From positions 83,808 to 147,807 of the forward strand of contig NZ_CANMTE010000006.1 in assembly GCF_947500795.1 (NCBI RefSeq): a stretch of 64,000 bases of DNA, read 5' to 3'. Each line of letters begins with the position of its first letter. Within the stretch, counting starts at the first letter, position 1. Both the position numbers and the translations under genes were made by a program. Origin of the DNA: an uncultured Gelidibacter sp. (lineage in GTDB: Bacteria; Bacteroidota; Bacteroidia; Flavobacteriales; Flavobacteriaceae). This document shows positions 1 through 64,000 of the stretch, piece by piece. The notes beneath the pieces are model-generated. The model was given only the letters and a program-made list of their open reading frames with translations, was not told the DNA's origin and searched no databases.

Positions 1-144
1 ATGCTTACACTGACGCTATTGACGGCCTTTTATAGATCGTTTTTAACAGTATAAAGCATCTGACTTAAGCCATAATTGAATGTGCATTAGTTGACTATGA
101 TGTTTTGACTGTTAGTAAAAAATAGAATAATCAGATAAAATGAT

Positions 145-176
145 AAAAGGTTTGCTGTAATGGTAAACCTTTTTTT
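145..176 (+). terminator. Intrinsic terminator upstream of clpP
   Basis: A 9-bp perfect stem (AAAAGGTTT at 145-153 with AAACCTTTT at 165-173) runs into a T tract at 170-176. The left arm starts with four A, so it could stop transcription from either side. It lies 25 bp before the ClpP start and probably ends a transcript entering from outside the window. Positions 1-144 contain no gene that I can support. Confidence 0.6.
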
Positions 177-200
177 AATTTAGATAAAAAATCAAGAATA

Positions 201-746
201 ATGAGCGATAAAAAGAAAATACAAGATGCTATTGATAGCAAGTTGATAGAAGAGCGTAAAGTGTTCCTTTGGGGGCAAGTGGATGACAAGTCTGCAAAAC
301 ATGTCATTGACCGTTTGATGTATTTGGATGCTTTAGACACTAAAGACATTCATTTATATATTAATAGTCCAGGCGGTTATGTTACTTCAGGGTTTGCTAT
401 TTATGACTGTATGAAATCTCTAAAAAGTGACGTTTCTACTATCTGTACCGGATTCGCAGCATCAATGGGATCCATTTTATTGTCGGCAGGAGAAAAAGGC
501 AAGCGTTTTATTCAGCCGCACGCACGTGTTATGATTCACCAGCCAAGTGGTGGTGCACGTGGACCTGCGAGTGATATTGAAATTACTGCTCAGGAAATCC
601 TAAAAACTAAAGAATTAAGTGCGCGTTTATTAGCGGAAAACTGTGGACAGGCCTTAGAAAAAGTCATGAAAGATTTTAACCGTGACCATTGGATGGGCGC
701 TGAAGAATCTGTGGCGTACGGTATTGTGGATAAAGTTTTGAAATAA
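201..746 (+). CDS. clpP: ATP-dependent Clp protease proteolytic subunit (ClpP family)
   Basis: This is a cytoplasmic serine protease that degrades unfolded or tagged proteins as a tetradecamer with a Clp ATPase. The 181 residues hold the full catalytic triad: Ser88 in GFAASMGS, His113 in MIHQPSGG and Asp162 in NRDHWM. The oligomer-forming NSPGG stretch is at 55-59. It is about 25 residues shorter than E. coli ClpP, mainly because the N-terminal propeptide is missing. Flavobacteria often carry a second, short ClpP, so this may be a paralogue and not the main housekeeping copy. The gene stands alone between terminator-like hairpins on both sides. Confidence 0.93.
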   Translation: MSDKKKIQDAIDSKLIEERKVFLWGQVDDKSAKHVIDRLMYLDALDTKDIHLYINSPGGYVTSGFAIYDCMKSLKSDVSTICTGFAASMGSILLSAGEKGKRFIQPHARVMIHQPSGGARGPASDIEITAQEILKTKELSARLLAENCGQALEKVMKDFNRDHWMGAEESVAYGIVDKVLK

Positions 747-787
747 TAGCTATTGGAGTGTTTGTTTTGTAATGAACCATATGAAAC

Positions 788-832
788 ATATATCGAGAAT
801 CTTGAGACAACAATTAAAGGTTCTCGATATAT
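788..832. repeat. Long-loop inverted repeat after clpP
   Basis: Twelve-base perfect arms (ATATATCGAGAA at 788-799 and its complement at 821-832) are separated by 21 bases. The hairpin follows clpP by about 40 bp and precedes a second, stronger hairpin. It may be part of a double terminator. Confidence 0.5.
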
Positions 833-833
833 T

Positions 834-867
834 TTTAAATACCCTGCCAAATAGCAGGGTATTTAAA
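834..867 (+). terminator. Strong hairpin terminator downstream of clpP
   Basis: A 14-bp perfect stem (TTTAAATACCCTGC at 834-847, complement at 854-867) closes a 6-base loop. The AT-rich outer stem works in both directions. It separates clpP from the DUF58 gene. The rest of the gap to 1022 holds no ORF; the DUF58 promoter should lie there. Confidence 0.6.
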
Positions 868-1022
868 AACACTCGAACTGACATTTCTTTATAATTAGTG
901 ACGTGAAATGCTGTCCGAACACATTGGATCAGCTAATTGTGGATTAAGAACGAAACATCGATTTCTTAATCCATAATCTTAATACTTAATACTAAAAGCA
1001 AAGCGGTCTCATATCTAATTCA

Positions 1023-1952
1023 ATGAATTTACAGGCAGAACTCAATAAAACAGGAGGTTTTAAAAACCTCGAACTTCTCGCCAAGCAGGTCGTGGAAGGT
1101 TTTATTGCGGGGATGCATAAAAGTCCGTTTCATGGGTTTTCGGCGGAATTTGCTGAGCATAAAATTTACAATCAAGGGGAAAGTACCAAGCATATCGATT
1201 GGAAATTGTATGCTAAAACTGATAAGCTTTTTACCAAACGGTATGATGAGGAAACCAATTTGCGTTGCCATTTGATTATCGATAATAGCAGTTCCATGCA
1301 TTATCCGGAAATGAAGTCGTTTACGATTGATCATTTGAACAAAATTGCGTTTTCGGCCTTGGCATCCGCGAGTTTGATGCACATTCTTAAAAAGCAGCGT
1401 GATGCTGTAGGGATGAGTATTTATAGTGATGCTTATGAGTATTATGCTCCAGAGAAGGGTAGTGAGCGCCACCATCAGATGTTATTGAGCGAATTGAGTA
1501 AAACAGTAACCGTTAAACCTATAAACAGGCAGACGGAGACCTATGCGTATTTGCATCAAATTGCAGAAAAGATCCATCGCAGATCTTTGATTTTCTTTTT
1601 TACGGACATGTTCCAAACCACTACTGATGAGACTAAATTGTTTGAAGCGCTTCGGCATTTAAAGCATAAAAAGCACGAAGTGGTCTTGTTTCATGTGTTT
1701 GATAAGGAAAAAGAAGTGACGTTCGATTTTGATAACACGCCAAAGAAATTTGTAGATGTTGAAACAGGTGCGCACATAAATATGTATCCTGAAAACGTAA
1801 AAGAGGCTTATGAAAAGGCTGTGAGTTCCTATTTTGAAGCTTTGCGACTTAAATGTGGGCAATATCAGATTAAATATGTTGAGGCAGATATTAATAAAAA
1901 TTTTGATAAGATCCTGACAACATACATGGTAGAGCGTGGAAAGTTTAAGTGA
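1023..1952 (+). CDS. DUF58 domain-containing protein
   Basis: This 309-residue protein matches the DUF58 family in length and layout: an early HGFSAEFAEH segment (38-47), then a von Willebrand A-like fold starting near LIIDNSSSM. The DxSxS metal-site motif falls at residues 87-92. In Bacteroidota such proteins usually sit in MoxR/Bat operons, where a MoxR AAA+ ATPase acts on them, possibly in envelope stress or metal-cofactor insertion; the exact function is not settled. Here no moxR or batA gene is adjacent. The gene ends 81 bp before tRNA-Asp. Confidence 0.85.
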   Translation: MNLQAELNKTGGFKNLELLAKQVVEGFIAGMHKSPFHGFSAEFAEHKIYNQGESTKHIDWKLYAKTDKLFTKRYDEETNLRCHLIIDNSSSMHYPEMKSFTIDHLNKIAFSALASASLMHILKKQRDAVGMSIYSDAYEYYAPEKGSERHHQMLLSELSKTVTVKPINRQTETYAYLHQIAEKIHRRSLIFFFTDMFQTTTDETKLFEALRHLKHKKHEVVLFHVFDKEKEVTFDFDNTPKKFVDVETGAHINMYPENVKEAYEKAVSSYFEALRLKCGQYQIKYVEADINKNFDKILTTYMVERGKFK

Positions 1953-2033
1953 TGAAAAATATTTGCAAAAAATCGCAAAAAATATTTGTGAAATTGAAAA
2001 TGCAGTGTATATTTGCACTCGCATTAACGCAAC

Positions 2034-2107
2034 GGTCTGGTAGTTCAGCTGGTTAGAATGCCGCCCTGTCACGGCGGAGGTCGCGGGTTCGAGTCCCGTC
2101 CAGACCG
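2034..2107 (+). tRNA. tRNA-Asp (anticodon GTC)
   Basis: A 74-nt cloverleaf: acceptor GGTCTGG (2034-2040) pairs with CCAGACC (2100-2106), with discriminator G at 2107. The anticodon stem CCGCC/GGCGG (2061-2065, 2073-2077) encloses the loop with GTC at 2068-2070. A T-arm with GGTTCGAGTCCC is present. CCA is not encoded. The 3' end is the insertion site of the downstream island, and the left copy keeps the tRNA intact. Confidence 0.97.
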
Positions 2108-2108
2108 C
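2095..2108 (+). other. attL core of the tRNA-Asp island
   Basis: The 14 bases CCCGTCCAGACCGC, the last 13 bases of the tRNA gene plus one, recur exactly at 17060-17073. The match ends sharply on both sides (T against A before it, A against G after it). That is the expected pattern of a tyrosine-recombinase att core. Confidence 0.85.
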
Positions 2109-2120
2109 AATAATGCTAGG

Positions 2121-2151
2121 AAGCTCTAAAGAAATTTGGAGCTTTTTTTGG
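2121..2151 (+). terminator. Terminator just inside the island, after tRNA-Asp
   Basis: The arms AAGCTC (2121-2126) and GAGCTT (2139-2144) are extended by AAA/TTT across single mismatches and followed by a run of seven T. It would end tRNA transcription and shield the integrase gene. The stretch from here to 2433 has no gene. It contains a perfect inverted repeat ATACCAAA-gcaa-TTTGGTAT around 2207-2226 and a repeated GGGGACA word, plausible integrase arm sites. Confidence 0.55.
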
Positions 2152-2433
2152 CGCTTTAAAGAAGTTGTGTTGTTTTATCTAAATGAAAGTTTAGGTAAAC
2201 GTAGTGATACCAAAGCAATTTGGTATTCCGATGAGAAGCTTTCCTTTTCTGTTTATAACAGAATCGGGATGCTTTTTTGTTTTAGGGGTGGTTTGTGAAT
2301 TCTTCAGAAAAATCATCAATAAGCCATCAAAAAGGGGTATAATTCGGGGACACTCCAAAATTCAAAAGGGGACAACGTATTTGTCTCAAAATCAACAAAA
2401 TAGAATATTTAAAATTTATAAAAACTAATACTT

Positions 2434-3645
2434 ATGCAAGTAAATAGGGTGACCATTTTATATGTCATATATAAGAGCAGAAAAAGGAAAGATGGTTGTA
2501 CTTCTCTTAATTGTAGAATTACCTATCAAAACAAAAGAAAAGAGTTTGCTACAGGATATTATTTAAAAGCCCAAAATTGGGATAATAAAAACCAAGTAGT
2601 TAAGCCAACAGAAACAGAACACAACTTTTTAAATACACAGTTAAGCCTGATTAAGACACAAATTAATCAGGCTTTTTTATTGCTACAGGTTAATGAAATT
2701 ACTTTTGATGTAGATGATATCTTTAGGAAATATACAGGAGAGGAGGTTAAGCCTGATGTTGGGATTTATGAGGTGTACACATTATTCTTGAAGTATTTAC
2801 AGAAATTAATTAATAAGGAGTTGAATGAAGACACGTATCTGAAATATGTTACATATGGTAAACATCTAAAAGAATTTATCAAATGGAAATATAACTCTAG
2901 GGATGTAAAAATATCATCTGTTAAAAGTAGTTTTATTGAGCATTACGAGTATTATCTCAAGACAGAGAAGGGTTTTGCTCAGGTAACCTTGAATAAGGTT
3001 ATTCAGAGGTTCAGAAGGTCTATTAAATATGCAATTTCTGAGGATTACTTAACTAAAGACCCATTCATGTTATACAAGGCGAGAAGAGTGAAGAAAGAGG
3101 TTGTATATCTGTCACAAGCAGAACTTTTAAAGTTAGAGAATCAGACCTTTGATATTAACAGAATACAACAGATTAAAGACATGTTTGTATTTTGTTGTTA
3201 TACTGGTTTAGCCTTTAAGGAAATGATTGGATTGACTAAGAAGGATGTTATATTGGAATTTGATGGTAATCTATGGATTAATGTGCATAGAGTCAAAACT
3301 TCAAGAAGTTATAAAGTGCCTTTAATGCCACAGGCAAAGAATATTATGGGGAGTTACCATAATGATGATTCAGACTTTGTTTTTCCGAGGATATCAAATC
3401 CTAAATTCAATGCCTACTTAAAGGAGATTGCAGATGTTGTTGGGATTAAAATAAACCTTACACATCATATTGCTAGAAAAACCTTTGCTACAACTGTACT
3501 TCTTTATAATGATGTTCCTATGGAAGTTGTTTCTAAGCTTCTTGGACATAGTAAAATGCAAACTACGCAAGAGCATTATGGAGAGATAGTGCAAAGGAAG
3601 ATAAGTGAAGAGATGATTAAATTAAATAATAAGTTTAGGAAATAG
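2434..3645 (+). CDS. Tyrosine recombinase / integrase of the tRNA-Asp island
   Basis: This 403-residue site-specific recombinase should integrate and excise the island. It has an N-terminal arm-binding region, a SAM-like core-binding domain (about 100-200) and a C-terminal catalytic domain. Visible active-site residues are His345 and Arg348 (HHIAR), LLGHS and Tyr382 (EHYGE). The first catalytic arginine is absent (YTGLAFKEM), as known for CTnDOT-type integrases of Bacteroidota. Its place directly inside attL supports the assignment. It is related in layout to the integrase at 17301. Confidence 0.92.
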   Translation: MQVNRVTILYVIYKSRKRKDGCTSLNCRITYQNKRKEFATGYYLKAQNWDNKNQVVKPTETEHNFLNTQLSLIKTQINQAFLLLQVNEITFDVDDIFRKYTGEEVKPDVGIYEVYTLFLKYLQKLINKELNEDTYLKYVTYGKHLKEFIKWKYNSRDVKISSVKSSFIEHYEYYLKTEKGFAQVTLNKVIQRFRRSIKYAISEDYLTKDPFMLYKARRVKKEVVYLSQAELLKLENQTFDINRIQQIKDMFVFCCYTGLAFKEMIGLTKKDVILEFDGNLWINVHRVKTSRSYKVPLMPQAKNIMGSYHNDDSDFVFPRISNPKFNAYLKEIADVVGIKINLTHHIARKTFATTVLLYNDVPMEVVSKLLGHSKMQTTQEHYGEIVQRKISEEMIKLNNKFRK

Positions 3646-3699
3646 ATGTAAGAATTAACTGTGTTATAGTATTTTTATAGCACAGTTAATTTTAATCAT

Positions 3700-6192
3700 A
3701 TGGATTTACCAAACGAATATTTTAGAGATTTCCCAATTGAATTTAAACAAATAAATCCAGAAGATTTTCCTGAATTTGATGTTGCAGAAAAGGTTAAGCT
3801 TGAACATGAAAATGGATTTATTGGAGAGTCGTTTATTAACAACATTAATATTCATGAGTCTAATACAGTGGTTCTTAATTGTGGCGTTGGTAGTGGAAAG
3901 ACAACTGCTATTATAAAAGCTGTTAAACAGTTCTATGACAATGATGAGTATGTTATTTTTATTGCATCACCTTTTGTTAGCTTAGTCCAACAGTATTTTT
4001 TAGATGTACAAGAAAAAGCGCATATTCCCCAGAATCAAATTTACAGGAATGAATGGATTGGAGAGCGTTCTGATATAGAATATATTGACAAAAGAGTACA
4101 TATTGTCACAATCAATACTTTATTGGGTAATCCTGGAGAGGACAGCATAGTTAACTCTAGTTCTAAAAGAAAATATCTAAACGAAATGGTTGATTACTGT
4201 GAAATAAATGGTAAGAAAGTTGTATTTATTTTTGATGAAATCCATGATTCAATTCATAATTTTAAAGAGAAGTTTATCTTTAACTTATGGAAATGGCATA
4301 ATGTTATTCACAAGAATTTTGTGATAAGTGCTACCTATAGCGAGGCATCGAAAGTTGTCATAGAATATTTGGCAGAGCTTACTCACAACAAAATTAGAAT
4401 TCTTGAGTCAGAAAGAACGAGAATACCAGAAAGGTTGAGTGAATTGCATCTGTACTATGATAATGCTAAAAAGTATACCAATGATAATGGGAATTTAGTC
4501 GATATAGTAGAAGATGTTTTAAGTAGAGGTCTAGAAATTGATATACTGTGTTTTTCCAAGAAGTTATGTGATGGAATTGTTTCAAATAAAGAGGAAGGTG
4601 CAGGCAAATTACTATTTAATAAGTACGGGGAAGATATTAATAATTGCACTTCTGGATTGGATGATAATACTAGAGTGAATCGAGATGTCCATGAAAATAG
4701 GTATAATAAAGATAAATGTAATATTGGCACAAATTTCAAGTCAGGTGTTAGTATTGAGAATGACAATCATGCTTTTATTTTAATTTTCCCTCCTATTTCA
4801 GCTAGAGGAGATTTTAGAAATTCATATGGTATTTTTAGCGGAGGTATCAACAGTATTGTACAATCTCTAGCAAGAAAAAGGAAAAAAGGAGAAATTCATA
4901 TTTTGCTACCTAAACCAACCAAGTTTAATTTTAATTCCTTCCCATTTAATGAATCTCAGAAATTGGTTTTTAAGAGATATTTTGAACCTATTGAATATCA
5001 AAAAGTCAAAGCGAGTTCAGGCAATGGAATAAGAGATAATAAAACTATTGATTATGTGCCTTTGGAACATCAAAATGAACTCATAAGTAAATTTTATTAT
5101 GATGAGTTTAAAGCGAATGTTCAAAGTAGTATTTCTCATATACAAAGCATAAAGGAATCAAGGCTTAATAAAACTAGGTTAGAGTTTCCAGAATTTAAAT
5201 TATTCAAACTTGAAGATGGAGAAAAGTATCTTGCAGATAATTATAAATTCTTCGGTTCAGACCTATCTGGTTATTTAAGTTATGGTGCAGTTACGAATCA
5301 ATTTGTAAATTGTGATTTGGTATCAACAAATTGGAAGCCCACTCAGAGCTTCAAAATTGATAAGATGCAATATGGTTTTGAAAAGTTCTATAAAAATTAC
5401 TTTAATGAAGATTGGTTTTACTCGTTAAAAAACAATGTGTCTGATTTATATATTTATCATGAAATTAGAAATGAAATTTTCAATAACTATAATATAAAGC
5501 TCTGTGACGCAGAAGGTAATAGCAAATTTGTAAAACCTTTCCAAGACAAACTGTTTGAACAACAATTGATTGCCTTCGCCCAAAGAAAATTATTTAGTAA
5601 CAATACGGGTTTTGTGAACCGATTTAAAGATAATGGTTATGTAATAGATGACGAATATTCTAGAGGAGATTATTTTCTGTCATGTATAGCAACTGCGCAT
5701 TCATTAAATGATAGGGTGGATTTAGATGAGGATACCAGACTTTTAGTCGAGGCATATCTCAGTCTTGATTATTTCCGACTCAAATTGATTAATAACATTT
5801 TAATTACTGAAGTAAAAAAACAGGAAATAAAATATATCCCTGTTTCAAATGAGAGTTTTTTAATGGATGAAGATATCCTAAGATTTATCTCTATGTTGAC
5901 CAATTTAATTAATAAAGACATTCTGATTAAGAATGATATTTTTAATTTCAAAAGAAGCTTTTCGGAGGGAGCTTCTGGAATGACCCAGTTGAATTCATTT
6001 TATAAGTATTTGACCAATGATTTTTTCGTAACAAAAAATCGAAAAATTAATCGCGAGGGTTTGAAAGGGAATTTTAAAGTAATCATTAAAATAAAAGAGT
6101 TACCCAATGCGAATGATGTATTAGATTTTTTGACAAAGGCAACAATACTGTTGCCTGATGATTATATGCAAGCTGTAAATTGTATAGAATAA
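3700..6192 (+). CDS. Large DEAD-like helicase / ATPase of the island
   Basis: 830 residues. The N-terminal half looks like a superfamily 2 helicase: Walker A GVGSGKTT near residue 63, Walker B-like FDEIHDS near 180, a motif III-like SATYS near 208, and a motif VI-like QSLARKRKKG near 390. The C-terminal half has no motif I know. Placed next to the integrase and well upstream of the Sak4-like gene, it could be a replication-initiation helicase of the integrated element or an anti-phage helicase. The start gives a 54-bp gap to the integrase. I assign the ATPase fold but not a substrate. Confidence 0.6.
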   Translation: MDLPNEYFRDFPIEFKQINPEDFPEFDVAEKVKLEHENGFIGESFINNINIHESNTVVLNCGVGSGKTTAIIKAVKQFYDNDEYVIFIASPFVSLVQQYFLDVQEKAHIPQNQIYRNEWIGERSDIEYIDKRVHIVTINTLLGNPGEDSIVNSSSKRKYLNEMVDYCEINGKKVVFIFDEIHDSIHNFKEKFIFNLWKWHNVIHKNFVISATYSEASKVVIEYLAELTHNKIRILESERTRIPERLSELHLYYDNAKKYTNDNGNLVDIVEDVLSRGLEIDILCFSKKLCDGIVSNKEEGAGKLLFNKYGEDINNCTSGLDDNTRVNRDVHENRYNKDKCNIGTNFKSGVSIENDNHAFILIFPPISARGDFRNSYGIFSGGINSIVQSLARKRKKGEIHILLPKPTKFNFNSFPFNESQKLVFKRYFEPIEYQKVKASSGNGIRDNKTIDYVPLEHQNELISKFYYDEFKANVQSSISHIQSIKESRLNKTRLEFPEFKLFKLEDGEKYLADNYKFFGSDLSGYLSYGAVTNQFVNCDLVSTNWKPTQSFKIDKMQYGFEKFYKNYFNEDWFYSLKNNVSDLYIYHEIRNEIFNNYNIKLCDAEGNSKFVKPFQDKLFEQQLIAFAQRKLFSNNTGFVNRFKDNGYVIDDEYSRGDYFLSCIATAHSLNDRVDLDEDTRLLVEAYLSLDYFRLKLINNILITEVKKQEIKYIPVSNESFLMDEDILRFISMLTNLINKDILIKNDIFNFKRSFSEGASGMTQLNSFYKYLTNDFFVTKNRKINREGLKGNFKVIIKIKELPNANDVLDFLTKATILLPDDYMQAVNCIE

Positions 6193-6274
6193 CAAAGTTA
6201 GGAATAGAGGATATTACATAGACTTCCAGTTTATGTAATTTACCTTATATAGACAGCCACATAAAGTGGAATTC

Positions 6275-6306
6275 AGGCTATGCTCAATTTGAGTGTAGCC
6301 TTTTTT
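6275..6306 (+). terminator. Terminator after the helicase gene
   Basis: The arms AGGCTA (6275-6280) and TAGCCT (6296-6301), continued by CTCA/TGAG across a 2-base mismatch, are followed by six T. It ends the integrase-helicase unit and separates it from the ATPase gene at 6352. Confidence 0.6.
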
Positions 6307-6351
6307 ATTGGAATTGATTCAAACACATATTAACCTTAAAATTTATAAATA

Positions 6352-7221
6352 ATGAAATTAAGACAATCAGAACGTAAAAGAGCTAAGATAAAATTAGCCT
6401 TACAAGGAAGTGCTGGAAGTGGTAAAACATATTCCAGTTTAATGTTGGCACAAGGACTTACAGGTAAGGACTTAACTAAAGTGGCTATAATAGATACTGA
6501 AAATGGTTCAGCAGATTTGTATGCTCACTTAGGGCAATACAACGTGCTCACTTTAGAGCCTCCATTTACACCAGAAAAGTACATTCAAGCAATTGATGTG
6601 TGTTTGAGGGCAAACATGGAGGTAATTATATTAGATTCTATATCTCAAGTATGGGATGAACTATTGGATTTTCACTCCAAATTGCCAGGTAATAGTTTTA
6701 CCAACTGGAATAAAGTAACTCCAAGGCAAAAAGCTTTCATGGATAAGATACTTCAAGCTCCTGCCCATATTATTGCAACCATGAGAACCAAACAGGATTA
6801 CGTGCTTCAACAAAAGGATGGAAAGTTTATACCTGAGAAAGTTGGACTTAAAGCCATTCAAAGAGATGGAGTAGATTATGAGTTTACTATAGTGTTTGAC
6901 ATAGATATCAAACATTTTGCTGTAGCAAGTAAGGACAGGACAAATCTGTTTTCTGGTAAACCTGAATTTACAATTAACACGTCAACAGGAAGAAAAATCT
7001 TGGATTGGTGTAACAGTGGTTCTAATCTGGAAGAAGCTAGAGTAAAGATTAAGGAATGCAAGGAATTGGAATCCTTAAGACAGCTTTATGCCCATTATGG
7101 AAATTGGCGTGAAGAACTTGAATATGATTTCAAGATTCAAAAAGATACCATTGTATCAAAACAAACATTGTTAAACCCTAAAACCTTTAGTACAAATGGA
7201 ACTACAAGTCATAATGCCTAG
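6352..7221 (+). CDS. RecA-fold ATPase, Sak4-like (phage AAA_24-type)
   Basis: A 289-residue single-domain NTPase. The Walker A motif is GSAGSGKTYSS near residues 19-29 and the Walker B-like strand is EVIILDS near 91-97. The layout (basic N-terminus, Walker A within the first 30 residues, DTENGSADLYA after strand 2) resembles phage Sak4/RecA-like annealing ATPases. A role in recombination or replication of the element is inferred. The next gene overlaps its end by 26 bp, so the two are co-translated. Confidence 0.7.
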   Translation: MKLRQSERKRAKIKLALQGSAGSGKTYSSLMLAQGLTGKDLTKVAIIDTENGSADLYAHLGQYNVLTLEPPFTPEKYIQAIDVCLRANMEVIILDSISQVWDELLDFHSKLPGNSFTNWNKVTPRQKAFMDKILQAPAHIIATMRTKQDYVLQQKDGKFIPEKVGLKAIQRDGVDYEFTIVFDIDIKHFAVASKDRTNLFSGKPEFTINTSTGRKILDWCNSGSNLEEARVKIKECKELESLRQLYAHYGNWREELEYDFKIQKDTIVSKQTLLNPKTFSTNGTTSHNA

Positions 7222-8218
7222 GCAAGAATTACAATTAAGTCAAGTATCTCTAGATGTGAGAAAGGATAGTGCTTTTAACCTGTCTCAGAAGCCTTTATTC
7301 AAGCTTAAACCATTTATAGAAGCTAATACTATTGATATAGAGATACAGCATCTAAAACAGGATTGTGTCATTCCAGTTTTCTCAAAAGATAATGAGAGGA
7401 CTATAGCCCACCAAGAATTTATAGAATTAGCACAAGAATGTGCATATGAGGTATTTCCTAATCACATTTTTGATGCTCCAGAGATTAGGGTAAGTCATCA
7501 GATTAAAGGTAGGACTCCTTCTGCCATTAATAAATCTGTAAAAGAGCTTTTGGACCATGAGAAGACCATCTATTACGAAAGGATGGCTTTTATTATGCGT
7601 ATTCCAAGTATTACAGAAACAATAAATGGCAATGAGATAGCTTTGACCATTGGGGGAGTAAGGGCTTATAATCAAGAGAACTTATACTCAAAAAAGTCCT
7701 TTGAAAAGTTCAAGTTCTTTATAGGTTTTCAAAATTTGGTATGTTGTAATATGTGTGTTTCAAGTGATGGGTATGTGGAGGACTTGCGTGCTGATAGTTA
7801 TATTGGGATGAGGGCAAAACTATTAGAGGTTCTATATGCTTATCAAGCTGAAAACCATTTCAATAGTTTAAAGCAATTATCTTATGAAAATCTAACAGAA
7901 CATCAATTTGCTCAGCTTATTGGAAAGTCAAGACTTTATAATTACTTACCTAAGAAGGATAAACTTGAAATTCCAGAATTGTTACTTAATGATGGGCAGA
8001 TTACCACTGTTGCCAAGGACTATTACCATGATGAAAGCTTTTGTAGAAATGATAATGGAGATATTAATCTATGGAGTGTTTTTAACCTGTTTACACAAGC
8101 CAATAAGAGTTCTTATATAGATACCTTCTTGGATAGAAATGTCAACGCATTTGAGTTCTCAAGTGGGTTGGCTAAAACTCTCAATGGTGGTGGAGACTAT
8201 CATTGGTTTTTGAGTTGA
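7196..8218 (+). CDS. DUF3871 family protein
   Basis: A 340-residue protein that I recognise as the Bacteroidota family DUF3871, usually found on mobile elements and of unknown function. The ATG at 7196 is chosen because the family tends to start with MEL; an ATG at 7214 overlapping the upstream stop by 8 bases is a reasonable alternative. Conserved-looking blocks include the DCVIPVFSKDNE segment and FEFSSGLA near the C-terminus. It is probably co-transcribed with the upstream ATPase. Confidence 0.75.
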   Translation: MELQVIMPRQELQLSQVSLDVRKDSAFNLSQKPLFKLKPFIEANTIDIEIQHLKQDCVIPVFSKDNERTIAHQEFIELAQECAYEVFPNHIFDAPEIRVSHQIKGRTPSAINKSVKELLDHEKTIYYERMAFIMRIPSITETINGNEIALTIGGVRAYNQENLYSKKSFEKFKFFIGFQNLVCCNMCVSSDGYVEDLRADSYIGMRAKLLEVLYAYQAENHFNSLKQLSYENLTEHQFAQLIGKSRLYNYLPKKDKLEIPELLLNDGQITTVAKDYYHDESFCRNDNGDINLWSVFNLFTQANKSSYIDTFLDRNVNAFEFSSGLAKTLNGGGDYHWFLS

Positions 8219-8225
8219 GTGAAGC

Positions 8226-8260
8226 CCAATCTCTATTTAATTAGAGGTTGGTTTTTTTTT
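8226..8260 (+). terminator. Terminator between convergent genes
   Basis: A 10-bp stem with one G-T wobble (CCAATCTCTA at 8226-8235, TAGAGGTTGG at 8242-8251) is followed by nine T. It ends the DUF3871 transcript. The stop codon of the opposing membrane-protein gene lies within its loop. Confidence 0.7.
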
Positions 8261-8830
8261 ATTATCAATAATTATAGAAATTAAGGCAATCCCTACAAGT
8301 CCTCCTACTAAATAGTACCAGTTGCTCTTTAACCATGAAATTATGATGTCTCCAAATAGGTAGTCAATAATGATGCATATTATCAGGGATACTGCTAATA
8401 GGATTAGAGATTTTTTTATGGTTAAGTCAATGGTTTTAAGTGCTTTTTCAAAAAACGCAATGAGGATTCCATAAAGTATAAAAGTGCCAACAATAATTCT
8501 TAGTAGGGCTAAGGAAACAGATTCAATTTCGTCACTATAGAGAGACATGAAATAATAGAGAGCATAAATTATTGAACCATAAACTATAATTGCTAAAATT
8601 GTTACTGCCCCATCTTTCTCACTCTCATCTAATCCGATAGTTAGCCATTTTTTTGTCATTAGAAAAAGATAGTAAGATACGAGCGAGGCAATAAATAGGA
8701 AGAATAGAAAAGATAGGATGCTAAATATTGAACTAACTACAATTTCAAAATAATCACTAAAAAAGATAAGCCAAATTATAGAACCTACAACTATAATTGA
8801 CGTTAGAGATGCGAATATTTTATTTTTCAT
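8237..8830 (-). CDS. Multi-pass membrane protein, unknown
   Basis: I do not recognise this 197-residue protein. It has five or six hydrophobic segments (about 8-25, 32-57, 76-97, 107-128, 143-162, 171-188) and short polar loops, with a basic C-terminal tail (DNKKKP). It lies in the same direction as, and 157 bp downstream of, the type IIG restriction pair. It could be a third component or an independent cargo gene. Confidence 0.55.
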   Translation of the reverse strand: MKNKIFASLTSIIVVGSIIWLIFFSDYFEIVVSSIFSILSFLFFLFIASLVSYYLFLMTKKWLTIGLDESEKDGAVTILAIIVYGSIIYALYYFMSLYSDEIESVSLALLRIIVGTFILYGILIAFFEKALKTIDLTIKKSLILLAVSLIICIIIDYLFGDIIISWLKSNWYYLVGGLVGIALISIIIDNKKKPTSN

Positions 8831-8987
8831 TTTATTTCTTCACGTTTAAGTCCTGGGTGTTTAAGTGCCAAGAAATTATGGCTTTCATTTTTATGAGTTT
8901 GGTGAAGCAAAAGTTTTTAAATTAAAAGAGATACTGGATTTTTTTGTTCTTATCTCTCACAATAAATAAGGTAGTTTTTATGTCTAT

Positions 8988-9968
8988 TCAAAACATATTG
9001 TATTGACCCTCATCTGCCTCTTTTTGTTGTCTAATTTTCTTTCCTTCACCTGTTTCTATTGATTTATCATGTTCAAAATAACTGTTGACCCTTAAAACAC
9101 TGTATGATTCTATTCTTTCATTTCCTTCATTGTCTATGACTTTAATAATATCAAGAAGACAATTAATTGAAGAACCATTTTTAAATTCAACTTTACCTGT
9201 TTGAACTAAAGTTTTAAACTCATTTGACTTCATGAAAAATGAAATGGGTTTAGAATTGTATAGACCTTTCCATTTGTATTTTCCTTTTTTTAAAACTGGT
9301 GAAATTATTTCAATAACTGCATCATCAATGGGTTCAGTGTCAATTTTGTCAGTCTCTAAAACATGCTTGTTGAAATCTTGTCTGATTACTATTAATTCTT
9401 TTGAAATAGGTTTCTTATTTATGTCCTCTAATAAAAAAGAAACACTGTGTACTTGATTATCTTTTCTTAATTCTTCATAGAAATTGGATTTTCTTTTTTT
9501 TATTTTATAGTTGTCTTCAACTTCCTGTATTTTAACAGTTAACTCTATTTTTTTTAATTTAATGTTTAGAGCTTTTTCTTCGTTACTTAGCTTTACCCCT
9601 TCAAGTTCTAACTGTTCTATCTGCTTCTTAATATCATCCTCAAATATTTTTTCAATTAAGATTTCAGTTGACTTAGTTAATAATACTGTAAGTGGAGTTG
9701 TTACTACCGCTGTAATTAGTGAAATACAAATCGCAGTTGAGTAAGTTAAATTCTTTCTTTCGTCTTTTCTGGTAAGCTTAAACCACCTTCTAATGCCTCC
9801 TTCTGCTAAAGCTTCTGTTTCAATTATAATATTTATATTTAAAACATCACATATTTCTTTTATGAGGTAAAGAATCTCTGCTTCACTTTTGTTTTGTACT
9901 AGTGCATTCATTGAATGCGAATTATCATCTAAATAATAGTGTAACTCCAAAAAGTTAGTTTCTCTCAT
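8988..9968 (-). CDS. Coiled-coil membrane protein coupled to a type IIG restriction enzyme
   Basis: A 326-residue protein with three parts. An N-terminal cytoplasmic-looking domain (1-70) ends in the motif EALAEGGIRRWFKL. One or two hydrophobic segments (about 78-100) follow, then a charged coiled coil (105-165) and a C-terminal globular region. Small EGG-W-motif domains ahead of a membrane segment recur next to defence genes in my general knowledge, but I cannot name a family. Its ATG starts 2 bp after the stop of the type IIG gene, so the two are translationally coupled. Confidence 0.55.
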   Translation of the reverse strand: MRETNFLELHYYLDDNSHSMNALVQNKSEAEILYLIKEICDVLNINIIIETEALAEGGIRRWFKLTRKDERKNLTYSTAICISLITAVVTTPLTVLLTKSTEILIEKIFEDDIKKQIEQLELEGVKLSNEEKALNIKLKKIELTVKIQEVEDNYKIKKRKSNFYEELRKDNQVHSVSFLLEDINKKPISKELIVIRQDFNKHVLETDKIDTEPIDDAVIEIISPVLKKGKYKWKGLYNSKPISFFMKSNEFKTLVQTGKVEFKNGSSINCLLDIIKVIDNEGNERIESYSVLRVNSYFEHDKSIETGEGKKIRQQKEADEGQYNMF

Positions 9969-9970
9969 AA

Positions 9971-12900
9971 TTAATTATTTTCTATAATAGTAATTTCTTC
10001 TTTAGAGAGGTTATATAGCCCATAAACCATTTGGTCTATTTCTGAATCTGTTTGGTTTATTTGAGTTTGTAATGCAACAGCTTTTTGTTGCTCTACCAAA
10101 AAGTAATCTTCCCATTCTGCTTTTTGAGATAGAGAAAGGACTATTTTCTTCTTTTTGAGTTCTTTAAGGAAATCAGCATAGGTTAGTTCATACCAGTTTT
10201 CCAATTTTTTACTTAGCTTATCAAGTTGTTCAAATTCTCTTTGAAGTGTTCTTTGGAATTTTTGTATTATAGAGAATAAAATCTTAGTTTGATGCTGTTG
10301 TTTTTTTGAAATATTTTCAAAATTATAGCTACCCATTTTTTCAACAGGAATCCCAAAAGGTTCTAAATATTTTGTTTTAAAATAAAAATAACCCCCGCCA
10401 TATTCTGAACTTGTATTTTTAATAAAATACCATAATAGTTTACTATTAAGTATTGGCAAAATAGAATTTGAAGTAAATCCTTCTTTTAATAACACTAAAT
10501 ACCCACCAGCATCAGCATATACATCTGTTTCTTTTTTTGTAAAACTTGGTAAGTTTTGTAATTGAGGTGTAATTATATAATCTTTTTCAAATAAATTTAT
10601 TTCCCTTGCTCGATGTAAGGAATACCAAAAAGTAGGATTTGTTTTATACCTAACTTTTTTCTCCACTAAACTTTCTTTAAAATTTAAAAGATAATCATTA
10701 GTTAAAGGAAATTTATCTCTAAATTCATCTGGTTCTAGTGGTACTGTTTTGTTTTTGCTATTTATTTTATGTGGATAGATTACATATTTATTAGATTTTA
10801 ACGGTAGGTATCTTTTTATATCTTGCCCTTTTAATACTTCTTTTAAAATTGAAGATTCTAAAATTACATTTTCATTTAATTCTTTTGAAAATCCATAAAA
10901 CAAATTATCTTTTATTTCTCCCTCCAGCATAAAAATGTCATCTCCTGTAGTAATAAGTCCCTGATAAATGCCCTCACAAATTTCTTTTAACTTTGTGCTA
11001 TTGCTTATTTTGTCCATAATAGATTTACCTTCTACATTTTTTAAAATCCAAGGTTCTTTTGATAAGCTTTTATAATCTATTGTTTTAAATAAAATCTCCT
11101 CTAAAATTTGTGTAGGGTCTATTTCAATAAATTTTATATTTTCATTTTCCTTTTTAAGATTTATAATACAAGTATATGTCGATGCATCATTAAATACTAT
11201 TTTTGAACCGAAATGTACTATTGAATCTACTGATTTATTTTTAACAAAGAACTCTCTAATTCCTACTCCAAACTCTGCAATTAAGAATTTATGAGGAAGA
11301 ATGTATGAGACAACTCCATCTTCATTTATTAAATCATATGATTTTTCCATAAACAAAGCGTACAAATCATATTTTCCTGTAGCCGAGAGATATTTTTTTT
11401 CTAAAAATATAGTCTGTTCAAAGTAAAACTCCTTTAAACTCTGAACCCTTACATAAGGCGGATTCCCAATAATCACATCAAAACCACCTTTAGCAAATAT
11501 TTGAGGAAATTCTTGTTCCCAATTGAAAGCACTATCTCCTGCTACACTTACATCATCAATTAAGGAGTTTCCACATTTTATATTATCACTCAAATCATTT
11601 AGCTTCCTATTGGGCTGGGCTGTTCTTAACCACAGGGATAATTTTGCTATCTGCACAGACTCTTCATTTAGGTCAACCCCAAAAAGGTTGTTTTCTAAGA
11701 TGCTATTTTCAACATCACTTAATACAAAGGCATCTTTGTTATACTTGGCAGAGAGTTCATCAATGTATCTGTGTTCATTGATTAGAAAGTCAAGTGCTTG
11801 GTTTAAGAATGCTCCAGAACCACATGCAGGGTCACATATAGTTAGTTGTAACAGCCAATCTTTATAAAGGCTGAGATTATCCAATCTTTTTCTACTTCTT
11901 TGCTTTGCTGGTTGGTATACTTCATCTGTAATGTCAAGTTCTACTTTCTTTTCCTCACAAAGTTTTCCAATTGTGTTTTCAACTATGTATTTGGTGATGT
12001 ATTTAGGAGTATAAAACACACCATCTTTCTTTCTTTTAGTGTCTGCTTTATTAATAGTTTTTCCTTCTAATTGGGCTGTGATTTCATCCAATTCATTTAA
12101 GGAATTCTCAAAAATATGACCAAGGATATTTACATCTACTTCACTTTCAAAATCATACTCTGAAAGCTGATAGGAATGTTTGTAGAGTAGGTCATCATCT
12201 ATTTGAATGGTATCTAAAATTTCATCTGGTTTAAAGAGCCCGCCATTGTATGGAAAAACATTATATTGCTTTCCTTTAAACCCAGTGTTCAGATACCCAA
12301 AGTATTTTTTAAACCTGTCATACAATGGAGTATAAGCATCAAGTTCTTTTAACTGTTTCCATTGTTTAAGAATTACTCTGACAGAATTGGGAGGTAACAG
12401 ACTTCTATCTTCTGCAAAGAATAAAAACAAAAATCTATCTAAAAGCTTTTGAGATTTTTTGAAAAGCTCCAATGGCTCGAACTGAGGGTTTAGGACACAG
12501 AGATTTTGGAATAATTCTCTTTTAAATAGGGAATAGTCTTTATAGAGTTGTTTAGTGATTAATTCTTCCTGACTTAATGATTCTTCTTTGAGCTTTTTAG
12601 GAATGTTATTCTTTATGTTCTCATAGCCTAAACACAAATAGAGCAATTTGAAATCTTGCTCAGAAATTGTAAATAAGTTGAACTCTATATGTTCAATGGC
12701 ATTATCAATATAAAATCTCAGCTTTTCAAAGTTAGAAGTAATAACATAAATGCATCCAGCTTGATTGTTCTTATATCCAAAAGCTTGTTCCTCTATTTTG
12801 CCTAAATCTGTTGTTCTAGTTCCTTTGAGTTCAATAACCCCAATAACCTTGTTCTTAACAATTATTCCTCCATCAGCTTTTTTGCTGTCTTTTACATTTT

Positions 12901-13135
12901 TGAGTTCCGTGGTAAGATTAAAGTTAGGCTGTGGATTCAAAGTATAACCCAATATTTTCACAAAGAGCTCTCTTAAAAAGCCTTCTTGAAACTGCTCTTC
13001 TTTACTATTTCTTATGTTTTCCTGTATCTCTAGGTTATGGAAATATGCTTTAAATAATTCCCATTTTGACTCTATTTCTACTTTATCCTGAGATTGGAGA
13101 TACTTTGTTACAACTGTGTTTTGGAATAATGGCAT
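9971..13135 (-). CDS. Type IIG restriction-modification enzyme (Eco57I-like)
   Basis: A 1054-residue single-chain enzyme that should both cut DNA and methylate adenine. An N-terminal PD-(D/E)xK-like nuclease site is visible: Asp88 (ADGG) and Glu102-x-Lys104 (IELKG). The gamma-class methyltransferase core has motif I DPACGSGAFL at 435-444 and motif IV NPPY at 558-561, preceded by the typical GVFYTPKYITKYIV element near 372. The C-terminal 400 residues look like a specificity domain (KYLEPFGIPV region) with a closing coiled coil. No separate methylase or specificity gene is needed. It heads the minus-strand operon containing 8988-9968. Confidence 0.9.
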   Translation of the reverse strand: MPLFQNTVVTKYLQSQDKVEIESKWELFKAYFHNLEIQENIRNSKEEQFQEGFLRELFVKILGYTLNPQPNFNLTTELKNVKDSKKADGGIIVKNKVIGVIELKGTRTTDLGKIEEQAFGYKNNQAGCIYVITSNFEKLRFYIDNAIEHIEFNLFTISEQDFKLLYLCLGYENIKNNIPKKLKEESLSQEELITKQLYKDYSLFKRELFQNLCVLNPQFEPLELFKKSQKLLDRFLFLFFAEDRSLLPPNSVRVILKQWKQLKELDAYTPLYDRFKKYFGYLNTGFKGKQYNVFPYNGGLFKPDEILDTIQIDDDLLYKHSYQLSEYDFESEVDVNILGHIFENSLNELDEITAQLEGKTINKADTKRKKDGVFYTPKYITKYIVENTIGKLCEEKKVELDITDEVYQPAKQRSRKRLDNLSLYKDWLLQLTICDPACGSGAFLNQALDFLINEHRYIDELSAKYNKDAFVLSDVENSILENNLFGVDLNEESVQIAKLSLWLRTAQPNRKLNDLSDNIKCGNSLIDDVSVAGDSAFNWEQEFPQIFAKGGFDVIIGNPPYVRVQSLKEFYFEQTIFLEKKYLSATGKYDLYALFMEKSYDLINEDGVVSYILPHKFLIAEFGVGIREFFVKNKSVDSIVHFGSKIVFNDASTYTCIINLKKENENIKFIEIDPTQILEEILFKTIDYKSLSKEPWILKNVEGKSIMDKISNSTKLKEICEGIYQGLITTGDDIFMLEGEIKDNLFYGFSKELNENVILESSILKEVLKGQDIKRYLPLKSNKYVIYPHKINSKNKTVPLEPDEFRDKFPLTNDYLLNFKESLVEKKVRYKTNPTFWYSLHRAREINLFEKDYIITPQLQNLPSFTKKETDVYADAGGYLVLLKEGFTSNSILPILNSKLLWYFIKNTSSEYGGGYFYFKTKYLEPFGIPVEKMGSYNFENISKKQQHQTKILFSIIQKFQRTLQREFEQLDKLSKKLENWYELTYADFLKELKKKKIVLSLSQKAEWEDYFLVEQQKAVALQTQINQTDSEIDQMVYGLYNLSKEEITIIENN

Positions 13136-13430
13136 TAATGATTGTTTAGTTTGGACTCTAAATATACAAATGCCAAATGATTAAAGCTAAACATAATAAA
13201 CTATGAAAAATTTCTTTCAAAAAATTTCTAACATTGCAATATCACCCCCACGCACCCCTCCTCAAAGATATACCCCCACTTATTCTTGGTGGAAAGATTC
13301 CCCCGAGCCTATTTTAAAGAAATTTATTTTTTTGCGCACAGATTAGATTCAAGTTGATAGCTGTAGTCTTTTCCTGCGTAGAGATTGATTTCTTAAGTGG
13401 GTTCTTATCTCAACTCAAAAATTATATTTT
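13136..13430. other. Divergent intergenic region with C-rich tracts
   Basis: This 295-bp gap separates the type IIG gene (minus) from the 131-residue gene (plus) and must contain both promoters. Between about 13243 and 13313 it holds four short C-rich tracts (ACCCCCAC, ACCCCTCC, ACCCCCAC, TCCCCCGA) unlike the AT-rich surroundings. They might be protein-binding iterons, but the copies are short. No ORF is supported. Confidence 0.4.
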
Positions 13431-13826
13431 ATGGTACGTATTATTAACTACAAAGAAAGAAAAGTAGAAGATGGTAGAATCTTCTTTGTCTTAGAACTAC
13501 AAGGTGGTGTTGAAATGGTAAAAAGCCAACAGACCAACCAGTTTTATGCAACAGCTAAGAAAGCATTCATTACTTCAACATTTGATGAAGAAACTTGTAA
13601 GGCTTTAATGGGAACTTCAATGCCTGGAAAGATTGAAAAAGAAGAATGCGAGGCATTTGAATACACAGTTAAAGAGACTGGGGAGGTTATAGTCCTTAAT
13701 CACAGATATGTGTATATGCCAGAAACTCAAACTTCTTCTGATGAGGACAGAGCTATTCAGAACCTTTTTGCGGGAGAACATAGCTTTTCTCAAAATGGAG
13801 TTCATAAAGGAGAGCTTGTTGATTAA
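13431..13826 (+). CDS. Hypothetical mobile-element protein
   Basis: A 131-residue protein without a motif I recognise. It has a beta-rich N-terminal half (IFFVLELQGG), no signal peptide and an acidic C-terminal third. Small proteins of this kind precede radC-like genes on Bacteroidota islands. Here the RadC-like gene follows after 77 bp, with a GGGACGTG-containing inverted repeat between them (ACACGTCC ... GGGACGTGT, about 13831-13889). Confidence 0.55.
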   Translation: MVRIINYKERKVEDGRIFFVLELQGGVEMVKSQQTNQFYATAKKAFITSTFDEETCKALMGTSMPGKIEKEECEAFEYTVKETGEVIVLNHRYVYMPETQTSSDEDRAIQNLFAGEHSFSQNGVHKGELVD

Positions 13827-13903
13827 TTAAAAACACGTCCTGAATTGTATTGTTACTTATATAGTATATCTGCAAAACGGGACGTGTTTAAAATAAGACT
13901 ATT

Positions 13904-14338
13904 ATGAAAGTATCAGAAATTAGAGTTTCCTATTCCAATGAGAATTCTGACAAAGTGAAAATACATGACAGTAATAGTGTTTATGACTTAGTAAAGTATC
14001 ATTGGGATTACAATTTAATTGAACTTCAGGAGGAAGTGAAAGTTGTCCTACTTAACAGAGCTAATGTTGTCATTGGGATTTACGAACTTTCAAGAGGTGG
14101 ACTTACAGCTAGTGTAGTGGATATAAAACTTATTTTAAGTGTAGCACTAAAAGCCCTTGCTTCAAGTATCGTGTTAATTCATAATCACCCTAGTGGGAAC
14201 TTAAAAGCAAGTGAAGCTGATAAGAGTATTACTTCAAGGTTGAAGAAGGCTTGTGATATAGTAGATATAAGTTTACTTGACCATTTAATTATTTCAAAAG
14301 ATGGCTATTTAAGCTTTAAGGATGAGGGATTGATTTGA
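13904..14338 (+). CDS. RadC-like JAB/MPN-domain protein
   Basis: 144 residues corresponding to the JAB domain of RadC, without the N-terminal helix-hairpin-helix part. The metal-site motif HNHPSG lies near residues 87-92 and the downstream acidic position is in LLDHLIIS. Short RadC proteins are standard cargo of Bacteroidota integrative elements. They are predicted zinc metalloproteases or DNA-repair accessories, but their activity is unproven. Confidence 0.85.
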   Translation: MKVSEIRVSYSNENSDKVKIHDSNSVYDLVKYHWDYNLIELQEEVKVVLLNRANVVIGIYELSRGGLTASVVDIKLILSVALKALASSIVLIHNHPSGNLKASEADKSITSRLKKACDIVDISLLDHLIISKDGYLSFKDEGLI

Positions 14339-14632
14339 CCTTGCATTTTGGTGTTGTTACTATAGAGTAATCATGCCAATCTGTAAGGTTAGTCCCTTAC
14401 TTCTTTTCCTAATATGGTAGAAATTTTTAAAATGCATCTACATGTGAGTGAGACCTTATTTCACATTTCAAAGGCTCTAGGTGTTTAGAAATTATTATGG
14501 AGATATAATATTATAGCTAAATTGTGATGTTTTGGGTGCTTAAATTAAGGTTATATAAAGAGTTGCCTTTGATATATTCTTAAACCTAGAGATATAGCAG
14601 GTTTCAAACTCTAACTCATTAATAGCTAAATG
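14339..14632. other. Non-coding gap downstream of the RadC-like gene
   Basis: About 290 bp between convergent genes. I see no ORF, no strong hairpin with a T tract and no repeat. Confidence 0.4.
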
Positions 14633-14881
14633 TTACTCTTCTGAAATGTCTAAAAGTTCAGATAGTGAAATTTCAAGGGCTTCAGCTATTCTGTGTAAAT
14701 TGTATAATGTGGGGTTGGTTCTGCCAGATTCAAGTCTTGATACATTGGTAGTATCAAAAACACCCTCAATTTTACCAGCTAAGTCAACTTGTGTAAAGCC
14801 TCTTTCTTCACGTAATTTCTGAATTCGTGCTCCCACAATTTTTTGTAAATCTGACTTTTCCAAACTTGGCATATTTGACAA
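14633..14881 (-). CDS. XRE-family transcriptional regulator
   Basis: An 82-residue helix-turn-helix protein of Cro/C1 type. The HTH covers about residues 18-72 (KLREERGFTQVDLAG, VSRLESGRTNPT, LHRIAEALEISLSEL). It is divergent from the lipoprotein gene at 14962, and a perfect 14-bp palindrome lies in the shared upstream region. It probably represses itself and the divergent gene. Confidence 0.85.
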   Translation of the reverse strand: MSNMPSLEKSDLQKIVGARIQKLREERGFTQVDLAGKIEGVFDTTNVSRLESGRTNPTLYNLHRIAEALEISLSELLDISEE

Positions 14882-14913
14882 GTCAAGGAAAGGTTTATAT
14901 TTACGTTTTTTAA

Positions 14914-14927
14914 TGCCATATATGGCA
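14914..14927. promoter_or_regulatory. Palindromic operator between XRE regulator and lipoprotein gene
   Basis: TGCCATATATGGCA is a perfect palindrome located 33 bp upstream of the regulator start and 35 bp upstream of the divergent gene start. Its size and place suit a homodimeric XRE repressor. That the neighbouring regulator binds it is an inference. Confidence 0.5.
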
Positions 14928-14961
14928 AGTGTTAAAATATAAATTTTGAATGGTTTTTCAA

Positions 14962-15819
14962 ATGGAAAAAGTTATAATAATTCTAATTTTTTTAGTGACA
15001 GCTACAAGTTGTGTAAACAAGGATGGCATAAATGATTTAAAAGAATTGAATCTAAAAGGGAGAGTAAAATCAGTAGTGGAGATTCCCTACAATGTGAAAG
15101 ATAGTTTTGGGGAAATCACTAAAGGAAAAATAGCCCAAGGTTTTTTAGACCATAATATTGGCAGGACATTTAATCACAATGGCTATTTAATAGAACATAA
15201 TAAATATAATGATTTAGGAGGAATTTACTACAGGACTATTTATTTGTATGATAAAAATTCGAATATAAATGAGTTAAATAGATATGATTCAGATGGGAAA
15301 CTTATTTTTAAATACAAATATATATATGATAATTATGGAAATGAAATAGAAGAAGCCCGTTATAATAATGAGGGTATTTTGATAAGTAAGTATAAGCATG
15401 AATATGTTTATGATAAGAAAGGTAATAAAACAGAAATGCTTTTTTATGATAAAAAAGGAGTGTTTAAGAGTAAAGATGTCTTCTCGTATGATGATAATGG
15501 GAATTTAATTGAATTTATTGAAGATTTTGAAGAAGGAAGTTTTAAGACTAAAAACTCATATAAATATAACGATAAAGGAAATCAGATAGAGTGGGTTAGC
15601 TATAAAGATGGAGGAGTTTTTGATTTTAAGTACATCAATAAATATGATTCGCATAGTAATATAATTAAGTCTACCTTATCAGAATATGATACAATTCAAA
15701 AAACAGATTTTTCATATAAATATATCTTTGATGAAAAAAATAATTGGATTAGAGAAACTCAATACACAAATGGTTTTCCAAAAAAAATAACAGAAAGGAC
15801 CATTGAATACTATGATTAA
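14962..15819 (+). CDS. Lipoprotein with YD/RHS-like repeats
   Basis: The ATG at 14962 gives a 285-residue protein with a type II signal peptide (hydrophobic IIILIFLVTA, lipobox ATSC). An ATG 12 bp earlier is also possible. The mature part is built of about ten repeats of the type Y-x-Y-D-x-x-G-N-x-x-E (for example YIYDNYGNEIEE, YNDKGNQIEW), the beta-strand pattern of YD/RHS proteins. It should be membrane-anchored and exposed outside the cytoplasmic membrane. It may bind ligand or act in competition or immunity; no toxin domain is present. Confidence 0.7.
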   Translation: MEKVIIILIFLVTATSCVNKDGINDLKELNLKGRVKSVVEIPYNVKDSFGEITKGKIAQGFLDHNIGRTFNHNGYLIEHNKYNDLGGIYYRTIYLYDKNSNINELNRYDSDGKLIFKYKYIYDNYGNEIEEARYNNEGILISKYKHEYVYDKKGNKTEMLFYDKKGVFKSKDVFSYDDNGNLIEFIEDFEEGSFKTKNSYKYNDKGNQIEWVSYKDGGVFDFKYINKYDSHSNIIKSTLSEYDTIQKTDFSYKYIFDEKNNWIRETQYTNGFPKKITERTIEYYD

Positions 15820-15911
15820 AGAAATTATAGGGAAATCTACAAGTTAGATTGAACTAAAATACTAGGAAGAAATAGTTTTAAAAAATGAAAAGTTTATAAG
15901 GAAGAATTTTA

Positions 15912-16445
15912 ATGTCAAACAAGGAATATTATAAAGAACTAGCTTCTGAAGACTGCAAACCAATGAGTATCCACCATATCAATTGGTGGCTATTGAAATA
16001 TGAGGATTATTTTTATAAGGCTATATCAGAGTCTGAATGTGGTAAATGGAGCAAATGGATAAAGGACAATTCCATTCATGTATTTCCATGTGCCTGTGCT
16101 ATTAGAGAACAAGACTGTATTTTCATTGAGCTATATCATCAGCTGTTAGAGGTTTCAGAATTAAATAAGAGAGAAGAGTTTTATTCAGAACAGTTGATTA
16201 GGTTCTCCAGTCATAAATTAAAGAAGGAATCTGTAATTGAATGGGTAAGAGACAATAGGTCTTATTATCAAGAAATCAGATATAAGCTAGAGTTTGATTC
16301 TGTTGGTATCGTAATAGATGTGAGAGTAAGTAATCATGATGACACATATAAAGTTATGCTAGTCAAGATAGATAAACATGATTTTATGCATGCAATAGAG
16401 TTCAAGAGGATTTTTGAGGAGATGGAATATTTGGACTTTATATAA
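15912..16445 (+). CDS. Hypothetical protein
   Basis: 177 residues, cytoplasmic-looking, with a His/Trp-rich N-terminal part (SIHHINWWLLKYED) and a cysteine-containing segment (FPCACAIREQDC). I recognise no family. It lies between the lipoprotein gene and a terminator and is the penultimate gene of the island. Confidence 0.55.
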   Translation: MSNKEYYKELASEDCKPMSIHHINWWLLKYEDYFYKAISESECGKWSKWIKDNSIHVFPCACAIREQDCIFIELYHQLLEVSELNKREEFYSEQLIRFSSHKLKKESVIEWVRDNRSYYQEIRYKLEFDSVGIVIDVRVSNHDDTYKVMLVKIDKHDFMHAIEFKRIFEEMEYLDFI

Positions 16446-16510
16446 AGTTTATTATTCCAATTACAATGCATAGAGATATAATAGATGCGTTACTAAGGTT
16501 TAACAGTTTG

Positions 16511-16537
16511 AACCACCTTTATCAAGGTGGTTTTTTA
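16511..16537 (+). terminator. Intrinsic terminator
   Basis: A 9-bp perfect stem AACCACCTT (16511-16519) / AAGGTGGTT (16524-16532) with a 4-base loop and a T run to 16536. It ends the transcript of the preceding gene. Confidence 0.75.
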
Positions 16538-16550
16538 ATACCCAATAGTT

Positions 16551-16991
16551 ATGAAAAAAGATGAAATACCTTTTAAGATTGGGATGCAATATGAGAATTG
16601 GGAATTTTCCCTAGACATACTTCCAGACAGAATAAAGGGACTTGATAGTTATTTGAATGTTGATGAAACCTTAAATAGATTTCTTAATTTTAATACAGAT
16701 AGAACTGAACTAATATTTAGTTTAGATATTCTTGAAGGAGTAATACTCACTTTTGAAAATTGCAATACATCATTTTACAATAATTTAAAACATAAGATTT
16801 TTTTATATGTAGAGTTATTTGAAGGTCTCAGTGAGGTGTTTTCTTCTGTATGTGAAGATTATTCAAATAGACTTGCACATTGTATCTTATATATGAATAA
16901 AACTGTTTGTATATTGTATTGTAATAGGCTGATATTTCAAGCTTTGTTAGGTTCTCTAATTGGAAATAATAATATAAAAAGTGAGAAATAA
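16551..16991 (+). CDS. Hypothetical protein at the island end
   Basis: 146 residues with no motif I know. The middle is rich in Phe/Asn/Leu and the C-terminus is hydrophobic (ALLGSLIG). It is the last ORF before attR. Confidence 0.45.
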   Translation: MKKDEIPFKIGMQYENWEFSLDILPDRIKGLDSYLNVDETLNRFLNFNTDRTELIFSLDILEGVILTFENCNTSFYNNLKHKIFLYVELFEGLSEVFSSVCEDYSNRLAHCILYMNKTVCILYCNRLIFQALLGSLIGNNNIKSEK

Positions 16992-17059
16992 GGGGGTGCA
17001 ATAAAACAATTTTCATCTAAATGCCTGATAGATAATGGAGTGTAGAGTTTAAGATTAAA

Positions 17060-17073
17060 CCCGTCCAGACCGC
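17060..17073 (+). other. attR core of the tRNA-Asp island
   Basis: An exact 14-bp copy of the tRNA-Asp 3' end (CCCGTCCAGACCGC). The sequence before it does not continue the tRNA, so this is a duplicated end and not a second tRNA gene. Confidence 0.85.
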
Positions 17074-17100
17074 GGAAGAGGTAATCAAAAGCCTTCAAGA

Positions 17101-17133
17101 CCCTGTAAATCTTATGATTTACAGGGTTTTATG
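17101..17133 (+). terminator. Terminator beyond attR
   Basis: An 11-bp perfect stem CCCTGTAAATC (17101-17111) / GATTTACAGGG (17116-17126) with a 4-base loop and a T-rich tail. It may be the original tRNA-Asp terminator displaced by the island, or belong to the next element. Confidence 0.65.
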
Positions 17134-17300
17134 TTTTTAAGACTATCATAGAATTTGGTTCTATTTGATTCTGAAAGGTCACAAATCGTCAACATCTTTG
17201 ATTATCGTAAACTATGTTGACAGAATGGTGTATCTTAACACCATATTCTAGTTGATTTGACTTTCGTCTATACAATGTTTAACCATTAAAGACGACAACT

Positions 17301-18521
17301 ATGAGATCTTCTTCAACATTTTCAGTACTGTTTTGGGCATACGGTAAACGCGCCGTAAATGACAAAGCAAACATTTACGTACGTATTACTTCAAATGGCC
17401 AACGTGTCAACATAAGTCTTAAAAAGAAAATCAATATTGCTACATGGGATGAAAAATCTCAAAGAGCAAAAGGGAAAGATAAGGATTCGCGAATTTTAAA
17501 TTTATATTTGAATGAAGTGCAATCAAAAATCTATCGGATTTATGAAGAACTAAAAACATCAGACAAACCATTTACCTCACAAATGATTAAGGCTAAATTT
17601 CTGGGAGAGGATAAAACGCACTTTACCTTTCGAGGTCTTATTGATTATTATAATAATAAGATGCAGCACAAACTGCACATAAATACGAGAGGCCAATATA
17701 AAACTAGCCAACAGTATATGTTACTGTATATTTCTGATGAATATAAGTTAACTGACTTGCCTCTTTCAGATTTGGATTATGGTTTTATAATTGGTTTTGA
17801 AAATTTCCTTCGTTCCTATACTCCAAAGATTGGCCAACCCAGAATCGGAAACAATACAGCAATGAAGCATATTAAGCGTTTACGAAGGATGGTCACGCTT
17901 GCCTACCGCATGGAATGGATTGATAGAGATCCGTTTGTCAATTTTAAAATGAAGATTGAAAAGAAAGAACGAAGCTTCCTTACAAAAGCAGAACTACAAG
18001 CTGTTGAAGATTTACATTCCTCAATTGAACGTTTGGTTATTGTTCGAGATTTATTTGTTTTCAGTTGTTACACGGGCATATCCTATAGCGATATCATAGA
18101 GTTGACAAGCAAAAACATTGTGGGTGGAATAGATGGTAATCCTTGGATAATGGCTACGAGAATAAAAACTGGCACTCCGTTTAAAATCCCGTTATTAGCA
18201 AAGGCTGGATGTTTAATTGATAAATACAGTGAGCACGTAAGGACATGTGAAAGTGATAACCTTTTACCCAAATTGTCGAATCAAAAATTGAACAGCTATC
18301 TGAAGGAGATAGCAGATCTCTGTGGCATCAAAAAGAATCTTACCTTTCACATGGCTCGACACACTTTTGCCACGACCGTGACCTTAAGTAATGGAGTTCC
18401 GATTGAAACAGTGTCTAAATTATTAGGCCACACAAAATTGGCAACAACCCAAATTTATGCACAAGTAGTGGAAAAAAAGGTAAGTCAGGATATGGAGAAA
18501 TTGAAATTGATACTGGGGTGA
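17301..18521 (+). CDS. Tyrosine recombinase / integrase of a second element
   Basis: 406 residues, same architecture as the integrase at 2434: Arm-DNA-binding N-terminus, SAM-like domain, catalytic domain. The active-site residues His350 and Arg353 (HMARH), LLGHT and Tyr386 (IYAQV) are present. The first arginine is replaced (YTGISYSD), as in CTnDOT IntDOT. It begins 228 bp after attR, which suggests a second element inserted at the same tRNA end. Its own far end was not found. The sequence right behind it is a truncated siderophore-interacting-protein gene, so a rearrangement has happened at its 3' side. Confidence 0.9.
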   Translation: MRSSSTFSVLFWAYGKRAVNDKANIYVRITSNGQRVNISLKKKINIATWDEKSQRAKGKDKDSRILNLYLNEVQSKIYRIYEELKTSDKPFTSQMIKAKFLGEDKTHFTFRGLIDYYNNKMQHKLHINTRGQYKTSQQYMLLYISDEYKLTDLPLSDLDYGFIIGFENFLRSYTPKIGQPRIGNNTAMKHIKRLRRMVTLAYRMEWIDRDPFVNFKMKIEKKERSFLTKAELQAVEDLHSSIERLVIVRDLFVFSCYTGISYSDIIELTSKNIVGGIDGNPWIMATRIKTGTPFKIPLLAKAGCLIDKYSEHVRTCESDNLLPKLSNQKLNSYLKEIADLCGIKKNLTFHMARHTFATTVTLSNGVPIETVSKLLGHTKLATTQIYAQVVEKKVSQDMEKLKLILG

Positions 18522-18559
18522 ACATTAAAATTAAATTGATTCATGAACTGAATGGGGTG

Positions 18560-19327
18560 TTAATGTTCGGCAGGTGAATAAAGTTCTTTTTTCCCTCGCT
18601 TCATCATCACACCTAAGGCATCTCCAGGTTTTGAATTTGCGGCCCAAGCAGATGCTGGTCCTTCATCGCCGTGAACCACAAAATCAATCCAGATTTCCTT
18701 TTTTTCCAAGTCAATTCCGCGGTGGGTATATGTACGTATGATGGGTTTTGAATACGTACGGGGATATTCCCAAGATCGAGTTTCAGAATTCATTTTTGGC
18801 ATTGTGAAATTTTATGTCCCAGCCGGAGGAATGATTATTTTATTGTTAATCCCTACCGTGGTATCCGCGATTTCAGTCACACTTTCACCTGTTAAGAAAA
18901 TTCTCAGGTAGTGCGGTGTAATATATTCTTTGCGCACTACAGTAAAGGGAGCGGCAATAAAGGGATTTGCCGAAGGGATGGTGCTGTCTTTCATATTTTC
19001 TTCTATAATATTTATGCGTGAAGTATTTGAAAATGAACCGAGGACTACAACTTTAGACCAATCTATTTCATCATTCATTTTGCTTATTCTGCAGTTTTCA
19101 AACGTATCATTTGGTTCCTGAAAAAAAGTAGCATTCGCCCAAGTGCCACTTACACGTACATGAGCAGGTGCAAGTCCTTTTGCCAAATTCATCAACCTTT
19201 TATCGGTAAGATTAATGGGCGACAGTTTTCGGTACAGCGCCTCGTCCTTTTGAGAAATGTCATACGATGAAACGTCTGCCAATTGAGGCAAGCTGTCCAT
19301 CAGATCATATGGTTCCGTCAGCCCCAC
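18560..19327 (-). pseudogene. Siderophore-interacting protein, N-terminal remnant
   Basis: Two in-frame pieces form the FAD-binding half of a SIP/ferric-chelate reductase. The first contains AAPFTVVRKEYITPHYLRIF and IIIPPAG. A TAA stop at 18812-18814 interrupts it; reading continues in the same frame with YTHRGID, IWIDFVVHGDEGPASAWAA and GDALGVMMK. The NAD-binding half is missing: the frame stops soon after LYSPAE, 38 bp from the second integrase. The first 80 residues of the 19327 ORF (LAPAHVRVSGTWAN) are unlike SIP and may come from another gene, possibly a heparanase-like hydrolase. The missing C-terminus of such a protein is found at 28573-28738. Confidence 0.8.
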
Positions 19328-19680
19328 TATTGTAAATACGATATTGGCGGTTCGGCTTTTTAATATTTTATTCCTTGTTGTGGCAGTTAGTTTATTGTCA
19401 ATTTGAAGTGTTTATTAGATCTAATATAAAAACAAAGTCCTTAAAAGTAATGACGTTTGCCTTTGAGGACTATTTAAATTGATTTGTGATTAAATCAAGT
19501 AGTCGACCAATAAAAATGCAAAATATTATGCTGGAAACGCAACGTTGCTACTTGCTGTTTTGTCCGCGAATACCTTTCACGTTCTCATGTTTTTGTTTGC
19601 CGCTGATTTTTATACTCGTATTATAAACGGATACACTAATAATTTCATGTATATAAATCTGTAAATAAATCCTTTATCTT
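19328..19680. other. Intergenic region without gene
   Basis: About 350 bp upstream of the SIP remnant and downstream of the patatin gene (both minus strand). An imperfect inverted repeat around AAGTCCTTAAAAG ... CTTTGAGGACT (about 19435-19470) could terminate transcription. No ORF is supported. Confidence 0.4.
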
Positions 19681-21924
19681 TTAAAAATTTAAAGAATAAC
19701 CTATGTTAAAACTGGCTGAAATATTATTATTTATATCATTATACATAAAAATAGCTTCTAGTGGCCCGATAAAGGATCTATAACCTGCAGCCAATGCAAT
19801 ACCCCAAACTGTACTGTCCGTCTGATTCTCGTCATTGATAAAATTAGATGTGATAAAATCGTATTTCAAAAAGCTTGACGCTCCGGTTAGAACAAGTTTT
19901 TTGGTCACAGAATAATGAAATCCTACCTGTGGAGCAATCACGCTGGAGCTGAAAATGGAATTGGCACGAAAACCCGGAAATAAAATCTGATTCCGTATGA
20001 CCAAAGCGTTGCCTCCAACAATAAAATCGTTGAGAAAAGGTTGCTTATTTCCAAAATGCATGCCTGAATGTAATTTAAAAAATAGGGAATGTTTATGAAT
20101 AGGCAAATAGTGAGCTGAATAATAATGTATCGAATAATATGCTTTTTTACTGAATAAGGGAGAAGGTTGTGGCGATCCTGAACTTCCATCATCATAAGTA
20201 AAATCGGGATGTTGATTGAAGTTTACGCCAGCTTCAAAATCAATAATATTACCGCTGTTTGGATAGGAAGGACTGTTTAAGTTGTTAAAATGTAAATCAA
20301 CAAATCCGGTAAGGAAATTGGTTTTCCCATAAGCCCTTGGGAATGTTTCAATCTCGGGTGAGTATTTTAGATGTTCATACCGTGAACCTATTCCTATAGT
20401 AAAATTTCCCGTAATAAGATTGTTGGCGTTTACCTCAAATGCAAAATGTTTATGATTATATAAACCTGATTTTTTGAGGTTCTCATTATATACGGATATG
20501 TCGGTATATTCTGCTTTTACAGTAGATTCCAGATACCAGTTTCTTTTGTTATTAAAGAAATACAGATTCCGTATATTAAACTGTGGATTCTCACCGATCG
20601 CAATTTCGGCAGAGGTTTCAGAAAATGGATTAGAATACCCCAATACCGTATAACCAAGTATCAAGGCAATCCCCCGCTCTGAATTATAGTTCAACCCCGT
20701 TTTAATAAGATGCTGCGGTTCTTTTTCAAAATTAATAGTTACCGTTACACTGTCACTTTCATTGTTTGGTACAGCCTCATAATTTATTTTTCTGAAATTT
20801 CCCGAACCAAAAACTTCCCTGATCCTATCGGAGAATACATCCGAAGAATAACTTTTATTATCTTGAAAATCCATCATATTCATAAAAAAATCGGCTTCTC
20901 TTTTACTGAGTCCGTTGGCATGAACTTTTGAAACAAACAATTCATTTGTCATTTTACGCTTCTCATTGTGTACGGGTTCTTTGCCATAAATTGCATCAAG
21001 CGAATCCTTGAACCGCTTCAACTGAGGATATGTTTCTTTTCCTCTCTTGATCCCTAGGCTAATGATTTCATTTGAGGACGAAAAACTTGATGCATTGAAT
21101 TTTTCAATGGGATAATCAACAAAGATATCTGTAGATTTTACTTGTTGCTGAAAATCCTTATTCTCCTTATAGAATGCAAGTTGAGAAATCAATTGAAATG
21201 GATTATCGATATCCTTTCTTTGCAATAAAATACCCGAAACGGAACTTCCAATAACAAAATCCGCGCCCATATCCTTGACTTCTGACACTGGAAAATTCAT
21301 GGCGATACCGCCGTCAATAAGGGTTTTTTCATCAATTTCGACGGGAGTAAAGGCGACTGGAATTGCCATACTTGCACGAATAGCTTTAACGATATTACCG
21401 TTTTTAAGAACTACGGCATCTCCATTTTCAATGTCTGCTGCAACACAGCGAAATCCTTTTTGGAATTTACTAAAATCCGCGGTTGTCAGGTAGGGAAAAA
21501 ACAATTCATTGAGCGTCAACCAAAGTTCATTGGATTCCAAAGCTCCTTTTCGGAAAGAAATTTTACCATCTATCAGAGGAATTTCAAGATATTTTCCCAT
21601 GTTATTTTTCTTTGGGAGTATCAGTAAATCATAGGGTGATCTATTTGTGAGTATCTTATCCCAATCTATTCTGCGCGCCATATCTACTATTTCTTGGCCG
21701 CTGTAACCCACAGCATAAAGTCCGCCAACAATAGCGCCCATACTCGTTCCTGTGACATAATCCACTTTAACTCCGGCCGAATCAATAGCCTGTAACAATC
21801 CTATGTGAGCAAGCCCTTTAGCACCACCGCCACTCAGGGTAAGCCCAATTTTGGGACGTTCGCTTTCTTGGGAAAAAGCAATTGAACACATTAAACAAAA
21901 AAGGATCAGGAAATATTTTTTCAT
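19681..21924 (-). CDS. Patatin-like phospholipase with C-terminal outer-membrane barrel
   Basis: 747 residues. A signal peptide (1-18, ending AFS) is followed by a patatin domain with oxyanion loop GGGAKG (32-37), nucleophile Ser61 in GTSMG and the DGG of the catalytic dyad near residue 203. After about residue 320 come a POTRA-like segment and a BamA-type 16-strand-like barrel ending with a terminal aromatic residue (SLNF). It should sit in the outer membrane and act as a lipase or protein-secretion type V-like factor; the substrate is unknown. It is the last gene of the minus-strand run that starts with the AraC regulator. Confidence 0.88.
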   Translation of the reverse strand: MKKYFLILFCLMCSIAFSQESERPKIGLTLSGGGAKGLAHIGLLQAIDSAGVKVDYVTGTSMGAIVGGLYAVGYSGQEIVDMARRIDWDKILTNRSPYDLLILPKKNNMGKYLEIPLIDGKISFRKGALESNELWLTLNELFFPYLTTADFSKFQKGFRCVAADIENGDAVVLKNGNIVKAIRASMAIPVAFTPVEIDEKTLIDGGIAMNFPVSEVKDMGADFVIGSSVSGILLQRKDIDNPFQLISQLAFYKENKDFQQQVKSTDIFVDYPIEKFNASSFSSSNEIISLGIKRGKETYPQLKRFKDSLDAIYGKEPVHNEKRKMTNELFVSKVHANGLSKREADFFMNMMDFQDNKSYSSDVFSDRIREVFGSGNFRKINYEAVPNNESDSVTVTINFEKEPQHLIKTGLNYNSERGIALILGYTVLGYSNPFSETSAEIAIGENPQFNIRNLYFFNNKRNWYLESTVKAEYTDISVYNENLKKSGLYNHKHFAFEVNANNLITGNFTIGIGSRYEHLKYSPEIETFPRAYGKTNFLTGFVDLHFNNLNSPSYPNSGNIIDFEAGVNFNQHPDFTYDDGSSGSPQPSPLFSKKAYYSIHYYSAHYLPIHKHSLFFKLHSGMHFGNKQPFLNDFIVGGNALVIRNQILFPGFRANSIFSSSVIAPQVGFHYSVTKKLVLTGASSFLKYDFITSNFINDENQTDSTVWGIALAAGYRSFIGPLEAIFMYNDINNNISASFNIGYSLNF

Positions 21925-21933
21925 AGTAAAAGT

Positions 21934-22725
21934 TTAGTCAATCGCTTCTTTGTGCGTGTTTCTACTTATTACAGGTGCCACATATTTTTTATATAAATCT
22001 TTATACAGGATTTTTAATCGTTTGAAAACCTGATATTTTTTTCTTTGATATAATTGTTTGTGAGCAAATGAGAAAACATCGAACTCAGCCATCTCTGCAT
22101 ATTTTGAGATAAGGATTGAATATTGTTCAAAGGGCAGAAAGAGTCGATTCAAATTCTTGACCCTTCTCTGTTGAGTCGGCTTTTTGAACTTTAATCGATT
22201 AATGTCAACCAAGGAGAAATCAAAATTCCCTTTATGATCCTTTGTCGTTAATATATTAGATGTGTGTAAATCAAAATGAAATACTTCTTTTTTATGAAGA
22301 TTATATAAAAACGCTCCCATAGCTTCTAAAAAAGGTGCATCAGGACGCTCCGTTAGATATCTATCGGCTGTTTCATGTTCCATAAAACAACTTATAAAAT
22401 AAGAGTTCTTTAAGAATAATCCAGAGCTCTCTTCCACATAAGCAACGGGAAAAGGTGTACCTATTTTGAGATCCAATAATCTAAGGGCATTTTCATACGA
22501 GCGTCTGGCTTTAGATTTTCTAAGAAATTTGTAAATAATCCTATTGGCTATGGTAATCTTTTTAAAAGATTTTACAACAAACTTATTCGTTTGGTATTCA
22601 AAAATCTTAATTTCATTTCTATGGTTTTGAATAATATGTCCTTGTGTAGCAAAATTGTCAATAGTGTCTGCTATAAATCCATTTAGATGTAAGTAATCTA
22701 AATGGATTTTCATCTTTCTCTTCAT
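21934..22725 (-). CDS. Lipopolysaccharide kinase-like protein (Kdo/WaaP fold)
   Basis: 263 residues of a small protein-kinase-like fold. The catalytic-loop motif HFDLHTSNIL and the metal motif SLVDINR are both clear, and an invariant-lysine candidate lies in NKFVVKSFK. In this family the kinase phosphorylates Kdo or heptose of LPS inner core. The gene ends 9 bp before the patatin-barrel gene, so both may act on the outer membrane. Confidence 0.75.
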   Translation of the reverse strand: MKRKMKIHLDYLHLNGFIADTIDNFATQGHIIQNHRNEIKIFEYQTNKFVVKSFKKITIANRIIYKFLRKSKARRSYENALRLLDLKIGTPFPVAYVEESSGLFLKNSYFISCFMEHETADRYLTERPDAPFLEAMGAFLYNLHKKEVFHFDLHTSNILTTKDHKGNFDFSLVDINRLKFKKPTQQRRVKNLNRLFLPFEQYSILISKYAEMAEFDVFSFAHKQLYQRKKYQVFKRLKILYKDLYKKYVAPVISRNTHKEAID

Positions 22726-22759
22726 TTCTCATCAATTTTTCCATTATTAAATTTCGTAA

Positions 22760-23011
22760 CTAATCAGTTCTAACAAGAAATTCTATCCCTTTAGGGTTAA
22801 GGTTAAAACAAGTGCATTTCGAAATAGATTGATTAAATTTCTTTTTTCTGCTAACATCTGACCGTGTTTCGCTAGTCAGTTCCAGGGTTATTAGAGCTTG
22901 CTCTATTTTTCTATTTTCCAAGAACTCATAATATTCTTCACGTAGATCTTCGATTTTTTCCTTTAGTTCTTTAGTGATTTTAAAAAAGGTAGCCATAGTC
23001 TTAGATTTCAT
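22760..23011 (-). CDS. Small hypothetical protein coupled to the MFS pump
   Basis: 83 residues. Its ATG overlaps the MFS stop (ATGA), which argues for a real, co-translated gene. A helical, highly charged N-terminal half (KITKELKEKIEDLREEYYEF) is followed by a basic stretch and CTCFNLNPKGIEF. No family is recognised; it could be a regulator or modulator of the pump. Confidence 0.5.
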   Translation of the reverse strand: MKSKTMATFFKITKELKEKIEDLREEYYEFLENRKIEQALITLELTSETRSDVSRKKKFNQSISKCTCFNLNPKGIEFLVRTD

Positions 23012-24567
23012 GTTAATTGATTACTGAATTTATAACCCTTAATGCTATTGCCTCTGATTACTTTTCTGAATAAAATCAGTCTTCTGTAATTGAACTGTCC
23101 GTAATGGTGGGTTAGTACGAAAACAAGTATGGGTATAATAAACCAGCACAAAGCGCCTAAGACTATTTTTAAAGAAGCCAGCATCGCATTGATCTGCGTT
23201 GTTCCATAGATGCTCATACCGTTGGCAAAATATCCCGCATCCAGATGCATAGAAATATTGTTCAGGCTCTGCCATTGACCTTGATAAGTCGCCCAACCGA
23301 TGATAACTCCGCCAAAAGCGGTTGCAAGAAAGGTCCGTACCATCAGCAGAATACCGATAATACCGAGCATATCGTTCATTTCTAAATCCAGCGAGGCGTA
23401 AAACCAAATGCCTATAAAGAGAATACCCATTCCCGCACCTTTGAAGATCATGGGAATGTAGAAATATTCGATATTCATCTGTGGTTGTATAAGCAGGTAG
23501 AGCATCAGGGTATGCAGAAAGAATGCTATAAAGCCCGAAGCTATATAGTATTTCAGGTTCCACTTGTTTTTAAAGCTATAAAAAGCAAAAACTCCTCCGA
23601 TAACGATACCCGGGATCATCCATAAATTCAGTTTAGCGTTAATCAGGTTATTGTAACCTAAAACACCTACGGTATATTGAACAAAAATGCTTGTACTTGC
23701 AAGATAAACACCCAAATACATCAGTAAGATAAGGCTATGCGAAATGTTTACTTTTTTGAGTATAAAATCAAACTTTATCAGTTTCCGCTTACGTGTTTTT
23801 TGTATTAATATAGTCGCCAATAACAATACTATACCTAATAACAGCGTCCATATAATTAAAGGCGAACTGAACCAACCCTGCTGGCGCATAAAGGTAAGGC
23901 CTACGTTAAAGCACATGGCAGAAACAGCCAACAATCCCAAGGATAACCAGTCAATCTGGTACAGGGGCATTTTGAAAGAGAATCGTTGGTTGTGCTGAAA
24001 TATTAAAGATAAAGCAGCAATAACAAGCATCAATGCAGACATAATGAAATAAGGAGCTTGCCAGCTGCTGGTAAAGACCAGATTCGACATTAGATAAGCA
24101 GATAATTGCCCGATGCCTATTGTCAAAGGATAGAATATTGCGTAGAATTTTCCTCTGTCTCCCGAAGGAGATAAAATAAACATAACGGGCAATATCATCT
24201 CAATCATTGGAAACATTTTAAAGAAGCCAATAAAAAAACTTGCTGTAACTACCACCAACGGATTGTCTGTTGTTCCGATCACAAAAGAAAGTATGGCCAA
24301 TATAATAGCACTGCCGGTAATTATTTCTTTTGAACGGAAACGCATTTTTACACGTAAGACGATCATAACAGCGATAGCCATACCGATTGTGGTGGCGTTG
24401 TTTGCCAGCGAAATATATTCCGAATAGGTTGCCAGTGCTCCCGCAATATCTGTCGTATTGCTGGTATAAACCCCCATCACCGCTAACATCGGAAACAGGA
24501 ATATAATAATTAGCAGCAACATGAGCGGTTTAGGAACCCAATCGGCAAACGGACCTTTATTGTACAT
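23008..24567 (-). CDS. MFS multidrug efflux pump, DHA2/EmrB type
   Basis: 519 residues with about 14 hydrophobic segments, the size of the drug:H+ antiporter-2 group. It belongs to an EmrAB-TolC-like tripartite system with the preceding HlyD-family adaptor and TolC-family channel. The spacing to the adaptor gene is 7 bp. The substrate is not predictable from sequence. Confidence 0.88.
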   Translation of the reverse strand: MYNKGPFADWVPKPLMLLLIIIFLFPMLAVMGVYTSNTTDIAGALATYSEYISLANNATTIGMAIAVMIVLRVKMRFRSKEIITGSAIILAILSFVIGTTDNPLVVVTASFFIGFFKMFPMIEMILPVMFILSPSGDRGKFYAIFYPLTIGIGQLSAYLMSNLVFTSSWQAPYFIMSALMLVIAALSLIFQHNQRFSFKMPLYQIDWLSLGLLAVSAMCFNVGLTFMRQQGWFSSPLIIWTLLLGIVLLLATILIQKTRKRKLIKFDFILKKVNISHSLILLMYLGVYLASTSIFVQYTVGVLGYNNLINAKLNLWMIPGIVIGGVFAFYSFKNKWNLKYYIASGFIAFFLHTLMLYLLIQPQMNIEYFYIPMIFKGAGMGILFIGIWFYASLDLEMNDMLGIIGILLMVRTFLATAFGGVIIGWATYQGQWQSLNNISMHLDAGYFANGMSIYGTTQINAMLASLKIVLGALCWFIIPILVFVLTHHYGQFNYRRLILFRKVIRGNSIKGYKFSNQLT

Positions 24568-24574
24568 AATGTTG

Positions 24575-25723
24575 TTACTTTAGGGTTACTTCTACATTCA
24601 TTCCTGTTCGTAGCAATTTCACTTCCTCTGGCTTATTGTTTACTGTAAATTCAATCCGAACCGGGATACGCTGTTGTACTTTTACAAAATTTCCCGTCGA
24701 ATTGTCCACAGGCACAGCCGCATATCTAGCTCCTGTAGCTCCTGAAATAGCCGTTACCTTTCCTTCAAATTCTTTCCCGCCCAAAGCATCTACTTTTATT
24801 TTTGCCAATCCATCGATAGTTACTTTTTCCATCTGTTTTTCACGGTAATTAGCTGTAATCCAAACATTGTTATCATCTACAATCGTAGCCACCTGTTGGC
24901 CTGGACTTAACAACTGCCCGATATTTATGGTTCTTCTTCCCATAATTCCATCATGCGGGGCAGTAATTACCGTGTAGGAAAGATTGAGCTTTGCCATTTC
25001 AAGTGCATTTTCGGCACGTTTTATTTCGGCATCGTTCATTCCCAATCTGGATTGTACCTCGTTTACAGACAATTCACTGGTTGTTTTGGAATTGATAACA
25101 GATTGATATTGCGAAACCTGAGCTTCCAACTGGGCCTTTTGAGCATCATAGTCCGTTTTTACCTGGTCGAATTGCTGGCGTGTTACCGCTTCATCTTTTA
25201 GCAGGTTTTGATAACGGTTAAAATTTTGTTCCGCATTCCACAGCCGCGCTTTTGCCACTTCAATGTTTGCTTTCGCTGCGGCAACATTTGCGCCTACGGT
25301 ATTCACATTATTGCTTGCTGTTATTACGGAGGTAGCTGTGGCATTTCTGGAAGCCAGTGCAGCCATATAAGCAGCTTCCGCCTGTCCCAGCTGAGTCTGT
25401 ATTTCCCTGTCGTCCAAAATAACGAGCGTATCTCCTTTTTTGACATACTGATGGTCTACAAACCTTATTTCGTTTATATAAGCCGAAACACGCGTGTTGA
25501 TAGGGTTGATGAACGATTCGACCTGAGCGGAATTGGTATAACGTTCATTTCCTACGTTAAAATAGGATTTTACGACCCAATACAGACCAATGAGGACAAA
25601 TACCAGAATCACCATATTGATGACCTTTCCCTTAACATTATTATGGTTTGATTTTCTTGGATTTTCGGCATCTTTCTGTGCAGGTTGCTGCGCTGTACTT
25701 TCTTGTGTTTTATCTTGTGACAT
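24575..25723 (-). CDS. HlyD/EmrA-family membrane fusion protein
   Basis: 382 residues. A polar N-terminus is followed by one membrane anchor (about 33-50), a biotinyl-lipoyl half (SAYINEIRFVDHQYVKKGD), a long coiled coil rich in Ala/Gln (110-220), the second lipoyl half (ITAPHDGIMGRR) and a beta-barrel. It bridges the inner-membrane pump and the outer channel of the same operon. Confidence 0.9.
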   Translation of the reverse strand: MSQDKTQESTAQQPAQKDAENPRKSNHNNVKGKVINMVILVFVLIGLYWVVKSYFNVGNERYTNSAQVESFINPINTRVSAYINEIRFVDHQYVKKGDTLVILDDREIQTQLGQAEAAYMAALASRNATATSVITASNNVNTVGANVAAAKANIEVAKARLWNAEQNFNRYQNLLKDEAVTRQQFDQVKTDYDAQKAQLEAQVSQYQSVINSKTTSELSVNEVQSRLGMNDAEIKRAENALEMAKLNLSYTVITAPHDGIMGRRTINIGQLLSPGQQVATIVDDNNVWITANYREKQMEKVTIDGLAKIKVDALGGKEFEGKVTAISGATGARYAAVPVDNSTGNFVKVQQRIPVRIEFTVNNKPEEVKLLRTGMNVEVTLK

Positions 25724-25766
25724 TACTTTATTTATTTGAATTTGAAAAAATGGATAAGGGAGGTAA

Positions 25767-27086
25767 TTATAGCTTTCCGCTTTCTTTTAAAAGTTTGTAA
25801 TAAGCGAAAATGATGTTTATATCAGAGTTTGTGTATTGTAATTCCGCATCTAATTTTGCATTACTTGCATCTATCATATCAAGCAAAATTGCCAACTGAT
25901 TATTGTATTTACTTTCCATGATCCGGTAATTTTCATCCGCTAATTCTTGGTTTTTCTCTAGGGTTTTATTTTGGGTGATGGTCTCTTTGTATTTAATATA
26001 AGCGGCATTTACGGCAACGCCGATCATTTGTTCGGTTTCATAAGCTTGGGCTTCGGCTCTTTCCACTTCATATTTATTTAGCCGGATTTCTTTTGAAGTT
26101 TTATAGAGAGAACCGATATCATAACTAAGTGATAATCCCACATTCCAGCCGTTGGAATACATATCCAGAACCGGAGATGAAGTCGTGATCGGACGTTGAA
26201 GACTGTTTCCTGCAAAAGCGACCAAAGCGGGCATACGCGCTGATTTGGTTATTTTTTCAGAAGTTTCATAGATTTCTACTGATTTTCGAGCCATTAATAG
26301 AGAAGGATGACTTTGTATATCGTTCTGGTTTATCTCTAAAAGGGACATTTCCCGATGCTCTCTTAAAGCCGAATCATCGGCTACAATCTGGGTTTCTGGG
26401 GGCAAGCCCATCGCTACCGTAAGCTGTTTATTTAAGATCTGTATGTTGTTCTCAATAACCTGTAAAGTGAGATTTAGATTGGAAATCTGTAGCTCACCCC
26501 GAATAACATCATTCCGAGTCACCATTCCTTGCTCATAGAAACGGTTGATATTCTCTATACGTTGCTGAGCAAGTGCTATATTCTGGCGGTAAACATCGGC
26601 CTGATTTTGCAGTTTATATAAGTCCAAATAGTATCCTAAAGCAAGTAGTTTGATATTTTGCTCATTAGAGAGATGACTAAGAGATGCTAAATCTTCCTGA
26701 AGCGATTTTACCTGAATCGTATTTCGCACGATATTTCCCTTCCAAATCAATTGTGTTGCTTCTAAGGATAGGGTGTTTCCGAAGTGTGGCATATCGATTT
26801 TTGTTGCGTTGGAAAAGTCTTTGTCTAAAATAGTTGCATCTCCAATATATAAGGCGTTAGCACTAATATTAAGATCAGGAAGCTGCATATTCCTAGCGAC
26901 TTTGACATCTTGTTCGGCGATTTTGAAATTTGCTTTAGAGACGGATAAAGACGGATTGTTTTCTAAAGTCAGCGAGAAAAGCTCCGCAATAGTAATCTTT
27001 TTCTCCAAGTTTTTTTGGGCAAATAAAGAACCCGAAAAAGACACACAGATTATCAAAAACAGATAACTGATTGGTTTTGTTTTCAT
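25767..27086 (-). CDS. TolC-family outer membrane efflux protein
   Basis: 439 residues with a signal peptide (cleavage after SLFA) and two repeated helical halves typical of TolC (ITIAELFSLTLENNPSL at the start, ITQNKTLEKNQELADENY in the second). It forms the outer-membrane exit duct for the pump encoded downstream. Confidence 0.9.
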   Translation of the reverse strand: MKTKPISYLFLIICVSFSGSLFAQKNLEKKITIAELFSLTLENNPSLSVSKANFKIAEQDVKVARNMQLPDLNISANALYIGDATILDKDFSNATKIDMPHFGNTLSLEATQLIWKGNIVRNTIQVKSLQEDLASLSHLSNEQNIKLLALGYYLDLYKLQNQADVYRQNIALAQQRIENINRFYEQGMVTRNDVIRGELQISNLNLTLQVIENNIQILNKQLTVAMGLPPETQIVADDSALREHREMSLLEINQNDIQSHPSLLMARKSVEIYETSEKITKSARMPALVAFAGNSLQRPITTSSPVLDMYSNGWNVGLSLSYDIGSLYKTSKEIRLNKYEVERAEAQAYETEQMIGVAVNAAYIKYKETITQNKTLEKNQELADENYRIMESKYNNQLAILLDMIDASNAKLDAELQYTNSDINIIFAYYKLLKESGKL

Positions 27087-27170
27087 TGTATTCTACGTTT
27101 ATAAATTCTACGGTGCAAAATTCGAAATAATCGTAGTTTTTAAAAAGGTTGAGAAAACAGGGAAAGAGGT

Positions 27171-28013
27171 TCAAATGGTATTTGCTGAAGCGATATTTTT
27201 TCTATAGTTGCGAGGACTTAATCCAGTATGTTTCTTAAAAAATTTTCCAAAGGCATATTGATCCGAAAAATTAAGCTGGTCTGCTATAATGGAAATATTC
27301 AGCTCGGTATTGATCAGCTTCAGTTTTGCCTCATCCAAAAGTGTGTTTGCAATTAAGACTCGAGGTGCAATTCCAGTGACCTCTTTAACACAAACCGACA
27401 GGTATTTAATGGATATAAAAAGCTTGTCTGCATAAAACTTCAATTCTCTTTCTCTAGTGAAATGACTGGAGAGCAGATCTAAAAAATTTATTACAATAGC
27501 TTCTTTTCTAGTGTTCTGAGCTACATTCAGAGGAGTAGTTTTCATTATGGCATCCACAACCATATAAACAATAACAGTAAAATTATGAATAACAACTTGC
27601 TCGTTAAACTTTGAATATTCAGGATTTTTCAAGTAAAAATCCAACTGCTTAGCGATATTCCAAAAATGGTTAAATGCCTCTTTAGATAGTGAATATGAAA
27701 CCTTACTTTGCTCCATATTCATAAGTTGAATCACGGAAAATTTATTGAAGCTTACATTGATTCGCTCTTTTAAAGCTTCCTTCTTATATAAAATAAAATA
27801 TGCTTTGAGGTGTTCTGAACAATGAATGAGTTTATACATTTTCATCGGGGAGAACAAGATCAATTCTGATCTTTGATAAGTCGTTTGCACACTATTCACT
27901 TCAAGCTCAATAGTGCCTTTTTGAATTAAAAGAAAACAAGACTGTGAAGGCCGAACGAGTTCTCCTTCAACTACTTTATCATTTATGATTCTTTCATCAA
28001 ATATTTTAAGCAT
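27171..28013 (-). CDS. AraC-family transcriptional regulator
   Basis: 280 residues with a variable N-terminal sensing domain and a C-terminal double HTH. The second HTH carries the family signature FSDQYAFGKFFKKHTGLSPRNYR. It lies directly upstream of tolC in the same direction (84 bp) and is the likely regulator of the efflux operon. Confidence 0.88.
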   Translation of the reverse strand: MLKIFDERIINDKVVEGELVRPSQSCFLLIQKGTIELEVNSVQTTYQRSELILFSPMKMYKLIHCSEHLKAYFILYKKEALKERINVSFNKFSVIQLMNMEQSKVSYSLSKEAFNHFWNIAKQLDFYLKNPEYSKFNEQVVIHNFTVIVYMVVDAIMKTTPLNVAQNTRKEAIVINFLDLLSSHFTRERELKFYADKLFISIKYLSVCVKEVTGIAPRVLIANTLLDEAKLKLINTELNISIIADQLNFSDQYAFGKFFKKHTGLSPRNYRKNIASANTI

Positions 28014-28368
28014 TTATTATATTGAAGTGTTTACAGTTTTTTTCAAATATAAAGATTTATAAGCGACCTTAAGAACACCATAGACAATCTTACAAATCGA
28101 CATTTCTGTCAAAATAAATAAAGGTACTTTATAGCGCAATTGTAGCGTATTATACAGCGGATTATCCAGAATTGCTATTTCAATAAAAATTCCTATGGTT
28201 AGATTCAGCACATAAGCAAATTTGGTTGGGTTTGATCAGTTGGCAGTATGACTTCACGGTAAACGGGAAGATTTCCTTTTCACAAAATAACTAAAAACAC
28301 AAGTTGGCTTGGGAAAATAAAGAGTGTAAACTGACTCTGTCTGATTAGAAATTTTATTTACTTTTAAT

Positions 28369-28514
28369 CAGGGCATCAATGCCATTTCTTGAATAATTGG
28401 CTTTATTGTGATTGCCATTGGCATTGAGCTTATTATTTCTTCGGTAGTAAATGTTTTTTTACGGTGTAAAGGAAAGAGACCACAAAGGTTTATATTAAAC
28501 GATTTTTCAAGTTA
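28369..28514 (+). pseudogene. Membrane-protein remnant (possibly MarC-like)
   Basis: One frame reads QGINAIS, a stop, then IIGFIVIAIGIELIISSVV and ends at 28514. This resembles the last helix of MarC-type membrane proteins, but it is very short. The rest of 28014-28368 has no gene I can support. Confidence 0.25.
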
Positions 28515-28572
28515 ATTTCCAGACCGAGCGAGCCAAACTCTGTCGAGGGTCTTCGTTAAACGCATTATCAAA

Positions 28573-28738
28573 TTAACCCTCTCCAACCATTTCCGATCTT
28601 CTATCAGTAACCGATCGATCTTCGGCCACACCGGATTTCCAATAGGAATAGGCATAAAGTTCCTCCCGCTCCCAATTCTGCTCTTTGCGTAAATAGTTCC
28701 GGATTTCCTTTACGGTCGAAAATTCGGCCTGCCGTCAG
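28573..28738 (-). pseudogene. Siderophore-interacting protein, C-terminal remnant
   Basis: A frame without start codon encodes AEFSTVKEIRNYLRKE, then ELYAYSYWKSGVAEDRSV and a stop at 28573-28575. This is the signature C-terminus of SIP-type flavin reductases. It is truncated exactly where the outer-membrane barrel fragment on the other strand begins (about 28738). With the 18560-19327 remnant it represents one gene broken into two distant pieces, or two copies each decayed. Confidence 0.75.
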
Positions 28739-29955
28739 AATTTGTAAGCACTGATGGCACCGAAAAGGAATATTTGGCCCAGATAGATTATGTGCTGCCT
28801 ATTGGAGAAAATGCCCAATTTGAGGCTGGGTATCGCGGCAATTTTGAGGAAACAGTGACCGATTATGAGCTTACCGAACAAATGACACCCAATGGAAATT
28901 TTGTGCGAAATGACAGCCTTTCCAATAGTTTTACCTACAATGAAAATGTCAATGCCGTATATACGCAATACGGAAACAAGATTGGTAAATTCTCTTTCCT
29001 GGTGGGATTACGATTTGAAAACACCCAGTTAAAAGGACAGGTAGATGCAAAAGAAGTTGAAAATACCGGAAACGGACAGCTGAACATCAATTTTGACAAA
29101 TCGTATGCAGGTCTATTTCCAACGCTCAATTTGACCTATCAATTAAATGACCGGGAAGATGTTACATTGGGCTATAACAGACGTATCAACAGACCTCGTG
29201 GCTATTACATCAATCCATTCCCGTCGCGTTCAAGTGAAGCCAATATATTTCAAGGTAACCCTAATTTAAATCCGGCGTACGCCAGTGCATTTGATCTTGG
29301 CTATTTAAAACGATGGGAAAAAGTGACCCTATCTACTTCGGTTTATTACCAACATGAAACGGATGCCTTTGAACGGGTACAGGAAGATACAGGCGAAGTG
29401 ACACCCAATGACATTCCGATTATCCGGACCATTCCCATTAATCTAAGCACAAATGACCGTATTGGTTTTGAGGCCGGATTGCTCTATAATCCTCAAAAAT
29501 GGTTACGTCTTAATGGAAGTTTCAACCTGTTCAGATTTCAAACCGAAGGTGTATTTAACGGTGTGGACTATGGCGCAAAAAACCTTAGTTATTTTGCCCG
29601 TGGCAGTGCAAAGGTTACCCTTCCTTCCAATATTGACTGGCAGACAAATATGTTTTATCAGGGGCCGTCCAATAATTCCCAAACAGAAACAGAAGGGATG
29701 TTGTCGGTAGATTTAGCTTTGAGCAAAGATGTTTTTAACACGAACGGAACGATAGGACTTAGAATAAGTGATCTGTTCAATTCCCGCAAAAGAGCGTCCT
29801 TAACTTCAACGGATACCTTTGTTAGCGAAAATGAATTTCAGTGGCGCAAACGTTCCATAAATGTCTCGTTTACCTACCGTTTTAACCAGAAAAAACCAGA
29901 ACGTGAACAAAGAAACCGAAATACTAATGAAGAAGATGAGAATGGGGGATTTTAA
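28739..29955 (+). pseudogene. Outer membrane beta-barrel protein, 5'-truncated
   Basis: About 400 residues equal to the C-terminal half of a TonB-receptor-like OMP_b-brl family protein (normally around 800). It contains LAQIDYVLPIGE, the conserved YNRRINRP and a final barrel strand (NVSFTYRFNQ) with a basic tail. No start codon, signal peptide, carboxypeptidase-like or plug domain precedes it. The open frame can be read back to about 28739, where it meets the SIP remnant, so the break is a recombination junction. TTG at 28774 is the first formal start and is unlikely to be real. Confidence 0.8.
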
Positions 29956-30309
29956 TGGACATTGTACCAAATCCATGTGGTAGTTGAAAATGAGTGGGTA
30001 GGATTCACTCAAGTTTTTTTTTAATGCGTGGTATTGAAAAGTTGCTCAAAGGAGAACTTGCTTATTTAGACTACAACGAACTATAACAGATGCAGTGAAG
30101 GGCTCGATCGCAATGGCTACTTAGCAAAAAATCAAAATAAGTTACGGTATAAAATTGTAATAATAATGGCGAAGGATGGTGAGATCTGATATATTACATT
30201 GATCATCCTAAAGGAAAGAGTAATTACGGAAGAACTCCCTAAACAGACTTTCCGCAACAAGACTCAACGTGATATACAGGATTAGCAAATTTGCTGAACC
30301 CATTAATTC
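29956..30309. other. Degenerate region, no intact gene
   Basis: No supported ORF. Short frames recall decayed mobile-element sequence, consistent with the group II intron fragments that follow. Confidence 0.35.
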
Positions 30310-30492
30310 GTGGTTGGAATTAATTTTACAGATAAGTCGCAGGAGTTTAAAACCAATCTTGTATTATCTGCACAATCGTGTATAATCCGATGGATATTGA
30401 ATAAGTACAAAAGCTTCAAGGAAAGCAAGATCAAAGCTAAAATAGCATCCATTCGTCACAAAGTTATATCTAAATCTGTTCTGTCATTGTAA
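30310..30492 (+). pseudogene. Group II intron reverse transcriptase, C-terminal remnant
   Basis: A 60-residue frame contains CIIRWILNKYKSFKESKIKA, closely resembling the last segment of LtrA-type reverse transcriptase/maturases. The upstream domains are absent from this place; part of them lies at 31441-31773. Confidence 0.5.
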
Positions 30493-30638
30493 ATTGAGAT
30501 AGAGACTAGTTTAATTACTATTTAAATCTTTACCGATTGTATAACAAGATCACTATAAGTCGGATGGTTCACGTAAGTTTCTGTGAGAGCTTTAGAGGTG
30601 AAATTCTTCTTTGCCTACTTGACTGGTTGTAGTTTTTG

Positions 30639-31169
30639 TTATTCAATGTCTTTAATTTTTTTCGCTGGGTTTCCTGCAAAAATGGAGTTTTTGGGAACGT
30701 CTTTTGTTACAACGGAACCCGAAGCTATAATAGAATTATCTCCAATCTTTATTCCGCCAATTATAACACAATGTCCGCCAATCCGAACATTATTTCCAAT
30801 TGATATCGGTTTGGCAAATCCCTTTTTGTGTCGGTCAATCGGGTTAATATCGTGCCCTGCTGTATAAATTCCAACATTTGGTGCGATTAGGCAATTGTCA
30901 CCAATCCTTATTTCCGCCATATCCAGAATAGTGCAATTATATCCTGCGTAAAAATTCACGCCAACATGTATGTTGTATCCTAAATCGCAATGGAAATTAT
31001 GCTCTACCAAAATTCCGTTTCCTACTGTTCCAAAAAGTTCCGTCAGTATTTCAGTTTTCAATTGTTCATTTTCGTAGTTAGCCAAATTGAATATTTGTAG
31101 AAGTTTTCCCGCTCGAACAAAGTCCTTTTTTAGGTTTTCGTCATTTCTTTTGTATTTGATTCTATTCAA
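30639..31169 (-). CDS. Maltose/galactoside O-acetyltransferase-like protein
   Basis: 176 residues of a left-handed beta-helix acetyltransferase (Maa/LacA/NodL type). Hexapeptide repeats run from about residue 60 to 165, with the catalytic His in YTAGHDINP and the typical closing segment VVTKDVPKNSIFAGNPAK. The N-terminal helix is somewhat shorter than usual. It would transfer acetyl from acetyl-CoA to a sugar. It sits alone among gene remnants yet looks intact. Confidence 0.82.
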   Translation of the reverse strand: MNRIKYKRNDENLKKDFVRAGKLLQIFNLANYENEQLKTEILTELFGTVGNGILVEHNFHCDLGYNIHVGVNFYAGYNCTILDMAEIRIGDNCLIAPNVGIYTAGHDINPIDRHKKGFAKPISIGNNVRIGGHCVIIGGIKIGDNSIIASGSVVTKDVPKNSIFAGNPAKKIKDIE

Positions 31170-31440
31170 ATTCTATTAATTTATGGGTTATTTTTTAAAA
31201 TACAATCCACGGTCGTGGCTATGCGCAGTTGCATGCTCTAAGTTTGTTTCTTCCAAATATACACAAACCGCAGAAAATCCCGAGAGGAATCTACGGATGA
31301 GCGATGACCTAGCAATCGCATATTGCTCCTGTGTGTGCCTTGAATGGAAAATACATTACAAAAAGGTATAGTGCAAGTCTACGATGAAGCCATTGCAATC
31401 ATTCCTTAGGACACCAGTACTAATAAAATAATAAGCTGCA

Positions 31441-31773
31441 CAAACAAAAAATTGACGTTCCGCAAGGCTCTCCCTTAAGTCCGCTACTTTCAACTATCCT
31501 TCTCAATGAGCTGGATAAAGAACACGAAGAAATTGGACATCGTTACGTGAGATATGCCGATAATTTTACCGTCTACGTCAAAAGCAAAAAAGCTGCAAAA
31601 GGAGTAGGTAATAGTATTTACAAGTTTCTGAGGGATAAACTCCAGCTTCCCATACACAGGGAGAAAAGCGGCATACGCAGATCTATGGATCTTCAAGTAT
31701 TTGGGTTAGGTTTTGTTTTTCTCTACAGGAACGTGAAAAGGGAAATACCAATTAGTGGCGGAGAGTCAAAGTA
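31441..31773 (+). pseudogene. Group II intron reverse transcriptase fragment
   Basis: The frame reads VPQGSPLSPLLSTILLNELD, then RYVRYADNFTVYVKSKKAA and LPIHREKSGIRR, clear RT motifs 4 to 7. The catalytic YADD is changed to YADN. The 5' domains are missing and stops appear soon after 31773. It is an inactive intron-encoded protein remnant. Confidence 0.8.
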
Positions 31774-32249
31774 GAGAAGATCCGTTGGGGATATAAGTTC
31801 TAAGGCCTTTTGATAAGAAAATTCTGGCAAAATATCTCCTCAAACTAAAGATGGTTCACATCGTACGCACGTGCAATATGATGGGGCTTAGCAGAACAAT
31901 GTGATATTACCAGACCAAAAGGGATGACAGCGAGATTAAAAGCAAGCTGAGCGAGCTGACCGAATTCAATCCGTGGCTTCGATGAGTATTATCTCAAGAT
32001 CCGTCGTGAGGACCTTAAATGGAACCGAGAAAGTATGATGAAATTCCTGATAGACCCGATTTTCAATATTTGGGCATCCGGTGATTTCCATGAAAGATTG
32101 TATAACTCAACCATGTTCCATAGCCAGTTTGTTAGGTGATTTATCTCCTGCGCGAATAGTAAATATTTATTTTAACCATAGCGTCTTAAAAAGTTAAATC
32201 AGTTTTAAATTTTCCCGACTAGCACATACAGCTTATAAGTTACGCTCAA
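31774..32249. other. Decayed sequence after the intron fragment
   Basis: Several stops in all frames. One frame (about 31980-32140) reads EYYLKIRREDLKWN and IFNIWASGDFHERL before a stop, looking like the end of a once-coding gene that I cannot name. Confidence 0.35.
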
Positions 32250-32365
32250 CACTCTACCCTAAATTTCGAAAAATTCTCTATGCTGGGAAAATTATATTAC
32301 GTCACAATCTTGGACCCAATACCAAAGTTTATGATGTCCATTCCACTTGCCCACCAATTCCAGGA
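32250..32365. repeat. Dispersed ~115-bp repeat, copy A
   Basis: This copy shares the order ACCCTA-ATTTCG, CTCTAT, TCTTGGACCCAA, CCATTCCACTTGCCC with three copies at 40499-41042. It lies about 8 kb from them and is the most diverged. No coding frame is kept between copies. Confidence 0.55.
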
Positions 32366-32493
32366 AAATATCGATACGAGTTCGAATTCCGTTTTCATCC
32401 ACAACCATGAAGCTAAATCCTTCTTAGATTCTGATGCATAATTTCATTTTAGGGTTATTTATTGGTTCTATAGTAGTTACTGCAAAAGAAATT

Positions 32494-33192
32494 TTATTTG
32501 ATTCGGTTTCTCTTTTTGTCCCACCAAATATATCCTCCAAAAATAATGAGACTACCAATTGAACCCCACAGCAGTCCAGTTTTCAATGAATCTGTGTTCT
32601 GCCCAGTAATTGCTATTAGTAATATCAACGGAGCAATTCCTAAAGCTGTTGCGCTAATGAATTTGAGATACTTCATTTTGAGAATCCCGGCAACAAAGCT
32701 AATGGCATCGTTCGAAAGAAACGGATTGATTCGGGTTATTACAACCGCCCAAAAACCGTAATCATTAATAAATGACATAACTTTTTTGGTAGTTTTTTCG
32801 CCCAACAATCGCTCGATCAATGAGCTTCCCACATACTTGCCAATCATATAACCCACAGAAGAAGCAATAAGAACCGCAATAAAAATTATTATGCTTCCTC
32901 CTATAGGCCCATACGCTAAAATTGCTACGATCATTAATAAAATTGTGGGAATTACAAGCAAAAACATTTGAAGGATCATTGCCAAGACTATCACAACGGG
33001 TCCAAGCCACCCAAAACCTTTAACCCATTTTTTGACCCTTGCCTCGTCATCACTGGTAAGCACGTTCCAAGCTTCATTGAAGAAATCATTGACGGAGGGA
33101 ATTGCAAAATAACATCCAACCAAAATTGCCACTAAGAGAAAGGAAAGATAAAGTGGCAACTTGCTTTTTTTTGAGGAAGATTTTTTATCCAT
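32494..33192 (-). CDS. TVP38/TMEM64 family membrane protein
   Basis: 232 residues, five or six membrane segments, with the SNARE-associated/DedA-like core visible as GxxxGxxIGKYVGSSLIERL and FLSNDAISFVAG. A basic tail (WDKKRNRIK) ends it. The family is linked to lipid scrambling and membrane homeostasis; a specific substrate cannot be given. Confidence 0.85.
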   Translation of the reverse strand: MDKKSSSKKSKLPLYLSFLLVAILVGCYFAIPSVNDFFNEAWNVLTSDDEARVKKWVKGFGWLGPVVIVLAMILQMFLLVIPTILLMIVAILAYGPIGGSIIIFIAVLIASSVGYMIGKYVGSSLIERLLGEKTTKKVMSFINDYGFWAVVITRINPFLSNDAISFVAGILKMKYLKFISATALGIAPLILLIAITGQNTDSLKTGLLWGSIGSLIIFGGYIWWDKKRNRIK

Positions 33193-33260
33193 CAGGTGTG
33201 ATTATGGTCTAATTTAGTGAGTATTGAGATGTCTTCTTTTGCTGTCATTACAATTTTATG

Positions 33261-33707
33261 TCAGTCCCAGTATTTAATGTCAGGTAATACTTTCCCCAAA
33301 CTATCCACAACCAATTTTTTATCATTTAAAAAACTATCAAGCTCCAGTTGATAATAATCAAAACTCCCTTCGATAACATGTTCTGGATCCTCCCACTTTC
33401 TATTCGGATATTTATGTTGCAAAAAGGACTGCAGGTTCTTTGGAAGCCTATTTTTGTCAATTGCATATTTGTATTTTTGTAAATTTCCAGAGCTGTCCAG
33501 CAGCGCCTCATGGTCAACATTATTAACCTCAAAATTTACTTCATACGCGTTTTTTATATATTCCCACTCCACATCCATTGCCTTAGAAAAACGATATTTG
33601 AATGTGTTTTTCACTATAGATGGGACTTGCGATGGTGCTAGGTCATTATCGCAGGCGACTATACTTAGCGCTATAAAAAGTAGTGTTAACCAAGAGAATC
33701 TAGACAT
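33261..33707 (-). CDS. PepSY-like lipoprotein
   Basis: 148 residues with a type II signal (LLFIALSIVAC) and two PepSY-like repeats (VPSIVKNTFKYRFSKAMDVEW; LPKNLQSFLQHKYPNRK). A homologous secreted protein lies at 35880-36317, on the far side of the two-component genes. Such proteins in Bacteroidota are periplasmic or outer-membrane-attached and may modulate the sensor kinase; that is inference. Confidence 0.8.
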   Translation of the reverse strand: MSRFSWLTLLFIALSIVACDNDLAPSQVPSIVKNTFKYRFSKAMDVEWEYIKNAYEVNFEVNNVDHEALLDSSGNLQKYKYAIDKNRLPKNLQSFLQHKYPNRKWEDPEHVIEGSFDYYQLELDSFLNDKKLVVDSLGKVLPDIKYWD

Positions 33708-33780
33708 GTTTTGAAGCTGTTTAGTTCAAATATGTGACTTAAATCTGTAATGATTTAGGAAATATGTGTGGCCTTATAAT

Positions 33781-35049
33781 TCATTTGAAATTTACTGTGA
33801 AAATATGCTGTCCATCTAAAAAACGATATTCCAAATTGAATCCAAATTTTTCTGCAATACTCTGGGCAATTGATAGTCCCAGTCCAGTAGAATTTACATG
33901 GTCTCCTATTTTATGAAAACGTTCAAAGATTGGTTTATTTTGTAATGAATCAGTCTGTGAGTAATTGTTTATGATAAAGTTTTTATTGGTAAGTCTCATC
34001 GAAATAACGCTCCCCGGTTGACCGTGGGAAATTGCGTTTTTAATAAGATTTGAAAATAAAATATAAGTGAGATCTATATTGGTGTTTTTGATGATTTTCT
34101 GTTGCGTATCGAGAATCAATCTTAGGTTTTTGTGAGCAGCCATTTCTGAAAAATCGGAAATGATTTGTTCTAAGATATCTTGGAAGTTAACATTTTCACG
34201 ACTTGGAAATTGATTATTTTCAATTTTAGAAATCAGCAGTAAAGAGCGGTTAAGTCTTGTTAGTCGTTCCAGATTCTCCAGTGTCTGTTGCAATTGTTCG
34301 GCCTGTCTTTCAGACAATGATTCATCTTCAAACAAGAGCTCCAATTTATTGATTGCAATAGCGAGCGGTGTCTGTAGTTCGTGACTGGCATTTTCTATAA
34401 ATTGCTTTTGGTTTGAATAGCTTTTTTGAGCTCTGTTTAATAGTTTTTCGATACTCTCGTTCAATAAAGCAAACTCTTCAATTTTAGTAGTCTTATAGTG
34501 GATGGTGTCTTTTTTTTCAAGTTGATAGTCTTTCAACTGATCCAATATTTTGTAAAATGGCTGCCAGATCCTTCTTAAAAACAAGTTATTTAAAAGAAGA
34601 ATACTTGCTATAAGTGAGGCATATAATAGAATAGTGTATTTCAGCAAATTGTTAATTTGGTCGTCTTCTTCAACCATGGAAGTCATTACTACTATTTTGT
34701 AATACTCCTCATCATTTTTGAAGACACTCTCCAGCAGACGCACAGGCTCATAGTCTTCTTCATTTACCATGTACATCACAGAATCCTTATAGGTATCCTT
34801 AAAAATACGGTGGTTGTTGTAGTCCACTCGATTTATGGTGAATAAATACTCGTCAAACTGAGGTTTATCCAAAAGACTCAAGTCTTTGCTGGCACGCGCA
34901 ATTAAAAGCATTTTGCGATGCTCCAAACCATCATCAATACTGTCATAAATTTCAACGAACATGGCATAATAAAAAACAACGGCCCAAATGGAAATCAATA
35001 CCAAAAGAATGATTGAGAAATAGGTTGACGTGTAATTGAGGAGTTTCAT
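33781..35049 (-). CDS. Sensor histidine kinase
   Basis: 422 residues: first membrane helix (about 9-32), a periplasmic region of roughly 100 residues, second helix near 140-158, then a HisKA domain with ENASHELQTP and an ATPase domain with N-box NLIKNAISHG and G-box STGLGLSIAQ. It overlaps the response-regulator stop by 4 bp (ATGA), so the two are made together. The signal may be linked to the PepSY-like proteins flanking the pair. Confidence 0.9.
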   Translation of the reverse strand: MKLLNYTSTYFSIILLVLISIWAVVFYYAMFVEIYDSIDDGLEHRKMLLIARASKDLSLLDKPQFDEYLFTINRVDYNNHRIFKDTYKDSVMYMVNEEDYEPVRLLESVFKNDEEYYKIVVMTSMVEEDDQINNLLKYTILLYASLIASILLLNNLFLRRIWQPFYKILDQLKDYQLEKKDTIHYKTTKIEEFALLNESIEKLLNRAQKSYSNQKQFIENASHELQTPLAIAINKLELLFEDESLSERQAEQLQQTLENLERLTRLNRSLLLISKIENNQFPSRENVNFQDILEQIISDFSEMAAHKNLRLILDTQQKIIKNTNIDLTYILFSNLIKNAISHGQPGSVISMRLTNKNFIINNYSQTDSLQNKPIFERFHKIGDHVNSTGLGLSIAQSIAEKFGFNLEYRFLDGQHIFTVNFK

Positions 35050-35723
35050 TTATCCTGCAGTTTGTAGCCGATACCATACACTGCCTTAATGTCGATTTCG
35101 GCGTCGTGAGCATCCAATTTCTTACGTAAATTTTTTATTTGGGAATAAATAAAGTCAAAATTATCTGCCTGATCAATATGGTCGCCCCAGACGTGCTCTG
35201 CGAGTGCTGTTTTATTAGCTAATCTGTCTTTATTTGAAACTAAGTAGAGCAATACGTCATATTCCTTTCGATTGAGTTCCACTTCCTTCTTTTCTATAAA
35301 AACGGTTCGGTTTGAAATATTGATTGCCATATTTGCAATTCTAAGTTCATCCTGACCCTCAAAAATTTTTCTTCGTAATACCGCTTTTACACGGGCACGG
35401 AGTTCGGCCATATGAAAAGGTTTAGGGAGGTAATCATCGGCACCCAGATCAAGACCTTGCAATTTATCATCTAATGAATCCTTAGCGGAAACGATAATTA
35501 CGCCGTCTCCCAATCCCTTTTTCTTGATGATTTTCAGAAGTTCCAAGCCGTTGCCGTCGGGGAGATTGATATCAAGCAGGATACAGTCATAGTCATAAAC
35601 GCCAATGCGATCTCGTGCCTGCGCGAAGGTTGCGGCACCTGTCACTAAGAATCCTTCAGCTTCGAGATTTTTGGACATATTCTCCAGCATTTGTGGTTCG
35701 TCTTCTACTATTAAAATTTTCAT
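35046..35723 (-). CDS. OmpR-family response regulator
   Basis: 225 residues: receiver domain with acidic pocket (VEDEP), phospho-acceptor Asp in DCILLDINLPDG and Lys in LPKPF, followed by a winged-helix DNA-binding domain (LLYLVSNKDRL, IRNLRKKL-type motif). It pairs with the kinase downstream. The divergent gene at 35880 is a likely target. Confidence 0.92.
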   Translation of the reverse strand: MKILIVEDEPQMLENMSKNLEAEGFLVTGAATFAQARDRIGVYDYDCILLDINLPDGNGLELLKIIKKKGLGDGVIIVSAKDSLDDKLQGLDLGADDYLPKPFHMAELRARVKAVLRRKIFEGQDELRIANMAINISNRTVFIEKKEVELNRKEYDVLLYLVSNKDRLANKTALAEHVWGDHIDQADNFDFIYSQIKNLRKKLDAHDAEIDIKAVYGIGYKLQDK

Positions 35724-35879
35724 AAGGAAATTATTTCAGATAAAAATAAATTCTAATGTTGTAAAGATATGGGATAACGGTTTCTTTTTATAAATCGGGT
35801 TCCAATGATTGCTAAACCGTTTCCAAATTGTTTACAGATTCAATGGTTTACTTTGGTTTAAACTTTTAAAAAAGATATT

Positions 35880-36317
35880 ATGAAAACTTTGAAAATTTTA
35901 GCTTTTACCCTATTAGCCTCAAGCGCGGTGATGGCTCAAGATCTTAGAATCGCAGATGTTCCTAACAATTTGAAGGAGGCTCTCGAAAAGGAATACCCCA
36001 AGGCCATAGATGTGGAGTGGGAGAAGGAATTGGACAATTATAAAGTGGAATTCGAAATAAACAGACAAGATCACGAAATTTGGTATAACGCTTCAGCACA
36101 AATTTTAAAGAAGGAACAAGAAATCAGCGAGACTGAACTTCCTAAGGCCATTCGCGATGCAATTAAATCGAGTTATGCGGGTTACCGAGTGGATGATGTA
36201 GAAAAAATTTGGCAGAATGATACTGTGACCTATGAAGTGGAACTTGAAAAAGGGCAGGAAGAACTACACCTCACTTTTGATGCCAATGCGAAAGTTTTAA
36301 ATGAAAGAAAACATTAA
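35880..36317 (+). CDS. Secreted PepSY-like protein
   Basis: 145 residues, signal peptide cleaved after MA (SSAVMAQD), and two PepSY-like repeats (LKEALEKEYPKAIDVEWEKE; LPKAIRDAIKSSYAGY). It is divergent from the response regulator (156-bp gap) and homologous to the lipoprotein at 33261. It is a probable regulon member or feedback element of the two-component system. Confidence 0.8.
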   Translation: MKTLKILAFTLLASSAVMAQDLRIADVPNNLKEALEKEYPKAIDVEWEKELDNYKVEFEINRQDHEIWYNASAQILKKEQEISETELPKAIRDAIKSSYAGYRVDDVEKIWQNDTVTYEVELEKGQEELHLTFDANAKVLNERKH

Positions 36318-36341
36318 ATTTATAAGTGATCAAGATCAAAG

Positions 36342-36371
36342 AAATCCCGCACTGATGCGGGATTTTTTATA
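36342..36371 (+). terminator. Terminator after the PepSY-like gene
   Basis: A 9-bp perfect stem AAATCCCGC (36342-36350) / GCGGGATTT (36357-36365), a 6-base loop and a T run to 36369. Confidence 0.8.
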
Positions 36372-36414
36372 GACTAATGTATTGAACAAAGAAGGTCTTT
36401 TTGCCAAAAAAAGA

Positions 36415-37372
36415 TCATTCTTCAGACTGGTTTGTTACTTTTTCAGGAATGATCAAAGAAGCTACAACCCCTCCCAATAGTGCAACGGCTATTCCTGTTA
36501 ACGACAACCATTCTGGAAGTTCCAGGTGATGGGAGAACAACATTTTCAATCCCACAAAAGCTAAGATAATTACCAAACTGTAATTGATAAACCTAAATTT
36601 CTCCAGCATTCTTGAAATCAAGAAATACATAGATCTTAATCCAAGTATCGCCAAAATATTGGAGCTAAATACAATAAACGGATCGGCAGTAATGGCTAAG
36701 ATCGCGGGAATGCTGTCCAAAGCGAACAATACGTCGGTCAATTCAATCATAACGAGCGCGACAAATAAAGGTGTTGCTGCGGTAACCCCCATTCGTTTTA
36801 TGAAAAAATCATGACCATGCATGGAACTTGTTATGGGATAGACTTTTTTGATCTGTCTGAATACAAAAGAATTTTTGGGTTCAAATTCATGGTCGTTGCC
36901 TTTAAGCATTTTAAAAGCGGTATAGAGCAAGAAAACTCCAAAAACATAGATGATCCAATCAAATTTTGTTATCAGCGCCACACCGAATAAAATCATGAGT
37001 CCGCGAAATACGATAGCTCCTAAAATTCCCCAAAAAAGCACCCGGTGTTGATAGAGCGCAGGCACCTTGAACGTCGAGAATATCACTGCAATGACAAATA
37101 CATTATCAATACTCAAGGACAGTTCTATCAAATAGCCCGTTATATATTTTAAAACGGCATTGTTGGGAGTGAGCCCCCGTAGGATTCTCAACAAGACCTG
37201 TGGAGAACAGCCAATAAATAACACCACTAAAACTAAGTGCAACCGTGATCCAGATGGCGGTCCATATACCCGCTTCCTTGGTTTTGATAACGTGATCGTT
37301 TTTGTGAAAAATACCTAGGTCTAAAGTCAGGAATATTGTAATCAATGCAATAAATAAAACCCATACCCACAT
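36415..37372 (-). pseudogene. TerC/Alx family membrane protein, frameshifted
   Basis: The 5' part (start 37372) reads MWVWVLFIALITIFLTLDLG to VENPTG; the 3' part continues in another frame with LTPNNAVLKYITGYLIELSL and then the whole TerC core (SIDNVF, LFALDSIPA). Removing one G from the run of five (plus-strand CCCCC at 37174-37178) restores a single frame of about 315 residues, the normal family length. It is either a recent homopolymer frameshift or a sequencing error. TerC proteins are integral membrane proteins linked to metal ion handling. Confidence 0.82.
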
Positions 37373-37443
37373 AATATACCTGTTTTTTTAAACCTCCAGA
37401 ACACCGCTCCAAAGCAGCTAAATATTATTTTATTCAAAAACGT

Positions 37444-37683
37444 ATCAAATAAATCACTTAAAAATGAACCTTTTTTTTTCTGCATAAATTCGTCTTCATG
37501 CCTAATATCTTGTATTGCCGAAACAATTAAAAGCTGTGCCTTGACCAATCTAGGAGGAACGTTCAATAATTTTATCAAGCTCTCCTCGGTTAAGCCATAC
37601 GCTTCGACATTAAGGACAATAGTCGATTTCTACGTTACTACGGTCAGTAAGAATTAAATTCACCTTACAATTGGGACATTCAT
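37444..37683 (-). pseudogene. TFIIB-type zinc-ribbon protein, degenerate
   Basis: One frame reads CPNCKVNLILTDRSNVEID, YCP, stop (TAA at 37610-37612), CRSVWLNRGELDKIIERS. The two CxxC halves match zf-TFIIB-type zinc-ribbon proteins. The C-terminal GSFLSDLFD continues in a different frame. An in-frame stop plus a frameshift make it non-functional. It directly precedes the broken terC gene. Confidence 0.6.
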
Positions 37684-37685
37684 TT

Positions 37686-37982
37686 TTAATTAATTATTTC
37701 TTTTAGTAATTCAAGCTTTCCTCCAACCATGGAATCTATTTTTGAAGAGGATTCAGTTACTACTGAATCAAGTTTCTTTATTTTGTCGCTTTCGAAGTTG
37801 ATAAAACTATCGAAATTTTTGATATTATTCATTTCTCTATTGACCATGGAGTCCAAGCTCTCCGTTTTTAATTCGAGCTCATAAAGTTTATTTTCCAATT
37901 TTTTGTTAACGTCAGCGTCACACGATGCAAACAATCCGATGGTTACAATACATAATAGATTTTTCGTTATTTGTTCTTTCAT
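37686..37982 (-). CDS. Small coiled-coil lipoprotein
   Basis: 98 residues with lipobox (GLFASC) and a mature helix rich in Lys/Asp/Ser with heptad-like spacing of Leu and Ile (LESKLYEL-type, SLDSMV, KKLDSVV). It is likely anchored in a membrane facing the periplasm. No family is recognised. Confidence 0.55.
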   Translation of the reverse strand: MKEQITKNLLCIVTIGLFASCDADVNKKLENKLYELELKTESLDSMVNREMNNIKNFDSFINFESDKIKKLDSVVTESSSKIDSMVGGKLELLKEIIN

Positions 37983-38526
37983 ATTTTTTATTTCTATATT
38001 GATTGAGCCATATTATCTGTTAGATGAATCATAGCATTTATTGAATTTAAAGCTGTCAACAATCGCCAATGTTCTGCAAAAAGTAAATCAATTATTCTCA
38101 CTAGATTCAGACCGAAAATTTTGAAAGGGCGAAAATATCTGTCGAATCTGGAATGAAATGGGAATTGCCCGTCTGAATCCCTAATATGTAGCTTAACAAA
38201 TTATAAAGGAATACTATTTAAATAGATACCTTAAAAATATAATGTCCTTATACTCCCATTCCAATGGACGCTTGGCTTCAACCTATATTTTTTGTCACTG
38301 CTATTTGGCGTATTTTAATTTTTTTATGATGACTAGTCATCATATAATATTTCAAAAGGAGCGCTTTAAGGATTTCAAAATAAATTACTTGTACCGATTG
38401 TATTTATAAAGAATTGGTGTTCATTTCTTCATATTCCTAATTTTTTACAGTATTCCATCTTTGTTTTGTCTGAAAATAGAATTACCGGATGCGCCAATTA
38501 ACATCTCTGTTTTGCACAATTAAAAT
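37983..38526. other. Non-coding region with a 20-bp palindrome
   Basis: 540 bp without ORF, upstream of the DUF2490 gene. A perfect 20-bp palindrome (TATGATGACTAGTCATCATA, 38325-38344) lies 180 bp before the start of that gene. Confidence 0.45.
38325..38344. promoter_or_regulatory. Perfect 20-bp palindrome, candidate operator
   Basis: TATGATGACTAGTCATCATA is fully self-complementary, centred on CTAG, in a gene-free region. It suits binding by a dimeric regulator, although no regulator gene is next to it. Confidence 0.4.
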
Positions 38527-39204
38527 ATGAGAAACCTATTCTTTATCGTATTCGCTTTAACGAGCAATGTCTTATGTGTTGCTCAAGAAGCCTTTAAAGC
38601 ATATTATGAACCATATATAAAATTGGGATATGACGTTACTGAAAACTATTCGCATGAATTTAAGGTTGAAGAGCGTATTATTTGGTACGATAATGAATCT
38701 TTTAATGTGGATGTAAAACAGCTTGATGTATCTCATTTTTCTACACTCACATTAGATGACAAAAATGCTGTTGCAGTTGGAATTCAGTATCGTTTTGAAG
38801 AAAATTTTTCGACCAACGAAGAAAATGAACTAAGGCTTACAGAAGAATATATATTTTCCACACAGCCCAATGCTACTGAATTTGAACATCGACTTAGGGC
38901 AGAACAGCGGATAACTTCATCATCAACATCACATAGGTTCAGATATAGTTTTGCCGTTACTCGTGCTCTCAACGGACCAGAAATCGATACGGGAGAATCT
39001 TATGTCATAGGAGATTTAGAAACTTTGTTGTCCTTAACTAGTGATGCCAAACCGGAATACGAGCAGCGGATAGGAGCTGGAATTGGTTGGGTTATAAGTG
39101 ATTTTCTAAAACTGGAGTTAGTAACAGAATATAGATTGGACGATTTCACGCAAAATTTGGGACATGAGTTGTTCCTTGTTACGGGAATGAAAGTCACGCT
39201 TTAA
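38527..39204 (+). CDS. DUF2490 outer-membrane protein
   Basis: 225 residues with a signal peptide (to VAQ) and alternating strands of a small barrel (AVGIQYRFEENF, EHRLRAEQRI, FKFRYSFA-like). It matches DUF2490 in size and pattern. The function is unknown. Confidence 0.7.
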   Translation: MRNLFFIVFALTSNVLCVAQEAFKAYYEPYIKLGYDVTENYSHEFKVEERIIWYDNESFNVDVKQLDVSHFSTLTLDDKNAVAVGIQYRFEENFSTNEENELRLTEEYIFSTQPNATEFEHRLRAEQRITSSSTSHRFRYSFAVTRALNGPEIDTGESYVIGDLETLLSLTSDAKPEYEQRIGAGIGWVISDFLKLELVTEYRLDDFTQNLGHELFLVTGMKVTL

Positions 39205-39283
39205 AACTGATATTGTATATCACAAGATTATAAATAAACACCAATGAAGATGGATGATTCGTCTTCGTCATTAAAATATAATT

Positions 39284-39772
39284 ATGATTTCTACCATTTT
39301 TTTTAGTTTTATTCAAACAACGGAAAAAGTGTTGACCGGTATTGGAGAGACGCCTGATTTTACATTCAATCCGGATATTCTTTTCAAAATTCTATTGGCT
39401 ATTGGAGCAGGTCTGCTAATAGGCATGGAACGGGAATACAAAGGAAAGGATGCCGGTCTAAAAACCAATATGCTGGTTTCTGTTGGCGCATGTGCTTTTG
39501 TTATTTTATCCCTACAATATCAAGGAGGGAAATTTATTGATCTAACCCGAGTGCTTAGCCAAGTTGTAACCGGTATTGGCTTTTTGGGCGCGGGAGTTAT
39601 CATTAAAAAAGGTGGTACTGTGCAGGGGCTTACAACTGCAGCTACTGTTTGGTGCAGTGCTGCGGCAGGATGCATAGCGGCACTTTATATGGTTGCAGAT
39701 CTAATAATTTTCACCGGTGCCGTGGTGTTGGTAAACGTAATCTTCGGATTCATCGGCAAAAAAATGGCTTAA
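39284..39772 (+). CDS. MgtC/SapB family membrane protein
   Basis: 162 residues, four or five membrane segments, with the family marks GAGLLIGMEREYKGKDAGLKT and GIGFLGAGVIIKKGGTVQGL followed by TAATVWCSAAAG. It corresponds to the short MgtC core without the C-terminal ACT-like domain. The family affects ATP synthase and magnesium-linked stress responses in other bacteria. Confidence 0.88.
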   Translation: MISTIFFSFIQTTEKVLTGIGETPDFTFNPDILFKILLAIGAGLLIGMEREYKGKDAGLKTNMLVSVGACAFVILSLQYQGGKFIDLTRVLSQVVTGIGFLGAGVIIKKGGTVQGLTTAATVWCSAAAGCIAALYMVADLIIFTGAVVLVNVIFGFIGKKMA

Positions 39773-39919
39773 GATGTAAAGCCATTTATTTTTAAGACTT
39801 TCATACAGATCTTGGCATAGGAAATAAAGCTTAATTTCCAATTATAATAATATTTTAAACACCTTCCGGAATGATGGATTATCCCAAGCGAATTTTTCTA
39901 TTACAGCTCATGCCACCCA

Positions 39920-40387
39920 ATGATTAAGGATTTGCTTATTGCGATACTCTGGAGTATTTCTCCTTTTGGGGAAGCAAAAGTTGGTATTCCTTACGCGCTA
40001 ATGAATGATGTCAATATTTATTTCGCCTTCATTTTTTGCTTTTTGGCCAATGTATTGATTTTTCCAATCATGATTTTCTTTTTAAGGGTTATAAACCGGT
40101 GTTTTTTTAAATGGTATTATTATAAAAAGGCTGCGCTTTTTGTGGCCCGACGCGCGAAAAATGGAGCTGGACAAAATGTTAAGAAATATGGTTTTTGGGG
40201 TTTAATTGTTTTTGTTATGATCCCTCTACCCGGAACCGGAGTTTACGCTGGTACCATTGCAAGCTATCTTTTTGGAATGGAAAAGAAACGAGCCTTTTTG
40301 GCGAATATTATAGGAATATTCTTCTCTTGCGTAATTATATGGGCAAGTACTTTACTTGCTATGGAAGGATTGAAACAAGACTTTTAA
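39920..40387 (+). CDS. Putative small multi-drug export protein (COG2426)
   Basis: 155 residues with about four membrane segments and the family signature SPFGEAKVGIPYAL near the N-terminus, then PLPGTGVYAGTIASYLFG. The export activity is only inferred from the family name. Confidence 0.8.
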   Translation: MIKDLLIAILWSISPFGEAKVGIPYALMNDVNIYFAFIFCFLANVLIFPIMIFFLRVINRCFFKWYYYKKAALFVARRAKNGAGQNVKKYGFWGLIVFVMIPLPGTGVYAGTIASYLFGMEKKRAFLANIIGIFFSCVIIWASTLLAMEGLKQDF

Positions 40388-40498
40388 AAATGAAATAAAG
40401 ATCTTAGGTTTGAATGGAAAACCCTGTACTTTATCTATAACGTCAAAATGGCTTTACATCATTCCAAGAAATAAATTTAAATCTAATATTTCGTTCAG

Positions 40499-40614
40499 CA
40501 CTTTCCCCTACATTTCGCGCAAAGCTCTATTGCAGGAAAAGCGCTTCCTAACAAAGATCTTGGACACAACTCCTAAGATTCCGATTTCCATTCCGCTTGC
40601 CCGCCTATTCCCGA
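40499..40614. repeat. Dispersed ~115-bp repeat, copy B
   Basis: It has the blocks CCCCTACATTTCGCG, AAGCTCTATT, AAAAGCGCTTC, TCTTGGACACAACTCC, TTTCCATTCCGCTTGCCCGC. It is the first of three tandem, spaced copies (B, C, D). No ORF is conserved. Confidence 0.7.
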
Positions 40615-40710
40615 GAATAAACGGGAAGTGTTCAAACTCAATTTCCATCTACATCTTTATAGTCAAGTCCGCTTTTAATCCTACTAAACATGAATAATCA
40701 GATTTCGTAA

Positions 40711-40834
40711 CCCATTCAGCCCATTGCCGCTCCATTCCGCGAAAAGCTCCATTACGGGCAAAGCGCTTCATTAAAAAATCTTGGACCCAACTCCAAAGTC
40801 TGCGGTTTCCATTCCACTTGCCCGCTGATTCCCG
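40711..40834. repeat. Dispersed ~115-bp repeat, copy C
   Basis: It has CATTCCGCGAAAAGCTCCATT, spaced at about 210 bp from copy B, with the shared TCTTGGACCCAACTCCAAAG and TTGCCCGCTGATTCCCGA blocks. It is followed by a hairpin of CCCGAAAAGAGTCGGG. Confidence 0.7.
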
Positions 40835-40939
40835 AAAAGAGTCGGGAAGCGGGCAAACTCCATTACAATCTCCGACTTTGAAGTCACGTCCGCTTAACCT
40901 CGGCTAAATGAGGTAAATCCATTAAAACAATACGGGAAG

Positions 40940-41042
40940 CACATTCCCCTACATTGCGTGAAAAACTCCATTTCGGGAAAAGAGCTTCTCTTCTAAAGTC
41001 TTGGACACCATCCCCAATTTCTACTTTTCATTCCGCTAACCC
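40940..41042. repeat. Dispersed ~115-bp repeat, copy D
   Basis: It contains CATTCCCCTACATTGCGTG, AAAACTCCATTTCGGG, AGTCTTGGACACCATCC and TTCATTCCGCTAACCC. The 41043-41323 tail holds no gene; it contains a GC-richer stretch (GATCCGCTGCGCCGG). Confidence 0.65.
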
Positions 41043-41323
41043 GATCCGCTGCGCCGGAACGGAGAGCTTGTCCTGAGCGCGGTCGATGGGCTTCATTCTC
41101 ATTCCGAAATTGAGGAGGAGTCCGCCAATTCGGAATTCCATGTCGTCATTTGGTGCCGCTTCCTATGTTTTTATATTTCACATAAGTCTTTAGAACTACA
41201 TCCGCACCCTCGCTGCCCCAACCTTTTTTTGCCAGCAAAATACCAACATTTTGAACTTGAACGGACTGCATAAACCGCTCTCGCTGCGCTTCGCTTTTTA
41301 TAAGTCCTTATCAATTCAAAATA

Positions 41324-41554
41324 TTGAAACTGTATCAGCAACAAAAAAAGGTACAGCGAGGGCCTATGGGAAGTAAATCTAAAATGGAACTAATGGAATC
41401 ATACAAAAACATCAAAAGGAAAGCGGCACCAAAACAAACAAAAAAGGAAAACGCTCCAGATATAATAAGTAAATCATTTCAAAAAAATATAACAATAAAC
41501 TGTCTGAATGTTTACCCGACAATCAACATTGTCGGGGTTCGGATAGCATTTTAA
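41324..41554 (+). CDS. Possible small basic protein before ssb
   Basis: 76 residues, lysine-rich (YKNIKRKAAPKQTKKEN), no known family. A start at the internal MGSKSKMEL is equally possible. The last 20 residues run through a terminator-like hairpin (CCCGACAAT / ATTGTCGGG, about 41517-41538), which makes the 3' part doubtful. Confidence 0.3.
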   Translation: MKLYQQQKKVQRGPMGSKSKMELMESYKNIKRKAAPKQTKKENAPDIISKSFQKNITINCLNVYPTINIVGVRIAF

Positions 41555-41557
41555 TTA

Positions 41558-41579
41558 ACCTGCTTGCCATCAGGCAGGT
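41558..41579. repeat. Short palindromic repeat (CAGGCAGGT family), intergenic copy
   Basis: ACCTGCTTG (41558-41566), 4-base loop, CAGGCAGGT (41571-41579). The same element occurs inside the relaxase gene at 43731-43753. It lies 16 bp before ssb. Confidence 0.6.
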
Positions 41580-41595
41580 CTTTAAATCTTCTATT

Positions 41596-41940
41596 ATGAG
41601 AACTTTAAAAAATCACGTACAGTTAATTGGAAACGTTGGACAAGAGCCAACCATTGTAAACCTTGGAAGCGGTAAGAAAGTAGCCCGTTTTTCACTCGCA
41701 ACAAATGAGTATTACAAGGATGGCAAAGGTGAAAAGCAGACCGAAACTAATTGGCATACCGTTGTAGCTTGGGGTAAGACTGCCGAAATCATTGAAAAAT
41801 ATGTAGACAAAGGAAAGGAAGTAGGTGTTACGGGAAAATTGAAATCCCGAAGTTACGAGGACAAAGACGGCATCAAACGATACGTAACCGAAATCGAAGC
41901 CCATGAGATTCTTTTACTTGGTATTAAAAATGATAAGTAA
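41596..41940 (+). CDS. ssb: Single-stranded DNA-binding protein
   Basis: 114 residues with a complete OB fold (LKNHVQLIGNVGQEP, KVARFSLATNEYYKD, ETNWHTVVAWGKTAE, GKLKSRSYEDKDG). It lacks the usual acidic C-terminal tail, as is common for SSBs of Bacteroidota mobile elements. It probably protects transferred single strands of the mobilisation region downstream. Confidence 0.92.
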   Translation: MRTLKNHVQLIGNVGQEPTIVNLGSGKKVARFSLATNEYYKDGKGEKQTETNWHTVVAWGKTAEIIEKYVDKGKEVGVTGKLKSRSYEDKDGIKRYVTEIEAHEILLLGIKNDK

Positions 41941-41953
41941 GGTTTAAAAATTA

Positions 41954-41992
41954 AAGAGGGCGTTCCGGTCGAAAGTTGCGCCCTCTTAAAAA
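41954..41992 (+). terminator. Terminator after ssb
   Basis: A 9-bp perfect stem AAGAGGGCG (41954-41962) / CGCCCTCTT (41979-41987) with a 16-base loop and an A/T tail. The weak T run suggests an incomplete terminator. Confidence 0.5.
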
Positions 41993-42018
41993 TAATTCAC
42001 GAAATAAAAAAGAAAATT

Positions 42019-42399
42019 ATGAAAGCACAAGTTAACGAAATCAAAAAAGGATTGCAACATTTTCACGGCACGGAAATGTTCTATCAAATCCCATTAATTG
42101 GAACACGTTTTACGGACGGTCTAAAATATTTGGCCGATGTAGCGGATTGTTTTTGGCTCATTACGGACACTTCGGTAATTGCAAAAATCCTGATTCCTCG
42201 GAGCGAATTTATAAGCATCGATTTTAAAAGATTGTCCAAAGAAAAACAGGATATTACAGGTTATGAAGCTGAAATCATCTATACCGATGGCAACGATAAT
42301 GTTTTGGAAAAACAGAGCTATAAAGTAACGGATTTTCCATTGGATGAACTGCGGTTGTTTTTTGTAAATGATACGCTGATGTTACCAAGCGAATATTAA
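42019..42399 (+). CDS. DUF6876 family protein
   Basis: 126 residues, matching the Bacteroidota mobile-element family DUF6876 (GLQHFHGTEMFYQIPLIG, FTDGLKYLADVADCFWLI). It typically accompanies ssb and small mobile-element genes. Function unknown. Confidence 0.75.
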   Translation: MKAQVNEIKKGLQHFHGTEMFYQIPLIGTRFTDGLKYLADVADCFWLITDTSVIAKILIPRSEFISIDFKRLSKEKQDITGYEAEIIYTDGNDNVLEKQSYKVTDFPLDELRLFFVNDTLMLPSEY

Positions 42400-42410
42400 A
42401 ATATAATGCT

Positions 42411-42608
42411 ATGGTATATCTCAATTTTACAGACTTGAGCGAAGAAGCTCAAAACCGACTTTTGGAGGATTCCAAAAAGGATGTGGAACGAGAATTTGGG
42501 GATGACATCCGCAAATACGTAAGAGAAAATTATAGCTGTTTTGAAACGATGATAGAGGAGGAAGCATTACGAAATTTATATTCCTATACCTTTAAATTCA
42601 ATATCTGA
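42411..42608 (+). CDS. Small hypothetical protein
   Basis: 65 residues, acidic and helical (LSEEAQNRLLEDSKKDVERE). It starts 11 bp after the DUF6876 gene, so it is likely in the same operon. No family recognised. Confidence 0.5.
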   Translation: MVYLNFTDLSEEAQNRLLEDSKKDVEREFGDDIRKYVRENYSCFETMIEEEALRNLYSYTFKFNI

Positions 42609-42628
42609 ATTTTTAAGTTGAAAGGCTA

Positions 42629-42658
42629 AACACCTCTAAGTTTCTTGGGAGGTGTTTT
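42629..42658 (+). terminator. Terminator after the small-gene operon
   Basis: An 8-bp perfect stem AACACCTC (42629-42636) / GAGGTGTT (42649-42656) with T residues following. Confidence 0.65.
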
Positions 42659-43232
42659 CTCATTTATATATTTGGTGAAACGAAATAAGATTTGAAGATT
42701 CTGAATTTTAAGTTATAATGATGTTTAAAAAAAAAGGAAAAATCCGCTGTTACCTGAACTTTTCCTTCCTTGCAGATTATTAGATAACCTGCATATTAAA
42801 GATACTTATTTTTCTCATATGACAATTCTTTTATAAGTAAATTAAATTTTAAATTGACATTTAAATTAAAATAACGTATCTTTATTTCGCTGAAATTCAG
42901 TATTCAAATTTACGTAGGATTATCCAGTTTTCACTTTCGCCGATAATCTAACCCATCGAAAAATAACATATCGGAAATTTATTTCCTTAAAACTGCAATT
43001 GGCTTTTTAGCCAGATTGTATGAAATTTTTGTCACGCTTGCGCGTGACGAAAAGGAATAGCAAGAGGGTAACGGGCAGAGCCACGTTACATATTCCTTTA
43101 AGCGTATAATCCATTGATTTTCAAATACTTGATAATTAATGGATTATATAAATTTCTTCGATTTGCGTCAAATGCCCCCACACAGTCTGTAAACAGGGAT
43201 GGATTTACGTCAAACACAAAAAAAGCGAAAGA
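42659..43232. other. Non-coding region upstream of mobilisation genes, oriT candidate
   Basis: 570 bp without a convincing gene directly upstream of bfmA-like and relaxase genes. It contains a 12-bp stem at 43026-43053, an inverted repeat GTAACG ... CGTTAC near 43067-43088, and an AT-rich stretch. Location and hairpins suit an origin of transfer; no nick site can be assigned by eye. Confidence 0.4.
43026..43053. repeat. Hairpin in candidate oriT
   Basis: TTTTTGTCACGC pairs with GCGTGACGAAAA around a 4-base TTGC loop, with one T-G pair. It lies 180 bp before the mobilisation gene start. Confidence 0.4.
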
Positions 43233-43613
43233 ATGGATTCATTCATTACCATCAGGTTCAAAAGGAAAACCGCCAAACGTTTTCAAGAATTTTCAAAGAC
43301 ACACTTCAAGACCCATACGGAAACGATGGAAGCTATTCTTGATTTCTTCTTCTACAATGAGATATCCCCAAAAGAAAAATTAGGCCCGACAGGACGAACC
43401 ATCGAAGCCAAGTTGCTTAAAAGAATCAATGCAGTAATCGCTATAATGAGGGATGTTGAAAAGACCCAAACCAAGCCCACGGTTGCAATGTTGGAAACAC
43501 TTTTTCAGACCGAAACACCAACAAAGAAACCGTTGATTTTAGAGAAGAAATTTATCGAGAAAAAGAAGGAAGTGCGCTTTAAAGAAAAGGAAAATCCAAA
43601 CAAAGAACTTTAA
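43233..43613 (+). CDS. BfmA/BtgA family mobilisation protein
   Basis: 126 residues, basic, with a ribbon-helix-helix-like N-terminus (ITIRFKRKTAKRFQEFSKTH) and the family block RTIEAKLLKRINAVIAIMRDVEKTQTK-like region. In Bacteroides it forms the relaxosome with the relaxase encoded next. The ATG here is chosen because upstream frames run through non-coding sequence. Confidence 0.8.
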   Translation: MDSFITIRFKRKTAKRFQEFSKTHFKTHTETMEAILDFFFYNEISPKEKLGPTGRTIEAKLLKRINAVIAIMRDVEKTQTKPTVAMLETLFQTETPTKKPLILEKKFIEKKKEVRFKEKENPNKEL

Positions 43614-43624
43614 ATTTTCGAGCT

Positions 43625-44677
43625 ATGTATATCACAATTACACCTCAAAAAATGGGTGGCAATTATTCTAAAAGTTCGGCTGATTTTGTTGGCTATCTGG
43701 AGAAGGAAAATCAAGGATTGGAACAGCAGGACCTGCCTGCCGGACAGGCAGGTATGGAGCATTTCTTTAACCAAGATGGCGACGAGATTTCAGCAGAGGA
43801 AGTGGTCAGGGAAATAGACGGCAATACTGCAAAACTTGAAAAACACGAACCACGGTTTTATTCTATTACCGTAAGCCCTTCAAAATACGAACTGAAACGT
43901 TTGCAGAACCATAGTGAGGATTTGCAAAAATACACCCGTGAGATTATGAAGGATTATGTGTCTTCATTCAATCGTGAAATCAATGGACGACCAATAACCA
44001 TAGACGACATAAAATATTATGCAAAAATTGAACACCAAAGAACCTTCAAAGGCACGGACTTTCAGATAAAGGAAAACCAACCGTATGCTACAAAAATACT
44101 TCAACTAAAAACTGAAATCCGAAATGTGCAAGATGGACGAGCAGAAGGAAATGTGAAAAAATTGGAAAAAGAAATTGGGAAACTCGAAAGAGAAGCCCCG
44201 CACCAACAGAACGGAAAACGAATCGTACAAGGAATGCCAAAAGCAGGAAACCAAAGTCATATCCATATTATTGTGAGCCGTAAGGATGCTTCCAATAAAT
44301 TCAGTTTGTCCCCAGGAAGTAAATACAAAGCTTCCGATGTTGAATTAAATGGTAAAACGGTAAAACGGGGATTTGATAGAGATGGATTTTTCACAAAAGC
44401 AGAAAAGACTTTTGACAAGAATTTTGGCTATAAAAGAAACTTCGCAGAAACCTATAAGGCTAGAAAGGATTTCATCAAGAATCCTAAAATCTATTTTGCG
44501 TCACTAATGAAACTGCCCCCCAACGAAAAAGCATTGGCGTTCAAAATAATGGGGAAAAGTGGCATCCCGATGATGCCGAGTATTCCTGTTACACAGGCAC
44601 AATTGGCGATGAAAATTTTTAATAGGCTGCGTCGTGGTGCGGAAGTGGCCATCAAATCGAGTTCCATCGGAATCTAA
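43625..44677 (+). CDS. DUF5712-family relaxase / mobilisation protein (BfmB/BtgB type)
   Basis: 350 residues. The N-terminus MYITITPQKMGGNYSKSSAD is diagnostic. Later come RFYSITVSPSKYEL, IKYYAKIEHQRTFKG and a HIHIIVSRKD histidine-containing strand (about 216-225) expected at the relaxase active site. A palindromic repeat inserted in frame adds roughly seven residues (LPAGQAG) after NQGLEQQ; the rest of the frame is intact. It starts 11 bp after the bfmA-like gene. Confidence 0.82.
   Translation: MYITITPQKMGGNYSKSSADFVGYLEKENQGLEQQDLPAGQAGMEHFFNQDGDEISAEEVVREIDGNTAKLEKHEPRFYSITVSPSKYELKRLQNHSEDLQKYTREIMKDYVSSFNREINGRPITIDDIKYYAKIEHQRTFKGTDFQIKENQPYATKILQLKTEIRNVQDGRAEGNVKKLEKEIGKLEREAPHQQNGKRIVQGMPKAGNQSHIHIIVSRKDASNKFSLSPGSKYKASDVELNGKTVKRGFDRDGFFTKAEKTFDKNFGYKRNFAETYKARKDFIKNPKIYFASLMKLPPNEKALAFKIMGKSGIPMMPSIPVTQAQLAMKIFNRLRRGAEVAIKSSSIGI
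43731..43753. repeat. Palindromic repeat inserted in frame in the relaxase gene
   Basis: ACCTGCCTG (43731-43739), CCGGA, CAGGCAGGT (43745-43753): a perfect 9-bp stem. It encodes the extra LPAGQAG stretch. The same family of repeat lies before ssb at 41558. Confidence 0.7.
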
Positions 44678-44686
44678 TTTAAAATT

Positions 44687-46267
44687 ATGCAAATGGACAA
44701 TTTCGTAACGGTACTTTTTATTATTGGTTTGGCCAGTAGTGTTTTCTATGGAATATTTAGGATAAGTAGATATGCATTTGTCGTCAATCTTCTATTGGTT
44801 GGCACTCTTGTATATTATTTAAATGAACAATTACCATTGGTGCAAGTAGCACTTTATTTTGTTTGTCCTCTGATATTAATTAATATAGGAATGTATGTAT
44901 TCTTGCATAAAACGGACAAGCTAAAAAATGGAAATGCCAAATATCAGGTCAATTTTGCCACGACAAAAGGAAAATTTAAATTGGATAACATTAAACGTGG
45001 TGCATCCGTCATCGGGTCTGCCGGAAGCGGAAAGACCGAGAGTGTTGTGTACGGATTTCTGAAACACTTCCAAAAAGAAGGTTTTTGCGGAATTATCCAC
45101 GATTACAAAGATTTTGAATTGACCGAAATGGCGTATCCACTGTTTAAGGACAGCGATATCCCATTTAAGGTCATTTCCTTCGATAAAATCATCCATAGGG
45201 TAAATCCTATTGCGCCACGCTATTTAGAGAACGAGGAAAGCGTAAACGAGGTGTCAAGGGTATTGATTGAAAACCTATTGGAGCAACGGGAAAGCGGAAC
45301 CTCTGGAACAACAAAATTTTTTAATGATGCTGCGGAAGGCTTGATTGGTGGCCTGATCTGGAAACTAAAAACCACCTATCCACAATTCTGTACGCTTCCA
45401 CATTTGATTGCTATTTACCAATACTTGGACACGGACAGCCTGATCAAGTTTTTGGAGACGAATACGACATCGAGGGCAATGGCAGATGCGTTTATTAGTG
45501 GGAAGGATTCGGAGCGGCAGACGGCAGGGGTCAAAAGTACCTTGGCTAATGCGCTGAAGCGAATCAGCACACAACGCATTTTCATGGCATTATCTGAAGA
45601 TGAAGTGCCGCTCAATATAAATAGTCCAGAAAATCCAACTGTAATTTCGATCGTAAACAACCCCAAATTTGAAACCTCATATTCGCCAGTTATCGCTACC
45701 ATTATCCACACCATAACCAAGCAGATGAGCGTTCGGAATTCAAAGCCTTCATTTTTATTAATGGAAGAGGCGCCAACCATACGATTATTGAATATGCACC
45801 GCATTCCGGCAACACTTCGAAGCTATGATATTTCAACAATTTACGTGATGCAGGACAAGATTCAAAACGATATGATGTATGGGGATAAAGCAAGTAAAGC
45901 GATATTAAGCAATCTTTCCTATCAATTTTTTGGTAAAGTCAATGATCCTGACACCGCCAAATATTACGAACGGTTCTTTGAGATTATCAAAGACCCAACT
46001 AAAAGTGTGAGTCGGGGCTATAATCTTGACTTTGATACGCGTGTTACTACGGGAGAAAAGGAAATACCAAAAATTAGGGCTGATGTTTTCTTCAGATTGA
46101 AGCAAGGCGAGTTTGTTACCTATGCGGACGGTAAGGACAGGAGGGTGCAGTTTAAGTTGCAGAAAATACATAGGGAGTTTCCAACAGCCATAAAGGAGTT
46201 TTCCAAAGCCGAATTAGAAGTTAATTTTGAGCGGATTTATGGGGAGGCGAGGTCCCTTTTTGGATAG
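44687..46267 (+). CDS. TraG/VirD4-type conjugative coupling protein
   Basis: 526 residues: three membrane segments in the first 75 residues, then an ATPase with Walker A GSAGSGKTES (about 108-117), Walker B-like SFLLMEEAP and the downstream STIYVMQD motif. It should hand the relaxase-DNA complex to a type IV secretion channel. Apart from a traN remnant, no secretion-channel genes are in this window, so transfer would need a helper or genes elsewhere. Confidence 0.85.
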   Translation: MQMDNFVTVLFIIGLASSVFYGIFRISRYAFVVNLLLVGTLVYYLNEQLPLVQVALYFVCPLILINIGMYVFLHKTDKLKNGNAKYQVNFATTKGKFKLDNIKRGASVIGSAGSGKTESVVYGFLKHFQKEGFCGIIHDYKDFELTEMAYPLFKDSDIPFKVISFDKIIHRVNPIAPRYLENEESVNEVSRVLIENLLEQRESGTSGTTKFFNDAAEGLIGGLIWKLKTTYPQFCTLPHLIAIYQYLDTDSLIKFLETNTTSRAMADAFISGKDSERQTAGVKSTLANALKRISTQRIFMALSEDEVPLNINSPENPTVISIVNNPKFETSYSPVIATIIHTITKQMSVRNSKPSFLLMEEAPTIRLLNMHRIPATLRSYDISTIYVMQDKIQNDMMYGDKASKAILSNLSYQFFGKVNDPDTAKYYERFFEIIKDPTKSVSRGYNLDFDTRVTTGEKEIPKIRADVFFRLKQGEFVTYADGKDRRVQFKLQKIHREFPTAIKEFSKAELEVNFERIYGEARSLFG

Positions 46268-46358
46268 CATTGCTGGGTGAATGTCTGACAAAATTCACCA
46301 AAATATATTCACCGAAAGTTAGGGCATTGCTGAGGCAATTCCTAAATGTTGGTCTTCA

Positions 46359-47222
46359 CTAAGGCGAAGTATTCTCAAATTTAATTTTTTCTATTAAATC
46401 CTTGAAATATTCGGGACTCCAAATATTTAAGACAGCATCGTTTGGGATGAACTTAACAACATCTTCTTTAATATTGTTAAAGGAAACCGATTTGATCTTG
46501 GCGTCCAATAGCCCTATAATCTGTTCATTAGTAATGCTGTCGTCTAGCCAGTCCTTAGTGTCTTTTGCTCTGGTTAAGAAATGATTTACATCCAAAGGGA
46601 TTCCCTTTTTGATGTACCATTCCAGATCATACCAATCCCTTCCTTTGACCCTGTTCAGCCATTTTCTAAATAGCAGGGCATGCATTTTGCCTGCGAACAA
46701 ACTTGGTTGCGTAAAGCATTTCACATAAAAGGAAAATGGGCGGAGCACTAACTTTTCTTCGGTTTTGAAATTTAATGGAGGCTGTCGGTCAACTTCTATT
46801 TTTATCTTTAAGGTCTTGTTGGAGCGCACCCCGGTTTCTTTGATGATATCTTCGAGCACAATTTCTTGCCATATTGTTTCGGCTTTCAGAAAAGCAGAGT
46901 CAATAGCTGTTTGTCTTGTTTTTTTCTTCTCCCTAATGCTAACCGTCAGACCCAATGCCTTAAATTCATCTATAACGGCTATGAAATAGGGCTCAATTGA
47001 AAAATTCGGATCAGGTTTAAGTAAAGAAAAATCCAAATCTTCTGAATACCTATCCAGTCCATAAAAAATCCGGAGAGCGGTTCCTCCATAAAAAGCTGCT
47101 TTCTCAAAAAAATCAGTTCTTGATAGGCCTGCCAAAGTGATTTCTTGCATTATTTCCCGTAATGCAGATAGTATTTCCTCTTCATTTTTAGGGTTATATT
47201 CTTCGATCCATTCTTTTATCAT
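46359..47222 (-). CDS. AbiEii-type nucleotidyltransferase toxin
   Basis: 287 residues of the AbiEii/AbiGii family. The nucleotidyltransferase motif is GGTALRIFYG followed by RYSEDLDFSL (residues about 46-68), with further family blocks KIKIEVDRQPP and KGRDWYDLEWY. It overlaps the upstream gene by 4 bp. AbiE systems are type IV toxin-antitoxin pairs; the toxin blocks growth upon phage infection. Confidence 0.9.
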   Translation of the reverse strand: MIKEWIEEYNPKNEEEILSALREIMQEITLAGLSRTDFFEKAAFYGGTALRIFYGLDRYSEDLDFSLLKPDPNFSIEPYFIAVIDEFKALGLTVSIREKKKTRQTAIDSAFLKAETIWQEIVLEDIIKETGVRSNKTLKIKIEVDRQPPLNFKTEEKLVLRPFSFYVKCFTQPSLFAGKMHALLFRKWLNRVKGRDWYDLEWYIKKGIPLDVNHFLTRAKDTKDWLDDSITNEQIIGLLDAKIKSVSFNNIKEDVVKFIPNDAVLNIWSPEYFKDLIEKIKFENTSP

Positions 47223-47857
47223 AATTTTATCAGCGTTTTAATAAGCATTTCCAGACTGCTTTTTTTAGGGGCATTTTCAATCCATAATTCCATGACTTTC
47301 GAATCTAAGGTGCTTAATATTTCACTGTCCATACGAAGATCCTCCATTAAAAAATCTTCCGTTTGTTTGATGCTTCTAAGATGGATTTTGGGTGTTAGCA
47401 TAACTTTGTCACACAAAGCTTTTTCAGGAGAGGCAACCAACATTGTTTGCTTGAGTGAATGTTCTATGTTTTTTATTCCATAGGAATAATAGGGGATCTT
47501 TGATTGTTTGTAGCTAAATCGTCCAACAGGAGTTTTATATAACTTTGAAGTTTTTATGGTCACTGAACTTATTTCATAAACTTTTTCTGGTATCATGTTC
47601 CAATAGGACAATGCGGATTCCAATGACACATAGCTCGGTCCTCTAAGGTGGTTCGCTATTAGAAAGGGTTCCGGTGTTGGCAAGTCTGTTTTAGGTCCGA
47701 TTATGTATAGTCCTCTTCTAATAGAAATAAGCTCCTTACTTTTAAGTAGTTCACTAATTTTATCGTTTGGCCTCTTATAACTACTTAGTAGATCTAAGAT
47801 CAAATGTCTGGATATAGGGGTTTCAGCATATTCTCTTATCATCTCTCTAAAATCCAT
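47219..47857 (-). CDS. AbiEi-type antitoxin / autoregulator
   Basis: 212 residues with an N-terminal winged-helix part (ISRHLILDLLSSYKRPNDKI) and a C-terminal domain typical of AbiEi (FLIANHLRGPSYVSLESALS, ASPEKALCDKV). It precedes the toxin gene with a 4-bp overlap. Two related inverted repeats directly upstream fit the autorepression known for AbiEi. Confidence 0.85.
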   Translation of the reverse strand: MDFREMIREYAETPISRHLILDLLSSYKRPNDKISELLKSKELISIRRGLYIIGPKTDLPTPEPFLIANHLRGPSYVSLESALSYWNMIPEKVYEISSVTIKTSKLYKTPVGRFSYKQSKIPYYSYGIKNIEHSLKQTMLVASPEKALCDKVMLTPKIHLRSIKQTEDFLMEDLRMDSEILSTLDSKVMELWIENAPKKSSLEMLIKTLIKL

Positions 47858-47878
47858 ATTGTAATTATTATGAGTGAT

Positions 47879-47897
47879 AATCGGATGGTTTCCGATT
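47879..47897. promoter_or_regulatory. AbiEi operator, proximal inverted repeat
   Basis: AATCGGA-tggtt-TCCGATT, 22 bp upstream of the antitoxin start. It shares arms with the distal repeat at 47937-47965. Confidence 0.75.
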
Positions 47898-47936
47898 AAC
47901 TAAGGTAAATATAGCTATTAAATGTAGAAAAACAAA

Positions 47937-47965
47937 CACATAATCGGATATTTTCCGATTATGTG
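47937..47965. promoter_or_regulatory. AbiEi operator, distal inverted repeat
   Basis: Perfect 12-bp arms CACATAATCGGA and TCCGATTATGTG around 5 bases. It has the same AATCGGA core as the proximal repeat; the centres are 63 bp apart, about six helical turns. Confidence 0.78.
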
Positions 47966-48175
47966 TTTATATTGTTACAGCTATTTTATATGCGTTTGTT
48001 TTAAATCCCTTCGCTAATTTTCACATAACAACATGTTTTACAAAAGCAGGCATGGTTAAAGGCAATTTGGTTATAGTCTTTAAAACATCCAATTTTATTT
48101 TAATAATGGAAATAGGGAATTAAGACTTGTAAATGTTGTTGTTTTGAAGTGTAGCCAGCCCGTATATAACAAGCA

Positions 48176-48751
48176 TTAATTTGGATTATTAATAAATCTA
48201 TGCGATACTTTCAGTTTAATATTACGTTCGCCATTGTTTTCGTTCAATTCTAAAATCACCCTGCGATCCTTTGATAATGAAAACTTAGACATAACATACG
48301 TGAATCTTACGGTTTCTTTCTCTCTGATTTTCGATGGCAGATTATATTTAAAAATAGGTTCTAGATACAGACGTTGCAACGATTTTCTTTTACTCTTTTG
48401 CCGTGTTTCAATCGATAGATTCATAAAATTTAAATTGTAATCCAACGAAGAATTATTCTCAATTTGGATCACGAAGTAGAGCTCTTCTTTATCAAAAACA
48501 ATATTCTCTACACTTAAGACAATATCTTCAGTTTGATTCTTAATCCGACCGATGTACTGTTTTCTAACAAGAAGATATCTACAGAATTTTTCATAATAAT
48601 ACGTTCCGTAGTCAACACTTTTTTCAGTGGTCTCAACAGAAATTGAATCTTTATCTTCTGGCTTATCATTCCCAATACTACTGGACTTCGGGATAAAATA
48701 ATTGAATTTAGATAACTGCGCTTTATACTTATGCTTAATCCAAGAAGTACA
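48176..48751 (-). pseudogene. traN: Conjugative transposon protein TraN (DUF4138), C-terminal remnant
   Basis: An open frame without start codon gives about 190 residues of the DUF4138 C-terminus: IGNDKPEDKD, then FDKEELYFVIQIENNSSLDY and ERNIKLKVSHRFINNPN. The N-terminal half and signal peptide are lost; the frame ends upstream at a stop (48752-48754). TraN is an envelope component of Bacteroidota conjugation machines, so a larger ICE once occupied this place. Confidence 0.78.
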
Positions 48752-49148
48752 TTAACTACAAATTACACTCTTTTTCTCAGAAAAAATAAAGCCAGTTTTT
48801 TAGCAACATTCAGAGAAAACACTACTGGCGAGTTTTTAGAATTAAAAGGTACTTGGACAGGTTTGTTTTTCAATAATTTAACAGGGGAATCTGAGGTAAA
48901 TGAAATTTAGTTTCATATAACTACATAAACGAATAAACAATAGAACAAGAGTTGAGAAACAGCGAAATGCCAGGCCGTGTAAAGATAATTGCTTGATTCT
49001 CGCCTATGTGGAAATTCCGTAGGAATTTCCACAGGCTCGACTAATTTTTATTATTTTAGGTGCTTGCACACAATACCCACCAATTATCAATTGTGCAGAG
49101 AGTAATGAATGCCTAGAAAAATTTACCTGACAAAAATTAAGATGAAAA
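48752..49148. other. Decayed region with a palindrome
   Basis: About 400 bp. One plus-strand frame ends with ENTTGEFLELKGTWTG and a stop near 48910, a remnant I cannot name. A perfect inverted repeat lies at 49008-49032. No intact gene. Confidence 0.4.
49008..49032. repeat. Perfect 11-bp inverted repeat
   Basis: GTGGAAATTCC - gta - GGAATTTCCAC in a gene-free stretch. Short loop and no T run: probably a protein-binding site or mobile-element scar, not a terminator. Confidence 0.45.
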
Positions 49149-49811
49149 ATGATTAGAGCTTTCCCAACCAAAAAAGGTACAGGAATTACGATATACGGAG
49201 ATTATTATGATTTAACTATTTTGCATGATGTCATTCACGAAATTGCAATGACGCTGGATGCCTATAATGAATCCCAATGTGGTAAGCATCAGTTATTGAT
49301 GAATTTTGCTTATGAAATTCGAAAAGCAAAAGAACAATCGCGGAAAATAGAAAAATTTGATATTGATGGAGAGCAAGTAACGTATTATGGGGCACAAATC
49401 ATTTGGCCTGATATTTTGATTTTCACAAATGTAATGAGGCAATATGCTGGATATCTTGCGTTGGACAAACTTGCTCAATCGACATTGTATTTGCTTGAAT
49501 ATTCTATAGAAAATGCAATGCTTGAATATGACGAAATGGGTGCAAAGGATTTAAAAAATTTAATTAGTACTGGATTATATACAGACCAGAAGTACATTTT
49601 TCAGATTTACCAAACTGTACATTCTGAATTTATTTCTCAACCTACAGGTAAAAGAAGATTCAGGGAATTAAATGACTTGTTGAGAGCGTATATTTCGCCA
49701 TTTTCGGATTTAAATAAAGACGTTATTTCGGATTTGGAAAAAAGTGCGAAAGAATTCAATTGCCGAGTTTTAGATATTGAGGTTGGTACATTTCCGGATA
49801 TTGTCTGGTGA
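49149..49811 (+). CDS. Hypothetical protein
   Basis: 220 residues, cytoplasmic-looking. The N-terminal part GTGITIYGDYYDLTILHDVIHE suggests one of the mobile-element DUFs (perhaps DUF6904-like, not certain). It has no catalytic motif that I can see. It precedes the integron-like region. Confidence 0.55.
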   Translation: MIRAFPTKKGTGITIYGDYYDLTILHDVIHEIAMTLDAYNESQCGKHQLLMNFAYEIRKAKEQSRKIEKFDIDGEQVTYYGAQIIWPDILIFTNVMRQYAGYLALDKLAQSTLYLLEYSIENAMLEYDEMGAKDLKNLISTGLYTDQKYIFQIYQTVHSEFISQPTGKRRFRELNDLLRAYISPFSDLNKDVISDLEKSAKEFNCRVLDIEVGTFPDIVW

Positions 49812-50027
49812 AGAAAAGCCTGTGACTCCAAAGTATTGAAAAAGATAAAAAGACAAAATTTATTAAGGGTTCCATTCAGCAAAATCTTTAAGTGCTTTAA
49901 TTTTAGAATTGAAACAATAAGATGGTCATAAACATCCTCACTAAACATTAAAAAATTTGGATGATGAAATCATACCGGTAGTTCTTTTATTATTAACTTT
50001 TCGTAATATGAAGAATTAATGTTTTAA

Positions 50028-50381
50028 TCACCTCTTTCGTACAATCAGGATCTCATCATCAGAAAACTCCATCCAGGCTATGTCATATAAATAAAAGAAT
50101 GTTTTGCCCTTTGAATTTATATGGAAATGGGTATGGTACTTAAAGCGGAACCCTTTCTTCTCCAATAGATTTCTATATACTTTTAGCTGTATTTTGTTTT
50201 TGCCCAATACCTCCAATAGAATCGAGTAATTACGTTTTAAGTAGCCATTGATTTCTATCGCGGCGACCTTAGAGGCATAGCGAAGCTTTTTGTGGTATAT
50301 ATTTTTACAGTGTGTTGAGCAATATATCTTATCTGATCGGCCTTTGATCGGTTTTGCACATATTTTACATGTATGATCCAT
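50028..50381 (-). CDS. Zinc-ribbon protein divergent from the integron-like integrase
   Basis: Starting at the second ATG (50381) gives 117 residues; the longer start at 50414 adds 11. The N-terminus has a zinc-binding pattern Cys5-x2-Cys8 ... Cys21-x3-Cys25 (KICAKP, YCSTHC). The C-terminal half has a GFRFKYHTHFHINSKG motif and YLYDIAWMEF. I associate proteins of this type with flavobacterial integrases and think they may be a regulator or recombination accessory; this is unproven. It is divergently placed 128 bp from the integrase start. Confidence 0.65.
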   Translation of the reverse strand: MDHTCKICAKPIKGRSDKIYCSTHCKNIYHKKLRYASKVAAIEINGYLKRNYSILLEVLGKNKIQLKVYRNLLEKKGFRFKYHTHFHINSKGKTFFYLYDIAWMEFSDDEILIVRKR

Positions 50382-50509
50382 ATAATCCGTTGTTATATAG
50401 GTAAATATACGCAATCGTTCCTAACGGATAAATACGTTTAATATCGTTTACAATGCTATTTGTGTTATCCAATTTCTTTAAATTTGGATACATCTCAAAA
50501 AAATCTATA

Positions 50510-51646
50510 ATGGAAAGGAAGGATAGAGCCCAGATTATCATTTACCTCCCCCAGGTCAAAGCTGGTCGGATCAAGCTAAGGATTCCATACGAAATGACTG
50601 AGGAACGTGAGGCTTTTAAGAAACTCAACGGCACTTTTTACCATTTCCATCAAAGGCTGTGGAGCATTGTCAATACCGAAGAAAATGTAAAAAGGTTGGA
50701 AACGCTTTTTGGCGAGAAACTACTCAGACAAAGTACAGAAGCTCCTACTGTCATTCCACAAACGGAGATTTCGGAAGCAACTCAGGCAGAATTGGACCGG
50801 AATCACCAAAAAATGATTCTTAAAGGTTTTAGCCAGGCTACCATACGTAATTATCAGAGTAATTTGATTCAGTTCTTTCAGTATTTCGAATCGGTTGCAT
50901 ACCGAGAGATAACCAAGGAACAGATAGAAGGTTTTGTATATTACCTTATCAACAAGTACAATATAAGTGAGCAAAAGCAAAATCAGCTCATAAATGCCAT
51001 AAAATGCTATTATGAACACACTTTGGGAATGCCTCGTGAGTATTACAATATTACAAGACCCACCAAGAGCAAAGATCTGCCAGATGTATTAAGTAAGCAA
51101 GAGGTGGCTGCTATTATAAACTGCCCGAGCAATATAAAGCATAAAGCCATACTTCATGTTCTTTATGGCGCCGGTCTTCGGGTGGGCGAAGTGGTACGTT
51201 TACGGGTGGCGGACGTTCGTAGCCAAGACGGTTATCTTTTCATTAAAGACTCTAAAGGCAAGAAGGACAGGCATACTACCCTAAGTCCTTTTCTATTGGA
51301 TCTTTTACGGAAATACTATCGGGAGCACAAGCCTAGCTATTGGTTGTTTGAAGGACAGAACGGGGGTCAATATACCGCACAGAGCATCCAACGTATTTAT
51401 CGGAAGGCTGTAAAAGACACTAAAAGCAATCCATGGAGTACGCCCCATACCTTACGTCATAGCTATGCTACACATCTTATGGAGCAAGGTGTAAATATCC
51501 GTTATATTCAGAGCTCATTGGGGCATTCCAGCACTAAAACTACTGAGGTTTATACTCGGGTTGTAGGAATAAACAACAAAACTTTAACAAGTCCCTTGGA
51601 TTCTTTGTATGAATCAGGTACATTTGAGAAAGATAAATTAAAATAG
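50510..51646 (+). CDS. Integron-integrase-like tyrosine recombinase (IntI/Xer type)
   Basis: The ATG at 50510 (MERKDRAQ) gives 378 residues; an upstream ATG (50453) is less likely. Layout: an extra N-terminal domain of about 85 residues (RIKLRIPYEM, YHFHQRLWSIVN), a SAM-like core-binding domain, and a catalytic domain with all residues: Arg224 (YGAGLRVGE), His313 and Arg316 (HTLRH), His339 (LGHSS), Tyr348 (VYTRV). The C-terminus TSPLDSL matches the end of integron integrases. The region between boxes I and II is too short for the IntI-specific insert. It lies 5' of, and in the same direction as, the cassette array at 51707-54793. Confidence 0.88.
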   Translation: MERKDRAQIIIYLPQVKAGRIKLRIPYEMTEEREAFKKLNGTFYHFHQRLWSIVNTEENVKRLETLFGEKLLRQSTEAPTVIPQTEISEATQAELDRNHQKMILKGFSQATIRNYQSNLIQFFQYFESVAYREITKEQIEGFVYYLINKYNISEQKQNQLINAIKCYYEHTLGMPREYYNITRPTKSKDLPDVLSKQEVAAIINCPSNIKHKAILHVLYGAGLRVGEVVRLRVADVRSQDGYLFIKDSKGKKDRHTTLSPFLLDLLRKYYREHKPSYWLFEGQNGGQYTAQSIQRIYRKAVKDTKSNPWSTPHTLRHSYATHLMEQGVNIRYIQSSLGHSSTKTTEVYTRVVGINNKTLTSPLDSLYESGTFEKDKLK

Positions 51647-51706
51647 CATGGTGTACATAGGTGATATATACGTCACTCCTAAGGTCATATGTTATATATA
51701 CACATG
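51647..51706 (+). other. attI-like site between integrase and first cassette
   Basis: 60 bp between the integrase stop and the G of the first G|TT junction (51706). It contains an imperfect inverted repeat (CATGGTGTACATA near 51648-51660 and TATATACACATG near 51695-51706) that could bind the recombinase. The function is inferred from position. Confidence 0.5.
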
Positions 51707-51850
51707 TTGGCGGTAATTTGAAGAAACAATTAACAACGAAAAACATTCAAGAAAATGAAGCTATAAGTAACTGTAAGATAGAATAAGAATTGAAATATCC
51801 TTTAATACGCAAAGTAGAAAGGGCGATTGTTAATATTAAAAAATTAGAAA

Positions 51851-52621
51851 ATGACACAGTTACAAATGATTGACAAAACAAAGTCAATAGCTCAAAATGA
51901 TAAAAATATTTCTGCCGTATTTATGTACGGGTCATTTACCAAAAATGAAGGGGACAAATATTCAGATATTGAATTCTACATCTTCTTGAAGGATAAAGAA
52001 AATTTTTCCGCTGAAAATTGGGTAAGCCAAATTCATCCTTTGGCATTATATTTTACCAACGAGTATGGAAGTGAAGTTGCCATTTTTGAAAATATGATAA
52101 GGGGGGAGTTTCATTTTTTGACAAACGACCAAATGGAAGTTATCAAATCGTGGGACGGTTTGGTAGAGTTTAGCGACTTTGACAAGATGATTTTAGTAGA
52201 TAAAGAAGATTTATTGACTAACACGCTCAAAGAAATAAAAACTAAAGTACCTGATCGAACAACAAATGAAAATATCCTGTGGTTGAGCCAATCATTGTTG
52301 AATGTTTTACTTACAACAAGCAACTTAATTAAACGACAGGAATTTGCTCACGCTTACCAAAGCTTATCAAATGTTCAAAAATATTTACTTTGGTTAATAA
52401 GAATTGAAACATACCAAACCAAACATTGGGAAAGTCCAACAAAAAGCTTGGAAAAAGACATAGACCCAGATTGGTATTCGTTATTTCAGGAGACAACATC
52501 AGAATTAGATCCGACAGATATTAAAACAGCTTTCAAGAAGACATTAACATTGACTGAAAAACTTTTTGATAATCTTGGAGTTGAAGCAAAATTAAAGGGG
52601 GTATTAAGGAGAATTGAATAA
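51851..52621 (+). CDS. Lincosamide nucleotidyltransferase-like protein (Lnu(F)/(G)/(H) group)
   Basis: 256 residues. The polymerase-beta-like nucleotidyltransferase motif MYGSFTKNEGDKYSDIEFYI (residues 25-44) has Gly27-Ser28 and Asp39-x-Glu41. The continuing EYGSEVAIFENMIRGEFHFL block resembles the LinF/LnuF and Riemerella LnuH proteins. Such enzymes adenylylate lincomycin and clindamycin. lnu(F) is known as an integron cassette gene, which fits its place in cassette 1. The exact substrate is not proven. The 145-bp leader inside the cassette is long enough for its own promoter. Confidence 0.75.
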   Translation: MTQLQMIDKTKSIAQNDKNISAVFMYGSFTKNEGDKYSDIEFYIFLKDKENFSAENWVSQIHPLALYFTNEYGSEVAIFENMIRGEFHFLTNDQMEVIKSWDGLVEFSDFDKMILVDKEDLLTNTLKEIKTKVPDRTTNENILWLSQSLLNVLLTTSNLIKRQEFAHAYQSLSNVQKYLLWLIRIETYQTKHWESPTKSLEKDIDPDWYSLFQETTSELDPTDIKTAFKKTLTLTEKLFDNLGVEAKLKGVLRRIE

Positions 52622-52628
52622 AAAAAAC

Positions 52629-52766
52629 TACCGCCAACATTGTATAAGCGTAATGCGGGCTGAACTGCTAAATTTGAGCATTTTTGCTCCTAAGAAACTT
52701 TGTGGTGGGCGGACAGTGAATTGCTCCGAAATCCCGCACTACGCTTATACTTGACCGTTGTACGAC
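52629..52766 (+). repeat. attC-like recombination site 1
   Basis: It opens with TACCGCCAAC (52629-52638), complementary to the cassette 1 start (51706-51715), and ends with GTTGTACGAC (52757-52766). Inner arms GTATAAGCGTAATGCGGG (52642-52659) and 52733-52750 pair at 17 of 18 positions. The one defect, A52653-C52739, becomes a T-G wobble on the bottom strand. The loop is about 70 bases. Confidence 0.8.
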
Positions 52767-52789
52767 ATAGTAAAACCGAACCAAACAAA

Positions 52790-53653
52790 ATGAAAGTCAG
52801 AGAAGAAAAGTTAAGAACAATTATAGAATGGTCGGAGAAAAACGAAGATGTAAGAGTTCTTCTTCTGACAAGTTCACTTGTAAATCCTTTAGCACTTGTT
52901 GACGAATTTAGTGATTTAGACATTGAATTTGTTTTTGAGGATAATACAAATTACATTTCAGACAAAAGCTGGACGCTTAAATTCGGAAATCCAATTGCTA
53001 TGATTGAAGAAGACGAAAGTTGTTTTAACCATAAACACGCAATGAAAATGCTACTTTATGAAGACGGTGTGAAAGTAGATTTTAAACTTTACAGCAAATC
53101 AAAATTTATAAAGGAAACGCAAGAGAAAGAATTACCAGAAGATTGGGATATTGGTTATAAAATTTTAATTGATAAAGATGGTATTACAAAGCAAATGCTG
53201 AAACCAACTTATCAAATTTCCATTATCAAAAAACCGTCTGAAAAAGAGTTTCAAAATCTAATAAACGATTTTTGGTGGGACACAACTTACGTGGCAAAGT
53301 GTCTTGTGAGAGATGAAATATTCTATGCGAAATTTATGTCGGAAACCGTTATTCGCACAGAATATTTAATTCCTTTAATTGAATGGCACATTGCAAGTGA
53401 ACACAATTGGAACATAACGACCAATAAATATGGACGGCTTTTCAAAAAGTATCTTAACCAGGAAATGTGGGCTAAAACAGAACAAACATTTTCAGGGAGC
53501 GATATAAAGGAAAATTGGACTGCTCTATTTTCAATGACTGATTTAGTTTCAGAAATAGGAACTGAATTGTCAAAAAAATTAGAGTACAAATACCCGGATA
53601 AATTAGAAAATGACATACGAAAATATTTAGCTGGACTAAAACCCAAAACATAA
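52790..53653 (+). CDS. aadS: Aminoglycoside 6-adenylyltransferase, AadS-like
   Basis: The frame is open from 52700, but the part before 52790 runs through attC-like site 1, so ATG 52790 is the start. This gives 287 residues, the length of AadS. The nucleotidyltransferase motif is LLTSSLVNP ... DEFSDLDIEF (residues 25-47, Asp42-x-Asp44). The VKVDFKLYSK-like block and CLVRDEIFYAKFM-EWHIASEHNWN region match the ANT(6) family. It would adenylylate streptomycin. It fills cassette 2 with a 32-bp leader. Confidence 0.85.
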   Translation: MKVREEKLRTIIEWSEKNEDVRVLLLTSSLVNPLALVDEFSDLDIEFVFEDNTNYISDKSWTLKFGNPIAMIEEDESCFNHKHAMKMLLYEDGVKVDFKLYSKSKFIKETQEKELPEDWDIGYKILIDKDGITKQMLKPTYQISIIKKPSEKEFQNLINDFWWDTTYVAKCLVRDEIFYAKFMSETVIRTEYLIPLIEWHIASEHNWNITTNKYGRLFKKYLNQEMWAKTEQTFSGSDIKENWTALFSMTDLVSEIGTELSKKLEYKYPDKLENDIRKYLAGLKPKT

Positions 53654-53800
53654 CTACGTCGTACAACATCGTATTGGCAATAGGCGGGCTGAACGGCTTC
53701 GTATCAACGGAAGTGCAAAATTCAACTTCTGTTCTTCGATTAAAGTTCAGTGCTAAAAATCCCGCCCATCGCCAATACGCGGCACGTTGTGCGCAATATT
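53654..53800 (+). repeat. attC-like recombination site 2
   Basis: It opens with CTACGTCGTACAAC (53654-53667), complementary at 13 of 14 positions to the cassette 2 start (52757-52770). It ends with GTTGTGCGCAATATT (53786-53800). Inner arms 53671-53688 and 53761-53778 pair at 16 of 18. All three defects are A-C on this strand, hence T-G on the other. Confidence 0.8.
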
Positions 53801-54143
53801 AGAAGCGCGGTATCAAAAAGAAGTTTCGGTCTGAAAAATCAAAATTTTGACCTGAATTTAACTTTCTAAAACTGAATAAAATCTGAAATTTTTTGCGCTG
53901 ATCTTCCTAAATCCTGAAAAAAAATTTTTACGAAAAACTTACGGATTTGAGTATCAAAAATTGTGCTTGACTTTTACAAATTTTGCGCTTAACTGCATGA
54001 ATAAAGTCTGCGTGAATACTTTTCCAAAATTCGTGAATAAAATTCTGAAAATCTTTGCGATTTCGTGCGTGAAAAAAATTGTTGTGCTTGATTTTCACTT
54101 CTCTGACTGAATTCAACAGGTTGAATTAAGTCGCCGAACTAAA
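53801..54143 (+). other. Cassette 3 body, no convincing ORF
   Basis: About 340 bp of low-complexity AT-rich DNA full of short CTGAA/TGAAT words and runs of A and T. The only ORF (62 residues, minus strand) is basic and unlike a known protein. It may be a non-coding or regulatory cassette, or a decayed gene. Confidence 0.5.
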
Positions 54144-54356
54144 AATACTGCGCACAACATGGGCTTGGCAAAAGCGGGGCGGAGAGTTATCATTTAGAAG
54201 ATTTCAGCACTTTTCGCCGCAAAAAACCATTTCGTTTTTTTATTTTTTATAATTTTGAAAAAACGAAAATGGTTTTTGCTCGGTTCGGGTTTAGTTGGAA
54301 TTTCCGTCTATCTTATCCCCGCCTTCGCCAAGCCCTTTCCCGTTGTGCGCAATATT
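54144..54356 (+). repeat. attC-like recombination site 3 (longest)
   Basis: It opens with AATACTGCGCACAAC (54144-54158), pairing at 14 of 15 with the cassette 3 start. It ends with GTTGTGCGCAATATT (54342-54356). Arms 54161-54179 and 54317-54335 pair at 17 of 19. The long loop carries an extra hairpin (AAAAACCATTTCG / CGAAAATGGTTTTT, about 54225-54280). All defects are A-C on this strand. Confidence 0.8.
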
Positions 54357-54660
54357 ACCGCCGCGACTTTCAAACAAAATTTATGAGATTTTTTTAACTC
54401 TGAACTGACTTTTTGCTGGCTGAATTCTGAATCTGAATTTACCTTTGGAAAAATAACCGCACTGAGGATTGCCGCTTAAAAAACCGCACTGACTTTTCCA
54501 AAACTACTGATCTGACTCCCCTACTTTGCACTTAGCGTCCTGGATTAAACTTTTGAAAACTATTTCTGCTAAAACAAAAATGCAAAACTGCACGAATTCA
54601 CTATCTTTTTAACTGTCTGACTGACTTTTAAAAGCACTAAAAACTCCCTTGAAATTAAAA
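54357..54660 (+). other. Cassette 4 body, no convincing ORF
   Basis: 300 bp without ORF of useful length. It shares with cassette 3 the abundant CTGAA/CTGACT words and identical boundary sequence, so the two may be related or one a derivative of the other. Confidence 0.5.
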
Positions 54661-54806
54661 AATACTGCGCACAACACGGTATTTCTGTTAGCGGGATTGA
54701 AGTTTACATCATAAAGATTTTCGCGAGTTGTTCTTTTTGTTATATTTACAAAAACTAATTATAATAAGACCCGCCAACAGAAATACCCAACCGTTGTGTT
54801 TCATGC
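54661..54806 (+). repeat. attC-like recombination site 4
   Basis: It opens with AATACTGCGCACAAC (54661-54675), pairing at 14 of 15 with the cassette 4 start (54342-54356). It ends with GTTGTGTTTCATGC (54793-54806). Arms GGTATTTCTGTTAGCGGG (54678-54695) and 54770-54787 pair at 17 of 18 with one A-C defect. A partner GCATGAAACACAAC for the next cassette is not in the window. Confidence 0.78.
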
Positions 54807-54810
54807 AAAA

Positions 54811-54826
54811 AAAAGCCAACCGCACA
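54811..54826 (+). repeat. 16-bp direct repeat, left copy
   Basis: AAAAGCCAACCGCACA recurs exactly at 63839-63854, on the far side of the restriction operon. The copies frame a 9-kb module. Confidence 0.5.
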
Positions 54827-54890
54827 TTTTAGCACATTTGGTTTTTGCCAACACTCTTTGCCAACCCTGAAAAACCAAAAGAGCTAAAAT
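54826..54890. repeat. Imperfect inverted repeat before the restriction operon
   Basis: ATTTTAGC (54826-54833) and TTTGGTTTTT pair with AAAAACCAAA and GCTAAAAT (54883-54890), with unpaired bases between the two stem parts. It could be a terminator of the array, or a decayed recombination site. Confidence 0.5.
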
Positions 54891-54993
54891 CTCCCCACGC
54901 TCGGAGGACGATAATAATTCAAACACTTTTTATATTGAAAAACGAGATAAATAAGATTAAAATACTATCTTGGCTGGATAATTTTAGACGGAC

Positions 54994-55188
54994 ATGAACC
55001 GAATAAAGGAAGTACTCGAACAGAAAGGGATTAAGCAAACTTGGTTAGCTGAGAAACTTGGAAAGAGCTACAACATGGTTAATGGCTATGTTCAGAATAG
55101 ACAGCAACCGAGATTGGAAGTGCTTTTTGAAATAGCAAAAATCCTTGAAGTTGACCCTAAAGAATTAATTGAGTCGGATAATGGATAA
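54994..55188 (+). CDS. XRE-type controller of the restriction operon
   Basis: 64 residues that are essentially one Cro/C1 HTH ([40 protein letters not shown]). Its stop overlaps the hsdR start (ATGGATAA), so it is the first gene of the operon. A controller role in delaying restriction is inferred from location. Confidence 0.8.
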
Positions 55189-57544
55189 AAAGAAACTAAC
55201 GGAACGTGACATATGCACAAAGTACATCACTCCTGCTTTAGAAAAAGCTGGATGGGATACGCATATTCAGTTACGTGAGGAATTTCCATTGACCAATGGT
55301 AGAATAATTGTTCGAGGACAACTGCATACCAGAGCAAAGAATAAAAGAGCTGATTATGCTTTGTTTTATAAGCCAGGGATTCCAATTGCCATAATTGAAG
55401 CAAAAGACAATAATCATACTGTTGCAGCTGGAATGCAGCAAGGACTTAAATATGGTGAAATGCTCAATGTTCCCTTTGTATTTAGTTCAAATGGAGACGG
55501 CTTCTTATTTCATAACAGTATCGCTAAAGATGGAAAGGTGGAAACCGAAATTACATTGGATGAATTTCCATCACCAGAATTTTTATGGAATTTATGGAGA
55601 GAGAATAAAAATTTAACTCCCGTACAAGAGACCATAATCACACAAGATTATTATAGTGACGGTGGTAATAAAACACCAAGATATTATCAATTACTAGCCA
55701 TAAATAAAACGATAGAAGCTATCGCCAATGGCAATGATAGAATATTGCTTGTTATGGCTACAGGCACAGGAAAGACCTTTACTGCATTTCAAATAATTTG
55801 GAGATTATGGAAATCAAAAGCTAAAAAGAGAATCTTATTCCTAGCAGACAGGAACATTCTTGTTGACCAAACCATAACAAATGACTTTAAGCCTTTTGGT
55901 TCAGCAATGACCAAAATTTCAAAAAGACAAGCCAATAAGTCTTATGAAATTTACCTTTCACTTTACCAAGCTGTTTCAGGAACAGAAGAAGAGCAAAACA
56001 TTTATAAGCAGTTTTCTCCTGATTTTTTTGACCTAATTGTTATAGACGAATGTCACAGAGGAAGTGCGGCAGAGGATTCAAATTGGCGAAGAATCTTAGA
56101 ATACTTTTCTAACGCCACCCAAATTGGTTTAACAGCTACTCCTAAAGAAACCAAAGACGTTTCTAATACAGATTATTTTGGTGACCCTATTTACACTTAT
56201 TCTCTTAGACAAGGAATAGATGATGGATTTCTCGCTCCTTATAAAGTTGTTAGAATAGACATTGATAAAGATGTGACTGGATGGCGACCTGATAAAGGAA
56301 TGCTGGATAAATATGGTAATGAAATTGAAGATAGAGTTTATAATCAAAAGGATTTTGACAAAACCCTAGTCTTAGATAAAAGGACACAACTTGTAGCAAA
56401 AAAAATATCTGACTTTTTAAGGCAAACAAATCGCTTTGATAAAACAATTGTCTTCTGTGATAATATTGACCATGCTGAAAGAATGCGACAAGCATTGGTA
56501 AACGAGAACAGTGATCTAGCTGCCGATAATTCAAGATATGTTGTGCGCATCACTGGCGACAACGAGGAAGGAAAACTTGAACTAGATAATTTCATTTTTC
56601 CAGAATCTAAATATCCCGTGATTGCAACAACTTCAAAATTGATGACTACAGGAGTTGATGCTCAAACTTGTAAGTTGATTGTACTTGATCAACGTATTCA
56701 ATCAATGACGGAGTTCAAACAAATTATTGGCAGAGGAACAAGAATTAATGAAGATTTTAACAAGTTCTATTTTACGATAATGGACTTCAAAAAGGCAACA
56801 GAATTATTTGCTGACCCTGATTTTGACGGTGATCCTGTAGTTGTTTACACTCCAAAAACGGGAGAATCACCTGTTCCTCCTGACGACTTAGTTAGTCCTG
56901 ATGCAAATCAACCATTTGATTTCACAACAAATGATGATTTTGATTTCTCAGATTTTGAATATTCTGAAGGAGAAACACAAAAAGTCAAAAAGTACTATGT
57001 AGCAGATGTACCTGTTTCAGTGGTTGCAGAGCGTGTACAATATTTTGATGCTGATGGTAAACTAATAACAGAGTCCTTAAAAGATTACACTAAAAAAACC
57101 TTATCAAAGGAATTTTCTTCTCTTGATGATTTTTTAAAGAAGTGGTCGGATTCAGATAAGAAAAAAGCAATAATTACAGCATTAGAAGCGGAAGGTGTTT
57201 TTTTTGATGCTTTAGCCGAAGAAATCGGAAAAGACCTTGACCCCTTTGATATTATTTGCCATGTGGCGTGGGATATGCCTCCATTGACACGAAAAGAAAG
57301 AGCTTATCAAGTAAAGAAGAGAAATTACTTTACCAAATATGGCGAACAAGCTCAAAATGTTATAAACGCCTTACTCGAAAAGTATGCAGATGAAGGTGTC
57401 GTGCATATTGAAGAGACTAAGATTTTAACTATTCAGCCTTTTACTGAATTCGGGACTCCATTGGAAATCATTAAGAGATTTGGTGGATTAGCTAAATATG
57501 AAGAGGCTATAAAAGAACTAGAACAAGCAATTTATACTGCATAA
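55181..57544 (+). CDS. hsdR: Type I restriction endonuclease subunit R (EcoEI-like)
   Basis: The ATG at 55181 gives 787 residues; the longer frame starts 12 bp earlier without a better context. Order: an N-terminal nuclease domain with [20 protein letters not shown] (D ... ExK), a helicase with Walker [16 protein letters not shown]-like IDECHRGS, motif [11 protein letters not shown] and motif [12 protein letters not shown], and a C-terminal EcoEI_R-type region. It cuts unmodified DNA after translocation, together with HsdM and HsdS. Confidence 0.93.
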
Positions 57545-57555
57545 AAAACTAAAAT

Positions 57556-59004
57556 ATGTCATTAAGCACATTAATAAAAACTATACAAGATATAATGAGA
57601 AAAGACGTTGGTGTTGACGGAGACGCACAACGTATTAGCCAGATGGTTTGGCTTCTATTTCTCAAAATATTTGACGATAAAGAGAAGGAATGGGAAGTAA
57701 CAAATAGTAACTACAAATCCCCCCTACCTAATAGATTTAAATGGTCCACTTGGGCTGCAAATGATGAAGGAGATACGGGCGAAGAATTAATCGATTTTGT
57801 GAATAATGATTTATTTCCAGCTTTAAAGAAACTATCGAATACTGCGGGAGTATCACCACATGGAAAAGTGATTGGAAGTGTATTTGAGGATGCCTACAAC
57901 TACATGAAATCAGGAACTTTGCTGAGACAAGTAATCAATACGATTCAAGGTGATGTTGATTTTAATTCTTCTTCCGATAGACACCTATTCAATGACATTT
58001 ACGAGAAAATATTAAGCGATCTGCAATCTGCTGGAAATGCAGGTGAGTACTACACTCCAAGAGCAGTTACTCAATTTATGGTTGATATTTTAAATCCTCA
58101 ATTGGGTGAAAAAGTATTTGACCCAGCTTGTGGAACTGGTGGTTTTTTAGCTAATGTAATTGAACATAAAAAAAAGCAATTTAAAACCCCAGATGATATT
58201 GCCAAACTTCAGGAGAACATTCTAGGAATTGAAAAAAAACCGCTTCCCCATATGTTGGCTATGACCAATATGATGCTGCACGGTATTGATGTTCCTTCAA
58301 ACATTCGGCATGACAATACTTTAAGCCGTCCTCTAAAAGATTATGGCCCAAAAGATCGTGTAGATGTAATAATAACCAACCCTCCTTTTGGTGGTGTTGA
58401 AGAAGACGGAATTGAAAAGAATTTCCCAAAAAAATACCAGACTAGAGAAACTGCCGATTTATTTATGGCACTTATCATGCACCTTTTAAAACCAAATACA
58501 GGTAGAGCGGCAGTGGTACTTCCTGATGGATTTTTATTTGGCGAAGGTGTAAAAACAAATCTTAAGAGAGAATTATTAAACGAATTTAATCTTCATACAA
58601 TTGTACGATTACCAAAAGGTGTTTTTAGCCCATATACAGGGATTACCACAAACATATTGTTCTTTGAAAAAGGTGAACCGACTAAAAATGTCTGGTTCTT
58701 TGAGCATCCTTATCCTGAAGGATACAAATCCTACTCTCGAGGAAAGCCATTACGCATAGAGGAATTTGATTTAGAGAAAAAGTGGTGGAGAAAGCGTGTT
58801 CAAAATGAATATGCTTGGAAAGTTTCAATTAAAGAAATTGTAGCCAAAAATTACAACCTCGATTTTAAAAACCCGCATTTTGTTGATGAAGTTCATTTAG
58901 ATCCCGAAAAATTAATGCTTCAATTCGAAGACATTAGCAAAAGGCTAAATGAAACGAGAGAGCTTTTAAAAAAGGAATTAATGTTAGCTATTGAAAAACA
59001 TTAG
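57556..59004 (+). CDS. hsdM: Type I restriction-modification methyltransferase subunit M
   Basis: 482 residues: HsdM N-terminal domain (SLSTLIKTIQDIMRKDVGVD) and N6-adenine methyltransferase with the GEYYTPRAVTQFMV element, motif I DPACGTGGFL (about 196-205) and motif IV NPPF (about 278). It starts 11 bp after hsdR. Confidence 0.95.
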   Translation: MSLSTLIKTIQDIMRKDVGVDGDAQRISQMVWLLFLKIFDDKEKEWEVTNSNYKSPLPNRFKWSTWAANDEGDTGEELIDFVNNDLFPALKKLSNTAGVSPHGKVIGSVFEDAYNYMKSGTLLRQVINTIQGDVDFNSSSDRHLFNDIYEKILSDLQSAGNAGEYYTPRAVTQFMVDILNPQLGEKVFDPACGTGGFLANVIEHKKKQFKTPDDIAKLQENILGIEKKPLPHMLAMTNMMLHGIDVPSNIRHDNTLSRPLKDYGPKDRVDVIITNPPFGGVEEDGIEKNFPKKYQTRETADLFMALIMHLLKPNTGRAAVVLPDGFLFGEGVKTNLKRELLNEFNLHTIVRLPKGVFSPYTGITTNILFFEKGEPTKNVWFFEHPYPEGYKSYSRGKPLRIEEFDLEKKWWRKRVQNEYAWKVSIKEIVAKNYNLDFKNPHFVDEVHLDPEKLMLQFEDISKRLNETRELLKKELMLAIEKH

Positions 59005-59005
59005 G

Positions 59006-60616
59006 ATGGAGTTATTAGAACAACATTTTCAAATAGCATTAGAATCTCCTGATGGGATCACAAAACTTCGTGAACTAGTCTTGAAATTAGCTATGTCGGG
59101 TAAACTTGCAAACCAACCGGATAATGGTGATTCCACAAATGACTTATTACTCGAATTAAAAGTTCTCAAGCAAAATTTAACTAAAAAAGATTTTGCGCCA
59201 AGAAATATTGCCAAATCTAATTTTGAAGAGTCATATTCTATACCAAGTAATTGGGTTTGGACATCACTCGAAACTTTGGGAATATTTATCAATGGTGATC
59301 GAGGAAAAAATTATCCTTCCAAGAAAGATTATGTGGAAAATGGCATTCCATTTATTAATGCTGGTCATTTAGATAATGGAATAGTCCAATTACGAGAAAT
59401 GAACTACATTTCTGAGACTAGTTATGATAAACTCGGTGGCGGAAAAATTGAAGAAAATGATATCCTGTATTGTTTAAGGGGATCACTAGGAAAGTGTGCA
59501 ATCACTAGGAATATCAAAAAAGGAGCGATTGCTTCTTCCCTAGTTATAATTAGACCATTGATAAGCGACATGAGCTTATTCTTATATTATTACCTCATTA
59601 GTCCATTAGGGAAAAGCATGATTTATAAATATGATAATGGTACTGCACAACCTAACCTATCATCAGCAAATATTCAAAAATTTATTATTCCCTTGCCACC
59701 TTTAGAAGAGCAAAAAAGGATAGTTGCCAAGATTGAGGAATTATTGAGCCTTTGCAATCAGCTTGAAAAGCAAAGGAATTCCAAAAATGAAATATTATCA
59801 AAATTTAATGACTCAACTCTTAATAAATTAATTAAAGCTGATGATGAAAGTTCATTTGGAAAAGCTGCTAATTATTTAAAAGATAAATTCAATGAGCTTT
59901 ACTCCTCAGAGTCTAATGTTAAAAGTTTAAAAAAGGCAATTTTAAATCTTGGAATCTCAGGTAAATTTAAAATTGCCTCTAATGGTTCAAAACATGATAA
60001 AAAATACCCTACGATACCAGAAAAGGAAGAGCCTTTTAAGTTACCTACAAATTGGATTTGGACGAGACTTGACACTTTAGGTGAAACCCAAACTGGCACA
60101 ACTCCACCTAAAAAGAATCCAGAATATTATGGTGATTACATTCCATTTCTAGGTCCTGGAGATATAAAAGACTTTAAAATAGACTATTCCAATAACGGTC
60201 TTTCAGAATTAGGTAAGGAAAAAGCCCGCTTTATTCCTGCCAATTCTATTTTAATGGTTTGTATTGGTGGGAGTATTGGCAAAATGGCTATTAATGACCG
60301 TGATGTAACTTGTAATCAACAAGTAAACACCATTACGCCATATGAAGGAGTCCATTTAAATTACTTATCAGCTGTAATGCAATCAGATTACTTTCAAACT
60401 AAAATTTTGGCGAATGCAGGTGGTTCCGCAACACCAATAATCAATAAAGGGAAATGGATCTCAATCCCGATTCCTTTACCGCCTCTTGATATTCAAATTG
60501 AAATTTCAGATAAAATAGAAAAGCTATTAAGCCTTTGTAATTCACTTGAAAATTCTATTGGTCAAGTATCTAAAAAGCAAGTTCAAATCCTTAACTCCGT
60601 TCTGGCAAATATTTAG
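59006..60616 (+). CDS. hsdS: Type I restriction-modification specificity subunit S
   Basis: The ATG at 59006, one base after the hsdM stop, gives 536 residues. Two target-recognition domains (about 70-250 and 345-530) each end in a PLPPLEEQKRIV or PLPPLDIQIEIS motif followed by a helical spacer, the standard HsdS plan. It fixes the bipartite recognition sequence. Confidence 0.93.
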   Translation: MELLEQHFQIALESPDGITKLRELVLKLAMSGKLANQPDNGDSTNDLLLELKVLKQNLTKKDFAPRNIAKSNFEESYSIPSNWVWTSLETLGIFINGDRGKNYPSKKDYVENGIPFINAGHLDNGIVQLREMNYISETSYDKLGGGKIEENDILYCLRGSLGKCAITRNIKKGAIASSLVIIRPLISDMSLFLYYYLISPLGKSMIYKYDNGTAQPNLSSANIQKFIIPLPPLEEQKRIVAKIEELLSLCNQLEKQRNSKNEILSKFNDSTLNKLIKADDESSFGKAANYLKDKFNELYSSESNVKSLKKAILNLGISGKFKIASNGSKHDKKYPTIPEKEEPFKLPTNWIWTRLDTLGETQTGTTPPKKNPEYYGDYIPFLGPGDIKDFKIDYSNNGLSELGKEKARFIPANSILMVCIGGSIGKMAINDRDVTCNQQVNTITPYEGVHLNYLSAVMQSDYFQTKILANAGGSATPIINKGKWISIPIPLPPLDIQIEISDKIEKLLSLCNSLENSIGQVSKKQVQILNSVLANI

Positions 60617-60618
60617 TT

Positions 60619-62505
60619 ATGAGATTATTGCACGTTCACATAATTACAGAATACAAGAATCTAAAAGACTTTAAGATTGATTTTGATGGTAGCAGTTTTA
60701 TTGATGTTTTTGTAGGGAAAAATGGAACAGGAAAATCAAACTTTTTTGAAGCGTGTCTTGAAATATTGAAGCACTTATTTGATAATGAATACCCAATCAA
60801 ATTCAATTACACGATTAAGTATAAGATAGAGGAAAAAACGGTACAAGTAACATGGGTTAATCCTGATTGGTTGGACGCAAAAGGAAAAAAAGCGAAAGCC
60901 CTCACAGGTAATTCCCTTCCAGATAATGTTTTAATCTATTATTCAGGTCATAATACAACTATTCGCAATTTCATTTCGACTAATGATGAAAAGCATAAAG
61001 AGAAGATTAATCGGAATAGAAATAACCCAAATTTTAATCAAGATGATGCACGCCATTTTTTCAGAATAGGTTCTGACTATAAGTCGCTTTTACTTGCTGT
61101 TATGCTCATACAAAGTGATGACATTAACGCTAAGAAATTTATACTTGATAAGCTTGGAATTAAAGCTTTAGGCAATGAAGTGAAAATTGTTTTCGGAAGA
61201 CCTGAATATGCAAAGAATAAAGAAGATTTTACTTTTGATGAGTTTAACAATGATTCCAGATTTTGGGGAGCAGAGGGGTTTTTCAGAACGTTTTTAAATA
61301 AAATATGGGAAGTTGATAAGCTGCCTAAAACCCCTGTTAGAGAAGAAGGGTATATAAATTCCAAAGACAGAGAAGAGTATATTTTATTTAGAAGCCTTGA
61401 AAGTTTCCAATCATCATTTGAAGATACTCATCCTCTTGAATTATTCGTTTCTCTAGATAATTTGATCTCAATTGGAATGCTTAAAGACATCTCAATTGAA
61501 GTCGAACTAAATACTGGAAAAAAAATCGACATCAAACAATTCAGTGATGGGCAATTTCAATCCATTTACATATTTACAATTACTGAGTTATTCAAGGATA
61601 AAAACTGTATATCACTTTTAGACGAACCTGATTCATTTTTACATCCCGAGTGGCAATTTAATTTCCTGAAACAAATCACTGAAATATCAGCCGAATCAAG
61701 TGAAAGCAATCATGTATTAATGAGCAGTCATAGTGCTGTTACCCTAATAAAATTTATAAAAGACAGAGTTTCTTACTTTGAAATTGATAAAGCAGGAGTT
61801 ATTAAAAGTAATCCCGTTCCCAAAAGAGTCGCTATAGACAAGCTAAGCGAAAAATTAATTCGATACAGTGAGCACGAGCAACTCCTTAGTATTATTAACA
61901 CCATTCAAATAGAAAACAAACCTGTTCTTTTCACTGAAGGCAAAACAGACCCTATTATTATAAAAGAAGCATGGAATCGTTTAAATCCTGAAAAAGAAAT
62001 TCCATTTATTCCCTTTTATGCTTTTGGACATAAATACCTTGTTCAATTAATGAAAGACCCTGAAGTGATAAAAGACATGAAGGGCCTACCAATCTTTGGA
62101 TTATTTGATTTCGACAAAGCTTATAACAGTTGGAATGGGTTTTCAACAAATGATATTTGCACAGATGCCTATCAAGGGCTTATTAAGAAAATGGATGACA
62201 ATGAAGTTTATGCCATAATGCTTCCTGTACCTAACGGGAAACCAATTGAACAACAAGTAATTAATGCCGCAACTGGTGGAACTTATGGCGAAAATTCCTT
62301 GATGGCAATTGAACATTTGTTTTGTCACATTCCTGAATTAGACCCAATGTTTGTAGCAGATTTAAGTCTGCCAAGTCAATTTAAAAGATTCCAAGGCGAT
62401 AAGGTAAACTTCTGCAAGAATATCATATCTACTTTGCCTGACGAGCCTTTTGAAGTATTTGACCCGATATTTAAGTTTATAGAAAGTAAAATCCCTCAAC
62501 CTTGA
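60619..62505 (+). CDS. SMC/OLD-like AAA ATPase with TOPRIM-like C-terminus
   Basis: 628 residues. Walker A GKNGTGKS at 33-40 sits near the N-terminus, as in RecF/SMC-like ATPases. An ABC-type signature-like QFSDGQFQS, Walker B LLDEPDS and the H-loop-like MSSHSAV follow. The last third has VLFTEGKTDP and FGLFDFDKA, which look like the Glu and DxD of a TOPRIM nuclease domain, as in OLD-family proteins. It starts 2 bp after hsdS and overlaps the PLD gene, so it is an integral operon member. Proposed role: an accessory defence nuclease or ATPase. Confidence 0.7.
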   Translation: MRLLHVHIITEYKNLKDFKIDFDGSSFIDVFVGKNGTGKSNFFEACLEILKHLFDNEYPIKFNYTIKYKIEEKTVQVTWVNPDWLDAKGKKAKALTGNSLPDNVLIYYSGHNTTIRNFISTNDEKHKEKINRNRNNPNFNQDDARHFFRIGSDYKSLLLAVMLIQSDDINAKKFILDKLGIKALGNEVKIVFGRPEYAKNKEDFTFDEFNNDSRFWGAEGFFRTFLNKIWEVDKLPKTPVREEGYINSKDREEYILFRSLESFQSSFEDTHPLELFVSLDNLISIGMLKDISIEVELNTGKKIDIKQFSDGQFQSIYIFTITELFKDKNCISLLDEPDSFLHPEWQFNFLKQITEISAESSESNHVLMSSHSAVTLIKFIKDRVSYFEIDKAGVIKSNPVPKRVAIDKLSEKLIRYSEHEQLLSIINTIQIENKPVLFTEGKTDPIIIKEAWNRLNPEKEIPFIPFYAFGHKYLVQLMKDPEVIKDMKGLPIFGLFDFDKAYNSWNGFSTNDICTDAYQGLIKKMDDNEVYAIMLPVPNGKPIEQQVINAATGGTYGENSLMAIEHLFCHIPELDPMFVADLSLPSQFKRFQGDKVNFCKNIISTLPDEPFEVFDPIFKFIESKIPQP

Positions 62506-63797
62506 TAGCAAGTCAGCTAAAAATAGAAATTGAACCACTTCTCAAAAATGCAGAAGAATTATGGCTTGCTGTTGCCTTAGTGAAAGAGAAGGCATTTGAA
62601 TACATTCAAAACACAGTCAGTGAGAATTGTATTCAGCATTACCTAGTTGGTATTGACCTTCCCACTCCTCCATCTGTTTTACGAACAATGCAATCCAAAG
62701 AGAAGAAGGGTCTATTTGAATGTGCTGTTTATAAATCCAATTTCAATTTTCACCCGAAAGTATATTTGATAAAATCAAATGATGAGTACGTTGCATTTGT
62801 TGGCTCAGCTAATTTAACGGACGGTGGTTTTGAAAATAATGTTGAGTTAAATTATAAGATTTCTAATCAAGCAGACTGTCTTGATATTTTGAATTGGTTC
62901 AATTCTCTATTTAAAGATGGATACCCATTATCTGATGAGAACATTAATGAGTATGAAAGTCAATTGGAATCAATCAAAGAAACTGAACAAGAACTTAAAA
63001 GGAAACGAAAGTCAATTGTTCTCAAAAAGCCACATAAAATTGCTAATCCGCTTGATGCAATTGATTTTACCGACAGGTATTTTAAGAAGGAACATCATTG
63101 GGCATTTAGACGAGAACTTTGGTACACGGATAGTGAAGATGCTGTTGACGAAAGAGATTTGGCAAAATCAAAATGCATAGAATTACATGAATTAGTTTTT
63201 CCTCGATTCAAGGATTATGGAATCCAAATTTTAGAACCTAATCCAATGTCTGATCACCTGATATCAATGATAAGACAAATAGACCCAACTAAACCGAGAG
63301 CTATAAATGCTATGTGGTTGAGTTACGGGAAAAATGTAAATGAGATTAAAGAATATCAAAAGCTAGTTGGACCAGACCAAAAAGCTAAACAGACATTTAT
63401 CCATCATGCAAGATTGCAAATTAGAATTGATGTCAGAAATATTGGAATCTGGTTACTTTTTGCAAAGGAGAATGAAGGCGGTTTGTTTGATCGAGCATTT
63501 TTTAAAGAGCAGATGAGAGATCGAGACTTTAGAGACAAGTTCTACCAGATGATTAAATCCCTACCCAGCGAATATTTTATTTCAGTAGGAGGAGATAATG
63601 AGTTCTGCAACAAGTTTAATTCACCAGCAGAACTATATGACTTCACTAAAAAAGACAATAATCAAATGTATTTTATCATAGGTCGGGATTATGAAATACA
63701 AAGTGATGAAATGTCAGAAAAAAACTTGCCAACTGAAATGCTCAAAGTGTTTAAACTTCTATTCCCTTTTTATAAAACAATGAGACACAGAATATGA
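62502..63797 (+). CDS. PLD-family nuclease-like protein of the restriction operon
   Basis: The start codon is TTG at 62502, overlapping the ATPase stop (TTGA); no in-frame ATG follows for over 60 residues. The 431-residue protein has a phospholipase D-type half-site His84-x-Lys86 (FHPKVYLI) with GSANLT at 101-106. The rest includes a charged linker (ETEQELKRKRKS) and an unassigned C-terminal domain. A single half-site suggests a dimeric enzyme, as in BfiI-type nucleases. Cutting DNA under control of the neighbouring ATPase is a hypothesis. Confidence 0.7.
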   Translation: MIASQLKIEIEPLLKNAEELWLAVALVKEKAFEYIQNTVSENCIQHYLVGIDLPTPPSVLRTMQSKEKKGLFECAVYKSNFNFHPKVYLIKSNDEYVAFVGSANLTDGGFENNVELNYKISNQADCLDILNWFNSLFKDGYPLSDENINEYESQLESIKETEQELKRKRKSIVLKKPHKIANPLDAIDFTDRYFKKEHHWAFRRELWYTDSEDAVDERDLAKSKCIELHELVFPRFKDYGIQILEPNPMSDHLISMIRQIDPTKPRAINAMWLSYGKNVNEIKEYQKLVGPDQKAKQTFIHHARLQIRIDVRNIGIWLLFAKENEGGLFDRAFFKEQMRDRDFRDKFYQMIKSLPSEYFISVGGDNEFCNKFNSPAELYDFTKKDNNQMYFIIGRDYEIQSDEMSEKNLPTEMLKVFKLLFPFYKTMRHRI

Positions 63798-64000
63798 ATA
63801 GCCAGCCCACAGCATCCATACACATTGCCAAGTCGCTCAAAAGCCAACCGCACAAGCCAAAACTTGTCAAAGAGTATGTCTGCTCCAACGCTGAAAACGA
63901 AAAAGAAAATAAAGCACGAAAACACAACAAAGAACTGAGGCAAAAAACAAGCCTATTCTCCATTAAATTTTGACAAATGTGTTCCTGGCATTGTTGAAGT
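63798..64000. other. End of window after the restriction operon
   Basis: It contains the right copy of the 16-bp direct repeat (63839-63854). A 59-residue frame (63794-63973) overlaps the PLD stop, but it runs through the repeat and looks non-coding. No attC-like palindrome with the expected opening sequence is complete before the window ends. Confidence 0.4.

What the first reader, a model, noticed from the sequence alone, without database searches (positions are those of the whole stretch)
50510..54806. Integron-like system: IntI-type integrase followed by four cassettes with attC-like sites
Seen: four long imperfect palindromes separate short segments, each bounded by G|TT junctions, and the first bases of every cassette are complementary to the first bases of its own palindrome (10/10, 13/14, 14/15 and 14/15). 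Known: in integrons the R' box at the cassette start and the R'' box of its attC are complementary because they come together in the circular cassette. Inference: this is a functional integron-like capture system in a flavobacterium. Site sequences (GTTGTRC, not GTTRRRY) and the integrase differ from classical IntI systems.
Basis: partly seen in the sequence, partly recalled or inferred. Interest (0 to 1): 0.95.

Follow-up and report, generated by a model that had tools for sequence, protein, structure and literature searches.

The report
Flavobacterial integrons without an IntI integrase
A flavobacterium carries an integron-like platform, with an attachment site and four cassettes (two holding resistance-type genes), whose integrase lacks the domain that defines integron integrases; matching cassette sites occur in 106 of 120 sampled genomes of its family, and the platform is predicted to capture and pass on genes much as integrons do.

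Summary
Window 50014-54793 is a platform (divergent zinc-finger gene, 378-aa tyrosine recombinase, attI) followed by four cassettes with attC-like palindromes. The integrase lacks the ~42-residue IntI-specific domain (51-52 residues between two conserved motifs against 93 in 12 true IntIs) and has an extra N-terminal domain. A covariance model trained without the window finds sites in 106 of 120 family genomes. Around 40 integrases, 220 of 229 sites lie downstream on the integrase's strand; 8 of the other 9 belong to two divergent platforms. Cassette starts pair with their own cassette's end (4/4 bases in 131 of 161), not with the adjoining site (11 of 161). The lnu and aadS cassettes recur at 99.6-100% with cassette-exact ends on Riemerella, Empedobacter and Bacteroides plasmids. 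The junctions of a homology-free integration published in 2026 for Riemerella anatipestifer fall on G|TT of this site class; its authors named no recombinase. Recombination by this integrase is inferred, not shown. New variant of a known kind, widespread, apparently overlooked.

The parts
50028..50381 (-). Divergent small gene, 117 aa, treble-clef-like zinc finger (CxxC...CxxxC); proposed partner of the integrase
   Evidence: tblastn finds it in 53 of 90 integrase loci, in lineages A and B mostly divergent within 0.3 kb, 0 of 12 true IntI loci; zinc ligands kept in 19 of 19 aligned; Pfam DUF2116 E 0.0018, under its cut-off
50510..51646 (+). Tyrosine recombinase (integrase), 378 aa, lineage A; conserved RKHRHY; no IntI-specific domain
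   Evidence: Pfam PF00589 E 2e-37, PF13495; NCBIfam below all cut-offs; 51 residues against 93 in IntI at the domain; tree
50534..50734 (+). N-terminal bb-a-bb-a-b domain of the integrase, not seen in IntI; weak resemblance to XPB/UvsW N-terminal domains
51647..51706 (+). attI: conserved from the integrase stop to ...TATATACACATG, cleavage predicted at G|TT 51706|51707
   Evidence: listing and alignment of 26 platforms; homology between close relatives stops at 51708-51713
51707..52757 (+). Cassette 1: lincosamide nucleotidyltransferase-like gene (51851-52621)
   Evidence: NCBIfam LnuH model 453.5 bits, cut-off 540; 99.9% identical in a Riemerella plasmid, there annotated Lnu(I), same ends
52629..52763 (+). 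attC-like site of cassette 1
   Evidence: R1 E 1.3e-7
52758..53786 (+). Cassette 2: aadS, aminoglycoside 6-adenylyltransferase (52790-53653)
   Evidence: NCBIfam ANT_6_aadS 518.6 bits, over cut-off 450; 99.6-100% with cassette-exact ends in one Empedobacter and two Bacteroides plasmids
53658..53792 (+). attC-like site of cassette 2
   Evidence: R1 E 4.7e-4
53787..54342 (+). Cassette 3: no open frame (longest ATG frame 37 aa), CTGA-rich
54149..54348 (+). attC-like site of cassette 3 (186 bp AAC to GTT)
   Evidence: score 22.2; missed by R1
54343..54793 (+). Cassette 4: no open frame (longest ATG frame 10 aa), CTGA-rich
54666..54799 (+). attC-like site of cassette 4
   Evidence: R1 E 5.1e-9

Best explanation
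Window 50014-54793 is an integron-like platform whose tyrosine recombinase lacks the IntI-specific domain and is predicted to insert and excise gene cassettes at attI by recombining folded single strands of attC-like sites. Shown: (1) a divergent zinc-finger gene, the integrase and a conserved attI ending in ACATG|TT form one module shared with Gelidibacter and Aequorivita genomes, beyond which the DNA mostly differs. (2) Cassettes follow in the integrase's direction, each bounded by G|TT and ending in an attC-like palindrome. (3) The palindrome's stem covaries across genomes. (4) Each cassette's start (R') pairs with its own end (R''), which is expected if the unit was once a circle closed at attC. 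(5) The same cassettes sit elsewhere with exact ends. Inferred: the integrase cuts at G|TT in attI and in one folded strand of attC, exchanges that strand, and replication resolves the product, as in integrons. The N-terminal domain and, where present, the zinc-finger protein would do the job of gripping folded attC that the extra domain does in IntI. The two resistance-type cassettes were probably captured from the Weeksellaceae-type cassette pool.
For: Linkage: 40 integrase loci, 229 sites, 220 downstream same strand, 0 downstream opposite, 1 upstream same, 8 upstream opposite, all 8 in two divergent platforms. Circle signature: 161 cassettes, 4/4 own pairing in 131 against 11 with the adjoining site; mean 3.57, shuffled mean 1.51, highest of 2000 shuffles 1.80. 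Folded strand: 95.5% of cells paired, covariation score 0.495 against 0.130 shuffled (0 of 500) and at most 0.107 when slid; two other measures, pairs with a change on both sides and pair types, were reached by 44 and 193 of 500 shuffles. attI conserved to ACATG|TT, first cassette different in each of five Gelidibacter-type genomes. Distribution: sites in 106 of 120 family genomes, integrase at E<=1e-40 in 84, both in 82, Fisher p 7e-6. Cassette-exact copies on plasmids. Published integration in R. anatipestifer with a 27-bp 5' and 140-bp 3' UTR: both ends fall within CCGTT, that is on G|TT of attC-like sites. In a genome that appears to be R. anatipestifer, relE-hthR and cdf, the published flanks, are neighbouring cassettes separated by such a site, and that genome encodes a lineage E integrase with a zinc-finger gene beside it.
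Against: No excision, circle or integration by this integrase has been observed. 24 of 120 genomes have sites but no integrase at E<=1e-40, and two have the integrase but no site found. In three Riemerella-type genomes the integrase has no array within about 10 kb (L151, L155, L156). One integrase with 5.7 kb of downstream DNA has no site (L086); three others without sites lie within 1 kb of a contig end. R1 misses the third window site and also matches some genomes that have true IntI. The zinc-finger gene was not found near the nine lineage C integrases of the tree, and the listing shows it mostly away from integrases. The N-terminal domain's structural matches are weak.
Confidence: 0.9

Rival explanations
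1. A cluster of attC sites without its own working integrase: the cassettes are ordinary integron cassettes moved in trans by a true IntI from another replicon, and the neighbouring recombinase is unrelated to them.
For: True IntI occurs in the same phylum (84 of 296 genomes over the cut-off), and R1 also matches some of those genomes. In the Riemerella-type genomes the array and the array-family integrase are apart.
Against: No match over the IntI cut-off in the window's genome, and none of the 86 matching genomes is from its family or order. 220 of 229 sites lie on one side and strand of the non-IntI integrases. The attI beside them is conserved to G|TT. True IntI arrays examined (L164-L167) carry, by eye, a different attC sequence class, with pairing fading after about 10 bases rather than 14.
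Confidence: 0.05
2. The palindromes are terminators or scattered REP/MITE-like repeats, and the array look is incidental.
For: Each ends a gene unit and forms a stem; a degenerate partial copy lies elsewhere in the window (31221-31323).
Against: Own-cassette R'/R'' pairing in 131 of 161, one orientation relative to integrases, exact G|TT ends of transferred units, and published integration ends at the same point. Terminators explain none of these.
Confidence: 0.02
3. The cassettes are moved by the housekeeping XerC/XerD pair, like pdif modules, and not by the adjacent integrase.
Against: The sites are 120-190 bp covarying palindromes, not short dif-like sites (dif length recalled). The adjoining attI and integrase are co-conserved as one module. 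The integrase family groups with IntI apart from XerC/XerD in the tree, with only two Xer rows and an unresolved backbone.
Confidence: 0.03

Closest known systems
Integrons with IntI integrases (class 1 integrons, chromosomal integrons)
   Same: Tyrosine recombinase, attI, tandem cassettes each with one attC-like palindrome, G|TT crossover, R'/R'' pairing, C-terminal SPLD-like tail, resistance cassettes, long chromosomal arrays
   Different: No IntI-specific domain; extra N-terminal domain; zinc-finger partner in part of the family; cassettes usually run in the integrase's direction and start at its 3' end; R box pairs over about 14 bases with a nearly fixed A-C mismatch at position 11; window R' boxes do not fit GTTRRRY (0 of 5)
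Archaeal-type XerA recombinases (NCBIfam NF040815; PDB 5hxy, 4a8e)
   Different: Those act on dif-like sites (recalled); here arrays of cassettes with attC-like sites adjoin the gene, and an N-terminal domain is added
Homology-independent uptake of aph(3')-IVb by Riemerella anatipestifer (PMC13148043, section 11 read; it likens this to lnu(H) and blaRATA, whose papers I did not see)
   Same: Junctions fall on G|TT of the same site class, and the flanks match two neighbouring cassettes of this kind; its authors noted an attC-like fold
   Different: The authors found no mobile element in the 100 kb around the recipient site, named no recombinase and left the mechanism open; this work supplies a candidate integrase family, an attI and a family-wide distribution
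[quoted passage not shown] PMC9024848, passages)
   Same: A tool that needs the IntI-specific domain would be expected to see at most attC clusters here (not run)
   Different: A non-IntI integrase and attI stand at the head of the arrays

Membership tests
Integron (IntI-based) | Integrase with the IntI-specific additional domain (Messier and Roy, as cited in PMC9668308, passages) | tested here: not met
   51-52 residues between TLS and TPH in the array-family proteins aligned, 93 in all 12 true IntIs; TIGR02249 188 bits, cut-off 265, in two pieces; ~43 residues fewer than IntI4 2a3v
Integron (IntI-based) | attI beside the integrase gene, where the first cassette joins | tested here: met
   26 platforms share [CTAG][AG]TG|TT within ~150 bp of the integrase stop: 25 by regular expression, the 26th (L025) by eye; for L010 and L012 the expression took an earlier ATG|TT and the junction was read by eye; different DNA follows
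Integron (IntI-based) | Tandem cassettes in one orientation, each with a palindromic attC | tested here: met
   Four in the window; 220 of 229 sites in the integrase's direction downstream
Integron (IntI-based) | attC kept by fold rather than sequence (covarying stem) | tested here: met
   Covariation 0.495 against 0.130 shuffled, at most 0.107 slid. Recognition by the integrase itself not tested
Integron (IntI-based) | R' box of sequence GTTRRRY | tested here: not met
   Window boxes GTTGGCG, GTTGTAC, GTTGTGC, GTTGTGC, GTTGTGT: 0 of 5; other arrays mix GTTAGGC and GTTGTGC types
Integron (IntI-based) | Own R'/R'' complementarity of each cassette | tested here: met
   131 of 161 cassettes 4/4; window 10/10 in four of four
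Integron (IntI-based) | Promoter Pc that expresses the cassettes | not tested
   No promoter scan was run
Integron (IntI-based) | Integrase-dependent excision and integration at G|TT | not testable with these tools
   Needs the bench; published integration ends in Riemerella fall on G|TT
XerC/XerD housekeeping recombinases | Scores above the curated XerC or XerD cut-off | tested here: not met
   XerD 166.5 of 329.6, XerC 158.6 of 335.15. The cut-offs are strict: the own XerD-like L003 scores 329.5 of 329.6 and the own XerC-like L004 298.3 of 335.15
HARP/XPB-DRD/UvsW-type fork-recognition domain (for the N-terminal domain; the grouping is recalled) | Significant fold or profile match | tested here: inconclusive

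The most novel reading that the evidence does not exclude
Bacteroidota run a second kind of integron. Its integrases branch beside IntI, never had (or lost) the attC-gripping IntI domain, and instead handle folded attC with an N-terminal fork-recognition-like domain, in several lineages with a zinc-finger partner. It is present in most Flavobacteriaceae genera, invisible to IntI-based tools, and is the natural source of the Bacteroidota resistance cassettes (lnu, aadS, and likely blaOXA, tet(X), estT, aph(3')). If so, the IntI domain is not needed for single-strand cassette recombination.
Probability: 0.7. Interest if true: 0.96.

Novelty: new variant of a known kind. Interest (0 to 1): 0.92.

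Why it matters
Integrons are the textbook gene-capture device, and their integrase is defined by one extra domain. IntegronFinder 2.0, run on RefSeq genomes, reports for Bacteroidetes bare IntI genes earlier and now one complete integron in Salinibacter ruber (PMC9024848, passages). Here 106 of 120 Flavobacteriaceae genomes carry this site class and 84 the integrase. That would explain how resistance genes move as clean units among Riemerella, Empedobacter, Bacteroides and environmental flavobacteria, and why Riemerella takes up such genes without homology. It also gives a natural experiment on what the IntI domain is for: a family that appears to do the same reaction without it.

Tried and rejected
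Rfam search of the window at gathering scores: one tRNA only. Reading the integrase as IntI: rejected on the missing domain and curated cut-offs. Simple repeats or terminators: rejected on orientation, pairing and cassette-exact ends. Pfam on the N-terminal domain at E<=10: nothing credible (DUF6371 E 0.053). Fold search of that domain: weak tied matches, kept as a lead only. A motif search for zinc-finger genes within 0.9 kb of integrases that had no tblastn hit: none in 36 loci. I expected the zinc-finger gene to be tied to integrases; in fact 102 of 120 genomes have a match at E<=1e-6, the listing shows most hits away from integrase hits, and 39 of 98 integrase hits have a divergent copy within 1.5 kb (I entered by hand 49 of the listed zinc-finger hits, mainly those on contigs with integrase hits). 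Linkage count: three opposite-strand duplicates of stronger sites were dropped from 232 hits. Pairing test: by my count 15 of the 232 hits were not entered (the three duplicates and 12 mostly short or oddly bounded ones); 209 of those entered could be re-bounded. Overlap: some of the 120 genomes and 40 loci are the same organisms as R1's training loci (for instance L079 equals L025 by its integrase), so those counts are not fully independent of training. In the Riemerella-type array the frames at 5.2-7.1 kb of L152 did not show the published order; relE-HTH followed by a CDF-type gene was found at 2.2-3.8 kb. The CDF call rests on reading the sequence; no profile was run on it. The papers first describing IntegronFinder and the IntI domain were not held. 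The paper searches behind 'apparently overlooked' were made; preprints are not in the library.
Full report
WHAT IS THERE. The platform lies at 50014-51706 and the array at 51707-54793. Each cassette starts at G|TT and ends in a site of the form AAC-A..stem..(5-7 unpaired bases)..G|TT. The first 10 bases of each cassette pair perfectly with the site at its own end, and 13-14 of the first 15 do. Cassette 1 holds a lincosamide nucleotidyltransferase-like gene, and cassette 2 an aadS adenylyltransferase over its family cut-off. Cassettes 3 and 4 have no ATG frame over 37 aa.

attI. Downstream of the integrase stop, 26 platforms share an AT-rich site ending in ACATG or close variants, followed at once by TT of the first cassette (L025, L010 and L012 read by eye). 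In L007, L008 and L030 (Gelidibacter), DNA identity of 95-96% runs from 50014 to 51709-51713 and then stops; in L009 (also Gelidibacter) it is 79% to 51708. The first cassette differs in each. Upstream of about 50014, 11 of 12 loci compared show no adjoining homology; the exception, L011 (Aequorivita), shares the conjugation-type genes that also precede the window's platform. The conserved module therefore includes the small divergent gene at 50028-50381.

THE SITES ARE A CLASS, TIED TO THESE INTEGRASES. Thirty sites from other genomes (none from the window or plasmids) gave model R1. The stem has compensatory change in 7 of 12 pairs; 95.5% of cells pair, and the covariation score is 0.495 against 0.130 shuffled (0 of 500) and at most 0.107 slid. 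R1 recovers three of four window sites and sites on Riemerella, Myroides, Bacteroides and Empedobacter plasmids. It finds 17 sites in the window's genome and matches in 106 of 120 family genomes, at most 28 candidates scored per genome. The integrase at E<=1e-40 is in 84 of the same 120; both in 82, sites alone 24, integrase alone 2, neither 12 (odds ratio 20.5, p 7e-6). In 40 integrase neighbourhoods (20 kb or to the contig end), 229 sites were counted: 220 downstream on the same strand, none downstream on the other strand, one upstream on the same strand, and eight upstream on the other strand, the latter all in two lineage E platforms that are divergent like classical integrons. Four loci have no site; three of these lie within 1 kb of a contig end. 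A few of these genomes are the organisms that gave training sites.

THE CIRCLE SIGNATURE. Over 161 consecutive cassettes of these arrays, the four bases after GTT match the cassette's own R'' 4/4 in 131 and the adjoining upstream site 4/4 in 11. The mean is 3.57 against 1.65; shuffled mean 1.51, highest of 2000 shuffles 1.80. In a second, partly overlapping set of 147 cassettes the pairing runs to base 14, with an almost fixed mismatch at base 11 (A against C in 111 of 147), and then falls to background. In 21 cassettes of true IntI arrays from four loci of one family it fades after about base 10, and the attC sequence is, by eye, of another class (small sample).

CASSETTES MOVE AS UNITS. The window's cassette 1 is 99.9% identical on Riemerella plasmid pRCAD0416RA-1, and cassette 2 is 99.6-100% identical on one Empedobacter and two Bacteroides plasmids. 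Identity begins and ends at the G|TT boxes and the flanks differ. On two Myroides plasmids the aadS unit is cut inside its site, next to IS91-like and integrase genes. A congeneric genome (G729) has cassette 1 at 99.8% over 1044 bp followed by a different cassette; its left junction differs within the R' box.

A PUBLISHED EXPERIMENT FITS. PMC13148043 (section 11 read) reports that R. anatipestifer ATCC 11845 integrated aph(3')-IVb from genomic DNA or a PCR fragment without homology, consistently with 27 bp upstream and 140 bp downstream of the gene, at a locus with relE, hthR and cdf. The authors noted an attC-like fold, found no mobile element in the 100 kb around the recipient site, and left the mechanism open. 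On the plasmid of strain RCAD0416, which the paper names, the 262-aa APH(3') gene minus 27 and plus 140 both fall inside CCGTT, which is G|TT of two attC-like sites within one base of ambiguity. In genome G716, which carries 100% copies of the plasmid's relE-HTH cassette and is probably R. anatipestifer, 14 and 17 detector hits fill the first two 20-kb stretches, nearly all attC-like. There relE-HTH and a CDF-type transporter are neighbouring cassettes with a site between them. That genome has one array-family integrase (lineage E, 362 aa), about half a megabase away, with the zinc-finger gene beside it. That the integrase did the published integration is my inference.

THE ZINC-FINGER PARTNER. 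The divergent gene occurs in 53 of 90 integrase loci, in lineages A and B mostly divergent and within 0.3 kb, and in none of 12 true IntI loci, which are short. Its CxxC and CxxxC ligands are kept in 19 of 19 aligned. It was not found near the nine lineage C integrases. 102 of 120 genomes have a match, most listed hits lying away from integrases; 39 of 98 integrase hits have a divergent copy within 1.5 kb. A partner role is plausible but not established.

TRUE IntI IN THE PHYLUM. TIGR02249 passes its cut-off in 84 of 296 phylum genomes; none of the 86 matching genomes is from the window's family or order, and one is from its class. R1 matches 69 of 296 at E<=1e-6, including some genomes with true IntI. 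So the site class is not strictly confined to this integrase family.

MECHANISM AND LIMITS. Most likely the system works as an integron: strand cleavage at G|TT, attI x attC insertion from a folded strand, and attC x attC exchange in arrays. The direct chemistry, the strand used, the need for the N-terminal domain and cassette expression are untested. Filed as integron-like; not a member of the IntI integrons by their defining domain.

Noticed in passing
window 53787-54793; L160 5219 and 12910; L153 4789; L011 14845: Cassettes without reading frames are strikingly rich in CTGA on the cassette strand (9 against 2.6 and 11 against 4.2 expected in the window's two, 0 of 500 shuffles each); six of the seven CTGA-richest of 89 cassettes examined have no ATG frame of 70 aa. 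Purpose unknown.
   Followed up: partly
G000:C4:391434-397645 (L076): The window's genome has a second integrase of the family (lineage E, 39% identical), divergent from three attC-like sites.
   Followed up: partly
window 31221-31323 (-): A degenerate attC-like stem without the AAC and GTT boxes, likely a relic (R1 39.5 bits, model positions 15-116).
   Followed up: no
window 54994-60616: A small HTH gene and a type I restriction-modification system (hsdR, hsdM, hsdS) follow the array directly; an AbiEii-type gene (46359-47222) and conjugation-type genes (43625-46267) precede the platform.
   Followed up: partly
L041, L128 (Riemerella plasmid pRCAD0416RA-1): blaOXA, tet(X), estT and two phosphotransferase genes lie between or beside attC-like sites, so much of this plasmid's resistance region may be one cassette array.
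   Followed up: partly
L044, L045 (Myroides plasmids): aadS cassettes end abruptly inside their site beside IS91-like transposase and integrase genes, as if a one-ended element had cut them.
   Followed up: no
lineage B integrases, e.g. G040, G080, G098: The alignment to the window's integrase often runs through one stop codon, perhaps near the C-terminus; not examined.
   Followed up: no
L035 (Clostridiaceae MAG), L038 (Spirochaetes MAG): Relatives of the integrase with a similar N-terminal region occur outside Bacteroidota; R1 found no site in these loci.
   Followed up: no
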